The position numbers and the translations under genes were made by a program. A stretch of DNA of 64,000 nt. Origin: Isoetes taiwanensis. Lineage: Eukaryota; Streptophyta; Lycopodiopsida; Isoetales; Isoetaceae. The number at the start of each line of letters is the position of its first letter. Positions within the stretch are counted from its first letter, which is position 1. The DNA is taken from positions 9,976,572-10,040,571 of the forward strand of contig JAJEKV010000005.1 in NCBI GenBank assembly GCA_021234155.1. The letters are read 5' to 3'. A model generated the notes under the pieces. That model ran no database searches. It worked only from the letters and a program-made list of their open reading frames with translations, and was not told the origin of the DNA. Below, piece after piece: positions 1 to 64,000 of the stretch.

Positions 1-325
1 ACATGACAATTGCTTAATGACATGCCAATTGCAAAATGTTACACAAAAATGATGGTTTCAATTATAGCTAAGTAAGATCTGCACCTAAATTGATCACATC
101 AAATTATCGTAAACTAAATCTAAATTGATATTTAATACTCATTAATTCTGTCAAACTGAACAAATAAATGGATATGGTTCACACTTGAACAGTTTGGACC
201 TTAAGGCGACATTCCCTTGCCATCATAAATTCACTTCTTGCTTTGAACTTGACTTTAGGGTCTTCTCATGTACGTCATGTAGAGTGCTTGCTTGTATATA
301 TGTGGATATTATTAGCTAAGCGCCA

Positions 326-640
326 TAATTAGACAGTAACCAGTAAACCAGCCACAGTAATCTGTAAACCAACTTTTACTGGTCTAGACTAGTCTTTTGA
401 CAGACTAGCTAGTTTTTGTCCCACTGCCAACGAGCAGCCAAAGTGGAGGACATGTATAGGCTTTTAAGTTCTACCACGTCGGGGATCATGGCCGTATAAC
501 CCCAGTAACCAACTCCCAAATATAAACATACACTGGCCGGATTTGAACCCCCGACCAAGTGCACATTTATTTTGGCATTACTAGGCCTATACCAACTCAC
601 CACACATCCGTTGGGCAAAACTTTGGCCATACATGCACAC
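326..640 (-). mobile_element. tRNA-derived SINE
   Basis: Read on the minus strand, a tRNA-like head lies at about 640-530. It has an A-box-like TGGTGAGTTGGTATAGG and a perfect RNA polymerase III B box, GGTTCAAATCC, at about 552-542, followed by a body running to about 326. The 3' end of the body abuts the 18-mer at 308-325. Body bases 366-540 are repeated at 814-988 with essentially one difference. Family name not recognised. Confidence 0.65.
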
Positions 641-779
641 TTTGTAGGCAGGATTAAATCCCACCTTGAGGAAGTTTTCGGATCCTAGGGGCAACTCTAG
701 GGGCATCGCCGAACCTAGCGTCACCAGCCTAGTGCCGCCAATGCCACGATGACTTTTGGGCATCCTAGGACCGAGGGCT

Positions 780-988
780 TTAGACAAGAACCAAGAAACC
801 AGCCACGAATCAGAAACCAACTTTTACTGGTCTAGACTAGTCTTTTGACAGACTAGCTAGTTTTTGTCCCACTGCCAACGAGCAGCCAAAGTGGAGGACA
901 TGTATAGGCATTTAAGTTCTACCACGTCGGGGATCATGGCCGTATAACCCCAGTAACCAACTCCCAAATATAAACATACACTGGCCGG
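780..988 (-). repeat. 5'-truncated copy of the SINE body
   Basis: Positions 814-988 repeat 366-540 almost exactly (offset 448). A more diverged match continues left to about 780, paralleling 330-365. The match stops at CTGGCCGG, immediately before the B box of the full copy, so the tRNA-like head is missing. This is typical of 5' truncation during reverse transcription, though unequal duplication is possible. Confidence 0.7.
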
Positions 989-1440
989 GGGTTTCTCATT
1001 CATCTCAGCAGATTTTCTACAATGGTGGACAGTGGATAGCCGCACACATGCGAACTACCCATTAAAAAATAAAGGGAAAATCCAATTATATCATTTGGAC
1101 CCCAAAACAAATACAAGTGGCTGATGTACCTGCCGAAAGCTTATCACCGGGATTAAAAAACCCCGCCCTTTCGGGTTTTCGAGGAAAAACCCTAGTGACA
1201 AGCCTTCGGCAAGGGGCTTAGACAAACGTAAGGCATAGAATCGCTCCCAAAAACCCGCGCATGGAGAAATCAAAACGGATGGCGCCAAAACCCGTACGCA
1301 CATCACCAACAACAAACGAAAAACATACCAAAGAATAGCATCACCCGGTGGGTGGAAAAAAGCATCACCCAATCGGGTGGAAAAACATGATAAACGTAAC
1401 TTGTACAAAATATAATAAACAAAGAAGGGGGAGGGTGGGT

Positions 1441-2007
1441 TCAAAGAGAATAAGGTATCACGAGAGAAGAGGAAGCGCCGATGAAACGTCGATGAAGAAC
1501 TCTGCAATAAGTAGCAAACACCCAACCTGATGAACGGCCCAAAACGCATGCGATGCATGCATGCGACGCATGCAATGCATGCATGCTCGTCTTGAGCAAG
1601 AATGCCGATTCGCTACGCGAATCGACGACATTCTTGCACTGCGACTCGCATGAAACCAACAAAGCGCCCGAATACCAAAGGACTTCCTTAACAAACTAAG
1701 ATCGAGGACGAAGGTCACAGGATGAAGGCTAAAGGCCGGAAAGGACAGCAGGAAAGCAACGCCAAATTGGCCAAACCAGGCAGGAAGAAGCCCCTCCCCT
1801 GCCTGGAAACAAATCAAAGAGAATAAGGTACTGCTGAGAGAAGAGGAAGCGCCGATGAAATGTCGATGAAGAACTCTGCAATAAGTAGCAAACACCCAAC
1901 CTGATGAACGGCCCAAAACGCATGCGATGCATGCATGCGACGCATGCAATGCATGCATGCTCGTCTTGAGCAAGAATGCCGATTCGCTACGCGAATCAAC
2001 GACATTA
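1441..2007. repeat. Tandem duplication with GCATGC-rich block and terminal hairpin
   Basis: About 193 bp at 1441-1634 recur at 1815-2007 (offset 374). Each copy holds an alternating purine-pyrimidine block built of GCATGC units (about 1548-1587 and 1921-1960) followed by a hairpin with stem GATTCGC/GCGAATC. In the first copy the hairpin sits inside outer arms CAAGAATG (1597-1604) and CATTCTTG (1629-1636). The second copy breaks in the outer arm, where the 18-bp flanking repeat begins. Confidence 0.75.
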
Positions 2008-2329
2008 TTAGCTAAGCGCCAACCACCACATCAAATAGTTGAGTCTCATTTTAATTTGACAATGGGGCAATCATAAGTTTGATGGGTAAAAGATAGCTAG
2101 ATCGATGCCATGCTTCAAAGTGGGCTTTCCCATGGAGTTGATGTAAATTATTCAACACATAATACAGACACTCGCACGCAACACACACAATCTTCTTCCT
2201 TTTATCTTAATAAATGTTTAATCTCTTTCTTCTGCCCACTCTAGCTTCATCAAATAATTCCAACAAACAAAAATATATATAGGGCCAAACGTAATAATGT
2301 TTTGCCAACTCTGCAACCGGTCCAAGTAA

Positions 2330-3530
2330 TTCCTCAAGCCTGCATTGCTGAGACTAGAAGCAACAAACCTAAGCTATGGAGAGGAGCGACAACTGCGCAC
2401 TACCAATTCGCAATCCCAGGTAGACATGCAAACCCAAAACGCGATCCGCAACTCTCCAACTTCACTAACGCACGATGCTCTTTCATTGTGCAGTAAAAAA
2501 AACAATGGCCGTACCAAATCAGGCACACAAACGTAAGGCACCATCCTCGACGAGATGTCAATGCTCATGTTCACTAACCTCAACATGATAGTCAGGAAAA
2601 TAGAAGAAGTGACGAAGCAACCACCAAGCAAGTTCCTGCGAACATGGGCGATAATCCTCGTCGGCAACCACGCCCAGCTCCCTCCCATATGCAAGCACAA
2701 AAAGAGGGACGCCAATAACGTGTGCAAGATGTGCACCCTCGCCAACAGCCCCTACTTCGTGCAAGCAAAGAAGAACCACTTGACACAATCCATCAGGCAC
2801 TCCTCCGACCCAGAGTACGTGACCTTCCTCAACGCCATAAGAGAAAGGCCGCCGACCTAGAGTGAGCTCACGTAAATACTGGGAGCCCACATCATCGACA
2901 AAGAAGAAGCGCTCGACAAGATTGACAGTAACACTACGGTGCTGTGCACCCACCACGAGGACATCCGACATTACAACGCGATGGCCATGATCAAGATGTT
3001 CCCCAGCGATCGTGTCCATGAGATACGAGTACACACTAACGCAACAACATAAGATAGAATGAGCAGCTAGACCAAGAACCCAGCATTCCACCAGATACCT
3101 TACGTCCATGTAGGATGCAAAGCCATAATCGTTACCAACATAGATATACCGGGAAGAATGACAGGAACAGTCACATATATAGAGACCAACAAGCAAACAG
3201 GAGACGCGAAAGGCATCACGGTCCACATCGACAACTTCCTCCACCACATGCATGTCATGCGAATGCTGGTCGAGTTACAAAGAGCCAGAGCTCCACGATA
3301 GAAGGCAACACAATCATAGTCGTGAGGATGGCATTCATGCCTGGGATACTGTATGTGATGCTATCGCGAACAAAGGACAGGAAACAACTGTCGATCGTGT
3401 TGTTAATCAAGACAGCGGACTTCCAGCTGAACAAAATGCTGCTATTGTAGCTTCTTCAAAACCTGTGGTAATCCCCACTTTGTCGTACAAGGGGTTTTCG
3501 TACATTTTCCAAATGCCATCGGGTTAAGGA
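2330..3530 (+). pseudogene. PIF1/Helitron-type helicase, degenerate
   Basis: Broken frames match the PIF1 helicase family in order. First comes an ATTAHYQFAIP segment (about 2388-2420) like the GTTVHxxFxIP stretch after the P-loop. A Walker B-like ILDEMSML follows near 2545-2570, then the ILVGNHAQLPP motif near 2653-2690. CKMCTLANSPYF and LTQSIRHSSDPEYVTFLNAI continue to about 2845. The C-terminal FMPGILYVMLSRT motif lies near 3330-3370. No P-loop was found, and stops and frameshifts separate the pieces, so the gene is dead. PIF1 domains of this kind occur in Helitron RepHel proteins and in free-standing PIF1 genes; no Rep domain is seen beside it. Confidence 0.75.
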
Positions 3531-3539
3531 TTCTTTCTA

Positions 3540-4415
3540 TCAAGGTCCAATGTAACACATATATTAATACATATTCTCTTCGCATGCCACCAACTACAAT
3601 TAAATCCAACTCAAATCTATCTATCTAGCCTTGTTCCCAACCCTGCAGTTCTGCTAGTTTCTTTTAGGTAACTTCAGGTTTATGGGCTTCTGGTGGCGCC
3701 GCTTACAACGCCGCCATAACTTCCCTTGCAGCGGCAGCTGGCCATTTTTGTGGAAACACCATTCCCACCATAGACGCCAGCCAGAGCTTCTCTTGCAGCA
3801 GCAACGGTAGCTTCCTTCGTGCAGCGGCCGGATTGAGCGGCCGGAACAAGGGCGTCTGCTTTTAACAGGGAATGGGCTGAATCTTTGTCTCTGCACAAAC
3901 AAGGAATGTTTGAAATTTCTTTGATTCTTCAGGTAGCAGCCGACGAACAAACAAGGAATGGGCTGAGGTAAGCTTGAAGAATGGGCATAAACAAGGAATG
4001 TTTCGCATAAATAGGGAATGGACTGAAGCTTACATTATGGTAAGCTTGAAGAGCGGGATGTAAGAATGTAAGCATGTAGGCTACCATTCACGTGAAATTA
4101 TTATTACTTCTTGTTTTAACAGAAATCATCTACGCCATCAGAGTTCATCCATCACCAGGAGCTGTGATTTTTCATCAACGGGGTAGCCCTAAGTCTAGCG
4201 CTGTTAAGAAAACCTTGCATATGCATGTGAATATAAGCTTGAGAACCTTGCTTGAAAAATGTAAGCTACAACCGCTGCTAGAAATGGCATGCAAAATCCC
4301 TCTCTGCTTCGCTTGCGAAATCCCTCTGTGCTTCGCTTCCAAGAGTCAACGGCGAAAAACAAGACCGAAATTTCCATCAAAGGCCGGTTTATGTTTGGTA
4401 GCCGGCCGAATTTTG
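3540..4415. other. Intergenic stretch, no gene recognised
   Basis: No credible coding region. Short iterated motifs are present: AAACAAGGAATG recurs between about 3898 and 4005, and GTAAGCTTGAAGA recurs near 3968 and 4040. The stretch 3695-3850 is rich in GCCGC/GGCGGC triplets. Confidence 0.4.
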
Positions 4416-4493
4416 GGGTTTCCGACCGGTAAACCGGCAGGTGGCGCCGCCGCTTGTGGCAGCGCTGCCTGCCGGTTTACCGACCGGAAACCC
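4416..4493. repeat. 26-bp-arm hairpin
   Basis: Arms 4416-4441 and 4468-4493 are inverted copies (right arm begins CCTGCCGGTTTACCGACCGG) with two mismatches, around a 26-nt loop that is itself GC-rich with GGCGC/GCGCT. Could be a MITE-like foldback or an RNA hairpin. Confidence 0.8.
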
Positions 4494-4722
4494 TTCAATC
4501 CGGTCGATTACCTAGCACTTATACTCCTCCCTTTTCCTATTGCCCTCTTATGCATGTCAGGTTTTGCGCCTTTTTGAGGACAATGTGTCTATGTTTTCCT
4601 ACATTGGGGTTCTTAAACCTTCAATCGGGCTGGTTACCTAGCACTTATACTCCTCCCTTTTCCCCTTGCCCTTGCATCTTCTTGAGGACAATGTGCCTAG
4701 GCTTCTCTACATTGGGGTTCTT
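4488..4722. repeat. Tandem duplication (about 110-125 bp units)
   Basis: Two units share CCTAGCACTTATACTCCTCC (near 4511 and 4637), then TTGAGGACAATGTG followed by CTACATTGGGGTTCTT (near 4574-4613 and 4682-4722). No function inferred. Confidence 0.8.
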
Positions 4723-5340
4723 TGTGACAATCAGAGCTCACTCTTCCAGCCATAACTCTCTTATTCAGACGAGTTATGGGAGGTGCCGCCACAATTCAGA
4801 AACTAGACTTCGAGACGGTTCCAGTGAACTAAATATCGCCTCAATCGGAGCACTGTTGTGGAGATATAGCTAATTGAAGTTCAGATTCTATTTATAGAAG
4901 TCTCTGCGACTTTAGCCTTCTTTGGCCTTGTCTTTGCCTTTGCGTTTGCGTTTGCCTTTGCCGTTTGTTCCCAACCATGATATATACTAGCTCTATATGA
5001 TTTCGCCCAATGCATAATCATATTGGCCACTCCCACGAGCTCATTGTTAGATATTAACCTTATATCAGTTAAGTTCTTAGATTGCAGGTTAGCCTCTGGC
5101 ATGCATCTAGGCTTTGTAGACGGTTGCAAACAATGGGCATAGTTTGTTCCTAGGTAGTACCTGCTGTCTAATGGTCATGCTAGTAATTGCGTGCTTTAGC
5201 TCAGATTAGAGTGCAGACTACAGCTTCCTAAGTTTTGTGCCTTGTTTGGTAGACATATGATGGCATGTCTGTTGTTCCTACCTAAAAAATGAGGGCTTGT
5301 AGGCCTGCTACCGTTTAACTGTGTGCTGGATTATAGGAGA

Positions 5341-5635
5341 TTGGATTATAGGAGATTGGTGCACTCTTATTTTTTGGAATAAAGCCTATTCTATTATTTA
5401 TTGGAATATAGCCTATTCTATTTAGGGTGCACGACCAAACTACCCCTATGAGTTTATGTAATTACCAAAATGCCCTTATGAGTCTTAAATTTACCAAAAT
5501 GCCCCTACACACCTACAATACACAAGGGCATTTTGGTAATTTTGAAACTCATAAGGGTATTTTGGTAATTACACAAACTCATAGGGGTATTTTGGTAGTT
5601 TTCCCTTCTATTTATTGGATTATAGGAGATTGGTG
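5341..5635. mobile_element. Foldback MITE flanked by a 21-bp direct repeat
   Basis: A 21-bp repeat starting TTGGATTATAGGAGATTGGT lies at 5341-5361 and 5615-5635. Between them, about 5437-5510 is an inverted copy of about 5525-5602. The arms share ACTCATAAGGG and ATTTTGGTAATTAC, and each is built from iterated TTTTGGTA/ACTCATA motifs. The right boundary abuts a Ty1/copia coding fragment. No coding capacity, so probably a non-autonomous foldback element. Confidence 0.7.
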
Positions 5636-6445
5636 ACCCTAAAAGAGTATCAACTCCTAGCAATATCAAGAGCAGTATCTCATAATGCTCATCTTGCTAC
5701 CTTGTTGAGAAATGTTACCAAATCAAAAGATCATGCCATAAGAATGGTAAGGACAGAATTTGAACAGGGTAAATTTCATGATGAAGATGGGATAACTCAG
5801 AAGTGCTTTATGCTGGAAAATACAAAAAGAACAAAGATAAAAAGAAAATAGGGCCATGTTTTAATTGTGATGGTTATGGACATCTTAAGGCAGACTATCC
5901 AAACGCTGGGAAAGAAATAGTGTGCTATAATTGTAAAGGCAAGGATCACATGGCTGCAAGCTGTCCAAGTCCTAAGTGTCCTAGAGGGAAAGGGAAGGAT
6001 AAACCTACGGCAACCAAGAAAGGACATGAAATTAGGAGGAGAGCTGCAAGAAGGAATCCTACAGTAAACCTAACTGAAGAAAATCGTGCTGAAGCAGATG
6101 AACACGATGGAGATGCAGAGGTAAGAATTTCTGAAATGAACTCCTTAATTAGGAATAGAATTGACCATAATGCATTGATACTAGATTCTGGAGCTGTAAA
6201 GACAGTAGCTGCCAGTTCCAACATCCTTAAAAGCTGCAAAGGAAGAAAGGGAGGACATGTCCAATTAGGAAATGGGGAGCTTCAGGAGATAGAAGACGTA
6301 GGTGTATTAGAATTGTTTGATTTATAAGGGAAAAAGATACAATTAGAGAATGTGCTTTGTGTGCCAGGCCTAGTAAGAAATTTGATATCTGTTTCTCAAC
6401 TAGTGGACCTAGGTTATAAGGTCCTGTTTGAAAAATTGCAATAAC
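5632..6445 (+). pseudogene. Ty1/copia gag-protease fragment
   Basis: The fragment opens with a gag-like helical segment (LKEYQLLAISRAVSHNAHLA, from about 5640). A continuous frame from 5803 to 6327 then carries two zinc knuckles. The first, CFNCDGYGHLKADY, has its last Cys replaced by Tyr; the second, CYNCKGKDHMAASC, is canonical CX2CX4HX4C. The aspartic protease motif follows as ILDSGAVKTVAAS (normally LDSGAS). After a stop near 6325 the same region reads NVLCVPGLVRNLISVSQLVD, the pre-integrase segment typical of copia Pol, and then ends near 6440. Integrase, RT, RNase H and LTRs are missing. A truncated retrotransposon relic. Confidence 0.85.
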
Positions 6446-6449
6446 CACG

Positions 6450-6790
6450 ATTCCATTATTTTGAAATTATTCCATCATTTTGAAATTTACAAATAGTGAC
6501 AACCCCAATTTCAACAATGTGGAATTGCATGTAAATATTTTTTATTATCAACCTTAATTCGAACAGGCCTCAAATTACAAGTTAACACTTATTACAAGCC
6601 AGTATTCCACATTCAAGTAGATGTAACTCAAGTAGATAATCACAAGCCAGTATTTCACATTCAAGTAGAGTAAGATACTCATATACTGAAAGTAAGATTA
6701 CAATGAAAACACGAAGACAATGAGAAAATGCACTGAAAGTAGGATTACAACAAAAGTAAGATTCACGTCATAAGATACTCATGAACTCTC
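6450..6790. other. AT-rich spacer, nothing recognised
   Basis: Short iterations of CACAAGCCAGTATT(C/T)CACATTCAAGTAG occur near 6593 and 6640. No coding signal. Confidence 0.35.
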
Positions 6791-6795
6791 GTACT

Positions 6796-7380
6796 TTATT
6801 TTGCTTGTTCGGCTATCTTCTCTAGTGACTTCAGAACTTTATCCTTCACAGAGATTGGAATCTTCATGCACACCTTTCTCGGATCCACCTTGCCCTTTCT
6901 GGGGTTCCATGACATCAACACAGATTTTATTTCCACCCATTGGGCCGGATCACTTGCATCATACTTCCATTGCTTATTAAAACAATCTTTGTAGCGCTTT
7001 TTTTCAGTAATGACTCCTTTTCCACTTACTGGACACCACCACTCACGCACCTTCTTTCTGTTAGGGTTATTAGCTTCCCTACAAACACTCGAGATGGTAT
7101 ACCCTAACCAAATAGGATAAGTATCTTCATCTGATGGCCTGACGATCAAATATTAGCCATCCTTCAAATCCATCTTAGGATCATATGGAGCAAGTCCATA
7201 ATACTTGGGATGCTCTTTTCTAGGTCCAACATAGTGCTCTTCATCCTCTTCCACCTCCTCTTCAGACTCCTCTGTCATCAAGTGGATCGACTGCTGATCA
7301 GGTTGGAATTGACCATGGTCGAGCCTCCATCGACTTTGAGGTAGCCAACCCTCTCGAAGGACGCTACTACTTGTGTCCAA
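6796..7380 (-). CDS. Two adjoining reading frames, transposon-like C-terminal domain
   Basis: Two frames follow each other on the minus strand (7380-7153 and 7149-6796), separated by one stop near 7153. The first has an acidic run (EESEEEVEEDEEHY). The second reads RPSDEDTYPIWLGYTISSV then REWWCPVSGKG, and ends in a Lys-rich segment. Clustered Trp residues and conserved spacing suggest a real protein end, and I associate such tails with plant transposon-derived proteins, but I cannot name the family. Probably one gene broken by a stop or a splice I cannot place. Confidence 0.4.
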
Positions 7381-7489
7381 ACTCCCTAAAAGAATATGAA
7401 CTTCATTCCAATAATTTATAAGTGCTTCATTGCACGCTCTTCTCTCTGGTGCTATGTGTTTATCTGCTAAGGATTTCTCCCAGTACTTT

Positions 7490-7650
7490 ATATCCCGGGG
7501 GCTTCACCCCTTTATATAGAGCATATGGCATGTGCATGCAAGGGGTCGACTGAAACCCCCCTGTATACGGCTTTTTGCGGGCGAAACCCCCCAACCATAC
7601 GTACATATAAATTTTAATTTTTGGCCCCTTATTCGTACATGTACTCCAGT
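7490..7650. repeat. Dispersed short repeat, copy 1
   Basis: CCCGGGGGCTTCACC, then TGCAAGGGGTC, GAAACCCCCCTGTATACG, CTTTTTGCGGGCGAAACCCC and CATACGTA, in the same order and spacing as at about 42126-42245. A partial inverted match lies near 54795-54818. Probably a non-autonomous element; no ends defined. Confidence 0.65.
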
Positions 7651-8019
7651 CCCACCTAGCAATCCATATACCCTTTCCCATACATATACTGGACACCATA
7701 AGAAAAGTCCTAGCCCTTGTAGCACATATGGTAACACATCATTTTTTGAATATCTTTTTAGTCATTACAAGAGCTAGCTAAGCTAGTTTGTTGTAGGGGT
7801 TTGGAGTTTGATTATTCAAATAGAAGCCCATATTAAATGCAAGGTTTAAAGGGGGATTAACATCATAATGCAAGGTTAACAGGGGGATCTAAGTTGATTA
7901 GGGAGTTGAATTATCAATTGCCCTACAAAGTTTATAAGGCAAGATCAACAAGATCAAATAGCTTCACAATTATTACACATCAAAAATGATGCCCATATCC
8001 TCCTTAAAATCCCCCATAA

Positions 8020-8540
8020 AAAACCCCTTAAAATCCCCCTTTTCGTGGAATGAACATGATTTTCAGAAATGGGGTATTTGGCCACAATCCCCCGTTGTGA
8101 TTTTGTAGATTAATATCCCCTTATTTGAATTTTCTTTATATCCCCCATTGCCATATGCAATGGTCATACCCCTTTTCTCACAAATAATGTTTATACCCCT
8201 TTCTAGGAACAATCCCCCTTTGTGATTTTGTAGTTTAATATACCCTTATTCCGTTCATACCCCTTATTCCGTTCATACCCCTCTTCTCAACCATCCTCCT
8301 TTTATGTTTAATATCCCCTTATTCCGTTCATACCCCTTTTATGTTTATACTCCTTTTCCATTCATACTCCTTTTATGTTTCATATCCCCTTATTCCGTTC
8401 ATACCCCTCTTCTCAACCATCCCCCTTTTGTGACCTTGTAATTTAATATCCCATACTCTTAATACCCTTCTTGTATTTAATATCCCGTACTTAGTTAATA
8501 CCCTTTTCTCAGCAATCTCCCCTTTTTATTTTGTAGTTTA
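8020..8540. repeat. C-rich subterminal tandem repeats
   Basis: Irregular tandem iterations of CCCCTTATTCCGTTCATACC, TTTAATATCCCCTTATT and CTCTTCTCAACCATCCCCCTT. Lies just inside the left TIR of the CACTA-like element; a related C-rich satellite lies inside the right TIR. Confidence 0.75.
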
Positions 8541-8776
8541 CTTAGATCAGATAATAAAGCATATGAAGATGTAGATTTGAATGCAGATAGGACGAAATTG
8601 GATGTGGATTCTATAAAACAAATTATGTTCCATACAAAAAAAAAAAAGAAAGAGAGACTGAAAATTATATGCAATTTCTTAATACCAAGACCATGAATAT
8701 AGAAAGAACAAGTCAGTAAATCAGTCTATTAAGAGATCAAAGATCAGTACATTAGTCATTCCTTATAGCCTGCCAA

Positions 8777-9330
8777 CTATGCGCTGACATCGAAAAACAA
8801 ATCAGATACACAAAACCCCACTTGGTGAGCATTTTTTTTTGCAGCCAACTCAGAATTTTGCTCTAGTAAGTGCTTTACTACTAGATCTAGCTTCTCTAAT
8901 TGACTGAGGTTTCGAATACCTTTAAAAGTCCTTTGTCTAAACATGTTTTGTTCTGCCATAAATTTTGGAATTTGAGTGTACATCTCATTGACAGTTGAGA
9001 TCTTCATTAGAAACATACAAACAGCTTTTTCTTCGACACTGAAAAATGAAAATGTCAATACATGTTAAAATATCAATATAATGTATGCATGTTACCTTAA
9101 GTCCAACGTGTTAACAAGGACTGCATGTCTTTCCTGAGAAGATACAACGTCCTCTTCTTGCTCTGGATTTATAAATCCTGATTAGTAACTTGCATATAAT
9201 ACAAGTTTTTGTTTCTTTCACCGGCGCCTGTTCAAATTCAATATGATTTACAGACATAAGATTAGATCTCATCATAACTTTTGTAAGGCTATAAGAGTCA
9301 AGATCATACCATTTTACAGATGCTGGCATC
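8777..9330 (-). pseudogene. Exon-like segments of an unrecognised gene
   Basis: Minus-strand reading at about 9170-9112 gives PEQEEDVVSSQERHAVLVNT followed by a GT splice-donor-like border. A second frame, 9045-8777, begins after an AG border and reads VEEKAVCMFLMKISTVNEMY, continuing to NLSQLEKLDLVVKHLLEQNS. The borders resemble an intron between about 9112 and 9048. I do not recognise the family. Possibly another host fragment captured by the surrounding element. Confidence 0.35.
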
Positions 9331-9642
9331 CATAGCCATCAGCTCTTCATTTCTGTGATCTAAACATGCCGGATCTGAAGACTCTGTTTTATAGGGAAAC
9401 TGACCATGCAAATCGACCATGCAAAGTGTCGGAATGGAAACATCTTTGTAGATTTGGGCAGAGGATTCCATTTGATCACCTGTATAACAGAAGGGATGCG
9501 TCAGAGTTCTACTTTCAAGGATTAATAGAAGGGTCCCTCCTTGCGTGGGTATAACCGGATTCCATCGCCATCAGCTCTAGTTCTCTGGGGATAAACCTTG
9601 CCGGATTTGAAGACTCTGATTTATAGGGGAAACTGGCCATGC
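9330..9642. repeat. Direct duplication, about 80 bp
   Basis: Segments at 9330-9411 and 9560-9642 share CCAT(A/C)GCCATCAGCTCT, GCCGGAT(C/T)TGAAGACTCTG and AACTG(A/G)CCATGCA. No function inferred. Confidence 0.7.
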
Positions 9643-9879
9643 AGCAAAAATGATATCTTTTAGTTAAGCTACAAAAGCCCTATTGATCAGACTCTACCAA
9701 AATAAACAATAGTTGGCTTCCGTATTACATTCAGATTCATAATTCAGTAGACAACTGACAGTCAAATCCAACCACTAGAAATGAATACACAATGTATAAC
9801 TTATAATAGAACTAAGAGTCTTGATTAAAAACCCAAAATTTGAAGCCAGCAACAGGGTAGTGTCATAAAGAAAAAACCT

Positions 9880-10345
9880 CACCTGCTTTCCTGAGTTCCA
9901 CGAAATGCGATAACAATAGCTTCCAAATCTTGTGCATATCCAACAAAGCCCTGTCATTTTGGGATATAGATTCGTAGATAAGGAGTTAGGCTTCCAAATT
10001 GTGAAACAATATAATATTACTGTAACCAAAATACCTGAAGACAATGTGGTGTATCCCTAACAACCTCAATAACTTTAAATCGCTGCAAGCACAGCACGAT
10101 ATAAGGAGCAGCCCATACAAGAAACGTAAAATAGCCAATCATAGAGAGAAACGAACCTCTGTCAAGCCATGGCATCTAGAACAGTTCCATGCAAGTAAAG
10201 AGGCCGTGTCATCAACACACCTGTCAAAGTAGCACCATATTAGTTTGATTTGTTATTTGTCACAGGTGATTGAGTGAATAGCTCAACTTACTGCCGAAGC
10301 ATACTCTACTAGAATAAGGGCAAGGCTGTGGTTATATATACGGGG
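9880..10345 (-). pseudogene. Class 3 lipase gene fragment
   Basis: Four exon-like segments in order on the minus strand match the N-terminal part of plant class 3 (Lipase_3) triacylglycerol lipases. YNHSLALILVEYASA (about 10342-10298) ends at a GTAAG donor. RCVDDTASLLAWNCSRCHGL (about 10222-10160) follows, then FKVIEVVRDTPHCLQ near 10080-10036. The last is GFVGYAQDLEAIVIAFRGTQ near 9960-9900, including the conserved AFRGTQ strand. Family members continue with the GHSMGG nucleophile motif, which I do not find, so the active site is absent. The fragment lies inside the CACTA-like element, the usual situation for a captured host gene. A possible upstream start ATG is at 10558. Confidence 0.75.
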
Positions 10346-10860
10346 CCGTGAAAGACCTGAAGTTTAAGGATTATGCAATGTTAACAGAAGCTGCAGGTCT
10401 CAATTCATCCAATCATAAATACTAAAGTAGACAACAAAGCTTCTAATGGATATGCAAAGCTCAATCGCATGCAGTTGCATGGGGAGGATTATCAGTCGGT
10501 CTTAGCGCCATAGCTGATCCCTCAAGCATTTCAGTGCCGGAATGGAAATGGTCGCCATGGCCAAGTCCTCTCTGCTAAGGCAAAATCAAAAAGCAAGGTC
10601 ACAGGCTCGAGTGTTGCCCGGACGGTCGGAATGGGACAGTCGCCAGTTGCCAGAATCTGTAATGATTTTTTCGTATGGGAAGAGGTAGGTGGGGATACAG
10701 TCTGTCAATCCTCCCATTGGCCCACGTGGCTGCTAAGCCTCAAATTGAACGTTAATGCCCTCTGCCCTCCCGAGTTTATGGTGATAACATTTTAAAAATG
10801 TAAGGTTTCCTCTATGATTCAAGGTTAGGTTTCCATTGAGTTCTCTTTTGCCTGTGGGGG
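10346..10860. other. GC-richer stretch upstream of the lipase exons
   Basis: No further exon is certain. On the minus strand an ATG in good context (CCATGG) lies at 10558, and a CACGTG G-box at about 10719-10724. This is compatible with a captured promoter or 5' untranslated region of the lipase gene, but nothing proves it. Confidence 0.25.
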
Positions 10861-11640
10861 TTGATGTTATGTAATTCTCTGGCCATGGTGGAGGTACGAG
10901 TCCCCCGGCGTTTTTTCCAAAGTTCCCTTGGTTAGATTTCCTTTATAAATAAGGTTAGGTTTCCACGTAAACTTGCTTATTTGACCCTAGGGGCTGGCCA
11001 AGGTGGAGGTACTAGCCGCTTTCTTCTATTTATTCCTCTAGTGGCTTGTGTTTTTTACTTTTCCCCCTTGCCTTAATGGGCTAAGGGGGCTAGATCCAAA
11101 GTTTAGGGGCCTCAGGTGGTGGGTTCGATTCTTTGGAGGTGGTGATGTGTTATAATTGTATGGTCTGGATGCCGCTTTATTCATGATGGAGGTACGAGTC
11201 CCCTCATGAATATCTTGGCTACCAGTATATTGTTCTTTGTTGCTCTTTATCTTGTTGCCTAGCCCTTGTGGTTATGGTGCTTAGCCAAGGGGCATTCCCC
11301 AAAGCTAGGGATCATGGGTTCAACACCTAAGTATGTATAATACACTTGGTGGAGGTATGAGTCCTCCCAAGTGCTATGGTTATTTTTGGATATGTTTGCA
11401 GGTTTTGTGGGAGTTCTCTTTCCCTTCAAGATTCTTGCCTGGTTTTTATTGTTTCAGTTGGCCCATCCTTCTTGGTTGTGGTGTGTGGCTGAGAGGCAAG
11501 CTCTTTAGCTAGTGGTCAAGGGGTCAATCCCTTGCCATGTATCTCACGGTTGGCGGTGAGCTCATCCCCCCATGGTTAGTGCTTTTATTTTTGCTCTATT
11601 TTATTTTCATGGTGGAGGTACGAGTCCCCCCCATGAATAT
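10860..11640 (+). mobile_element. Tandem array of tRNA-like SINE units
   Basis: Three units each contain a tRNA-like part followed by a hairpin. Unit 1: GGGTTCGATTC near 11129, hairpin 11179-11211. Unit 2: GGGTTCAACACC near 11317, hairpin 11343-11373. Unit 3: TTAGCTAGTGGTCAAGG near 11506, hairpin 11606-11637. Each hairpin has GGAGG-TACGAGT or GGAGG-TATGAGT at its centre. Two further copies of the centre (about 10889 and 11003) lack outer pairing. A- and B-box-like motifs suggest descent from tRNA. Array structure is certain; the SINE label is inference. Confidence 0.6.
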
Positions 11641-11797
11641 TTTGGCTCCCTAGGGTTGGTCCGGAGATAAATCCCTTCATTTGTATCACTCACCCCAAGT
11701 TGTGGTTCTGTTTGTTCTTTTGCAGGTACAGGTTGTCTTCTCGAGGGAGCTTTGTTCGGATCCTAGTGCATCACAAGAGTTAAGTGAGGAAAACCAT

Positions 11798-11905
<108 letters not shown>

Positions 11906-11985
11906 TATTGTAACGTAACGCCACTAGGCAGCATCCAACTGGACATGTGACCACACACCACACTACATTGCTCGGTTGGGCCCAA
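11906..11985 (-). repeat. Short dispersed repeat with microsatellite tail, copy 1
   Basis: AACGTAACGCCACTAGGCAG followed by GGACATGTGACC and CATTGCT parallels 30413-30500. Each copy is preceded by a different simple repeat, here (GATA)n. Read on the minus strand, the simple repeat would be the 3' tail, as in SINE/LINE families with microsatellite tails. Confidence 0.6.
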
Positions 11986-12238
11986 GGGTAATATATCAAC
12001 AATCTTTGTTCATGAATCTGTTGGAGAGCTAAAGAGTTACTACAAGGCAAACTACTTCTATCGAGGTAACAAAGATCCATTTACAGAGGCATGGATCCTT
12101 TCCTTAGATATAGCCTTTGGGAAGACCAGGTTTATTAACTCTCTAGTTCAAAAGTTCATCCCTATGCCATATGATGATACAAAGATTCTAGAGTATGAGC
12201 TAATTCAACCACTTACGGACCAACATGTAATATTTTGA
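11985..12238 (+). CDS. Coding-like fragment, unknown protein
   Basis: An open frame gives STIFVHESVGELKSYYKANY, then FYRGNKDPFTEAWILSLDIA and, further on, PMPYDDTKILEYELIQPL, ending at a stop near 12238. Composition is protein-like and there is no internal stop. No start is visible and I do not recognise the family. Lies in the CACTA-like element, 350 bp left of the nested element. Confidence 0.35.
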
Positions 12239-12359
12239 CTAGTATAATAAGTATTAATAAGATTACTGCAAAGGTTTAAATGTTATTAGTTATATTAGTG
12301 GTGTTCTCAAATTGGCAACCTAAAGCAACACCCACTACTGAAATATTAACTTAAATATA

Positions 12360-12585
12360 ATCCTCATCCTCCCTTTCCTTCATTCCCTTTTCATGTGAAT
12401 CCCCATTTCTCCTCATCCCCATTCTCCTCATCCTCCCATTCTAAATTGCAATTCCCCCATTAGGCCCTCATTACCCGTACTAATCTTATCCCCCATTCTA
12501 AATTGCAATTCCCCATTGTAAATTGCAATCCTCCATTGCTCTCTCATTACCCCTACTAGCCCTGGCTACCCCATTTCTCGTCATC
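12360..12585. repeat. C-rich satellite, left part
   Basis: Iterations of TAAATTGCAATCCCCCATT, CTCATTACCCCTACTAGCCC and CCCCATTTCTCCTCATCCCC. Continues after the nested element at 15163, so one satellite block was split by an insertion. Confidence 0.8.
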
Positions 12586-12820
12586 AACAAGGTGACGGTG
12601 CAAACGCACTAATGACCTGTGGTGCAATTGCAGATTCCTTTTTCAAAAACACATAAATTCGACAGTTTTGACCATTTAAAAAAAAAACAACTACCAAAAA
12701 ATAAAGTCGCATTCCAAATATGGCCAATTTTAAAAGCGGGTGACAGATTTTGTGTTAAGACACACTAAGAAGATGCACTTTCTTACGGCACAAAAATACA
12801 AAGGAAAGGAAGAATGTCTA

Positions 12821-13500
12821 TGCGCGCATAGACAACAAAGTTATATTCAATAATTCAGTACAATAATATAGGCACTTAAAAAAAATGTTCTTTTTTAGCA
12901 CACATTAAATATCAAGAGGAGGTAGGTGTTTACTTCAACAAACGCAAATATGAATTCCTTGCTTTGCTTGTAAGTTTTAATTGGTGTACAAGCATTACCA
13001 AGTTGAATTTGCCACATCTTTGCAAATAAAAGTATTTTCCAAATTCATAAACTATTAAACAAAGGAAGAATAAGAAACCAAAGCATAAAAGCTCATAGAG
13101 TAGTCATAGAGTAGACACAGACATGCCTATGCGTGCATAGAAACAATGAAGAAGCCTATGCGTGCATAGAAACAATGAAGAAAACTAGATACCTGTCTAT
13201 GCGTGCATGGCCAGGAGTTTCTAAAGAGTACGTCCAGTCTATGAGCACATGGGCAAGCACCTACTTTTATAAAACGTCTATCCTATGTGTTCATAGGCTA
13301 GAGGTTTAAAGTATATCATTTGCCTATGCGCGCATAGACAAGCAACAAATGTTGAAAGCTCTTGCCTATGCACGCATAGATAAGCAACAAAATTTAAACA
13401 GCAGTTAAATTCTTAGCAACAAATTTTAAAAGCTTTCATTTATGCGTAAGTAGACAATAGATAATCTATTTATGCGTAAATAGACAATAGATAATCTTTT
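12821..13500. repeat. Palindrome array, left cluster
   Basis: Variants of CCTATGCGYGCATAGACAA recur near 12820, 13122, 13154, 13196, 13328 and 13364, with weaker versions near 13236, 13270, 13440 and 13470. CTATGCGCGCATAG is a perfect 14-bp palindrome. Subterminal repeats of this kind bind transposase in several plant DNA transposons. Confidence 0.8.
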
Positions 13501-14164
13501 AATTCCGACGGAATGGTACAGATTTAAAATAGCTACTACAGAAGAAAAATCTTTGAGAGACATGACAAAGTTTTAAAAAGCCCTCGTGGTCTTTCAAAAC
13601 TTCAAGAAATAATTGAAGTCTTGAGATCCTTCTAAATTGTAACAACATCATAACAACCTGTCTTGAGCATGGATGGAATCTACCAAAATAGAAGAAAATG
13701 CATCCAATCTTGATTAGTTCTCAGCAACAAAGGGTTTTAACTGCAATTTCTTAAAACCAGAATCATAATAACGAACAAAGGATGTGGAAAACGACCTTAA
13801 ATCACTTGCAGAATTATCATAACTTAGTTGCAGAATTGAACAAAAACATTGGCCTATTTTCATAAAAACCTGTGTTGTGGCCTAAAACACTTCGATTCAA
13901 GAAAAACAATTGCAGCCTGCAACTGAGATAATAGAGTAAACAGCTGAAAGTAGCAAATAAGCTTAGTGAACCTGCCAAAAAATTATCTTACCTACTGGAA
14001 ATAGACGCTTCCATATTAGCACAGCCATTAACCTGCTTAAAATTTTTCTGTATCAAACCAGAAGAAAAAGAGAAGGCCAAAACTAGAGCAGACATGAAAC
14101 AAATTTGGGCTTCCAGTTCACGACCTGACAAAGAAGCTTACCTGGTGAGAAGTCGACCTTATGA

Positions 14165-14285
14165 AATAGGGTTTGATGAGACGATCCGGCCTGATGGCTG
14201 CAATCCGGCATGGCGCCCGATGATTCTGGCTGTGGTTTGGTGAGACGATCCGGCCTGATGGCTGCAATCCGGCATGGCGCTGAAG
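14165..14285. repeat. Tandem pair GAGACGATCCGGCCTGATGG
   Basis: The segment GAGACGATCCGGCCTGATGG followed by CTGCAATCCGGCATGGCGC occurs at about 14178 and 14241, about 63 bp apart, in the nested element. Related GCCGGAT motifs also occur at about 9368 and 9601. Confidence 0.75.
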
Positions 14286-14339
14286 ATCAAGCCGATTTCT
14301 AGAACAATAAAAAAAAATACCAAACAAAAAAAGTATCTT

Positions 14340-14805
14340 CCTATGGGCGCATAGCATAGCACTACCTACCAAGTTATTTTTCTACCTGCCTATTTTTTTC
14401 ACAACCTACTGGTTTTGGTTTTGTTTCCGACCTGTCCATGTCCATATGTGGCACTACCTACTAGGTTCCTTTCCTACCCGCCCATTTTTTTCCACAACCT
14501 ACTGGTTTTGGTTCCGACCTTGTACTTGTCCATACATGAACTTTTCTTGAACCCGTGATATGTTATGATTGGTATGACGTCTTGCTATTTACCTTTGTAT
14601 CTATTTTGCATCAATAAAAAAATTGTCATGCCATGCGCGCATAGCTTGAGAACCTTTTTTCTTCTAGGTGGCTATATGCACATAACATGCTCTGCTTGCA
14701 TGCTCAATAACATTTGTGTTACTCAGCTATGGATATATATGCACAATGCAAATTTTGTTTTAGTTGTGTGTTATAATTTTGTAGCTTGCATATGCGCGCA
14801 TAGCA
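14340..14805. repeat. Palindrome array, right cluster
   Basis: TATGGGCGCATAGCATAG near 14343, CATGCGCGCATAGC near 14632 and ATATGCGCGCATAGCATG near 14790. These are sparser than in the left cluster but of the same family. Confidence 0.75.
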
Positions 14806-15162
14806 TGTTGTTGTTCTCCTTGAGCAATATGAAATGCATACGGCTTTATTTCCACGTTTCAGTCTTCATTATTCGTCAACATTCTGATGGTTCTTTCATT
14901 TTCCCACTTTCCATGTGTGTCCCAAAACCACCTAAATTAGATTTTTATTTTATACTTAAATTAGGGATGTCAAATTAACAGGACGCCAAATTTTTTGTAA
15001 TTTTGGCCCCTAAAATGGCACATGCAATTGTAAATTTAGGGTCATTTTTTTAAGTGACCCCCCAAAAGTGGCAGAATTTAAGGGTATCTTAGGGAATCTT
15101 TGAAAGATTCCTTTTTGTGGTGCAAACGCAGGTCATTAGTGCGTTTGCACCGTCACCTTGTT

Positions 15163-15620
15163 CATCCCCCATTCTTCATTTTTTTAGTAGAAATCCTCAT
15201 ATTCTAAATTGCAATCCTCCTATTACTCCTTCATTACCCCCAGTAGCCCTGACTACCCCATTTCTCTGCATCCCCCATTCTTCATCTCTTACAGAAAATC
15301 CCCACGTTCTAAATTGCAATCCCCCATTACTCCCTCATTACCCCTACTAACCCTAACTACCCCGTTTCTCCTCATCCCCCATTCTTCATTTTTTTTTAAG
15401 GAATCCCCATGTTCTAAATTGCAATCCCTTATTACTCCATCATTACCCCTAGTACCCCTGACTACCCCATTTCTCCTCATCCTCCATTCTTCATTTTTTA
15501 TAGAAAATCCCCATGTTATAAATTGCAATCCCCCTATTACTCCCTCAGTACCCCTAACATAGAACTAAAATCCTCTTCTCCTCAAAAAATTATCCGTTGC
15601 TCGTCAATCCCCCATTTCCA
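15163..15620. repeat. C-rich satellite, right part, about 115-bp units
   Basis: About four units containing CCCCATTTCTCCTCATCCCC, ATTCTTCATTTTTT and TAAATTGCAATCCCCCATTA. Unit boundaries repeat near 15165, 15262, 15361 and 15462. Confidence 0.85.
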
Positions 15621-15699
15621 AAAGGGGGTATTTTAAGGAGGATGTGGGCATCATTTTTGATGTGTTAGCCAATGTTGGCCAATGTTTTATAATGCTGAA

Positions 15700-16080
15700 A
15701 TGTTGGCCAATGGTTTATAATGTTGGCATATGGAATGTTGAAATGTTGGCCAATGGTTTTCATGGTTTGTAATGTCCTAATCCTTATGGTAGTTATGGTC
15801 CTAACCCTTATGGTAACACTTATGGCAAATAAAAGGGAGGTTAACATCATAACCTATGGCAAATGTGGTTGGGGAGGTGTGTTAACATCATAACCTATGT
15901 CACCTCAAAAGGGAGGTTAACATCATAACCTATGGCAAATAAAATCATAACCTATAACATTATAACCTATAACATCATAATCTATGGCAAATAACCTATG
16001 TCCTTGCAATGTACAAATTGTGTCAATGCCATATATTGAATTGCCCGAATTGCCATCAGATTGCCATATTGGCATCAAAT
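15700..16080. repeat. Short tandem motifs
   Basis: AATGTTGGCCAATG recurs between 15668 and 15760. TTAACATCATAACCTATG recurs near 15841, 15883 and 15917, and short CATAACCTAT units follow. No gene seen. Confidence 0.7.
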
Positions 16081-16199
16081 TGGCATATTCGGCCTTGATT
16101 TGGCTTTATAAGTAGTGGGCGTTTCTTCTTTATCACCCATCCTATTCCTTCCTTCCTCTCGCAGTCCCCTAGTCGGCTTCGATTCATCCCTGCTTTGGA

Positions 16200-16484
16200 A
16201 TGGCCCGGATCAAGGTGACTGCCCGAAAGCAGCCTGCAGAATCATCCTCTTCCAGCCATCCAGGCATGGAGATGATGTTCGTGGCAATGTTTACCTGTTT
16301 GGAGGTGAACTGATTGAAAGAACAAGGAGCAAATGTGTCTGAGAAGGTGCAAAACTGGCTTGATCGGGTTAATCCTACTGACGAACATCTTCTACAGATG
16401 AGCATTGAGGCAACTGGCATTTACCTTCGAGTGCTGCTTCAGATGCCCCCTCCAGGCTATCTCATGCAAGGGATGCAAAGATAA
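16200..16484 (+). pseudogene. Small reading frame with one internal TGA
   Basis: An ATG at 16200 opens MARIKVTARKQPAESSSSS. A TGA at 16311-16313 interrupts, and the same frame then continues (QGANVSEKVQNWLDRVNPTD, then LLQMPPPGYLMQGMQR) to a stop at about 16484. The start resembles N-termini seen in plant retroelement gag proteins, and superficially histone H3, but that is a weak impression. Either a small gene with a premature stop or two exons. Confidence 0.35.
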
Positions 16485-17128
16485 TCGGCTCTATAATCGG
16501 CTCTATCTAATCTGTTTTGATCTTTCTGTAAAAACCAGGGGTGAAAACAATGCATGCATGAGTTTTTTTTGTAAAAACAGTCTTCAATATTCTATAATAT
16601 GGTATCTTCAGGTATTACAGGGGTAAAAACGTGCAAGGCTTCTGCATGCACGAGTTTTTTTATAAAAAAAATCTTCAATATAATATAATATGGTATCTTT
16701 TTCTGTAAACTGTACTTGCATTTGTCTGATTCGGCCATAACTGAAATAAGGAACTGAAACTGAAACTATGGTTCTATTTACTTCAAATATGAAACTGAAA
16801 CTGAAAATATGAAGCACATCCAAACAAAATCGTTGCAGGTCTGTTGCAGGTCATAACTGAAACTGAAACTATGATTTTATTTACTTCCAAAATTTGAAGC
16901 ACATCTTGCACTTGCCTCTTCAAAGAGATTCAGGCCAAACAGAAACTATTGCAGGTCTGTTGGTGGCAACTTTAAACTTCCAAACTCTACCTAAACTGCA
17001 AGTAAGACACATAACAATATTAAGTATTACAAAATAGACATTCAAAACATTCTTTCTACATCTATATCTTTCTATATCTGCAATCCAAAAGAATTAGGGA
17101 GACCATACGACCTTCAATGACCTCGGCC

Positions 17129-18945
17129 TTAACTATACATCTTCAATACATCTTCTGCTTCCCTTTCCCACCATCTGGAAAATTCAAAGACCACTAAATA
17201 TATCAGACTCATAATCATTGCAAAACAACCTGCAATTGTGAGCAGATAAGATACAAGTTTACAGTAACCTTTAGATTGCTCGGCAACAAATTTCTCAAAT
17301 TGCAATCTATCATGCTCATGAAGTAGATATATTCCAGGTTCTGGCTTGTAAGTTAGACAAGCCAAAGCTATGACAGAATCTAATGATATCACTATGTCGT
17401 CTAACAAGTCAAATGTGTACCAACGGGTGAAAGCATGCTAGGGTGTACCATCTAAAGTACTTTTTAGGGAGTGCGAAACTACCCAAAAAAGTACCCAACA
17501 CTGGGTACTGGGAACTTGCATAAATGCCACAATAAATAATAAGTTTGAGAGTTAATTCATTTATTTTAGTCTCTAATAGTATTGTTATCCTCTAGTACTA
17601 TAGATTGGCATGTTACTGACCTTCAATTCAAAAAATTTCGATCGATTTTAATGGAAAGAAAAAACAGAAAGTACCAGTTTTAAAAGTACCCAGTGTAGGT
17701 ACTTTTGAGGGTTCCAAAAGTGGTACACCGTAGCATGCTTTTACCCCAACATTTTCTTCTAGACTTATGCTCATTATACCATGCCAAGTTAAGTTCTACC
17801 AAATAGGATGGTCTGGAACTTAGATCAATTGCTTCCCTACTTTCCTTCCAGCCCCTACCAACTTTCCTTCGAATACTCAGAATCCTTCCCAAATACCAAG
17901 TTCTCTTTAATAATTTCTGCTTTGCACTAACTATCCGCCTTTTGTTGCTCGGGCCTACCTCAAAGAACACTCGCACAATCGATCCAATGACAAGAGCAAA
18001 GGGTGGGTGCATTGATCCGCTTTGTTCTTTTCGGGTCCAATAGAATATGAGTTTTAACTTTGGTCAGTCTATCCTTCGAGAGCCAAGGATTCCCATTAAG
18101 TTGACTAACTAAAGTGGCCTTGTAGACTTCTTTATTGTCTATCTTCACAAGTCTTTCAACTTTCATTTGGTTTGGGTGCTCTGCCTCATCCACCATGGCA
18201 TCAAGTGTATGTCTTAACTCCATCACTGCTGCTATCTCCTCAATGTTTTTTGCAGCCAAGCCTTCAGCACCCTCATTTTCAATCTCCACTTCAACTCGAT
18301 CAGACTCATCTTCAAACTCGATTGTATCTAATTGCTGGAGGTAGTTCTTGTTAAATAGTCTTCATGCTTCCAAGGACAATTCCACCATATGTCAGCTCCT
18401 GTCTTTTCACAACAAATGCCAACTCTCAAACATATCCCCTGTGCTTCTTTCATCCCTTCCTTTAAAGCATGCACAATTTTATCTACATTGTCTACCATGC
18501 TGTAATCTCCTAGATCACAAATGATTTCCTTACCATCAAGTCCAACCTTCTTTTCTAAAACTTGCCATATGTTTTCCTGCTTCAAATGGGTAGCAGGGAA
18601 CAACAATTTCCCAAGAGCCTGAAACTCTGCCACTCTATTCAAAGCACTTGTTGTTTCAAGCAAGTCTGCACCTGTATATGACCTTTCATTTTGGATCATG
18701 CCGCCCACTTTACTAAAAAAAATTTCACAAGCATCTGAACCCGTGCAACTCAAGGGAAGAGAAATGTCATTGCATTTTTCACTGAAATAATTTATCAACA
18801 TCACAGCAAAATGACATGATAACTGTATGTCAAGAAAAGTCTCACGGCTTATAAAGTTCATCTTCAAAGTGTGTGTTGGATGCCTAATTATCCACAGCCT
18901 CCACAACCTTTGAGATTGCAACAAACCAAACAAAAATCTTAGCAA
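17129..18945 (-). pseudogene. Transposon-type protein gene, interrupted by a MITE
   Basis: Minus-strand segments: 18945-18328 (LSCTGSDACEIFFSKVGGMI and a following NERSYTGADLLE stretch), 18289-17960 (acidic helix, KVKTHILLDPKRT), 18012-17747 (KLLKRTWYLGRILSIRRKVG) and 17424-17129 (IVISLDSVIALACLTY, then a hydrophobic segment LTIAGCFAMIMSLIYLVV). The GSDACEIFFS part resembles a region I know from eukaryotic transposon-encoded proteins where a polypeptide segregates Gly-Ser-Asp/Glu and FFS motifs. Frames shift between the first segments. The last two segments are one frame broken by the MITE at 17425-17746. Function not assigned beyond transposon-like. Confidence 0.5.
17425..17746 (-). mobile_element. 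MITE, copy 1, TIRs shared with the 9.7-kb element
   Basis: Left end GGGTGAAAGCATGCTAGGGT at 17425; right end is the inverted GGGTAAAAGCATGCTACGGT ending at 17746. CAAC flanks both sides (17421-17424 and 17747-17750), a 4-bp target duplication. Removing the element plus one CAAC joins two minus-strand reading frames exactly in phase (326 bp removed, offsets agree). A second copy, inverted relative to this one, is at 40285-40532. No coding capacity. Confidence 0.9.
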
Positions 18946-19589
18946 TAAGCCAATGAGACCATATGAGCAATAAGCAACATGACCACAATGAGCAAATTAC
19001 ATGAAGAAGAATGAGACTGTAGATGCTGCCTTAATACGAGACCATAGGCCCATATGGGGTGATAGGAATATGTCAATATATAAGGCCACAACTGAACAAT
19101 AGGTTTCAGTTCCAAGAGTCCGCATTGGAGGAGAAGTAGATGGATCTTGTAGTTTATGTAGACAAGACTGAACCTTCCGTGAAGCAATCCGTTAGAAAAT
19201 CAAGAACACAAAAACTAGCTAAACCCTTTCTAGGAGTTCATGTCATGCTTCACACAAAAAATACACAAAAATGTATCAGCTCCCATTCTTGTGAGTTATG
19301 CTCTAGAAAACTCAAGGGGGTCAAGTACCAAAAGCTTCATGTTCACACAAAGTAAAACTGTCTTAATAAAAAGATTTTTTTTTATTTTTTTGGTTATAAT
19401 GTTATTTTTCTACACGAGATATAGAGCAATCCAAACATGACAGGGTAAAAACTGTCCTCTACCTTTTGAGAACCAATACTGGTTCCCAGAAAGCAGTTGT
19501 GATATAAATACAACAACTTTCAGAAGGAGATCAATTTTGAGTTCAAATTTGGCATATAAGTAGCTCACGAGGTCCTCCATCCTAGAAAA

Positions 19590-20160
19590 ATGTTTCATTA
19601 GGGTTTTTTTGAGATTAAAAAAGGCCTTCAAAACATGCCAACTAAGCCAAATGAAGATAAATGAACTACCAATCAGAAATCAGAGCCTGACGGGTCCAGT
19701 CAGCAAAAACTGTTATAACTAACTCACTGAATCACATTTTCTAGCATAACTATTGATAGAAAAGTCCAAATGAGCTCTCGTTTAGTGCAATAGATAGATC
19801 TCGTTGAGATCTTTCCAATCTTAGGTGCTTTGCACATATTTTAACCACTTATGATTGTTAAAACTCCAAAAAATATGGTTTTTACCATTTTTTACTATCC
19901 TATGGGGCTAAAAGATATGCAAACCACCCAAAGTTGGAAAGATCTCAATGAGATCTATCTATTATACCAAACAAGAGCTCATTTGGACTTTTCTATCAAC
20001 ATTTATGCTAGAAAATGTGATCCAGTGAGTTAGTTATAACTGTTTTGCTGACTGAATTACCAGTTCTGTTTTCTGATTGGTAGTTCATATAGCTTAGTCA
20101 GCAGTTCTTAGAAGGCCCTTTTATGATCTCAAAAAATTCCTAATGGTTGAGTTTGAATTT
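19590..20160. repeat. Large foldback, about 255-bp arms
   Basis: Left arm about 19590-19846 and right arm about 19904-20160 are inverted copies around a 57-bp spacer. Shared blocks include AACTACCAATCAGAAA, GTTATAACTAACTCACTG and CACATTTTCTAGCATAA. Divergence is roughly one base in eight by eye. No open frame. Likely a foldback or MITE-type element; ends and target duplication not defined. Confidence 0.8.
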
Positions 20161-21830
20161 GATGTTTTGACTTTTACTTCTATTTTCAATTTTAGGGAAA
20201 TTATACAAATGGATAGCATTGCTATATATGAGTCTTGGTTGTCCTCCAAAAAATCACATTATGAAAATTTATAAGGATGTGAAACCAATACAAAAACAAG
20301 CTCGTGGAAAGAGCAAAAGACATGGTAAAAAAAAATCAAAAAACGATATCTGTACCTGCCCATTACTGGTCCATAGTTCATTTAAAAATTGATAATATCC
20401 TTATGTTAGTCCATTTCAAGTTGAGATTTGGGACATGAGTAGCTCTTGAATCACTTTATTCACAAAAAATATTTGTTGTTCATTATCTTAAGGGTTATAC
20501 TAGAATAGGTAGCATCAGTTATATTATATCTTCTATGTTTATTCTACATTTGTGCCCTACGATGTGACTTTCCGAAATTACATACTCAAAATATCTCATT
20601 TCAAGAAACCAATGCAAAAGGAACCAAGAAAAAATATGAAAAACTTTTACTATAAAAAACCAAGATAGACTGCTATCTATAGTCCAGTTGCAGACCATCA
20701 TTGGTCCAAATGACTGAAAGTTTAAAAATTATTACTGGTGCCACCTTAATCAATTTTGGTCTCAACTTTCGCATATAGTTTACTTGTATGATTCTCTATG
20801 GGGAAAAATTGATTGATTAGGTTAGCTTGCATAATTTAAGGGTGAGGTTGAAGCACAAAAAATTGAGAATTTATGGGGTACTTATGACTAATTAAACCTA
20901 CATGGGCTTTCACTTACACCTTTCAAAACTCATGTGATCGAAGCTAAAAAGCCATAATACATTCTATGAGGCAAAATGAATAGAATAGATACTCTATACA
21001 ATTGGTCTCGTGGACCATAAATGGTGAGGCGTGCTTATATAAATTAAAACCTTAGAAATAACATGTTACTTTGACATACAACTAGAGATTTCTATTGCCA
21101 ATAAAGGTTTGTATCCATAAAAAAATATAATATACATGAAAGATAACCTACGTGTAATATTATTCTACTTGGATTACAATGGTTTATAGCAGTAACACAG
21201 ATATGAAATTTATGTTAGTAAGAAATAAGCAGATTTCATGGTATTTCTTTCAATAAGATCATACAACCTATATAAAAGATCTCTATATATGTCATTTCTC
21301 ACATTTTGAGCTATTTTAAAGGCATATTTGGGGAAATTTAGTATGTCTTTCTATGAAACCAAAGAAACGTATATGAAATGTTATGTGGTCTATTTATATA
21401 TTCATGGCTAAACTTCACCACATTCACTTGAATTCATCAATAAACATCATTAACTATAATCATTGTGGAGTTTTGGACCTATAATTGTGGAGTTGACCCA
21501 ACTTTTTATGCTATAATGTATTAATTCGACTGTTGTACATCATGTTTGAATTCCAAAAATTGCATGGTTACACCCTAGTTATACTATATGTAAGTTGATA
21601 AGAATTATATTCTATGTAGATATAAATAGAACGCATCATTTATTACCCGCATAGCATTATAAATGGTTATTATTGAAGCATTTTAACATATACTTTTGTC
21701 CAGAATTCTATATAGTAGATTCCTTTAGAAAATATTGAGGTTAACATGACTTATAAACACTCCAAAAAATCATGAAACTATAGCTCGTATAGTTAGCAAC
21801 TCATTGCCACAAGAATTAAGTCGAAACTGG
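20160..21830. other. AT-rich stretch, no gene recognised
   Basis: Long AT-rich sequence with no credible frame. A segment near 20400-20450 (GAGATTTGGGACATGAGTAGCTC) loosely repeats 19536-19568. Otherwise nothing seen. Confidence 0.4.
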
Positions 21831-21835
21831 TTATA

Positions 21836-24800
21836 ATGAGAGAGAAATCTACTTACTTAAATTGTGTTGGGGGGTGTGTCCTCCTTTTTCCGGCCGCCTG
21901 TGTACATCGAAATCCGGCGAAAAAGCGAAATTTTGGAATCCGAAAATGTAAATCCGCATGTAAAATTTTTAGAGCAAGGTTTACGTTCTTTTTTTTTCTG
22001 TTTTTTCCCTGTGCATTTCATTATGCCCGCGTTTAATTATGGGTTATGCGTTAGGAGCGTTATGTGAAAGGCCTCCTCCATTTCCATGTTTCTGTTGGCA
22101 TTGCTTGCAGATTTGGGCTCTGTTGCTAGCGCCCAGATAGCAGGACTAGCGAAATTTGGGCCGGTATCTTGGCCGTAAATTTCTTGCTTTTGCTTTTCCT
22201 TACTCCAGCAGTCACTCTTTTATCTTAACCGCTTTCTTTTTCTTGAGGCTCAGGCAACGGGAGTTTGAGTCACATGCATGTCCTTTGCTAGCAGAAGATT
22301 TTGGCTGGACGGTAACATTTTGCAGAGCCAGTGGCATGTTTTCCCCTGCTCGAAGAATGGCTATTGTCAGATGGTTAAGGATCTAATTCTGAAGCTTTTT
22401 GCAGGTATATTTTTTGTAAGGGGGCTTCCGTCAACGCGGTTTTTCCAGCTTCTTATTATATGGTAATGCGTTTCATCATCAGCTCTTCCACTCAGCCGGA
22501 TTCATTCATTTTGCCATTCCTTAAAATCCTCTTCGAGCATCCAAAAACCCTACTGTGGAGCGGATTCTCGGATTCTGGCGCCCAGCTAAGCTGCTTGAGG
22601 TAAAAAATTTCGGTCCATTCTTTAACTGTTCTTTCCTTTGCAAGCAAAGGTGCAGACTCTTACAGGGATGGATTTTTTCAGACACAGAAGCCGGTATTGG
22701 CTCTAACGGCTCTGCTGTTGCTGTGATGATAGCAGCGGAAGGCGGTGGCTTAGGGCATTCTTTAGGGTTTGTGGGGATAGATAAGAAAGGAAGCAAGATA
22801 ATCTAACAGGGAAACTGCAGCAGGCAAGCTCATTTTCAAGGTTGCAAGGAGACTTGGTTGCGGGGAATATCAGAAGAAGAAAAAAATCGAGGTACAAGCA
22901 AATCACTGATTGCCTTCGGTTTTCGCCCCTTCAAATCCGGGAAGGTTTTCCTCTACTTCCCTGTAATTTTTAGCTCCTAGAAATATCTCTACTCTGCGCC
23001 TCTGGCTTGAGGTAAAAACTTCTGAATTATTGCCAAGGCAATGCTTCTATGCTTATGTGTTGAACGTTTTTTGGTGCAGGCTTTTTGCAGGAAAAGCGTT
23101 CAGGCTGTTGGTTGCATCAGGTAAACTTTCATTCTGTAAGCATCTTATGGTTATTTGCCTTGGTCTGTAGATGAATTGTAAATCGTAGGGCACATCGGTG
23201 GTTATTTTCTCATCTTGGCATCTTTCTTGACATGCCAGACATAAAGGGATGGTAATCTCTCTTTAATATAATGTTCGTTCTTTTATTTTATGTGTTTCTG
23301 CCTGGTACGGAGTTGGAGATGGTAAACGGCCATAGCAAATGCATGGAAGTTTGTTTTGCAATGTTTGTTGCATTTTACATCATTTTTAAATGGCTGTGAT
23401 TTTCAAGGTACAGGTTGCAATCTGAGCAAGGTTTGTACCCTGGAACTGCAAGCACATAACCGAAGCTGATTCCCTAGCCATTGCAAGAATAGACCTTTCA
23501 GCTTTTTATAGATTTAAAGCATTTAAAGCATAAAACCTGTATAGATATGCTTCACATTTAACTGTCCTGCCGAAACTGCTTTATTGAGCATCAGGGGAAT
23601 AACCTACTAGCCAAGGCATCTGTAGAGATACCGATTTTATTTCTATCACCTGATCATGATACAAATCACTAGCAAGCAGTTTGAGCTTCTAGCCGGAAAG
23701 TACCTCCACAAAATTCAGAAAAACTGTATGAGCAAGACTTGTACTTAAAATGGCAAGGTATAGGTTGCAGTCTGAGCAAGGTTTTTTTATCTTGGCGTTT
23801 CAGAATTCCTTTCAACATATTTTGAGTTTGCTCCATGTCCTTTGCTGCAAGGAGTTATTTTTAATGTAGTGCTCACAGTGCTTCAATACAGGTACCTACC
23901 AAGACAAAATTTCAAGAAGTCTCTAACGTGAAACACATGATCTGCTATTACCCCTTTGAAGCACAACAATCTATATCGTTAATTAAGTGTAAGGCCTTCT
24001 ATAATTTTTGCATTAGCTATAGAAAGTTTCAGAATGCTATACACCTTGGGTCTTCATTTTCAGCAATGGCAGATTGTGATCATCTCAGGTTGATGTATTC
24101 TTTTGCACTGGTTTATTATTAAAGTCTCCAATTCTATCTAATAAGGTTGTTTTATGGCACATATATCTATAGAAAAACATCTCAGGCACTGGCTATTCGA
24201 CCATGTGTCTTTGTGATTCAACAAGTCGGCCTCCTTTATTCTATATTTTTGTAGTTTGCTGGTGGTTTTGCTGCTTTTCTTTATGGGCAGAAAATAATGC
24301 AGTCCAAAAGGACATTCAAAGTTTAAAATTTTGCATTATTGGGCAAGATGGAATTGCTTATTGGATTATCCTTAAAAGATGGGGAAATATGAATGCCACT
24401 GATTTCTATTTGCTCTTAGTTAAAAATTAGTCCAAGGATTACATTATGAAAAGCTAATGTTAGAAGCTTTTTAATTTCTGTCAGTTAAAAATCAGCTCTC
24501 TATAAATTTCGGAGATTGCAGCATTATGCATAAAGATTTGATTTTCCTTTTCCGATTAAGGGGAATCAATTCCTATCTTCTACGTTGGTATGACAAACAT
24601 TGAAGCAGAATATTTTTCGGAGTTCTGGCAGCTTCGCAATTGCCGAGAGTTCTGGCATTCTTACTACATAGGTGATTTATTGCAAAGATGATCTTATTGC
24701 TCTCTGCTAAAATGGTAATTGCCTTCATGTATCATGCTTAATCTTTTCTAAAATGTTGAAGATCATTCAATGATGGTTCAATCAATTAGTCATTTTGGGG

Positions 24801-24900
24801 ACCGTGTTGTAATGCTGCATGTGGCACCAAAATCTTTACCTAATGATGATTAATTGTCGAACATTTGTAACATCTCAACATTTGCCAACCCTAAACCTGA
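21836..24900. other. Region without a recognisable gene
   Basis: Scattered short frames only. The clearest is 22555-22806 on the plus strand (MERILGFWRPAKLLEVKNFG, then a Gly-rich segment), with no known domain. Possible intron-like borders (TTTGCAG, GGTAA) occur near 22400-23120, so non-coding exons or a host 5' region cannot be excluded. ACAGGTTGCA and TAGGTTGCAGTCTGAGCAAG recur near 23410 and 23760. Confidence 0.3.
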
Positions 24901-25496
24901 CTGACTTTTAGTAAGTTCTATTAAGCCCGTTAATTCTAGAGTTAAAATTAAGACAATCATAATTTGCCCCAAAATTCATTGTTCAGATCTTAGTAGATGG
25001 TTTTAGAGGCTGAAGTGCTTTTATGGGCTAAAGGTTCAACAACTTGCAAACCTAGCAAATTTAATGGCCTTTATGCTTACAAGCAAATGCACAATCAACA
25101 CATAGTGTTGATACGCAATAAAAATAACGCCGTTCCTTTTTACTAGGTTGATTGTGCTGCCACGTCCACAAGCAGAATAGAGTCGATCTGTATCGCATGA
25201 TCGGGAGTGGAGGACCAACCTCCATTCCCTTATACAACTCCTTTTTACTCAACATCAATTAAAATATTGGTGGGTACATTTAGTCTCTATCTTCATTGTT
25301 GGGTAGCAACTTTGAGTGATCAGTCTATATCAAATGCTCATATAAACACATCCTTCACTTATGTGCGACAACACCAGGCACAAATTTACTAATGTTACAG
25401 AATTGACTTATGTGTGCATTTGTGATATTTTGTGAAGATGGAACAAGAGGCTACAATTTGTTGTGTTGAATCAACACACCATTTGAAAAGACATGT

Positions 25497-25690
25497 TGCA
25501 GGGTATTATGGACTGTAAAGGAGATGATGCACGTGCTATTGGCAAAAAAGTTGTGTTACCATCCTCGCATGTGGGAGATCCAAGATACATGACCCAATGA
25601 TATCAGGATGCCATGTTTATTGTTCGAGGTGATATTTTGAGCATGAGTTTTGGATCTGTCTTTCCAAATTTTCGTCTTTCGAGGTAGATT
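25497..25690 (+). pseudogene. Helitron helitron_like_N fragment
   Basis: Reads MDCKGDDARAIGKKVVLPSS, continuing HVGDPRYMTQ, a stop, then YQDAMFIVRG. This matches the conserved LPSSFxGSPRxMxxxYQDAMAIV segment of Helitron RepHel proteins at the start of the Rep/endonuclease domain. The two-His motif, the Tyr residues and the helicase are not present, so it is a relic. It lies about 240 bp upstream of a Helitron-type 3' end in the same orientation. Confidence 0.75.
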
Positions 25691-25897
25691 TAATTGCTCT
25701 CCACAACATTGTTTTCTCTACTAAAATCTATAAATGCAAAGCTAATACATGGATAATATTGTCGTTATACAATTTCAATAATAAAAATAATTACGAAAGT
25801 AAATAATGCCCATTTTTGCCAATATCAACATGCATTGTTGTCGAAGTTGCACATATAGACGTTAGAGACCAAGTAAAAAATGCACCTCAGGACATTA

Positions 25898-25927
25898 GCC
25901 CAGCAACGCCGGGCACACATTTACTAG
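25898..25927 (+). mobile_element. Helitron 3' terminus: hairpin plus CTAG
   Basis: GCCCAGC-AAC-GCCGGGC forms a 7-bp stem with one mismatch, followed after ten bases (ACACATTTAC overlap) by CTAG at 25924-25927 and then T. Plant Helitrons end in a short GC hairpin and CTRR, inserting before T. The matching 5' TC end was not located. Confidence 0.7.
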
Positions 25928-26205
25928 TAATTCTTGAACCTCAAGCAGCTTTTTTGATCGAAATAGGATTTGGCGGCTTCCAACGATGTTAGATGATAGC
26001 AAGAAAACATGGGAACATAAAACTCAATGTGTTCTATGATAAACCGGCAAATACCTCCAACTTTAGCAAGGTTTAGGTCACTTTATGCTAGAAATATCGA
26101 AGAAGGCAGTTCTGGACTGGTGCAGAAACTGCCAAATTCTCCAATGTTTGAGCAATCACCACATGGCATAGGTGATCCCATTGCTCTTGAAGTTCTCAGA
26201 GGTCA

Positions 26206-26709
26206 TTAAGAAACAAGTGAAGACTCAAATGATGGTGGTGTATTATAAAATTGAAATTTCTTTCGTGAGTCACATGGGTTTAAGTGGCAGAGGTCATGTG
26301 GGTTAGTTCTGGTCCATGGATCAGGAATGGTCCCAGGGACAGGTCTCGTATTATAGCAGCGCATAGGATCCCATAGTATAAGCACACCTTCACCAACAAT
26401 TCCTCTATTGCACTGATGATACAAAATCACTTTCTCGTCCTTCCATGTTAATCTGGAAACTACCATTCTTCTTTCCTCATTAGCTCTAGCTGGATTTTTA
26501 ATATTTTCTGCATTTGCTTTAGGTGGCTGCTCATTCTTATTTGTATTAATCTCTTCCACATCCATGTAATCAGCATCATTCTTCTCTGCTCGAGGTTCTT
26601 GGTCACAGGGTTCCCCAGCAGTAGCTTCACGAGAAATCTGAAAATTAGAAGAAAGGTTGAGGAAAACATAGTATTGTATGCAATAACAATAAATAAAATA
26701 TCTATACAA
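26206..26709 (-). CDS. Unrecognised reading frame
   Basis: Minus-strand frame with a hydrophilic Asn/Glu-rich N-terminal half and a C-terminal half reading MVVSRLTWKDEKVILYHQCN and then WDPMRCYNTRPVPGTIPDPW. The Trp/Pro/Cys-rich second half looks protein-like. No family recognised. The first 20-30 residues are probably intronic (TTTCAG-like acceptor near 26640). Confidence 0.35.
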   Translation of the reverse strand: MYRYFIYCYCIQYYVFLNLSSNFQISREATAGEPCDQEPRAEKNDADYMDVEEINTNKNEQPPKANAENIKNPARANEERRMVVSRLTWKDEKVILYHQCNRGIVGEGVLILWDPMRCYNTRPVPGTIPDPWTRTNPHDLCHLNPCDSRKKFQFYNTPPSFESSLVS

Positions 26710-26825
26710 TACCTACACCTATAAAATATCTATAAAATATCTATGCACGATAGTGCGAGCGACAAGTGTGGACCATAATTTTGTAAAAAATATAATAAAG
26801 TTATATTAATTTACCAAATACAGAT

Positions 26826-26843
26826 ATGTCGCGCTAGGCGCGA
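26826..26843. repeat. GC palindrome GTCGCGCTAGGCGCGAC
   Basis: Near-perfect palindrome in AT-rich DNA; a related GCACGATAGTGCGAGCGAC lies at about 26744. Could be a transposon end. Unassigned. Confidence 0.5.
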
Positions 26844-26972
26844 CTCATACAAAAGTATCCCATTTGGACACGTCACCAGATATCTCATTTCGTAGCACAT
26901 TTCCAATTTCGTATTTGCTGAATCAGTACAAATATCATTTCCCCATTTCAATCTCTGCAGTTTGTTTTCTCA

Positions 26973-27479
26973 ATGGGCTATGTAACCAGTTTGGTGCATG
27001 TCGATGCTACCAACCGTGGACGTGTGCACGTGCGAGGCTTGACGTTGAGCCTCACCAAAGCCCCCGATAGGGCACTCCAGAGAGATATCCCGGAAGCAAC
27101 ACTGTTCTGGGATTTCAACAGCATGGTGAGGAAGTTCGACCATCTCCTCCCTGTCTATGAGGAGAGAGATGGATGTGGAAGTACGGAGCCGGGAGTGGCA
27201 GGCTTAACAGAAGCCCAGTTTAATGCGGAGATTGCAGATATAGTCCTCCATGCAGCTGCAATCATTGGCATAAAATTTGTTTTGACCCATTTCCTAATCC
27301 TCAAACCTGGACAGAAAGATTTGTTAGAGAGTCTAAGGACCCACCATTCTGGAATGCTGGAGGCCAAAATGAACAGCATCCTAATGATCACAAACCTGGA
27401 TCCAGATAGACTGGATTACATTCTACACAGGACAGTAATTATTGATCCTGCACCACTGCTACCAGTCTTACCAGAATAG
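26973..27479 (+). CDS. Unrecognised 168-residue reading frame
   Basis: The frame is intact: MGYVTSLVHVDATNRGRVHV at the start, LTEAQFNAEIADIVLHAAAI in the middle, and TNLDPDRLDYILHRTVIIDP near the end. Helical, with a mostly hydrophobic central segment but no clear membrane span or motif. Base composition is more GC-rich than the neighbours, which favours real or recently real coding sequence. No family recognised and no partner genes nearby. Confidence 0.4.
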   Translation: MGYVTSLVHVDATNRGRVHVRGLTLSLTKAPDRALQRDIPEATLFWDFNSMVRKFDHLLPVYEERDGCGSTEPGVAGLTEAQFNAEIADIVLHAAAIIGIKFVLTHFLILKPGQKDLLESLRTHHSGMLEAKMNSILMITNLDPDRLDYILHRTVIIDPAPLLPVLPE

Positions 27480-27659
27480 CTTTCATAAAGCTCATTTGTA
27501 TATATTTTTTGGAATAAAAAACATTTTTAGTTTCACAATATAGTCCTAATTCAAGTCAATCTAAGTTGATGCCAAAATTATTTGTCACAGGCATAGTGGT
27601 ACGTAACACGCTTGTGACTTATGACCGTGCAAATTAAAAGGTATGAACGTCAACTGTAG

Positions 27660-28960
27660 TAACTTATGAAAGAGCTTGTCCCCACCAATTTCTCCAGCAC
27701 CTGCTCCATCCGGTGGACCTCCAAGTTCTTTCCACAGTCTTCCAGTGATACCACCGTTGAGTCTTTCCAGTAGTGGTAATTACATCAATGAAAGTATGTC
27801 GACTTCAAACTCTAATCCTGTATCTTGTCCCCATTAGTCATCACTCTTAGTTCTTAATCATGGTCGCCAGGTATTGGAAGCATTGAGATACATATGTCAC
27901 TTCATATAAATTTGTCTGTTTTCTATGTCCTCAAGGAACAACTTATGGAAGACATTGCACGTGAACTTGATATCAGTATCATTCAGGTTTTTATCTCAGC
28001 TTAATTGTGTCAAATATATTGTTGGATTGTTAGACAAATATGTCTCTACAGCCTAAACTAATTTTTAAGAAAGCAATCTAACTTTCAGCTCACTATTTGG
28101 AATGTGTGCCATATGACCATCTATGCATATGGTCAAGGTTTGATCAATGCTTATGACCACTTGTATTGATTGTTTGTTGTAATGGTCATAGCATTTGGAA
28201 TATTCATTTCATTTATGAGTTTTACCATTGGAATACCAAAGTTCGGCGCTTTTCCAAAGTTATATAAAATAGCCATTAGGAGTAAATCAAAGGTAATGGA
28301 ATGCCTGCTTTGTTAAGACTGGACTTATATGGTTATAAAAGAATGCTTTTTGTACATAATGAAACAAAATTAAGACCTAAAATCCTTTAAATATTTGCTA
28401 CTAATTTTTTGTTACTCCTTTACTACTACCAACGAGTTTTGCTTCCAAATTCTACAGCGAAGTCTAGCTGAGGTCCTTGACATGGGCAGCAATGTCTTTT
28501 TACGTTGGGCAATATTACCTGCAGCATCTGAGAATCGCATATTGACAAGCACAGCACAGGGTTGTGTGTGGATGGTTCTCTATTCACGAACGTAGAAGTT
28601 TTTACGATATGTCTATCTTGATATTGCAGAGTATTATTATACACTTAGAGAATCAGGAATTACATCCAGATGATAGATATGGCTTCTCTAGCTTTAGCTG
28701 GAACGTTGCAGACTGCTCATTTATGTTTTTTATGTTAAATGCTTAAACTTTATTCTATATTTTATTTTCCTACAGGTCTCAGGCATCATCGCATTGGCAT
28801 ATCGCTGGTGTTTCAGCAGTCATTGCTTCAGCTATCATAGTTGTAGCAATTGGAGCATTGGTTTTCTGGCAACTTTCCAGATTCAGAGATAAGCATTTGA
28901 ACTACCAGACAATACAGGATACTGTTGATAATGAAGGGGTACAACTACAGCAAATATAAG
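27660..28960 (+). pseudogene. Exons of a receptor-like single-pass membrane protein
   Basis: Exon-like segments with splice borders. A Pro-rich stretch, SPPISPAPAPSGGPPSSFHS, lies near 27680-27770. EQLMEDIARELDISIIQ is bounded by AG and GT near 27938-27988. RSLAEVLDMGSNVFLRWAIL (28457-28560) and SIIIHLENQELHPDDRYGF (about 28630-28690) follow. The last is HWHIAGVSAVIASAIIVVAI, a membrane span, then FWQLSRFRDKHLNY and a stop near 28956. The layout resembles the extracellular and membrane part of plant receptor-like kinases, but no kinase domain follows. Whether the first exon is upstream is unclear. Confidence 0.45.
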
Positions 28961-30370
28961 ACAATCAGAAATATGTTGTACAGATTGATCCTCCACGTTC
29001 TGATCATTTATTATCTGGTTCTACCATCTTGTTGCTGATACTGAATTGGTATCTATACGACTTGACACAGAAGACTGAATTCGCGAAGCTATAAACTCAG
29101 GAAAGTGTTTTGTGATCTGGATATTTTTATCACTCCATTGTTTCGTGATGCAGTTACAGAAATCCTGAAATTGCTTTGCACTATGGGACAACATTGCAGG
29201 CGTCCAACCACCATAAGAGCATTGCACGGTAAGTCTATAACTTTTATTAGCTCATTTAGAGAATGAGGTTGAGACTGGTATTGTGCTAATTATATGTAAC
29301 TATCATCTGGAAATGTGAACATTAAGAAGGTACTTCTGTTCAGCTGGCACTACGCCGTTCTTCTTTTGTTTAGGATGTGCGCGGTTAAGATAGACGTTTA
29401 ATTGGCATTAGAGAAGAAGCCCGCCCCTGGCTCTGTTTTTCAATTAGAGCCCTCCAATATCCGGTATATGTTCAAAGCTGTGTCTACTGATCCCTTATTC
29501 ATTCATTTCTCTCACGTTGGTTCATTTGTTCTATAAATGGTAGAAGTTCTTGTGCACAGAAGTTGCTTTTTATACTTGCACAGTGGCATGATTGGGATTA
29601 AATCATTCTGATAATAAGGAAAACATACATTTTTTGAAGTTCTGTATGACAAATTTGCTTTTAGCATCCAGATATTACATTTTGATCTTAGATTTGTCCA
29701 TGTAATTTGTTTGCTTTTCCAGTTCCGACTTGCAGTCGACTCTAGCTCTGATCCAACAACATAATTGGATCGGTATATCCTTAATGGCAAAATTTATGTT
29801 TGAATCTCATGTTCTCAATAAGGAGGATATGGTAGCCCAGCACGAATGTATTTGATCTAGCATGTCACTGCTATCTGATTTGCTTGGGGTTCAGACAAAG
29901 TATGCTATTATAATTTCACATAGCTGCACCTAATTTCTAGCCACTCTTTTCTCCAGTTTATTTTAAGACTCGAAGTGTCTGAGAAATCGGCTCAGAGCTT
30001 ATGTACATTAAATGACTTTTCGGAAGGCTTTGTTGTTCTATAATGCCGCAGAATGAAATCTTATGGCTGAAGAGGCCAAGTTAAGTATGCATGTGCTTCT
30101 TGGATATGGGATATGTGATATCAGATTTTAATGACCACATAGAAAATCTTTGAAGAGGCCTTAGTTAAACATGCATGTCAGTCCTGTCCATGGAAGATAT
30201 GATATCAGATGTCAGTGAGAATCTCTGGCTGAAGAATAATGGTATTAACAGTGAAAAATTACCCAACTTCTTTGTTGTTGTACATTGTATTGTGCTTGGA
30301 TTTATGTTACAGGTTTTGTAAACATGATTTTTAATGGAGGCAAGGGACAACGGATTTATGTTATAAACAT
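28960..30370. other. No gene recognised
   Basis: Only short frames; one plus-strand stretch near 29070-29230 (LRKVFCDLDIFITPLFRDAV) is coding-like but isolated. CATGCATG(T) and AAGAGGCC iterations occur near 30070-30180. Confidence 0.3.
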
Positions 30371-30380
30371 GATTTTTTAA

Positions 30381-30520
30381 GAAGAAGAAGAAGAAGAAGA
30401 AGAGATTTTAACGTCACGCCATAAGGCAGCGTCCTATCGGACATGTGACACTTTACAACACACCCAGATGGGTCCTGCCCCCACCACTTTACATTGCTGA
30501 AGTGGGTCAGGAGGCAAGGG
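30381..30520 (-). repeat. Short dispersed repeat with (GAA)n tail, copy 2
   Basis: (GAA)n at 30381-30402 followed by AACGTCACGCCATAAGGCAG and GGACATGTGACA, matching 11906-11985. Same element, different simple-sequence tail. Confidence 0.6.
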
Positions 30521-30569
30521 ACAACAGTGACGCAAGAGTAAATGACCTATTTTTGCTTCCTCGGGTTAT

Positions 30570-30940
30570 TGCAGGAATGATTGGGAAAAAGCCATTGATG
30601 CACATAGGCCTATCTTTTCTGTCGGAGCTTCATATTCAGAATAAAAGTACCCATTGGGACATTGGCCTTTCTTTCAGCTGGAGCTTTATATTCATAAAGT
30701 GCGTCCTGAACAGGCAAATGCCATTCAAAAGCATATAGAAACAAATTCTATGGATATTATGGTGGAATATGTAGATGCTTGCTTGATGAACCTTTCACAA
30801 CTGTTCAATGGATTAGAAACATATTCTAGCATAAATTGCTTAATACCAAGCACCAAAAAACATGCATCTATTTTTCCAATTACTCATCATATTCGTCAAA
30901 CACATATGATATTCAATAGGAACCTTAATAACAGGTGAAA
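30570..30940 (+). CDS. Coding-like fragment with an internal duplication, unknown
   Basis: Two similar blocks, near 30594-30650 and 30650-30705 (both CCATTG, GGCCTAT/GGCCTTT, GGAGCTT(C/T)ATATTCA), are followed by a frame reading LELYIHKVRPEQANAIQKHI then MVEYVDACLMNLSQLFNGLE. Protein-like but unrecognised; possibly one exon of a host gene. Confidence 0.3.
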
Positions 30941-30944
30941 ATGG

Positions 30945-32100
30945 CAGTAGCACTAGCTTAAAGGTGAGATATTTGGAAATCCAACTCAGAGAAGGATGCA
31001 TTTAATGGTCCTTCAATGGATTGAAAGCACAAAACAACAGGTAATTGTTTATAGAGGAGAAACATTGCACAATTAGAATGGAATTGTCTACCATTCAAGT
31101 TCACCCAAGCATTCCACAGCTACTCTCATAAAAAACTACGAAATAATAGCAATTAGAACTGTGGGCATCCCATTTCTGCAATAATCCTCATATTAAAAAT
31201 CTGGCCCTTCCATTGATCTGCATGCCCTCATATAGAAGAGCCATTGCCTGCAAGAAAGGTTCATCTCAAATAAGGATCATGAGCGGAATGTAAAGATGTG
31301 CAAAAACGTCAGAATGTGCAAAAAGACTGCTTAGATCAAGTATGGAAAATAGAAAAATAATCAATAGCATGACAAAGGAATGTTCTAAAATATGTGAGCA
31401 TCATAAAAGTTTACCTTTTCCATCTGTGATGTACATAGATCAGACCTTTCTTTGTTTGTGATCGCCACTTTGGGAAGATAAGTTGGTCTCCTATAAAGAA
31501 AAACTAAGATGGAGATGGAAGATAACATTGCAGCCTGCTCCAACTTGATTTCCTTGCCATTAGCATAAATAAAAGCAATTATAAGGGCCAAGTGGGTTCT
31601 AACGAACCTGGATCATGTTCCCCTTCTGTCCTGGGAAAGAGAGGAACCAAAAGCATCAGATTACATATGACCAAATCCGAAGCAAGACAACACCTGCAAC
31701 GTATTCTGAAATTTGATTAGAGTAGACGTCAAGTTAGAACAAAGCAATCAAAGATATCATATAAGCAAAAAATCTGGTGATTTTTATATGGAGCACACAG
31801 AAATGGAAGAAAAATGGACTGTCAAAGGTCACCTACAAAGATGAAACGTGTAACTTTTGTTTGCTTTCAAGAGCATCATAAAGATAGAACACTCAAATAA
31901 GCATGCAATTAGGATTGTAGCCAACGTTCCTTAAAATAGATGACTGTCAGTAGAACAAAAATCAACATTCGATAATATGCCACCGCATATGTTCCGCTTA
32001 TGGTTATATCCAGATGAATACGGTACCCAAAGACTTCAAAACACGTTGCATTTAAAGACTTACACGAATATGCCAACATTCACCATTGAACAGGATGTCA
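30945..32100. other. No gene established
   Basis: The only coding-like piece is on the minus strand at about 31610-31395 (LALIIAFIYANGKEIKLEQA, then RRPTYLPKVAITNKERS). It is unrecognised and lacks clear neighbours. Confidence 0.3.
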
Positions 32101-32104
32101 ATAA

Positions 32105-32204
32105 CTGCAACAACAAAACACAGGTTTTTCTCGGACAGAGATTCTTTCTAGAGTTGAATAGAAAGAATCTCTGTCCGAGAAAAACCTGTGTTTTGTTGTT
32201 GCAG
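32105..32204. repeat. Perfect 46-bp-arm hairpin
   Basis: 32105-32150 and 32159-32204 are exact inverted complements (right arm starts TAGAAAGAATCTCTGTCCGA) around an 8-nt loop, GAGTTGAA. Confidence 0.95.
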
Positions 32205-32399
32205 TAAAACATGATTGCTCAGCAGATTGATCTATAAATGAAGGTTCAATACAGGGTTGTATGCTACATAAATTTGTATGGCATGTAGTCTCTAGAAACT
32301 TTTCTTCAACTCTAGAAAGAATCTCTGTCCGAGAAAAACCTGTGTTTTGTTGTTGCAGTAAAACATGATTGCTCAGCAGATTGATCTATGAATGAAGCA
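32159..32399. repeat. Direct repeat of the hairpin arm, 154 bp apart
   Basis: 32159-32245 recurs at 32313-32399 with one visible difference (CTATAAATGAA versus CTATGAATGAA). So the same 46 bp occur three times within 300 bp: inverted, direct, direct. Confidence 0.95.
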
Positions 32400-33183
32400 T
32401 AAGGAATGTCATGTTGCAAATGACATTATTCTTGCTTGCAATGCCATTATTATCCTGTTTATACATTTTCAAGTATTCTTTTAACAGGTTCTTATGTGAT
32501 ATTTGCAAGAAAACAGTGTCCAAGATTTGTACTACGAAGAACATCCAGATTAAAAAGCAACAGCTATTTGAACAACACACTCCTAGCTGTAATCATTCTA
32601 GCATTCCTGCCGAGAGAATGAAGCAGGGAAGGATTGATGGCAGGTTGCAGGATGTCAATTGTTGTTGTAAAAACACGGTTACATCAAATACATTTAAGCA
32701 CAAGAGCCAATGGAAAAAGTGAGTTTTCAGCTCGGCGGGACAAAAGGTTGTTTCTCTGAGATTTTATGTCTGTCGTTTGCCTAAGTGAATGCATGTGCAT
32801 GCATAACCTAGGTTGACGGGCTATGGATTTCAAAATTGCTGGAAGTTTAAAACATTAGTCTAATAGATTTTTTCCTGATCAAATAGTCATCCAAGGTTTT
32901 ATATTTCTTACCTTTAGGTTTAGTGGTCTGGGTGCTTAAATGAATGCGTGCAAAATGTCTCAAATTTACTCCTTTGAAAGATGATTGGGACCAACCTCTA
33001 GCTTGATGTTGCCCAATTCAAGTTCTATCCCCTTGTATGTACAGGTATAAAGCTGTCTACAGCACTGCCATAAGAGTTACCTTGTGCATCATCTATTTCT
33101 AAAGAAAAGGACCCAAGGACCTTTTTCAAACTAACTTAAGAAATATATATTGAGGTTGTGATATTTATCCATGACTAATTTTA

Positions 33184-33960
33184 AATTTGCAGGCCAAGTT
33201 GGTAGACAGCTGCCCACAATTTTCGTTACCAAATGATGTAAACTGCTATAAGTTAGCGCCTCCAGCTCTTGAACATGCTATCACATAGAAAGGAGAAAGC
33301 CCATCAATTGTGACCGGAATCTTGCAACAAGCAACTAAGATAATGAGGATATGTGCTGAGGAAAAAATACCTGCTGGGACTAATACCGTCACCCCTGTTG
33401 CTATGTTTGGAGAAAACACAGGAACCTGAAAAATTTATAACATTGGCAGCTTCAGATATTCTTCAACCTATGGCATTGTGGACAACAGATACCCGTGAGA
33501 ACTTAGACGAAAAGTCTACCAGAGATTGCAGCTACATGGTAAGGATGTATCAGGGGACATCTGTGATATGGACCATGAAGTGGAATGGCTTACAAAGTTC
33601 AAGTATGAATGCCTGCAAGGAGAACCCACCATTGGAGGTGCTTTTGTCAGAGGTCTAGCAAACTGCGATTGGGAAAACATTGACCTCAAATCTGAAGAGG
33701 CTTTTCTGGAATCAATACAAACTTAGATAAAAACTACACCACAGTTGCATTAGCATCATTTAAGAAGCTTGCTGATACTGAAGAAGATGGGGAAGGAGTA
33801 CATGATACTACTGCTTCAGATTATCTATCAATCTTGAAAGCATTGGGAGAGTGGATAAAACATGCAGTGCAATATAATAAAGAGGCTTGTTGGGGAAGTT
33901 TAGGCCCTCAGTATTATACAAAATTGTCCTTCCCGGACAGGCGCATCGGGTTTTGAAGTT
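33184..33960 (+). pseudogene. Unrecognised gene fragment with several stops
   Basis: After a TTTGCAG acceptor-like border the frame reads AKLVDSCPQFSLPNDVNCYK and LAPPALEHAIT, a stop, then GILQQATKIMRICAEEKIPA. A shifted frame continues with KFKYECLQGEPTIGGAFVRG and NCDWENIDLKSEEAFLESIQ, then VALASFKKLADTEEDGEGVH. Composition is clearly protein-like. Stops near 33287 and 33724 and frame changes mark it as degenerate or badly spliced. I do not recognise the family. Confidence 0.4.
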
Positions 33961-34365
33961 ATAAGTGTAAAAGTCAATATTTCTTTTGAAGCTCTTGAAC
34001 TGGAAAGTGCAGATCATCCAACTATTCACCAAGATGTGAAGTCCTCAAACACTCTGTTAACAAACACTTGCAGGGATAAGGTGGTAGACTTTGGTTTCTC
34101 AAGAATTTTCAATACAAGATATTTCATCTGAAACATTATCCACCATAGCTCTCGCCTGACGAACCAATTGGCTCAAGCTATAGGCTGCCGGTGTAATCAG
34201 AATTATCAGAGTTAAGCTACTCTTCCAAGTGCACTCTTAAATTCAAAACACAGATTGATGCAATTGGAACATGTAAAGACAGAGTGAAAACTTGTTTGGA
34301 CATGAGGAGTCTAAATGTAAAGCTTAATATCTTAGATTCTATTGCGTAACATTTGTGTGTTGCAG

Positions 34366-34545
34366 ATATTACCTGCCTCTTGCAAAGATGCAGGAAAGAG
34401 AGAAGCTTAGATTATGGAAAGCGTTTGCACATGCATATTCTTAATAACGGGCTTGAGATTCATAGATATCTATCTTAGAACCCACATTGGTCCACATGTA
34501 TGACAAAGGTGGATCTTCTGCAGAGGCACCAGAGCAAATTAAATT
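34366..34545 (+). pseudogene. PPR (pentatricopeptide repeat) fragment
   Basis: LLQRCRKERSLDYGKRLHMH followed by ILNNGLEIHRYL matches the common start of plant P/L/S-type PPR proteins (LLxxCxxxxxLxxGxxxHxH). After a frameshift near 34475 the next lines read LVHMYDKGGSSAEA, the usual LVxMYxKCGSxxEA. PPR proteins bind organelle RNA, and the DYW-rich families are very large in seed-free plants. Only one to two repeats survive. Confidence 0.65.
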
Positions 34546-35092
34546 AGCTTTGATTGCTAGAGTGCTGGTTGAGGATTCCACATTCATTGATATTGTACTT
34601 CAATCTCGGCGCAGGAAAGCGCGTACTGTGCAGCTATGGGAGGCTATTGCAGAGTTACAAGTAAAAGGAATGGATGAGGTTCTTTACACAACAGTTGACA
34701 TGTTTTATGTCCTCAGTGAGAAAATACCTGTCACTATACAAGCCACTAATTATTTTGCTAGTTGTGGGGTGAGTTTGCCTCTACTTGCTCTGTTTTGTAA
34801 GGTTGAATTTTCTGTTATACGTGGATCAGAACTACCTAACAAAACAGAAGCATGGTTGATGCCACTGTATTTAGCAAGTGGACTTCTAGCTGCTGAACTA
34901 TTGGGCAGCTTTTACTGGCAGGAAATAGAGTGAGTAGATGGGCAAAGCTTCTGAAAGATTTAGCAGAAAGGAAGAGTAAGCTTCACATGAATAAGCTGCT
35001 CTGGGCACAGGAATTGGTGAGGTCACTGATATGTATGAATTGTTAGATGATATTGAGCATAGCAGAGAAGATGAGCACGAATCATTAGTCAT
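34546..35092 (+). CDS. Unknown coding-like segment after the PPR piece
   Basis: The frame continues from the PPR piece as IKLALIARVLVEDSTFIDIV, then LWEAIAELQVKGMDEVLYTT and PLYLASGLLAAELLGSFYWQ to a stop near 34931. A shifted frame continues GRWAKLLKDLAERKSKLHMN. Helical and Leu-rich, not PPR-like. It may be the end of a different gene fused to the PPR remnant by rearrangement. Confidence 0.35.
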
Positions 35093-35399
35093 TCATACCC
35101 TATTCCTTCTACTTCCACTTGATCTTTTATCAACAATTGCCCACAATCCAGAAGAAGCTTGCAGAGTAATGATGGGGATTTCCTGTCTCGCGGCTTGTAT
35201 GGAATGAGGATTTGTGGGTAAAAGTTACAATTAGTTTAGCAAAAGAAGCAACAAAGGTCCAAAATCTTGTACATAACAAAGAAATATGTGGCCTTCCCCA
35301 ATGGTCACTAGCGCCCAAGACCAATATTTCTACGTTATGTACTTGTAACTATTTCAAGTAAAGAAGGCAGACCTACCTATATACATTTACTTACTCATG

Positions 35400-36800
35400 A
35401 AGTCATTTCGCTGAGCAGACCCAAGTGCATCACGAGGACGATGTGGCAGAAAGAACAGGCAATGAGTATCATCGTCTAGCATAGCATCTGCGCCGTGTTG
35501 CAATCGGCATATCATAAACCCTGCAATGCATCAGAAGCTGTAGTAAAATAAACTGCAACTGTGAATGGTTTTCCTGTCTAAATATGTGCAAAGGCACCTT
35601 AAAACATATTTTCCTCTCAAACAATTACCTTGACTGAATAGGGTTGAAAGAGGCCCTTAAACGTCTTGAATGACAGACTTAGAGAGTTCTGGAAAACCAG
35701 GAGAATGATGATTTTCAATACTTATGCTGAAAGCCTGCTGAACTTTCTCAGGTACATTATAGAGTCTCTGGTGCCTACATAGATAGTACTCCATATCTGC
35801 CCAGCCTCTAGCACAATCGGCAAAGAGCCCAAAAGGAATGAAAACAAAGAAAAACTAAAGCTCCATAATCGAAGCATTTGAATGCTTCTGCTCCATTATT
35901 GTTTACCTATTCCAGAGTTTTCCTTGCAAAGATAGATTTCCAAGCACCGGAAAAGATCACTTCAGCTATCATCTTCAATGCCGGGAAGTGCATTTCCTGT
36001 CATTTCCAATGCTAGGGAGAATGCTTCAAGGGAAAGAAAATATAAATGAAAAAGAATACTTATCTACAGCTGCCCATATGAACAAAAGCATCTCTCAAAT
36101 AGAAATAACGGTTGGCATCCTCTTTTACAAAACCAGAAAGTATGGCTTTACATCATTGCATTCACCTTGATTGCATTCACTTTTTGTGCTTGAATCGCAA
36201 AGAATTCTTCTTTAACACAAAAAAGGAACAACTTGCTACAGATTTCGCATTTTGAATTTATGGATCTTGTATCTGCATCAATAAAGTCATGACAAAGAGG
36301 AAAACAACCTAACCAGAATCCAAACATAATAAAATATTTCCTTCAATCAGAGTCGCCCATTCGTTATCAAATTTTTTCTCTCCCAATAGATCAGGCGCTC
36401 TGCAAAACCCTCATCAGAGAACCTCAGGCTTGACTCTTTCAATGCAAGGGTTCTTTAAATCGGCTCTGTGATGCAGCCACGTGCAGATAGAATTTTGGAT
36501 GATAGAATATAGAAACCACAATACTGGTATAAAGCCAAAGTCAAGTCATAATTGTCAAAGAAGCTTCACAAAGGAACAAAATCCCGATTCTTGCAAGAAC
36601 ACTATAAAAAAACCTTTGGTGAAAGACACCGCTCTGCTCGAAATTGAGATAACTCATTAGCTGTAGTAACACGACATTACCAAATTTTGCAGCAAAAAGT
36701 TCTCTGAAAGGCTATCAATTTTTCCTGTGTTGCACAATACTAAACTTTGGACAAATCTATGTACTGCTGTCTAATATGCAGTAATTTAGACCTAACCCTA
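35400..36800. other. No gene established
   Basis: One minus-strand stretch near 35528-35402 reads GFMICRLQHGADAMLDDDTH, then LFFLPHRPRDALGSAQRNDF, and looks like an exon. It has no recognised family and nothing around it is coding. The rest is AT-rich. Confidence 0.3.
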
Positions 36801-36805
36801 ATCCT

Positions 36806-37366
36806 TCATTGCATAGTAGACCTAACCCTAAGCCTAAAAAAACTCACCACAAACACGTCTCTTCCATATTCAGTGGCCAAACATCCCAATGCAATATCAT
36901 CTCCAAAAGCAGCTGCTCGCCCATCAGCGTTAGAATCAATGCTAAGAAGCCCCTCCTCTGTGTATGCAGCGTGATAATATCGTATTGATCTGTAGGATTT
37001 CCTGCCGTAGACATATATTTTACCCACGACTGTCCATCCTGAACAGAAACGCATTGCTCCTTAAACACAGATTCTAAAGCCTCTTCTCTAATGAAATAGA
37101 AACAAAGCATAAATACAAAATGGTGGGAAGGAAACTCATAATAAAAAGGGGAAATACAAAAAACTTGCTCACCTCAACATTCTGACCCCTACTAACTCTT
37201 CTATTGCCAATTCTAGTGTCTCTCTGTCTTCTTTCCTCACAAGAAGCTTTACTTCTTGAACAAGCTGAACTCCCCAACCAGAACTAAGATTTGGGCTGTA
37301 GAGATTCTTAATCACAGCGTCAATACTATTCCGGTAGGAAGAATCGTTCTCATAATCTTGCAAAAT
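36806..37366 (-). pseudogene. OTU-like peptidase fragment, copy A
   Basis: Minus-strand exon 1 (37366-37190) reads LQDYENDSSYRNSIDAVIKN, then SSGWGVQLVQEVKLLVRKED. After an intron with GT/AG borders, exon 2 (about 37100-36845) reads EEALESVFKEQCVSVQDGQS, then ADGRAAAFGDDIALGCLATE and YGRDVFVV. The GDDIALGCLATEYGRDVFVV segment resembles the block preceding the catalytic His in OTU cysteine proteases (deubiquitinases). The Cys-containing N-terminal block is not recognised, so the family call is tentative. Head-to-head with copy B. Confidence 0.45.
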
Positions 37367-37459
37367 CTATTAACCGACGATCCCTACCATGCGCCCATCC
37401 GCTTCAATATCTCCATAGTTGAAGCAGATGGAAACCGTTGATGTTTTCTCGCGCATGTT

Positions 37460-37975
37460 TTCAAAGAGAAACCCTTCCGAAAGGGATCGCAAGCTTAGGT
37501 TTTTGCAAGATTATGGGAACGATTCTTCTTACTGGAATAGTATTGACGCTGTGATTAAGAATCTCTACAGCCCAAATCTTAGTTCTGGTTGGGGAGTTTA
37601 GCTTATTCAGGAAGTAAAGCTTCTTGCCAGGAAAGAAGACAGAAAGACACTAGAATCGGCAATAGAAGAGTTAGCACAGGTCGGAATGTTGAGGTGAGCA
37701 AGTTATGAGTTTCCTTCCCATCATTTTATATTTATGCTTTGTTTCTATTTCATTAGAGAAGAGGCTTCAGAATCTGTGTTTAAGGAGCAATGTGTTTCTG
37801 TTCAGGATGGACAGTCATGGGTAAAATATATGTCTACGGCAGGAAATCCTACAGATCAATACGATATTATCACGCTGCATTACACAGAGGAGGGGCTTCT
37901 TAGCCACTTCGTCTCTGGAAGAAAGAATGCCATCTTTGGCATGTCTCCACTATGCAAACTTGAGAGAAAAGCATA
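37460..37975 (+). pseudogene. OTU-like peptidase fragment, copy B
   Basis: 37499-37906 is an inverted near-copy of 36941-37366. The exon/intron layout is the same (donor GTGAGC near 37694, acceptor TTAG near 37757), but after EEGLLS (near 37900) the sequence differs, so the GDDIALG block is lost. An in-frame TAG sits near 37600, where copy A reads CAG/CTTG. Confidence 0.55.
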
Positions 37976-38233
37976 AACATGGGAAGAAGAAGCGAAACCT
38001 AAGAATTAAACCTTTAGTATTAGTATGCAAATAAGAGATTAAGAGTTTTTGCAACTTTTGTTATGGAGTGTGGTCGTTAGGTGACCACATCTCAAGGCAT
38101 AGGCATGTACATCTCCATAGAAAAAAAATGACCTAACCTATTAACTATGGAAAGAAAGGACGATCACTCTAGCTTAAAGAAAAGCAATATAAAAATAAAG
38201 ACGATGTAACTTATAACTTAAAGAAGAGACGTA

Positions 38234-39821
38234 CCTATAAGGAAAACTTAGAGGCGATAACTTGTAACTTAAAGAAGACGACGTAACTTATAACTTAAAA
38301 GAAGAGACGTGCATTTTTGGGTCACTTGTTCCACTTTGCCCTTTTTTCCAATTAGGCTATGATGTGGGTGTTTATTAGTCCCAAAATACCACTCCAATTC
38401 CGAATATACCACTATTATCCCAGGTTTTTTAACTTGGCATTAAAATTAGGACCATTAATTCAATTCAACTTGTTTCCTCTATACTTTCATGCTATTAACT
38501 TTCCTTCACCGGGACCATGTGCATCTAGATATATTGGAATACCTTATGATGCTCAGTTTTATATGATTGCGTGCTAGAAGATGCAGTGCATGTTGTGAAA
38601 CGCATTGAGCATAAGTCCCCAAGTCTTGTATGTACCAGATACAGATTATGGGAACACTAGCCTTTCATGCTGATGCATAGGGGAACGGAGATTAGGAGCA
38701 GCATTCCGCAATCTCAGAAGGGGTCCTGCGATCGGCTGTAGCCGGGAGCGGGTCTTCTAAGGTTGCGGAATGTTGCGGCCAATCTCAGTTCCCCTACAGC
38801 ATGGAAACCAGAACTTACCTGATACCTAAACTTTTTACTTGTTGAACAGAATGAGTAGGGCCGACTTCCATTCTAGGGACGGAATGAACCACCCGATTTC
38901 CATGTTGTCTACTATATGGGATGCATAGAGCCACATAGTGGGAGACGGTTGAAAAGCATACACGCATGAAGAGCCCGCATCCTATTGTGGCTACTACCAT
39001 TTGACTTGCCCATAGAGTTTGGTGTGATGGAAGTGTTGGGGAGGATGGGCCAATGGTAATTTTCCCATTCATGAATAGATAGCGGAACACTTGCAGAGTT
39101 GCTTGAGTACTTGCCTAGCAAGTACTCTTCAATCACGAGGTGCTCAAATGCCATCCATGACCAACCAAAAAGGGTTGACCTAAAACTAGATGACATTTTT
39201 ATAGTCAAAATGCGAGTTGTATACAAATTTGTTCCTGAAATTGTTATTGCTTTTGCAAAAGAAGTTATGGCCCTGACTCAATGCTGTGATTGGGCACACA
39301 TGAAGCACAATTGCAAAATTGTGAAATTGCATTGTGATATTAGATATGATAATTGAATCGAACAATTGGTGATTGGGTAAATGCCATACATTTTTCTACC
39401 AAAGAGCGCAAGCCCAAGTGTAAAGCACCCTACTTACTAGACGATAAACAACTACGATATCCTTGGTGGGAGGAAATGGTCCTTTGTAAGAAGAAGGAAG
39501 ACGATGGTGTATTGGAGAAGCTGGGTAAATGGCATTTATTCATTCGACTACATCATGCCATGCTCCTTGAACTTGTGAATGCTATGAGGCAAATGGAGTT
39601 AGTGGATTGTGTAAATCCAACCCAATGGTATTCTCAAGCATTGCATGTGGTAGAGGAGCAAAAGATCCAAATGATGCTTCATAGAGACATGGTGCACACA
39701 CAACGGCCGGATGCTAAAAATGTTGTGAATGCTTTCAAGAGAGGTGTTGAGCATCCATCTTCTGATATGATGACACGTGAAGGGCGTAGATCCTCTAGAG
39801 ATGGCAAAGATTTGTTACATG
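38234..39821 (+). repeat. 1.6-kb repeat, copy 1
   Basis: Matches 58190-59781 base for base with sparse substitutions and two small indels (copy 2 has about 15 extra bases near 58884 and lacks about 13 near 59367). It includes a hairpin (38678-38796) and frames of unknown function, chiefly 39353-39832 (KCKAPYLLDDKQLRYPWWEE, then LELVNAMRQMELVDCVNPTQ). A second frame, 39099-39356, contains FVPEIVIAFAKEVMALTQCC. Not recognised. Could be a non-autonomous element or a segmental duplication. Confidence 0.85.
38678..38796. ncRNA. miRNA-precursor-like hairpin, copy 1
   Basis: About 119 nt fold back with arms starting TAGGGGAAC and ending GTTCCCCTA. Inner blocks CATTCCGCAA/TTGCGGAATG and AGAAG/CTTCT pair, and the loop is GATCGGCTGTAGCCG. 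Pairing covers roughly 80 percent of a 43-bp stem. Resembles a plant miRNA or siRNA foldback, or a palindromic MITE. Expression is unknown. Confidence 0.5.
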
Positions 39822-40077
39822 CCCAAAGGTGAACAATGCTTTAGCTTGCTAATAACAATAGCAATTTCCTTATTTTATTTGTTTCGCAATTGTAGCACAT
39901 TTGTATAACTTCTATATCAATTTTTACCTTATGTAGTAGCTCAACTTTCTTAACTTATTTAATTTGTTTGCAGGATGTCATGGCTCAATCTTTTTAACTT
40001 GTTTTAACTTGTACGTTTGCTATGGTGTATTTATAGTGTAATTGCATTATAACATACTTATATCAATGCCATATACA

Positions 40078-41735
40078 GGCTGTATGAGAGTTGTTTTGGC
40101 AGGATGTAGCCGACGGGGCAAGCATTCACCAGTAGTATCGGGGTCCGGCAGGGCTGCTCCCTCTCACCAACACTTTTTGGCCTCTACATTGATCAGTTAG
40201 AGCCATGGCTTACTGAGCATGGGGGGGATGGCATACAACTTTTGCACCAGGTCATCCGCCAGCTCATCTATGCGGATGATGTTGGGGTAAAAGCATGCTA
40301 CGGTGTACCACTTTTGGAACCCTCAAAAGTACCTACACTGGGTACTTTTAAAACTGGTACTTTCTGTTTTTTCTTTCCATTAAAATCAATCGAAATTTTT
40401 TGAATTGAAGGTCAATAATGTTTATTGCGACATTTATGCAAGTTCCCAAGATCAGTCTTTGGGTACTTTTTCCGGTAGTTTTGCACTCCCTAAAAAGTAC
40501 TTTAGATGGTACACCCTAGCATGCTTTCACCCGCTGACCTTCCGCCCACACCCCGTGCTATGCGCCTCATCTAGATGCCCTAGACACATTTTGTCGCTAC
40601 GCACATGCGCCAAGCGAATCCGCCAAGACCGTGGTGGTCCTCGATCCTCTTCACGCCACCCCACGCCCTCCTGCACTCACATATCGGGGGATGGCCCTAT
40701 GGAGGTCACGCCACCTACAAGTACCTAGGGGTGGAGTTCCCCTCCTCGCTCTGTTGGGAGCCCATCCGCTTCTGGGTGACAGGCCGAAAGCTTTATGCCA
40801 TGCGTATCAACAAATCCACCGTGCAGAGCTCTATGATTGGGGCCATCACACATCTCTGTTTGCACCGGGTCGAGCCCGTCCTTCCAGACGGGTCGGTTTG
40901 GGGCCCTGGCCGCCTCTTTGGCGACTGGAATGACTTGGAGCAAAAGTGTGTAAGGCATTTTTGCACGGGCACGCACTGGGTGAAACCTTCACCCCTATCG
41001 ATTCTCACGGCAGAAACTGATTCTTTGCCGCTTCGCTGGCAGCCCTTGATAGACACATCTTCTATTTTCGTAAAGTGGTTAATATGGGTGATGCTCGCCC
41101 CCGCACTGGGCTTACGCCGGGCAATGGGGCCGCAGCCGCTCCGTGGCCCGCTGGAGGGTAAGAGAGATCGCTGGTTCGCCCGGATGGAACGCGTCAGGAG
41201 CACAGTACATGCAGGACATTGCACGCGCAAAGCCTGGACACAGAGGCCGATCGTGATTGATCATGGAGTACCTAGACGCTTGCTTCCTTGGCAAGATCTG
41301 GGACCCCGGCGCTCTAGAGCAGGTCAAAACGGCCCATTACAAGGAGCACATCAACCCCATGTTAGCTCGGGGCCCGCAGCTCTACCTGCGTTCCCAGCCC
41401 CCCGAAAAGCGCAAGTGCAGACTCATTGCCTCCATTCGCGACAAAGTGCCCACCATCTTCGTGATCGAGATCGGCGTGGATTGGGAGCCCCCCGCCAGAC
41501 AGCACTGGCCGCTCTTTGCCAAACGGGTGCCATTGAGGATGAGTCTCACACTTTCCCAGAGTTGCCCAAAGATTCACCAGATCCGGCCGATATTCTCCTT
41601 TAGTAATGGGCCGGACTTGCCCCTACATTTGTTGATGAACACGCCGTTAGTACGTGCTCTGTGGTCGTACATTCAGGAGGTACTGGATCTGCGAGCTCAC
41701 CTTTGCCCCCGCCTGGCTGCCCGCTGATCAGGCAC
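40078..41735 (+). pseudogene. Non-LTR retrotransposon (LINE) reverse transcriptase fragment
   Basis: The RT palm motifs are GVRQGCSLSPTLFGLYIDQL (about 40140-40200) and LIYADDV (about 40262-40282), the catalytic YADD. After a MITE insertion, LDALDTFCRYAH and AKTVVVL follow in shifted frame near 40570-40640. Thumb-region segments YKYLGVEFPSSLCWEP and SVWGPGRL follow, and the frame from 40605 runs to 41603. The C-terminal CQTGAIEDESHTF near 41540 fits the zinc-binding CCHC tail of LINE ORF2. Upstream endonuclease and early RT are missing. Markedly GC-richer than its surroundings. Frameshifts and stops make it dead. Confidence 0.8.
40285..40532 (+). mobile_element. MITE, copy 2, inside the LINE
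   Basis: The left end GGGTAAAAGCATGCTACGGT starts at 40285, and the inverted right end GGGTGAAAGCATGCTAGGGT ends at 40532. It is the inverted counterpart of 17425-17746, with an internal deletion relative to it (248 versus 322 bp). Flanks are GTTG (40281-40284) and GCTG (40533-40536), a 4-bp duplication with one change. Inserted right behind the YADD motif of the LINE. Confidence 0.9.
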
Positions 41736-41819
41736 TACGGGTGCGGTTCATGAGTGTATATATTTGTGTGTTTTTGCATTTCGTATATTGGAACAGTTTG
41801 TCAGCAGGCTGATTGCTGC

Positions 41820-41872
41820 CACGGTTTTTCCATCGAAAACCCTTCGGGGCGGGGGTTTTTTAATCCGGGTAG
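41820..41872. repeat. Short shared motif in LINE 3' region
   Basis: TTTTTCCATCGAAAACCC followed by GGGGCGGGGGTTTTTTAATC resembles the reverse complement of 1148-1193 (TTTTTCCTCGAAAACCC, GGGCGGGGTTTTTTAATCCC). A family of GC hairpin motifs, possibly SINE/LINE 3' ends. Confidence 0.6.
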
Positions 41873-42120
41873 TAATCCGCTTGCTGCGCTTTTGTACCGA
41901 TTGGTCTCCGTGGACGATAAAAATACCTTCCTTCCTTCCTTTTAACTTCTTTAATTTATTTGGGACATGTTGTGGCTCAATATTTTTAACGTTTTAAGTT
42001 GTATGTTTGTTGAGGTGTATATATATATCTTATAGTAACGTAGACCTTACATAGACCATGCCATTGTTTGTTGCATATTGTTATGGTGGTGGTGATGATG
42101 GTGGTGGTGGTAGTGACCTT

Positions 42121-42290
42121 GTCAAACCCCGGGGGTTTCACCTAGGCATATGGGGATACCACATCTGCGTGCAAGGGGTCCAGAGAAAACCCCGGTATAC
42201 GACTTTTTCGAGGTGGAAAACCCCTACATACGTAAATAGGAAAAGCCAGTTTCCAAGCCCCTTTCCGTAGATGTACTTTCGGACTATCTT
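42121..42290. repeat. Dispersed short repeat, copy 2
   Basis: GTCAAACCCCGGGGGTTTCA, TGCAAGGGGTCC, GAAAACCCCGGTATACGAC, TTTTTCGAGGTGGAAAACCC, CATACGTA. Same order as 7495-7645. Confidence 0.65.
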
Positions 42291-42700
42291 ACTTTTTACA
42301 TACCCCTACCCGATCTTGTACTTGAGTTTGTGCTTGTGCACCCTACCCCTATGTACAGAATAAATAAAATTTCAAAATGTTTTTAATTGACATTTCTCGC
42401 ATCTCGGTCTCACATTTCCTTGGGGTTCTTACATGCATGCGACATGACAAGGGTAATTCTAAGGAGCCTTTGCAAATTATGAACACGTATTTAGGAGCCT
42501 TTGCGAAGACAATACCGGGATAATACGGGGATAATACATGCTAATGACAATACAGGAATACATGCTAAGGACAATACATCATGGTAAGATCAATACCTCA
42601 AATTATACATCTATAATATACTGCACCCTAATAGATGATGGTAAGAAATGAATGTTAAGAAACTATGGCTTTTGATGAGGTCCCATTTCTCATTCAATGA
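42290..42700. other. No gene recognised
   Basis: AT-rich. ACAATAC(C/A)GGGATAATAC and ACATGCTAA iterations occur near 42509-42570. Confidence 0.35.
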
Positions 42701-44030
42701 TTTTTTATGTTTCTGCATGTTGATGCAATACAGTGATAGTAGCTATGCATTTGGGTCTTTGCAGAACATCAGACTTTAGCTTTAACAGTTCCAAACTTGC
42801 ACTCATAACAAACAAACTGTTGGTTGGCCTAAAATTGCACATAAGTGGTGCTAAATCTTGGATAACATTGTGCACAGTAGCTAACTCGTGAAGGGAAAAA
42901 GAGTATAATGCCACATTGCAGCACCTAAAGTAGTTCTGATTAGAATCCTGTCTCTGTAAAATAAATCCCCCAGCAATGTCGATATGAACTGTATTTGAAG
43001 ACAGCATTGGCAATTCTTGCATAGTAAACCCCAGGGCATTCTCATTGGCATCATTAAGCTCCGATGGTGCCTGCCAAGACGCACTAAATGTTGAGACTCG
43101 CAAAGCTAGACATAACAACAGCAAAACAAAACTGGTATTCCTGACTTATGTTTATTTGTTCAGAGAAATATTACTGTGCCCAAAAGAACAATAATTGTAT
43201 CATTTTCGAGGAACTCCAATTTGAATGATCTCATAAGCACCTCCCTTGTTGCAAGGGGCCATGGCACTTTTACCCTAAGAAGAGAAGAAATGAACTTAGC
43301 AGCTTTTAAACAAAAAAGAATGTAAGACATAAAAGAAATGACAAAATTTATTGGCATAAATTGCATGAAATCAATTCCATAAACAACTCCGATCTCTTGT
43401 TTCATATTTTCTGAGTGACAAGGTCTCTCCTAATATATACAAGTAACCAAGTCTCTCTTTGTTTGTCAGAGGTGATGGCGTAGAACTTATGCAGACATCA
43501 CTCTTGGCATGGAAATACTAGTTGGAAAATATTCCAAAGGAATCTCAACTACCGATTCGTGACAAATCCTCGCCAATGCTAATCCGTTTCGGCTACTGAC
43601 AGTCAAGAATCTTAAAAGTTGGCATGCTAACCTGTGGCCACCTGCAAAGAATGTGAAACAAAACTAAGACAGAAGTGCAAAACAATTAAGAAGATGGGTG
43701 GACTGATGAAAACTGCCAATGAGTATGCTAGACATCTGGGCTCTGGAGTGACAAGCATAGTTAATAATGCATACTAGTAATGAAGCGAAGTTCTTACCAC
43801 TCCTTGTATGATGGAGCTTCCCAAGCAACGCACACCGTTGAATGGAGTCACATTGATGACAAAATCAATAATTTTGTCCTAGTAAAGGTAAGCATAAAAA
43901 GGGAATGAAGAGCTACCATTGACCATTGGACCATTGACGATGCCATCAACACAATATGTGTGATAGGGTATTCCTTCAGGGCCTTCCCTGTACATGACAC
44001 GCATGACATATGTCTCTTGTTTTAACTGTT
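42700..44030 (-). pseudogene. START-domain protein gene fragment
   Basis: Minus-strand exons in order: REGPEGIPYHTYCVDGIVNG (about 43990-43930); CVAWEAPSYKEW ending at GTAAG (about 43835-43797); WPQVSMPTFKIL (about 43640-43600), with a stop or shift after it; VPWPLATREVLMRSFKLEFL (about 43258-43165). The last is LPMLSSNTVHIDIAGGFILQ (about 43020-42955). These match plant START (lipid-transfer) proteins that carry REGPxGxPFH, MCxSWE, WPQxxxPTF, VPWPLSxREA and GGFxLQ blocks. The third exon is damaged, and the tail after GGFILQRQDS does not follow the usual NFxxRQLxxxG end. Its 5' side ends about 120 bp from the left TIR of the 9.7-kb transposon. Confidence 0.7.
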
Positions 44031-44153
44031 ACATACACATGTGTCAACGATGAATGTAAGCATAAAACATGGTAAAATCAAACTCTTTCTAAGTTCTAGA
44101 TGGCATAAGTTGAATCTAGACTTAGGTTTTTGTATGTAAAAGGACTCTCTTTT

Positions 44154-44174
44154 GGGTAAAAGCATGCTAGGGTG
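44154..44174 (+). repeat. Left TIR of the 9.7-kb transposon
   Basis: Begins GGGTAAAAGCATGCTAGGGT; same end as both MITEs. Confidence 0.85.
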
Positions 44175-44465
44175 TCATACATTAGTTCTAAATTCATGTA
44201 CTATTTTGCACTAGAAACCCATTTTTTTATGTAATTTTGAATGTATGGTAGGAGGCCACGTGCTTGTCGTTATATATTTAAAAAAGGAATATATTTGATT
44301 GTTTGTCATCATGACATGAAGTGGCCGACGGTTGTTGCGAAATTTTGGGCACAATCACTGGATTCCCTCCGATCCAAGCAAATTCCCTCCAATCCATCCG
44401 AAGCAAGCAAATTCCCTCCAATTTACGGTCTAAGAATCTAAAACAAAGAAAAGAATTTTAAATTC

Positions 44466-47400
44466 TTGCCGGATCTTTGCATGCATATCAGTTTTCATAG
44501 TAGTAGTAGTGGCATGGCACAAGAAAATCAAAGTATAACCGGTGATTCTGAAATCGACAAAGGGAAGCAGAAAATGGTTGAACAAGATACTCTAAATGAC
44601 ATGCTGAATGAAGTGACAGAGAGTGATACTGTCAACAGTGAGAATAGCAGATCATATTCCAGGTATTTCACCAAAAAAATCAGGAAAAGAGCAGAAAAGG
44701 TTGTTGAATGCTTTAGAAATGAAGCCGCCTCTATCTCCGGTGAAAGAGAGGTATTGGTTTCCGTGGATCTTGCAAGATAACAGGCTCTTGGGGTTGTTTA
44801 AACCTCGTGATTGGGCTACCTTCGTAGCGGTGGTGAAACATTCATTGTTACAAAATCTCAAAGATGGATTAGAAGAGGTTAAATCTTCTAATAGCAGTGA
44901 CAAGTTGGCAGCCAAGCACTCTGTTTTATCCATGATTGTTGGGAAAAATGGGGAATTGAAGCAAAAAGGAGTTGCTTCAAAAATGTTGAACTGCCATCCT
45001 CGAAATTTGTCATACGCTGCAGGCAGAAGAAAGAGAATGAAAATTGCAGGTCCAAGTATATGGGCATTAGCAGGCAGAAAGAGAAGATCTGATTGTTTGG
45101 ACGAAGACACAAAGCAATTAGTCATCCAATTTTGGTTAAACAACACCAAGGTTTCACCTAAATACAGGGATGTAAGAAAGAAAAGGCATCAGGCAATCCA
45201 GTTTCTTGATATACCACAGGTATTTCATTCTTTACTTTGTGAAATGCTTCTGATCCCTCATGTATATGCTCATTTTTATTGGAATTTATAGTATCTTCTT
45301 TGTTTTGATGTATGAATGCTTTCTAATGACTGATCTATTATTTATGTATTCACTTTTACTTACTTTTACATATGCAATCACCTTTATTGGTTTGCTTACA
45401 TTTATTGACCATGTATATTACACTAAATCTTCCTTTCTTATTTATGCAGTGACTCCAAAATTCTTAAGCAATGTACAGATTAGATATTTGCATAATATTG
45501 TATGTTATACATGTCTATAGAGTACATATCTTGTACTCGACTTTCGATAGTGCCTATGGACTTCAAGAATCTACTCTAGAACATTAATATGCTCTAGGGT
45601 ACAAGAATGTACCCACATCAAGCATTTTATCCTTACACACGATTTAATGTACATGTGTAATGTATATTCCGTTGTCCTTATGTATATTGTAAGTACATTC
45701 CGAACATTCGAAAGTACATTCTCGAAAGTACATATGAGTGCATATGAGTACATATGAATGCATACGAGTACATCCGAAAGTACATATTAGTACATTATGA
45801 GTACATGTTAGTACATTTTGACTCATGATGTACTCAATTGCACATACAAAATCTTTTATTAACTATGATGATTTGAATGCACAGCCGAAATGCACTTAAC
45901 TTTGTGGAGCAACACCCGTGAGGCAGACATTGGCATCGATTGTTCAATACCTCAAACCTGATTGTGTAAGGAAGCTAAAGGAAAGAAACACATGTTGTTG
46001 TGTCAAGCATGAGCAAGCAGAGAACTTCAGGAAGGCATTTAATTCTATGAGGGCTAAGCTTCACATCAATTGTAGCTGCAATTGTGAAGTTTGTGCTGCT
46101 AACAAAAATGATGGAATTTGTCAGGCTCACAAGCATACATACTGTAATGTCAGCACTCTATGGAGGAGTATGGTTTGTCCAAAACAGGATAGTGACGAGT
46201 GGCACAAATTAAATTGTATTACAAGTGATTGCAAGAACTGTGGTAAGAAGAACATTAGCTTATGTCCAAAAGAAACTGAAAATGACATTGAAAGTAAAGT
46301 CAATTGGCAAATATACTCTTATGTGGATGAGAAGTCTAAAAAAGGAGTCTCAAGAAGGCTCAGATTGGTGGAGAAGACAACAAATGCACCTGTAATGCTG
46401 GATGCCATGTTTGGTCACATGAAGACATTTATCCATCACAACTTTGCAGCTCACTGGCAAAGCAAGGAATTCAGAAGATGTGTTCAAAACCTGAGAGATG
46501 ATTCAGTGATATCAGTGGTTGATTTTGCGTAAAAATTATACATTGAAGCCTTTCAAAGAGGTTCAGTCGTAACATTGGAATGCGTACCAAGTTACTATAA
46601 TGGTACAGATTACCATGTCAAGGTAAATGGCATCTTGAAGAAGATCGCTCACTTGTATATTTCGATGACAGAAATCATGATACACATTTTGTACAACATG
46701 CATTTAAGCTTCATCTAAAATGGCTGAAAGAGAATGGTGGATCTCATGTACAAAGATCATATTGTGTGGTCCGATGGTCAGGCCGCACAATACAAGTCCG
46801 TAAGAAATTCATATTTCATTACCGTGTACTATGTTGAATATGGCATTCGCTTACAATGGAACTACTTTGGGCATGGAAAAGGTGAACATGATGGAGAGTC
46901 CGCCAAGGCCAAGGTGTACTTGCAACAACAACATTCTTGGTGAAACATGGAACGTAGATTAGAGGTGCACATGATGCTTGTGTTGTCTTGAGGAGCAAGC
47001 AATCTAATGTTGACAGAGTATACCGGGAAGTGAAGGAGTCGATATTGATAGAACCAATGCATTGATGTGCAACCTCTTCCCCGGTATTCAAATTGCATGC
47101 TATAGCTTCTATAAGTCCAACTCGACCCCACCTTAGTAATGGTGAGACCATTATCTTGCTTCTGCAATGCTTGCATTAACTTTGAATGGGATGCTTGTGA
47201 GTCCATTTCATTCTGTGGGAAGTGGCAATTAAAGAAGCTAGTACCCCGAGTAAGTACTCATTGTGAAGTAGAGAATGAGGAAACCGCTTTTTTGCAAATG
47301 AAAATGAAGAGCTAGAAGATCTAGTACAGGTAGGTGATATGTTTGCTTCTTTTGCTGCACTAGGAAATGAAGAAAATGTGCCATACTATATCCTTCTTTG

Positions 47401-47701
47401 CAAGAAAATAAAATTTGTTTTGCAGGAAAATGTTATTGACGATTACAAAAATTATCACCATACAGTGAAACAAATCATATCCGCCAGATTACTATCAAAA
47501 TTGCCCGGTTGTCACCACAAGTATAAGTTATTGGATGACAAAGAAGTTCTTGTACCGCAGAGTCTCATTATTGGAGCAAAGTTTGCAATGCCAAAAGTAA
47601 ATCATAAGGTGAAGGGTGCTTCTGCAGCTTATGCATTGTCTACTGATGTGCATGAGATGCTACTGGGAAGTCTGCCTGAAATGCTACATGATCTGGAATA
47701 G
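44466..47701 (+). pseudogene. DDE-like transposase of the 9.7-kb element
   Basis: The N-terminus is MAQENQSITGDSEIDKGKQK (from 44514), with a frame change near 44660-44760. Next comes FPWILQDNRLLGLFKPRDWA and a KMLNCHPRNLSYAAGRRKRM helix, to a GT donor at 45220 (intron to about 45884). Exon 2 has a Cys-rich part (CSCNCEVC, CITSDCKNCGKK) and then WQSKEFRRCVQNLRDD. The catalytic-like blocks are VVDFA-stop-NYTLKPFKEV (46518-46560), FVQHAFKLHLKWL, IVWSDGQAAQYKS (about 46764) and YFGHGKGEHDGESAKAK (46863-46910). The C-terminus is VPYYILLCKKI (about 47380). I recognise the DFAENY/SDGxxxQFKS/HGKGEHDG signature from transposase-like proteins of animals and seed-free plants. A stop replaces the Glu of DFAENY, with another at 46569 and frameshifts near 45915, 46610 and 46735. 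Confidence 0.75.
45500..45840. repeat. AGTACAT-rich array in the transposase intron
   Basis: More than ten AGTACAT/TGTACAT words with spacers such as ATGAGTGCATATGAGTACAT near 45717-45820. A counterpart rich in TGTACT lies at 51570-51785 near the other end of the transposon. Confidence 0.75.
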
Positions 47702-47869
47702 CTTGAACAGATTATATGTTGGACAGATTATATGTTGGAGAGAAATCTGAAAAGAGAAAAGTGCAGGAGTAACATGATTTATATTACATTGTAATTGAGT
47801 ACATCAACTTATTTCAAAACATGTTTCTTGTTATTGATAACTTTATAGAATATATCAACTTCTTTTATG

Positions 47870-48190
47870 CCTAACTATTACATCCTGTGGTGGCTGAAAT
47901 CTCATAGGTATTGCATCCATTCTCCTAAGATTTCCGGAGCGCCATATAATGTTAGGACTAGCTGTGGCAGAGGCCACTGCTACTTCTCTTGCAATTGGAA
48001 GCCCACTCCAGCCCTCACGCAGCGCAGTTGACTCGTGCGCACTTGGCAACTGATTCCTTCCCCAAGGATCAGGATCATAGATCTTGTGAATTGCCCAAAG
48101 TATTGTTAGCATCTCATCCCCGGTGCTTCGCTCTTCGATCCGCTCGACTGCTCCCATAATCCGGTAGGTCGGTAAGGAATCTTGCTTCAT
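47870..48190 (-). CDS. C-terminal segment of the minus-strand transposon gene
   Basis: The frame reads YRIMGAVERIEERSTGDEML, then WAIHKIYDPDPWGRNQLPSA and IPMRFQPPQDVIV, ending near 47870. It has no internal stop. Not recognised. Position suggests the last exon(s) of the protease/HAD gene or a separate small gene; converges on the transposase, whose stop lies about 170 bp away. Confidence 0.4.
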
Positions 48191-48489
48191 ACATTAAGCC
48201 ACAAGAGAATGGTACATCCGAACATATTCCCGCCTTCAAATCCCTAAAGTAGAAGGTGGTTCATCCGTTCAACCTCTCGCTCCCATGTACATGTACAAGT
48301 TCCTTTTGTTCCGTTCAACCTCTGCCCATGTATAAATTCCTCTTCAATTTCATTTTCCTCAACTTCTAATCCAATAACAAAAGTTAAAAATTATTAGCAT
48401 TTTAAATCTAAAACTTCCTCAACCTTAAATATTAATAATAGATATAATTTAACAAGTACTCAAAAGAGTTATGAAAGCAAATCAACATC

Positions 48490-49140
48490 AAGAAAAGTTA
48501 CAAGAAAAAGTATTCAGCTTGATCAAAGGCATTGTACATAGGGCCTTTATTCTGTTCATATCTTCGCCGTATTCATCCACTATAGTCTTGATGATAATGT
48601 CACCATATATGTCCCAAGAGTCATCCAACTTATGCTCCTTTATGTAATTGGTAAAATCTGGTGCATATTTCAACCCTACCAACCAATCAAATAAGAAGGA
48701 CAGCTGGTTGTCGCGTTCTATCAAAGGTGTCCATAGTGGCACACAAACATAACTTTCTTTGTTGAAAAGAGCTTTGTGTGCTTAGACTCAAACACACCAC
48801 AGAGTCGACCATTGTATTTAGGATATTCAATGACAATACTATCCATAGGTACTACTTGAGGAGTTACACCAACTGAATTTGTGTAAGGAAGTCCCCAACA
48901 TCTCTCTTTTCCATAAACATGTTTAAATTTTGGGATGCCATCTTCATAGAGCTTGTCCAAAATTGATGTTATGATATCTAAGGTAAGAGTTGACCATATG
49001 GCCAAATCCCAATGAAAGGAGGCATATTGAAGCATTGCTTTCATTGTTGGTCCGCAGTAGAAAACTCCATGTTCTCAGAATTATGGGCTTGTAAGAGGAA
49101 ATATTCATTCCCTGAGTTCTATAAAAGTAACCCGTAACAC
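48490..49140 (-). CDS. FCP1/HAD-phosphatase-like domain of the transposon
   Basis: Minus-strand segments: SYKPIILR (about 49090), then MLQYASFHWDLAIWSTLTLD and ITSILDKLYEDGIPKFKHVY (49044-48930), then MDSIVIEYPKYNGRLCGVFE (about 48850). Next is NQLSFLFDWLVGLKYAPDFT and YIKEHKLDDSWDIYGD (about 48710-48600). The layout (xxKPxxLRPG, ...WDLAIWST..., ...FLxxLxxxxDxxxYIxEH) is that of FCP1/NLI-interacting-factor phosphatases of the HAD fold. The nucleophile DxDxT loop was not found, and the DDSP motif seems replaced, so catalysis is doubtful. No stop within the two main segments, though a frame change joins them. The family call is inference. Confidence 0.45.
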
Positions 49141-49524
49141 CTTGGATCTCAAATATTAGGAGTCCCGTAAGGAAGCAAAATATAATTAACATACAAGAGC
49201 ACTAGGATTGCAACCATTCATTGATTACATTATCAAGATTACATAAAAAGCCAAATGGCTTAGTGTTGTTTCCAATAAGAAAAAAGCCAATTGGCCTCAT
49301 TTGATAAAGAGTTATGAAAGAAGTTAAGCACTACCATGCTTCTCTTGCGAGGTGCTAGTAGTGCCTGTTTCATTGAGATGGCTCTTATAATTAATCATAG
49401 CCTTAATGAGCACATGTCTCCCCGGATCGCATATACTCCGTGATCAAACCAATCTGAAGAGAACTGAAAGAATGAAAACAAATAGTTTTCAGAATTAAAT
49501 ATTATATAAAAAGCAATTGTGTAT

Positions 49525-50175
49525 ATGTTATCTCACCATGCTCTTAGCTTGCACCTGGGCATCCACAAAGGCTTGCATATAAGCCATGACATAAAGACCA
49601 CAAGAAGCCAGGTCACCTTGTTGTGGAACCTCAGGTCTAATTTCTTTTCAGACCAATTCTTTACATAAATATCAATCTTACGAGAACTGGAATTAGTCAA
49701 TGCTGTAATGATATCTTTATGAAGCCTGCAATAGAAAATAACATCAGAACTATGAAGCATTACACTGAATTAATAGTGAGTGCACTTACATCATAACCAT
49801 CCTCGTGTCGACCTGCACATTCTTTAGCGAGTTCAGAATAAGGATAGCTGGAGAAGACAAAGGGGTGCTACTACAGTTCTTGGCCTTATCTAAAACAATG
49901 ATGACTAGTGCATGGTGCATAGGATCCTCAATCTGGATTGGAATCATAATATACTGGCATTTGCTCAATATGATTCCCTGAAGCCCTTTTTGAACTACAT
50001 ACCAATCCAGATCGTACCATCGGGTTGCATCGATGACGCTTTGTTAAAGGTCGCTCAGAGGGCTAAGAAATTCTCTGAAGGGAAGAAAAAAAATGCATCA
50101 CGCCATTTGTCAGGCATAATGCTAATCAGATACCTATTCACAAAGAAAGTGAGGTTAGATGTTCAGTAGTTAACC
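49525..50175 (-). CDS. Ulp1-type (C48) SUMO/ubiquitin-like protease domain of the transposon
   Basis: Minus-strand exon about 50130-49800 reads PDKWRDAFFFLPF and WYDLDWYVVQKG, then CQYIMIPIQIEDPMHHALVI and SSPAILILNSLKNVQVDTR, followed by a GTAAG donor. The next exon (49730-49535) includes VPQQGDLASCGLYVMAYM. In C48 peptidases the triad is His in HWxLxxI (here MHHALVII), Asp in LxxxDS (here LILNSL, with Asn) and Cys after a conserved Gln (VPQQ...SCG, both present). Several plant DNA transposons of the MULE group carry such a gene; here it lies antisense to the transposase. One TAA or shift occurs near 50045. Activity uncertain because of Asn. Confidence 0.7.
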
Positions 50176-50439
50176 ATAATGCCTTCCAAATAGTTACCTT
50201 CCAAATATATCTATATGCCTGTTGGACATGTGCCTGTCTCTGCAAAGACCTTCCACACAATATTTAGTCACTTTGATTAGAGGCTTTTGCTGGAAAGGGT
50301 AGCATGGAACTATTTTCAACAAGCTCTCCAGGTCTCTGTAAAACAGACTTGCATTATTGAGAGACAAATGAATTGCAACTACAACAGAATCTTACTTACT
50401 CTCCTGTGCTGTCATCTCCAGATCGAGCACTTTCAGATG

Positions 50440-51490
50440 ATGTTTGGCTTCTAGTCCTGCAGAAGTCATCATAAAATTGTTCAGATATTACACTTCAAAA
50501 GCTTCAATTAACATAATAAATATTCACCTTTTTGTTGAAGTTGTATTTTGCATGCACTCCTTCCTTTTTCTTGTCTGCTTCTCCTGTTTAACAACCTTGG
50601 TCTCCTCAACCTTGGTTTCCTCTATGTCATCAACCTTAGTGGCCTCAACCTTTGTTTCCTCAACCTTTGTTTCCTCAACCCTGGTTTCCTCCACTGCCAC
50701 ATCATCCTTTTGGATCTCTTGTACCTCCACCATCTCTTCCTCTCCCTTAATATGGCTACTATCCTCTATCTTTTCAATGGTTGCCTGAACAAAGGCTGCA
50801 GAAGATTCACCAATTTCCAACACTTCTGCATAAATTAGTCACCAAAGTCAATCAGTATTGTGGATCCTAATTTTAAGTTAATGGTATACCTGTTGAATCA
50901 TCAGTCAACAGCATTTGAATTTCCTGCTGAAATGATGGCATTGGCTTAATAGGTTTCCAAATTGGTTTCTCTGGAAATTTGTATTGTGAAGAAAGCCCTG
51001 CAGACTCTGGAACTTTATAATTGAAGAAGAAAAACTTGAAGAACCTATAAAAATGGTGTTTAATAATTGCAAAGACACACAAGCAAAAAGAAGATGCAAC
51101 ATACCCGCAGATAACTACATCGCCTCGCTTTAACTTTTCAACCTCTGCTGCATAATCCACAAATGTTCGAATCGGTATGCTCGTGGCTATATGGAATTCC
51201 AAGTGACATATCAAGCTCATATGACATGAAAATTAAATTCCAGGGATTGTAAATCAATCAAATGTGATATTTACTTACATGTATCCGAGGACTTCACTGG
51301 TACCTCAAGCTCTTCCTCAAAAGACTTTACAAGGTTTACAGGTGATGCCCATGTAGAAGTATTTCCCAAATCCTCCTGACCTTCTGTCAAATCCAATACC
51401 TTGGAAGAAAGTGTTGTTGGCTTCTTGCTGTCATCTACAATAAAGAGTAGAAAAAGACTTGAGATAAGAAAAGGAATATGCATGATTAAC
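50440..51490 (-). CDS. Acidic and linker exons of the minus-strand transposon gene
   Basis: Segments with splice-like borders: TLSSKVLDLTEGQEDLGNTS and SFEEELEVPVKSSDT (51440-51285); IPIRTFVDYAAEVEKLKRGD (51170-51105); PESAGLSSQYKFPEKPIWKP and PSFQQEIQMLLTDDSTG (51015-50890). An acidic repeat follows, with VEETKVEETKVEATKV (about 50685-50620), then a basic KQEKQTRKRKE and RSQTSSESARSGDDSTGE (to about 50405). No folded domain recognised. Probably the linker between zinc finger and protease of one multi-exon protein. Confidence 0.45.
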
Positions 51491-51569
51491 AAGACTACAA
51501 TATCATACCCTTTTCTGGTTTCCTTATGCTACCAAAATCACCTGCATCAGTCAAACATTGAGTATATCA

Positions 51570-51790
51570 GATCATCAACTAAGAAATGTATTCTCAATGT
51601 ACTCTACAAGTACAGTCAATGAAAAAATTAACTGACAATGTACTCCAATGTATCCATCTGATAATGTACTCTGATTTATCATGTAAATGTATCCAATGTA
51701 CTGTTGAAATGTACTGAATGTACTCTGAAATGCATTGTTCTGAAGTACAATCAATGTAAACAAAGCTAGCTGATATTGTACTTTGCCCAC
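51570..51790. repeat. TGTACT-rich array
   Basis: Iterated AATGTACT, AATGTATCC and TGTACTGAATGTACTC, in an intron of the minus-strand gene. Inverted counterpart of the AGTACA-rich array at 45500-45840. Confidence 0.75.
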
Positions 51791-52120
51791 TGATGAGTCA
51801 TGAAGTATTCAATAATAACTCAAAATGTAATTTTGACAGCAACAATAGCAATGTATCTGTCAATTGCTACACTATACAGTTCTCAATAACAAGTAATTAG
51901 CTACCTACATTACTGAGCTGATGAGCACATGAAATTAAAAACTCTCATCTTTAAAAATAAGTAGTCTATTTGGCAGATTATACATGACTGAACCCACATT
52001 ATCCAACTACAAAAACTATGTATCTAAATACTCAATGTAAATGCAAGCCTAAAACCTTCATGCAAAAAAGAATCTAACTATTAAAATAAGAAAAGAAATT
52101 GTAAATTAAATGTACATCTA

Positions 52121-53356
52121 CTAACCTTTTGTTGCAAGCAGTCCAAGTGCTACAGGCAAATTGCTATTCCATGAGCAGTCAGGATCAACACATGAAATCT
52201 TTGTGCTAGCAAGATAGGATATACACAGCAGACAATAAGGGTGTCTGCAGGGTGCCAGAACCACTGGATTCACACCAAAAGATTGCTCACAATATGTACA
52301 TGAAGAAAAAGGCTGAACAATAATCTGATCTGCAAGAATTGTAGACTGGAGAGGAGGGGGCTGTAAAGTAAGGATCGAGGAATGTTCTAAAAATTCCCTG
52401 AGTTCCATAATTTTTTTGTCTCCTGCCTCAGCTGAGCTCATATCAACAGATGTAGCTTCAATCTTTGCATCTACATGTTTCAATTCGGTAAGATTCATGT
52501 CAATATGTTTCTGGAGCTCAGCCTGATCCTGCATTCTTGATTCCTTTTGCTCGATAGCATCCTCAACTTTCCATTTTAGGTGCTGAAATCTTATGGCACT
52601 TTCAGATGTTTGGTCCAGTTTTGATTGTTGATCCTCCAATGCTGCCATTTTTGCTTCAACATTCCTCTCTGCTTCCTGGACCAACCTGATATAAACTGCT
52701 CTCTCCCCTTCCTTGTGCTTCAATGTATCAAGGATCTCTTGCCTTCTTTCCTTTAACTCAGTTAATTTCTTGCTTAAAGATGTTTTCACAATAGATCTGC
52801 TGTCTAAGAAGTTACTGAAAACTTCTAATTGCTCCTTTGTGTAACTCTTAGCTGAAGTTCTTGGGGCTTTTGCATTTGCATTGCTAGATTTCACTGTCAC
52901 CACCTCACTAGATAGATCCGAATCCTTTTGCTTCGATCCGCCCATGCTTTGACATCTTCCCAAATCCCACTTCGCACCTTTCGTGATGCAATGCAAATGC
53001 CCTTATGGCATGAGAGGGACATAGTGATTCATAACATCTTTTCTTCCAAAAGCAAACTCATACCATTTGCAGAATTCTTCTGTCCACTTCATATCAATTC
53101 TGTCATCCTTATAGCCATACCTGCTTGGTGCTTCATCACCCCATATCTCTCTTACCATAGCATCATACCGCTTTCGTAAACATCACAAAAAATTCAGGTT
53201 AATCCGAGCTGTCTTCTGTAAAAACCCGGTATCATCGGTGGTAAAATTTCCCTTTGGCATGCGAACTTGAAGCTTTCTTATTTGTTTGGAGGCTTTCCTG
53301 GTCCTTGGAGACTTTCTTGAACCCTTGATTGGCGTCTTCTTTGGGGTCTTTGCCAT
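52121..53356 (-). pseudogene. Basic, coiled-coil, RING-like zinc-finger protein of the transposon
   Basis: One frame runs from ATG at 53356 to 52121 with two stops (TGA at 53185, TAA at 53005). The N-terminus is highly basic (MAKTPKKTPIKGSRKSPRTR), nuclear-type. RYDAMVREIWGDEAPSRYGY and WTEEFCKWYEFAFGRKDVMN follow. A long coiled coil spans about 52850-52430 (LTELKERRQEILDTLKHKEG and on). The C-terminus has a zinc-binding pattern CTYC, CRHPYCLLC, CVDPDC (about 52310-52180), RING-like but with only seven clear ligands. A RING beside a SUMO-type protease would suggest ubiquitin/SUMO manipulation, but that is inference. Likely the 5' part of the protease gene or its neighbour. Confidence 0.6.
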
Positions 53357-53850
53357 GTTTACAGTACCTGCAAAATGAACAAAGCAACAAATTTGATTTC
53401 ATAAGATAAATTTGCCCGAAATATTTGAACATCAGACCGTAAACCAAACGCATTGTTTATATTCATGTTATACCTACATCGATTTAGCTTGAAAAATACC
53501 GCTTTTCAATTTTTAATCCATAGAACCAGTTCTGTTACTTCTTGAATTCATTTTCGGACTGAAATCACAGAAAATTAAAACTACAAAATAAAGAAAACAA
53601 AACTTACAGGGCAGATCACACGGATATGCAGTGTTCCGAGCCGATTCAAACGTTCTTAGCAGTGCCAATTTTCGGAAAACAAACCAATTCTTGCTCCACT
53701 CGGTTAGCCAAGAAACAGGGGGAACAAAATGGAGGGAATTTTTGGTACACTCGAATAATGACATTTTCTTTAATGATGGCAATCAAAAACTTGCTATAAT
53801 TAAAATACATAACGTTATATGTAATGTATTCGAATGGCCCTTTTTTTTAT

Positions 53851-53871
53851 CACCCTAGCGTGCTTATACCC
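53851..53871 (-). repeat. Right TIR of the 9.7-kb transposon
   Basis: Inward reading GGGTATAAGCACGCTAGGGT; two differences from the left end in 21 bases. Confidence 0.85.
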
Positions 53872-53875
53872 TTTT

Positions 53876-54690
53876 ATTATTCTACAGAAAATCAAAGTGA
53901 GTTCAAGTCTAGCAGGAATTTAGCATTATAGAAAATTATGACGTGTGTCTGACATCTAGTCTACAACTATTATCCTCATGGCTTGCTATCAGAATTGGTT
54001 CTTAAAATCAGAATTATTGACTACCTATTTTTTGGATGCAGGGTATAGTTTCTCTCGTCTAGTTTATGCAATGCAAAAAGCTCAAAATAATTGAGAAAAT
54101 AAGTATCTGAAACCTCTGAACTCAACTCCAAGCTAAGATCCTTATAGCAATTTTAGGAAAGCAACACTATGAGAACAAGGACCTTCCATTCTCTAGGGCA
54201 ACTTCCATGATCGTCTATAACAAGAAGCTTTGCTGTTTTTTCCCCGCATACACTTCATAAAGACTCCAGAAGTTGCCAGACCTCGAGAGAGTGATGTTCT
54301 GCAACTTCGGCAAGGTCTCTACTCCATCCTGTTGATCACAGTTTGCACCATGCCAATAAGGCTTACACAAAGCAAGAAACAGCTGAAAAACCCTCGCCTA
54401 TTGATTGAAACCCTGTGCCGGAATGCCAGAAAAGAGTAAAGCAGTTAACCAAAAGCTGCAGATAGCTCAATAGCTTTCCGATTAAACCCAAAATGCAAAG
54501 AAAGAAGTCCTTGCAAAAATATTTACCTGTTTGAGGCTTCAGCGACTCCTCTGCTTCAGCGATGCTCTTGCAATTTACCGTAAGTTTAAAGCATTCGATT
54601 CTTCAGAGCATTCGGAGTAGGAGTAGGCCCTAACGTAGCATACGGATCGGACCTTCCCGCCCAACTCCCTCTTCTCGACCACCTGCGGGA
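53876..54690. other. No gene recognised
   Basis: AT-rich, with a more balanced part near 54230-54440 lacking any recognisable protein. Confidence 0.35.
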
Positions 54691-54719
54691 AGAATGGTGG
54701 TCGACCGTATGAAAGACCA

Positions 54720-55060
54720 GTCCGTATACGGACGTTTTGAATTTGAAAAAACCCCTATCCAGTCACGCACTTGGGTCATACGTGTACAAAAAGGTGAAAC
54801 CCCCGGGTGTCAAACCTTGCAGACACCTCGACCCTGCCACCCGGACCATTCTAAAAGGGGCAAGCGAACAGGAAGCTCCTCAAAATCTTGAGGAAGAGTT
54901 AAGGGATTATTGGGCACAGGTTTCTCCACAATATGAAAGTGCAGCATATTTGATTTTCAAATCCCTATCCCAACTCATAATGAGGATGAGGAAGCTTGAC
55001 GAATCTTCTAGCATTTATCACCTAAAGTTAGGGAACAACTTGCATGTCAGCAGAGTCTAA
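54720..55060 (+). CDS. Reading frame next to a third copy of the short dispersed repeat
   Basis: GGTGAAACCCCCGGGTGTCA at 54796-54815 is the inverted match of 42121-42141. The plus frame 54737-55060 then gives PCRHLDPATRTILKG and EELRDYWAQVSPQYESAAYL, ending near 55060. Helical, unrecognised. Confidence 0.3.
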
Positions 55061-55148
55061 CTCCATCGGTAATGGTGGACCCTCCTCGATATTCTTTGCA
55101 AGTATTCTCATGATGGGAATGGCCAATCATTTCCCCTTGAAGAAACTT

Positions 55149-55149
55149 T

Positions 55150-55180
<31 letters not shown>

Positions 55181-55181
55181 C
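55149..55181. repeat. Poly-T/poly-G homopolymer run
   Basis: About 22 T followed by 10 G. Confidence 0.95.
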
Positions 55182-55800
55182 TTCTTATTCTCATCATTGT
55201 ACCCCTCCTCATTCTACGCATGAGCTAGCACAACATAATTTCATTGTTGAGTACGTTCACTTTGGTGTTATGTCCTTGATTTGGTATGTGCAGACGTCTT
55301 TAAAAGATTTTTGATGAGGTCATTCAAGAATGCACAAGGGAGAGTGGACATTGCATCTCTATGACATAGAAATGATCAATTTAGGATACAGCATGAATAC
55401 ATCTAGGTTGCTAGCAGCATGATCTTGTGGGAACATTGTACATCATACATTGGGAAACAGATATGAACACAAACCCACCATTCGTATTGCTTATCATTGT
55501 AGCAGCCTCGTCCTTACTGACCATTTATACTATACAAACGTTCTGAGCGCAAAAAGGCTAGAAATCGATTGACCAAAACCTATAACAACGGCATTCAAAC
55601 TATGGACCGACCAGAATTTATGAGTGAATAGGTTTTTGAAGTACATCTATGCTTTATGGAAGTTATATGTCGTGATAAATGTACTTATAATATGTTGTAT
55701 ATTGCATTGTATTGTATGCATAGGAACGAAAACTAGGGGCCACGCATTGACAGACCAAGGCTATCTCTGCGACAAGTCTTACAACAGAACGTCGACATTG
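55182..55800. other. No gene recognised
   Basis: AT-rich sequence, no coding signal seen. Confidence 0.35.
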
Positions 55801-55807
55801 GGCCTCG

Positions 55808-56840
55808 ATGTTGGAATCTAGAAGCAGAAGCACACTTAACCCAAATTCTATAAGTACATGTGATTGTCTAATTTATCCTGATGTATACAAAATGCTAACT
55901 GAAGCTAATAAACAGCTTTGTTTCATCGATCGTCCGATGCCAACGAAAAGTTCCTTGCCACGACATATGGCAAGAGGTCTATTCCAACACACATTTTATC
56001 CAAACAAACCATTGGACCAGTGGTTTTTTCTTTACAATCATTTTTTCTTGTGCTCTTTTGGAATTTACTCTAGGTTTACTTCCTTTTCATCTCTCACGTT
56101 TCTTAACGGGTACCTTCCTTTGAGAATATGGTTAGCTTGCAGGTCCTTCTATTGATTTTTGGCATTTTTTGGAGTTGGCATCGTTGATTCTTGGCGTGGC
56201 AGTCTCCTGACACATAGAGATCGTTCGACATATTGCTGCTGGCTATGTTATTTGTTGTTGTATGAAGTCTCCCAAGAATACACTATTACTTTCTCTAAAC
56301 TGGAATACACTTTGCTTTACTAGGATAGCAAGCTTGTATTCCCGAATACACTTTTGCACACATATTGTTCTCTTATTTTTTAATACAGAGTTTTCTTATT
56401 TTCTAACAGCCAAAAGAACGTCATTAAATGTCAAACATATTTGATGGAGCAGTTAAACGTGGAAACCTGGGACAGGTGCAAGAAGCTTTATCCTGTTGCC
56501 ACGTCTGACGAGTGCATTATACAATACGCTCCTAATTTTGAGGGCTGGGTAAGTTTGCATGTAACCTTTATCTACATTGTATTAACAGTTGCAGTATTTC
56601 TTCTTCTTACAAAGCAAGAAGGAAAACAAAGATCTTCCTGAGGGCTTCATGCAATTGGTTAGAACTGCACAGGAAGAGAGATCATTAGCAGAAAGGAGAA
56701 TCGACGATGCAGAACCTTCCGACTACGAAAGATTTTGCATGTTTGATCAAAACAACTTGTTTTTGATCATTTATGGCGATTACATGAAATTGATCGGGAC
56801 TGCATGTTTTCTGCTTTTCAAAGAGCAATGCATGTAGAAG
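55808..56840 (+). CDS. Exon-like segments, unknown gene
   Basis: Frames 55808-56030 (STCDCLIYPDVYKMLTEANK, then LPRHMARGLFQHTFYPNKPL), 56441-56550 (MEQLNVETWDRCKKLYPVAT, then ECIIQYAPNFEGW before a GTAAG donor) and 56620-56840 (LPEGFMQLVRTAQEERSLAE, then DAEPSDYERFCMFDQNNLF). Protein-like and in the same orientation as the OTU-like copy C just downstream, so they may be earlier exons of that gene. No domain recognised. Confidence 0.4.
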
Positions 56841-57035
56841 AAACTCCTTCGGAAATTAGGGATCGTGCAGTTAATAGGTTTTTGCAAGATTATGAGAACA
56901 ATTCTTCTTACTGGAATAGTATTGACGCTGTGATTAAGAATCTCTACAGCCCAAATCTTAGTACTGGCTAGGGAGTTCAGCTTGTTCAGGAAGTAAAGCT
57001 TCTTGCCAGGAAAGAAGACAGAGAGACATTAGACG
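56840..57035 (+). pseudogene. OTU-like peptidase fragment, copy C
   Basis: 56876-57033 matches exon 1 of copies A and B: FLQDYENNSSYWNSIDAVIK, then SPNLSTG, a stop, and VQLVQEVKLLARKEDRET. It breaks off at 57035 where the GC-rich block starts, exactly between this fragment and the second copy of the 1.6-kb repeat. Confidence 0.6.
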
Positions 57036-58188
57036 AGTTCCGCAGCGCTAATGGTGCCGTCGCCCAACAAAACCATCGCGGCACGAGGGAATCCGGAGCG
57101 CCACCGCGCGAGTTCTCGCGCCAGAACTTGGACTCTTCGACATCGACGGAGTGCTGTGCCGTCCTCCGGTATCCCCAGGCGCTACGTGGCGAACGGGGAT
57201 TGGCCACGTACGCATCATTAATGGCCTGTCCGAATTTAATTATAAAATTAAAGGTGCTGCTGCTTCTGGGATCCCGGAGGACGGTATAAATCACCGGATC
57301 TAATGGCTGACAGCAAACCAGCTCGGAGTGCATCTAACGGCGGAGAATAACTCCCGCCTCCACGTCGGCGACATCCACGTCGGCGCTCTCCACCTCGGCC
57401 ACGGACGGATGATCCCGGAGGACGGGATCCACTCACCCGGACGGGTGATCCCGGAGGGGGGGATCACCACGGCGGATAGCGCCCAGAAAAAATGCCCACG
57501 CCCAAAGTATGATCCAAGTCACGGGATCCACGTCACCATATCGGGGATCCCGGAGGAGGGGATCACCACGGCGATAGCGCCCCGGCCAATTATCGCCCAC
57601 TGAGGGGGTGATCCCGAGGAGGGGATCCGCCCCGGTGCCCGGGATCCCGAGGAGGGGATCAACTCGGGGATAGAGTCCGCCATTATCAGCCACCGCACGG
57701 GATCCCGGAGGAGGGGATCACCACGACGGATAGCGCCCGGCCATCAGCCCACGGGGGTGATCCCGGAGGAGGGGATCCGCGTCCGGGGTGCCCGGGGATC
57801 CCGGAGGTGGGGATCAACTCGGCGGATAGAGTCCGCCGTTATCAGCCACGGCCGGGTGATCCCGGAGGAGGGGATCCGCGTCCGGGGTGCCGGGGATCCC
57901 GGAGGAGGGGATCACCTCGGCGGATATCGTCCGCCGGCCGACAGCCAAATGATCGTGGGGATCCCTGGAGGAGGGGATCGCGTGGATGATCCCTAAGCGG
58001 GGATCTCTCGAGGGGCGGTACCGCTTGCACCGAGGGGTTTGACTACGGGGATGGTCTCAGCGGCGTGGCGCCCCGCCATACCTCGAATCCGGGTCTCCCC
58101 AACGGACCCCGTCGAGAGAGACCCGGGATCCCGGAGGCCGGTAAATTTATCTCCGGGATCACCGAATCAAGGGTAAAAGTATCCTGAG
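57036..58188. repeat. GC-rich block with hairpin minisatellite
   Basis: From about 57270 to 58140 some 13 copies of GATCCCGGAGGAGGGGATC or close variants occur (near 57413, 57449, 57547, 57700, 57758, 57797, 57858, 57895, 57959 and others). Each is a hairpin GATCCC-GGAGGAG-GGGATC. From 57758 on, two hairpins alternate within a unit of about 100 bp whose spacers are CCGCGTCCGGGGTGCC and AACTCGGCGGATAGAGTCC. Composition contrasts sharply with the AT-rich flanks. No convincing gene. Confidence 0.85.
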
Positions 58189-58189
58189 C

Positions 58190-59781
58190 CCCTATAAGGA
58201 GAACCTAAAGGCGATAACTTATAAGTTAAAGAAGACGACGTAACTTATAACTTAAAAGAAGAGACGAGCCTTTTTGGGTTACTTGTTCCACTTTGCCCCT
58301 TTTTCCATTTAGGCTATGATATGGGTGTTTATTAGTCCCAAGATACCACTCCAATTCCGAATATACCACTATTATGCCAGGTTTTTTAACTTGGCATTAA
58401 ATTTAGGACCATTAATTCAATTCAACTTGTTTCCTCTATACTTTCATGCTATTAACTTTCCTTCACTGGGACCAAGTGCATCTAGATATATTGGAATACT
58501 TTATGACGCTCAATTTTATATGATTGCATACTAGAAGATGCAGTGCATGTTGTGAAACGCATTGAGCATAAGTCCCCTAAGTCTTGTATGTACCGGATAC
58601 AGATTATGGGAACACTAGCCTTTCATGCTGATGCATAGGGGAACGGAGATTAGGAGCAGCATTCCGCAATCTCAGAAGGGGTCCTGCGATCGGCTGTAGC
58701 CGGGAGCAGGTCTTCTGAGGTTGCGGAATGTTGCAGCCAATCTCAGTTCCCCTACATCATGGAAACTATAACTTACCTGATACCTAAACGTTTTACTTGT
58801 TGAACAGAATGAGTAGGGCCGACTTCCATTCTAGGGACGGAATGAACCACCCGATTTCCATGTTGTCTACTATATGGGATGCATTTTCAAGGCACAAGTA
58901 GAGCCACATAATGGGAGACGGTTGAAAAGCATACACGCATGAAGAGCCCGCATCCTATTGTGGCTACTACCATTTGACTTGCCCATAGAGTTTGGTGTGA
59001 TGGAAGTGTTGGGGAGGATGGGCCAATGGTAATTTTTCCATTCATGAATAGATAGCGGAACACTTGCAGAGTTGCTTGAGCACTTGCCTAGTAAGTACTC
59101 TTCAATCACGAGGTGCTCAAATGCCATCCATGACCAACCAAAAAGGGTTGACCTAAAACTAGATGACATTTGTATAGTCAAAATGCGAGTTGTATACAAA
59201 TTTGTTCCTAAAATTGTTATTGCTTTTGCAAAAGAAGTTATGGCCCTGACTCAATGCTGTGATTGGGCACACATGAAGCACAATTGCAAAATTGTGAAAT
59301 TGCATTGTGATATTAGATATGTAATTGAATCAAACAATTGGTGATTGGGTAAATGCCATACATTTTTCTAAGTCCAAGTGTAAAGCACCCTACTTACTAG
59401 ACGATAAACAACTACGATATCCTTGGTGGGAGGAAATGGTCCTTTGTAAGAAGAAGGAAGACGATGGTGTATTGGAGAAGCTGGGTAAATGACATTTACT
59501 CATTCGGCTACATCATGCCATGCTCCTTGAACTTGTGAATGCTATGAGGCAAATGGAGTTAGTGGATTGTGTAAATCCAACCCAATGGTATTCTCAAGTG
59601 TTGCATGTGGTAGAGGAGCAAAAGATCCAAATGATGCTTCATAGAGACATGGTGCACACACAACGGCCGGATGCTAAAAATGTTGTGAATGCTTTCAAGA
59701 GAGGTGTTGAGCATCCATCTTCTGATATGATGACACGTGAAGGGCATAGATCCTCTAGAGATGGCAAAGGTTTGTTACATG
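58190..59781 (+). repeat. 1.6-kb repeat, copy 2
   Basis: Matches 38234-39821. Frames are more broken than in copy 1: the counterpart of 39353-39832 is split near 59370 and 59490. Ends at TTTGTTACATGC, after which the copies diverge. Confidence 0.85.
58636..58754. ncRNA. miRNA-precursor-like hairpin, copy 2
   Basis: Same foldback as 38678-38796 with three changes in the right arm (GCAGG, CTGAGG, TGCAGCC). At least one, CTTCTGAGG against CAATCTCAGAAG, improves pairing. Confidence 0.5.
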
Positions 59782-59799
59782 CTGTTTCTCACTAGCCTG

Positions 59800-60560
59800 G
59801 ATCTTGTGAGAACACACTCGGAGAAAATGAAATTCAATGGGTTAGGACCTCCAGGCCACTAATAAGCAGGCGGCCTCTGCTATATATTCTTTTCGTACAT
59901 GCATACAGCCATAAAATCAATCCTCTTATGCTAACCAACCAAGAGCAATTCCAGACATCATGCTATCTCCATTCAGTAAATTACATAAACATGCACCAAG
60001 TCTCTTACCTTTTTTTTTTAGAATGCAACAAGCAATGTCTACATAAAATTTCGATGATGCATGCCTACCTTTGATGCATACAAACAGAATATTTCATATA
60101 ACACAATGCTCTTTATCTTTTATGATGAATTAAGAATTTTATGTTGATCAAAGGACTTAGCTGCTTAAAGATTTTGCCTAAACAAAGGGATCTAGGTGGA
60201 TATCAATGCCAAATCCCGATAATAATCGCTTAACTCAGTGCTCAACTTATGCTGCTGCTTGCCAATTAAGACATGCCCTCAAGTGTAAGACCAAGGGAAC
60301 TTTCAAAGCAAGAAAAATCAGATCACCACTTAAGGAATTGAAAACTAAATGTCGGTAAGAGTGAAAATGTAAGAGTGAAAACGTCGAATGTAAGATCTAA
60401 TCTAATAATCACAAGCACTGCTAACTTGTACATGAGCATAATTTTAGAATAGAAAGGTAAATGTACTGCTCATAACAGTTCAGAATTTATGGATAACAAA
60501 GGAAAGGAGATGCTCATAAAAGTTCAGAATTTATGGATAACAAAATAGAAGTAGATGAGA
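59800..60560. other. No gene; short tandem duplication
   Basis: ATGCTCATAA(C/A)AGTTCAGAATTTATGGATAAC occurs at about 60467 and 60511 (44-bp period). Otherwise no coding signal. Confidence 0.5.
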
Positions 60561-60619
60561 TGTGATGTAATTGTCTGGACTGTCACCAAAATGCCACAAT
60601 AACAGTAACAATTCACAAG

Positions 60620-61060
60620 TGAATCAACCAACAAGCGAAATCAAAGTTCAGATTTTTCACAAAATACCAGGGATGTGTCATAGCCATCATAGAAGTCTTC
60701 AATCTTCAAGCAATTGCAGCACACAGGCATCTTCACCACATAAATGTAGCTTCCTCCAAGGTTTCGGTAGAGCAATATCCTCCAAAATGTGGCCTTGTGA
60801 AGGAAACCCTCTGTGCAAAGACTACCTGGATCCAATAACCAAGCAAAGACTTCTTCTCAGAGCCGATCAGATGGGGAAAATGCATGCCTCTTGTCTCTTT
60901 TGTTGCAGTCCCATATTTCCAAAAACAGCCTCCAATCATCTTGGAAACCCACTTCTGTAACAGATCCTTCTTTCTTTTTACAGAACCGACATACATGCCA
61001 TGGATTTTGGACAGATAAGGATAAGGACGTTTTCTGTAAGGGCATTTCCTAAGCAAGTGG
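60620..61060 (-). CDS. Unrecognised coding-like fragment
   Basis: Minus frames read WHVCRFCKKKEGSVTEVGFQ then DDWRLFLEIWDCNKRDKRHA (about 61020-60860). After a stop they read LDPGSLCTEGFLHKATFWRI and GSYIYVVKMPVCCNCLKIED (about 60835-60660). Cys pairs (CRFC, CCNC) hint at a metal-binding protein. No family recognised. Confidence 0.3.
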
Positions 61061-61099
61061 ATATCATTGAAAATCAACAAGGTAGAAAAAGGCAATGTA

Positions 61100-62000
61100 T
61101 TTTAGAAACAAAAAGGCTTTTGGCTACGTTGAAACATGGCCCATAAAAATATCATGCTTATTTTGGGAGACGATTGGATAAGGACATGATTGGCTTAATA
61201 TAGCTCACGTTTATCCACCATGGTCATAAAGGCAACATAAGAATGAGGCACAAGGCCATTCCTGCAATAAAAGCTTTTCTTTCTTTGTCTTTTTTTTTTT
61301 TCAAAGGTAAAAGGAAAATGAAAGCCAAAAAATAAATGCTGCACGGCAACACTTTTTTTGTCTTTTTTGAATAGCAAAGGGGGAAGCAACAAGACAACCC
61401 CTTTGTTTTTTTTTTTTGGATCTTTTTCAATAGGAAATGAAAAAAACAAATGGCAACTTTGGCAAATAAAGATGTAGGAAAAACAAGGGCAAATGGCACA
61501 GACTTATCTTCCATGGATTAGACATTGATGCTGCTCCCTTTTTTTTATTTTGCATGATTACAAGGAAAAACTCCCATAGAAATATAAGTGCAGTACATGG
61601 GCAGTAGAGCATGGGCATTAGAATGAGGGCAAGAGAAGGTCTTACAGATGCATGGCATGGAATATATGAAACAAGAATAGGAAAAGCTTTTTTAAGGCGC
61701 ATGGCATGGAATTAATGGAATAAAAGGGCAAAATATAGATAAAATCCATGGCAAACCTCCCTAAACTTGCGCAAACACCAAACTTCACCTGCCTAACTTG
61801 TATCCTCATCAAACACTTATTTCTGCAAATCCACTACCCGCATCTTCTATGATGGTATGATATCCCTTGTACTCTGCTATTATCTGACCTGAATTGCTTG
61901 ATTGATCACCTGCTAAATGCAAACTAGATGAGATAACAATTAGCACTAGATAAAAAAAAGCTAGAGACAAAATATGATGGCTACTCGCAAGAGCAAGCCA
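61100..62000. other. Homopolymer-rich spacer, possible 3' flank of the gypsy element
   Basis: Many A/T runs (61289-61301, 61408-61420, 61540-61548). I looked for a polypurine tract and LTR downstream of the gypsy pol and found none convincing. Confidence 0.35.
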
Positions 62001-62032
62001 TCATTAGGCCCAAAACAACCTGGCTGGTCCCC

Positions 62033-63085
62033 TCAGCCAGTTGGCCAGTACACCTTGAGGGATGAACCATTGATTGGGTTATCAAATCGCTTCCCATCAA
62101 GGGTCTTCAGGAGATAGGTATGATTCCTTAACACCTCATCGATGACGTATGGTCCCTGCCAAATACTCTGAAATTTCTTGCGGTTATCTTCCTTGGGCTT
62201 GTACCATCGAAGGACTAATTGTCCATGCTGAAAATACTGCGTATGCTGAGACTTCTTGCTGAACATCCTTTGTTGCTGTTCTTTTCTGAATTTTTGTGCC
62301 AAATAGGCCATGTGCCTATCCTCGTCCAATTGCTCCAAAGCTAGCAACCTGTTCCTCAATTGGTCTTCTTGTGTGCCATGATGCTCTAAGGTTATCCTCA
62401 AAGACGGCAGCTCAATCTCTATAGGTAACACTGACTCCTTCCCATATACCAATTGGAAAGGTGTATATCCTGTAGCGTGTTTCTCATGAGTTCTATATGA
62501 CCATAATGCTGCTGATATATGAGAATGCCAATTTCCTTTGTGTTCTTCAATTGTCTTCCGCAATATCTGAATCATTTGTTTATTGGAGCTTTCTGCTTGC
62601 CCATTACATTGGGGATAATATGCAGCTGAAAACCTCTGCTTCAACTTTAGTTGCGAAACAAGATCTGCAACAACTTCGTTCATAAAATGGCTGCCTCTAT
62701 CGCTGACCAGTACCTGTGGAACTCCAAACCTGCACACAAGTTGGTGAAACACAAATGAACTAGTTACAAGCGATGGCGGATCCGGGTTGGCGCCTCCCAC
62801 CCACTTGGTAAAATAATCGGTAGCCATTATGACATATTGGTGACCTGCAGAAGAAGGGGGCAATGGGCCTATGAAATCTAATCCCCAAGTATGGAATGGC
62901 TCAATATGTGGGATGGTATCCAAGGGAGCAGAATTTAATCGCTTAGGGGCATACAACTGGCAAGCATGACATCGTTGGCAATAAGCATGCGCATCTCTAA
63001 AGACTGTTGGCCAATAATATCCAGCCCTAAGTATCCTCTTTGCTGTAGCATCTCCTGCAAAATGTCCCGCACAAACCCCTATGGT
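62033..63085 (-). CDS. Ty3/gypsy integrase
   Basis: Zinc-binding tail CQRCHACQL (about 62985-62955), preceded in another frame by HFAGDATAKRILRAGYYWP. The catalytic core has GLDFIGPLPPSS (first Asp), VLVSDRGSHF (second Asp) and NGQAESSNKQMIQILRKT (Glu). The C-terminus LVLRWYKPKEDNRKKFQSIW and VYWPTG ends at 62033. The core frame 62956-62033 is intact. A frameshift near 63085 separates it from RT/RNase H. Inserts retrotransposon cDNA into the host genome. No chromodomain seen. Domain order RT-RH-IN places it in Ty3/gypsy. Confidence 0.9.
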   Translation of the reverse strand, partial: TIGVCAGHFAGDATAKRILRAGYYWPTVFRDAHAYCQRCHACQLYAPKRLNSAPLDTIPHIEPFHTWGLDFIGPLPPSSAGHQYVIMATDYFTKWVGGANPDPPSLVTSSFVFHQLVCRFGVPQVLVSDRGSHFMNEVVADLVSQLKLKQRFSAAYYPQCNGQAESSNKQMIQILRKTIEEHKGNWHSHISAALWSYRTHEKHATGYTPFQLVYGKESVLPIEIELPSLRITLEHHGTQEDQLRNRLLALEQLDEDRHMAYLAQKFRKEQQQRMFSKKSQHTQYFQHGQLVLRWYKPKEDNRKKFQSIWQGPYVIDEVLRNHTYLLKTLDGKRFDNPINGSSLKVYWPTG

Positions 63086-64000
63086 GACATGACTCTAATA
63101 CCCAACCCTGTTCTTCTTCATTCAAACATCGCATAAGTGGGCCTGCTACACTCTTTCTACAAAGAATATCTTCCACCATGACATAATGATGCAATTCAGA
63201 TTTAAATTTTCTAAGATCGGACTTCGTGTATATAGTAGGCAGAGGAATATCATTAAGCAAATTAATATAAGGCAACATCCAAGAATTGTGCACAGAAATA
63301 TGATGTACTAATGGAGAAACATGCATATTATCTTCTTCCTCTAATTCCTGATTATCAAATTGAAATGCATATGGCAAATAAGAGCTAGGATTACTCTGAG
63401 CAGTAAGTAACTTCACGTGAAAATCAAATTGATGCAAGAACACCATCCACCTATGCATTTTGGCTTTTTTCAAAGTTTTACTATTAATGAGACTCATCGG
63501 GTTCCTCTTGGCAACCACCTTTGTATGCTGCTGCAAAAGAAGATGCTCATGCTTTTGAAAGCAAAACACCAAGGCTGCCGCATACTTTTCTAGTAAGGGA
63601 TATCTGGCCTCTATTGCACTCCATAATTTTCCGGAATAGCTAATAACTTTAAATTCTTTGCGCTCTTGCTTTTGGCATAGAGTAACACCGCAAGCCCACT
63701 CAGTAACGGCTAAGAATACTATGAAAGGCTGATCTAAATTTGGGATGCTCAAAACTCCTCTCTTCTTCATGAAGGTAATTACTGTATCAAAAGCTTGTTG
63801 GCACTCATCAGTCCACAGTATTGGCATGATTTTGCTATGTCCTTTTGCTAATTTTCCTACCCTGGTAAGCCTAGTAATAGGGGCCATAATATGGGAAAAA
63901 TGAGGAATGTGCACTCGCAAAAATGAACAAGTGCCTATTAATTTCCTTACCTCCTTAACAGTTTTTGGAATTGGCAGCTTGGTGATGACTTCTAGCTTCT
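63027..64000 (-). CDS. Ty3/gypsy reverse transcriptase end and RNase H (partial, runs off the window)
   Basis: The minus frame enters from the right edge with LEVITKLPIPKTVKEVRKLI and GTCSFLRVHIPHFSHIMAPI, the RT thumb/connection typical of gypsy Pol. The RNase H-like domain follows: FDTVITFMKKRGVLSIPNLD, VFLAVTEWACGVTLCQKQ, SYSGKLWSAIEARYPLLEKY. The linker leads to CRKSVAGPLMRCLN near 63130. The catalytic DAS block of RNase H reads as AVTEWACGV, lacking the first Asp, so RNase H may be inactive. The RT palm, protease and gag would lie to the right of this window. Confidence 0.88.
   Translation of the reverse strand, partial: KLEVITKLPIPKTVKEVRKLIGTCSFLRVHIPHFSHIMAPITRLTRVGKLAKGHSKIMPILWTDECQQAFDTVITFMKKRGVLSIPNLDQPFIVFLAVTEWACGVTLCQKQERKEFKVISYSGKLWSAIEARYPLLEKYAAALVFCFQKHEHLLLQQHTKVVAKRNPMSLINSKTLKKAKMHRWMVFLHQFDFHVKLLTAQSNPSSYLPYAFQFDNQELEEEDNMHVSPLVHHISVHNSWMLPYINLLNDIPLPTIYTKSDLRKFKSELHHYVMVEDILCRKSVAGPLMRCLNEEEQGWVLESCHHRGLCGTFCRRCYSKEDT

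Follow-up and report, generated by a model that had tools for sequence, protein, structure and literature searches.

In amoebozoa, Sola2 is reported to comprise transposons with 12-21-bp ends, 4-bp duplications, an 888-aa transposase and captured Fanzor1 passengers (PMC3627910). VANDAL elements with KIU (VANC with Ulp1) are described as plant Mutator-like elements in which a separate gene bears an Ulp1 domain (PMC13317346), and VANDAL elements are reported there and elsewhere to carry, in non-coding regions, arrays of short motifs that vary from family to family (PMC13317346, PMC10398659). Ginger1 is a DDE transposon with an Ulp1 domain at the C-terminus of its transposase (PMC2836005), and CryptonF and CryptonS carry a C48 peptidase that in some CryptonS elements resides on an additional protein (PMC3212892). 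Among titles and abstract openings we found no paper that pairs a transposase of the kind described below with a protease/HAD module, which agrees with the original remark that no element with this pairing was known.

The element that we compare with these systems lies in a 64-kb stretch of lycophyte DNA (the window). We consider it, with a probability of roughly 75%, to represent a family of cut-and-paste DNA transposons that is young, probably autonomous and equipped with a maintained accessory protein. Its boundaries are as follows.

44154..53871, no strand: whole element, 9,718 bp, with inverted ends, a flanking 4-bp duplication and full-length copies elsewhere
44150..44153, no strand: left target site duplication, TTTT
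44154..44174, plus strand: left terminal inverted repeat GGGTAAAAGCATGCTAGGGTG
53851..53871, minus strand: right terminal inverted repeat, 19/21 identical to the left
53872..53875, no strand: right target site duplication, TTTT

Matching ends had been proposed from the sequence, and these 21-bp inverted repeats indeed pair over 19 of 21 bases (44154-44174 with 53851-53871) between TTTT duplications on both flanks. A pattern for both ends that tolerates up to three mismatches has six matches in the 64-kb window versus none in 100 shuffles; the six are the pair belonging to the 9.7-kb element and the ends of two MITEs.

17425..17746, no strand: 322-bp MITE with the same ends as the element, duplication CAAC/CAAC and nine GTAC motifs
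40285..40532, no strand: 248-bp MITE of this type, flanked by GTTG and GCTG, with seven GTAC motifs

The element family has multiplied recently. Forty genome copies of the left end (those scored among 230 candidates, the window's own copy included) are 96-100% identical over 301/301 bases. Twenty of the 39 other scored copies were fetched, with L029 added later, and the right end falls within the fetched stretch in eight of the 20. Counting the window copy, a perfect 4-bp duplication flanks eight of nine two-ended copies; that of L009 matches at three of four bases, and the right end of L011 lacks its final two bases. The duplications include TTTT, TATG, CTAA, ATAT and TAAA, but also GGGA, GGAA and GTCC, and are not clearly AT-rich. 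The proposed check by way of the ends recovered full copies, with both gene sets present in at least 11 of the 20.

Related loci repeat this arrangement. L032 is a sister family whose transposase is 71% identical and which shares the layout, bounded by ends and a duplication of its own. L033 and L034, with transposases 51-53% identical to that of the window family, also carry the minus-strand gene; the duplication of L033 can be read in more than one way (CAAG, provided that its last C is shared), and no matching right end was found in L034 or L030. Genome-wide, a convergent coiled-coil/RING gene lies within 8 kb of the transposase at no fewer than 31 of 113 transposase loci (chance 0.03), a lower bound, as 113 of 9,828 and 139 of 1,625 candidates were scored. 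The second convergent gene has been inherited together with the transposase in several families.

The large size and the two convergent genes could suggest two side-by-side or nested elements, each contributing one end. Copies elsewhere, however, start and end at the same bases within different flanks and matching 4-bp duplications, and the whole layout recurs in L032, which rules out two adjacent elements for practical purposes. Because of the full-length copies, the sister layout and the genome-wide convergent pairing, we regard the locus as one 9.7-kb transposon with both gene sets, as first proposed. Neither way in which that proposal might have failed is seen: the two ends are partners in full-length copies rather than unrelated boundaries, and in the copies that were fetched the ends enclose the minus-strand segments.

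The plus strand encodes the transposase.

44514..45219, plus strand: transposase exon 1, broken in the window copy, open in L012, L015 and L035
45220..45884, plus strand: intron A, which separates the two transposase exons and holds a GTAC array; splice junctions called by eye
45885..47701, plus strand: transposase exon 2, which contains the DDE core; frameshifted in the window copy, open in L029 and L035
46515, 46767, 46872 and 47151, plus strand: starts of the exon 2 motifs VVDFA, WSDG, HGKGEHDG and LSCFCNAC

The predicted SDG...HGKGEHDG signature is located at 46767-46895, and the transposase has the RNase H-like fold with three acidic residues; the fold of homologue P0001 is part of the evidence for the DDE core. 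Neither the open 628-aa frame of L029 nor P0001-P0005 has a match to a Pfam family above cut-off, and a solved-structure search with the transposase alignment gave nothing informative. Judged by its sequence, the plus-strand gene is a DDE-type transposase outside any Pfam family above cut-off. Its motifs presumably resemble those of Sola transposases, and by analogy the family may be Sola-like. In comparison with Sola2, end length, duplication length and the habit of carrying passengers agree, whereas the duplications, expected to be AT-rich in Sola, are of mixed composition here, and the passenger is Fanzor there and a RING-protease-HAD gene here. Cryptons use a tyrosine recombinase and have no DDE transposase, and Ginger1 fuses Ulp1 to its transposase, whereas the protease here is encoded by its own gene on the opposite strand.

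The window copy carries 61 frame-shifting indels relative to a 12-copy majority and many stops, and none of the fetched copies was seen to have both genes open throughout. These observations would fit a dead relic with frames destroyed by mutation, but we find this doubtful. Of the 61 indels, 43 are no more than 3 nt away from a CNG site, in zones that make up 29% of the sequence, and 67% of all differences fall in CNG contexts, which account for 23% of it. Deamination at these sites was considered and rejected, as C>T plus G>A account for 0.29 of substitutions in CWG versus 0.26 off CNG. Away from CNG sites the copies are near-identical, differing by 0.4-2.4%; both transposase exons are open in L035, and exon 2 is open in L029. 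The broken frames are probably, on this sequence pattern, largely sequencing errors at CNG sites, and the element is likely autonomous. The same pattern is a warning that genes of transposons may wrongly seem dead in nanopore assemblies of plants.

The minus strand carries a second, convergent gene.

53010..53356, minus strand: basic N-terminus, broken in the window copy
52124..52957, minus strand: coiled coil and RING-like finger in an open frame; coiled coil judged by eye
52175-52303, minus strand: RING-like finger C-x2-C..C-x-H-x2-C-x2-C..C-x4-C
51546..52123, minus strand: intron B with a GTAC array; splice sites read by eye
50390..51545, minus strand: linker exons and introns
50592-50706, minus strand: acidic VEETK-type repeat in the linker
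49541..50336, minus strand: SENP-like C48 protease exons (Pfam C48)
49917-49903 and 49839-49825, minus strand: protease motifs HHALV (His) and ILNSL (Asn)
49629-49618 and 49608-49597, minus strand: protease motifs VPQQ and ASCG (Cys)
49324..49460, minus strand: C-terminal protease exon with stop
48491..49164, minus strand: FCP1/NIF-like HAD domain, catalytic aspartates replaced
47858..48193, minus strand: frame for the C-terminal tail, with a match in copy L031

The order of these modules was anticipated from the window, and the same modules recur in the same order and on the same strand in L032. The coiled coil, RING-like finger, acidic linker, SENP-like protease and FCP1-like HAD probably form one protein. 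The zinc finger is present as predicted but is part of this gene instead of a separate segment. It scores below every Pfam cut-off (best 15.6 bits versus 25.2), and its Cys/His spacing is retained in L032; the coiled coil/RING part is 51% identical in amino acids between the window family and L032, with dN/dS 0.14. The minus-strand gene was used in two protein searches, which gave nothing informative, as did a viral-contig scan and an Rfam search.

The expected C48 protease (VPQQ...SCG) is confirmed by Pfam C48, which scores 41.7 bits on the read-through window protein (cut-off 20.7, E 1.5e-10) and 44.2 bits in L032, where the protease is conserved. Its best solved matches are SENP7 (E 0.006), followed by SENP5 (E 0.14) and Ulp2 (E 0.2). 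A possible in-phase donor, G|GTAG, just 5' of the protease-exon stop is retained in L032 and would allow splicing around the stop, from near 49335 to an acceptor near 49165 at the HAD exon. The His, oxyanion Gln and Cys are present, but Asn occupies the place of the catalytic Asp of SENP/Ulp proteases in the window family, L032 and L034, giving a His-Asn-Cys triad. Asn serves in papain-type triads, so protease activity is still possible for this sequence.

The FCP1/HAD-like fold that had been proposed is recognizable in the sibling copy L033, where Pfam NIF reaches 27.3 bits (cut-off 21.8, E 3.3e-6), and at the cut-off (21.8 bits) in the 12-copy majority reading; the window copy falls below it (16.7 bits, E 0.006), with its catalytic aspartates replaced. 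FEIQ stands in place of DxD, and EYP stands where L030 has DDS. The DxD position reads ExQ in the window family, DxQ in L032 and DxN in L033. The acceptor AG upstream of the HAD exon is present in eight of 12 aligned copies, and the window copy reads GG. An upstream exon with the missing aspartate motif was sought in the 12-copy majority, with three minus-strand pattern matches, none in a HAD context; the idea was dropped, and L032 shows that the motif itself has changed. A solved-structure search for the HAD gave nothing informative, and a fold predicted from its single sequence (pLDDT 41) was left out of our conclusions.

The loss of the HAD active site in the window family raises the question of whether this gene is a functionless passenger, made of host pieces caught once by Pack-type transduplication. 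Plant elements do capture host pieces, Ulp1 included, according to one report (PMC13317346), and recent copies hold too few changes for constraint to be measured among them. Between the window family and L032, however, the minus-strand modules have dN/dS of 0.13-0.31, which shows purifying selection on the predicted protein, with modules, order and strand preserved. Codon-position bias is found in the protease and coiled-coil exons and is absent from the introns, and the occurrence of the gene in L033 and L034 and the genome-wide pairing also argue against a passenger. Given this constraint between families, the plain passenger reading appears unlikely, and we give it little weight.

In the favored reading of a transposon with a maintained accessory protein, the DDE transposase would cut at the ends and insert with a 4-bp stagger, a step that is well supported. 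The minus-strand gene would yield one protein whose coiled coil and RING-like finger may bind or oligomerize, whose SENP-like protease may remove SUMO-type modifiers through its His-Asn-Cys triad, and whose HAD part would fold like a phosphatase, with the catalytic aspartates lost in the window family. The likeliest role of this putative accessory factor would be to work against the host's silencing of the element; alternatively, it could strip modifiers from the transposase or from repair factors.

The GTAC arrays bear on this choice. Intron A contains 16 GTAC motifs versus 2.7 expected (45220-45883) and intron B 10 versus 1.9, values reached in none of 500 shuffles in either case. These arrays, which lie far from the element ends, are candidate docking sites for an element protein. 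Like VANDAL/KIU, the element combines a separate Ulp1-domain gene with non-coding motif arrays, here GTAC in introns A and B; VANDAL/KIU elements, however, are non-TIR Mutator-like elements, whereas this one has paired 21-bp inverted ends and a transposase that matches no Pfam family above cut-off. By this analogy we tentatively suggest that a superfamily outside the Mutator-like elements may have independently evolved a VANDAL/KIU-type strategy in a lycophyte, in which the RING/Ulp-type/HAD gene product would recognize family-specific intronic GTAC arrays and lift silencing. The protein could instead serve the transposition reaction, by removing modifiers from the transposase or end-joining proteins or by processing the transpososome, which we rate as a serious possibility at less than even odds. 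Ginger1 transposases are joined to Ulp1/OTU, and the authors of that work propose a function in transposition or repair (PMC2836005). GTAC is also dense in the two MITEs, which should need cis sites alone. Against a transposition role, a gene of its own encodes the protease, and the arrays of GTAC are intronic and distant from the ends.

Why Ulp-type proteases are retained in Mutator-like elements, Ginger1 and Cryptons, in which they are reported, is a question that this element can address. It offers a clean case in which the protease gene is apart from the transposase, constrained, and present in several families of different age, and in which that gene is linked to motif arrays amenable to binding tests. 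If the anti-silencing role is true, self-encoded control of silencing would be a recurrent strategy of plant transposons that reaches the lycophytes.

The transposon that occupies window positions 44154-53871 is real and well bounded. A search of the window with its end sequence, allowing up to 3 mismatches, returned 6 matches versus none in 100 shuffles; these are both ends of the element and the ends of two short elements of 322 and 248 bp. The two MITEs belong to the same family and lie in mutually opposite orientation.

Features in the window
44154-53871: transposon; inverted ends of 21 bp with 19/21 bases paired; TTTT flank on each side
17425-17746: MITE of 322 bp with the element's ends; flanks CAAC/CAAC
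40285-40532: MITE of 248 bp with the element's ends; flanks GTTG/GCTG
40584-41603, plus strand: open frame; presumably a LINE-type reverse transcriptase tail, from its resemblance by eye
62033-63094, minus strand: open frame, which we take by eye to resemble a Ty3-type integrase

The genome (1,658,258,908 bases, 1,110 contigs) was searched for copies with the first 301 bases of the element. This query gave 230 candidates, of which 40 were scored, and all 40 (the window's own among them) align along the whole query with 96-100% identity. We fetched 20 of the 39 other scored matches, and the right end falls inside the fetched stretch in 8 of them. Perfect 4-bp duplications flank 8 of the 9 two-ended copies (the window element and these 8), and all differ (TTTT, GGGA, TATG, CTAA, GGAA, ATAT, GTCC, and TAAA). 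The duplication of copy L009 matches at 3/4 bases, and the right end of L011 is without its final two bases. Five copies (L009, L011, L012, L014, and L028) align with the window element over its whole length, L015 and L016 each show a single internal deletion, and in L017, L020, L023, and L027 both gene sets run up to the edge of the fetched stretch or close to it. Copy L022 has lost its middle, including most of the transposase, and the rest are cut, nested, or extend past the fetched stretch. At least 11 of the 20 therefore contain both gene sets, wholly or mostly, which bears out the original prediction of a single element with a plus-strand transposase and a convergent minus-strand set. 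None of the fetched copies has minus-strand segments outside the ends or ends that are unrelated to each other.

A profile search of the read-through minus-strand translation confirms the C48 protease (E = 1.9e-9; 1.5e-10 for the domain alone). Its best match among solved structures is SENP7; at E = 0.006, this match does no more than suggest a SENP7-like subtype. The active-site His, Gln, and Cys are present, and Asp is replaced by Asn in the window family, in its sister family L032, and in the related family L034. Ahead of the protease lie a RING-like finger and, judged by eye, a coiled coil; an FCP1/NIF-type HAD domain follows it. The predicted HAD-like fold is upheld in the related family L033, which scores above the NIF profile cut-off (E = 3.3e-6), and the majority reading of 12 aligned copies lies at the cut-off, but the window copy falls below it. 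The HAD catalytic motif reads FEIQ in the window family, FDLQ in L032, and FDLN in L033. A possible in-phase donor at the end of the protease frame, which would splice it to the HAD exon, is kept in L032, and the acceptor AG occurs in 8/12 aligned copies, the window not being one of them. The predicted splicing would thus likely join the protease and HAD parts in one protein. The acidic VEETK-type repeats of the linker are encoded by 15-bp direct repeats (50592-50706).

The pairing of the two genes extends beyond this family. The sister family L032 has a transposase that is 71% identical, its own ends, and an ATGT duplication, and its protease, coiled-coil/RING, and HAD parts keep the order and strand of the window element. 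Between the two families, dN/dS is 0.13 for the C-terminal part of the protease, 0.14 for the coiled coil/RING, 0.16-0.17 for the transposase, and 0.31 for the HAD part, values that are rough because dS is 1.1-2.8 and is saturated for the remaining protease parts. In the exons for the transposase, protease, and coiled coil, variation is highest at third codon positions, a bias that two introns do not show. The acidic linker has little of it, and in the HAD part position 1 varies nearly as much as position 3. A comparison restricted to recent copies gives no measurable constraint. Five families were compared (the window family, L030, L033, L034, and L031 with L032, taken by eye as one). Protease and coiled-coil/RING parts occur in four, while in L030 other sequence intervenes ahead of the position where they would lie, and the HAD part also occurs in four; in L034 (oriented 3620-5720) no HAD was found between transposase and protease. 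Among the loci listed genome-wide (113 merged transposase and 120 merged coiled-coil/RING, with the 82 unpaired transposase loci being no sign of absence), at least 31 convergent pairs lie within 8 kb, mostly ~4.5 kb apart, versus 0.03 by chance, and 1 pair is wrongly arranged. A second HAD/NIF piece (E = 7.7e-5, NTLIIDDS motif) with a tail-like frame lies on the transposase strand directly upstream of the L031 transposase (L031:2-1278, plus strand), and perhaps belongs to another family member.

Differences among the 12 aligned copies concentrate at CAG and CTG. CNG sites with two bases on either side make up 23% of the sequence and 67% of the differences, a rate 6.7 times that elsewhere; the corresponding ratio is 0.4-1.7 in five sets of control triplets and 2.9 at CG. 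An indel affects some copy at 223/279 CWG sites, versus 26% of random places, and 43 of the 61 frame-shifting indels in the window copy lie within 3 nt of CNG, a neighborhood that covers 29%. Deamination was considered as the source, and the substitution spectrum does not fit it. The pattern looks as it would if a nanopore assembly contained base-calling errors in CHG-methylated DNA. The published assembly of Isoetes taiwanensis (1658.30 Mb in 204 scaffolds and 909 contigs) is described as built from nanopore reads with racon and pilon polishing (PMC8566536). Divergence among copies is 0.4-2.4% outside CNG contexts (6,176 of 9,724 columns), and there the window element differs from L009, L011, L012, L014, L016, and L023 by 0.4-0.8%, so the family is young. 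Sequencing artefact probably accounts for most of the frame breakage. In these 12 copies the differences and small indels at CNG sites break frames; elsewhere in the assembly, such changes may conceal intact transposon genes.

In the length of its duplications and ends and in carrying passenger genes, the element fits Sola2 as outlined in PMC3627910, with Sola2 a candidate superfamily by analogy. A literature search found no report of such a gene pairing in titles or the starts of abstracts.

GTAC motifs are enriched in the transposase intron (intron A, 45220..45884, plus strand; 16 versus 2.7 expected) and in the minus-strand gene intron (intron B, 51546..52123, minus strand; 10 versus 1.9). 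Intron A of the relatives has 11 versus 2.5 in L030, 16 versus 2.6 in L033, 8 versus 3.0 in L032, and 6 versus 1.6 in L034 (3/500 shuffles for each of the last two); intron B has 9 versus 2.5 in L032, 17 versus 2.3 in L033, and a weak excess in L034 (4 versus 1.5, 23/500 shuffles). The MITEs at 17425-17746 and 40285-40532 contain 9 and 7 versus 1.4 and 0.9. The excess is mild in the remainder of the element (24 versus 13.7), and the window outside it has none beyond shuffles (125 seen, 104 expected, largest shuffle 134). Both introns are just 42-50% identical between the window family and L032, and the arrays are kept in both while the commonest letters flanking GTAC differ.

Being non-coding and fast-changing, these arrays resemble those of VANDAL elements, where VANC proteins are described as binding such arrays and lifting silencing (PMC10398659). 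KIU elements are reported to have an additional Ulp1 domain (PMC13317346). The main rival to a role suggested by these precedents is that the minus-strand protein acts in transposition itself, as was suggested for Ginger1 (PMC2836005). On the strength of the VANC and KIU parallels, we propose instead that the minus-strand protein would be an accessory factor that counters silencing.
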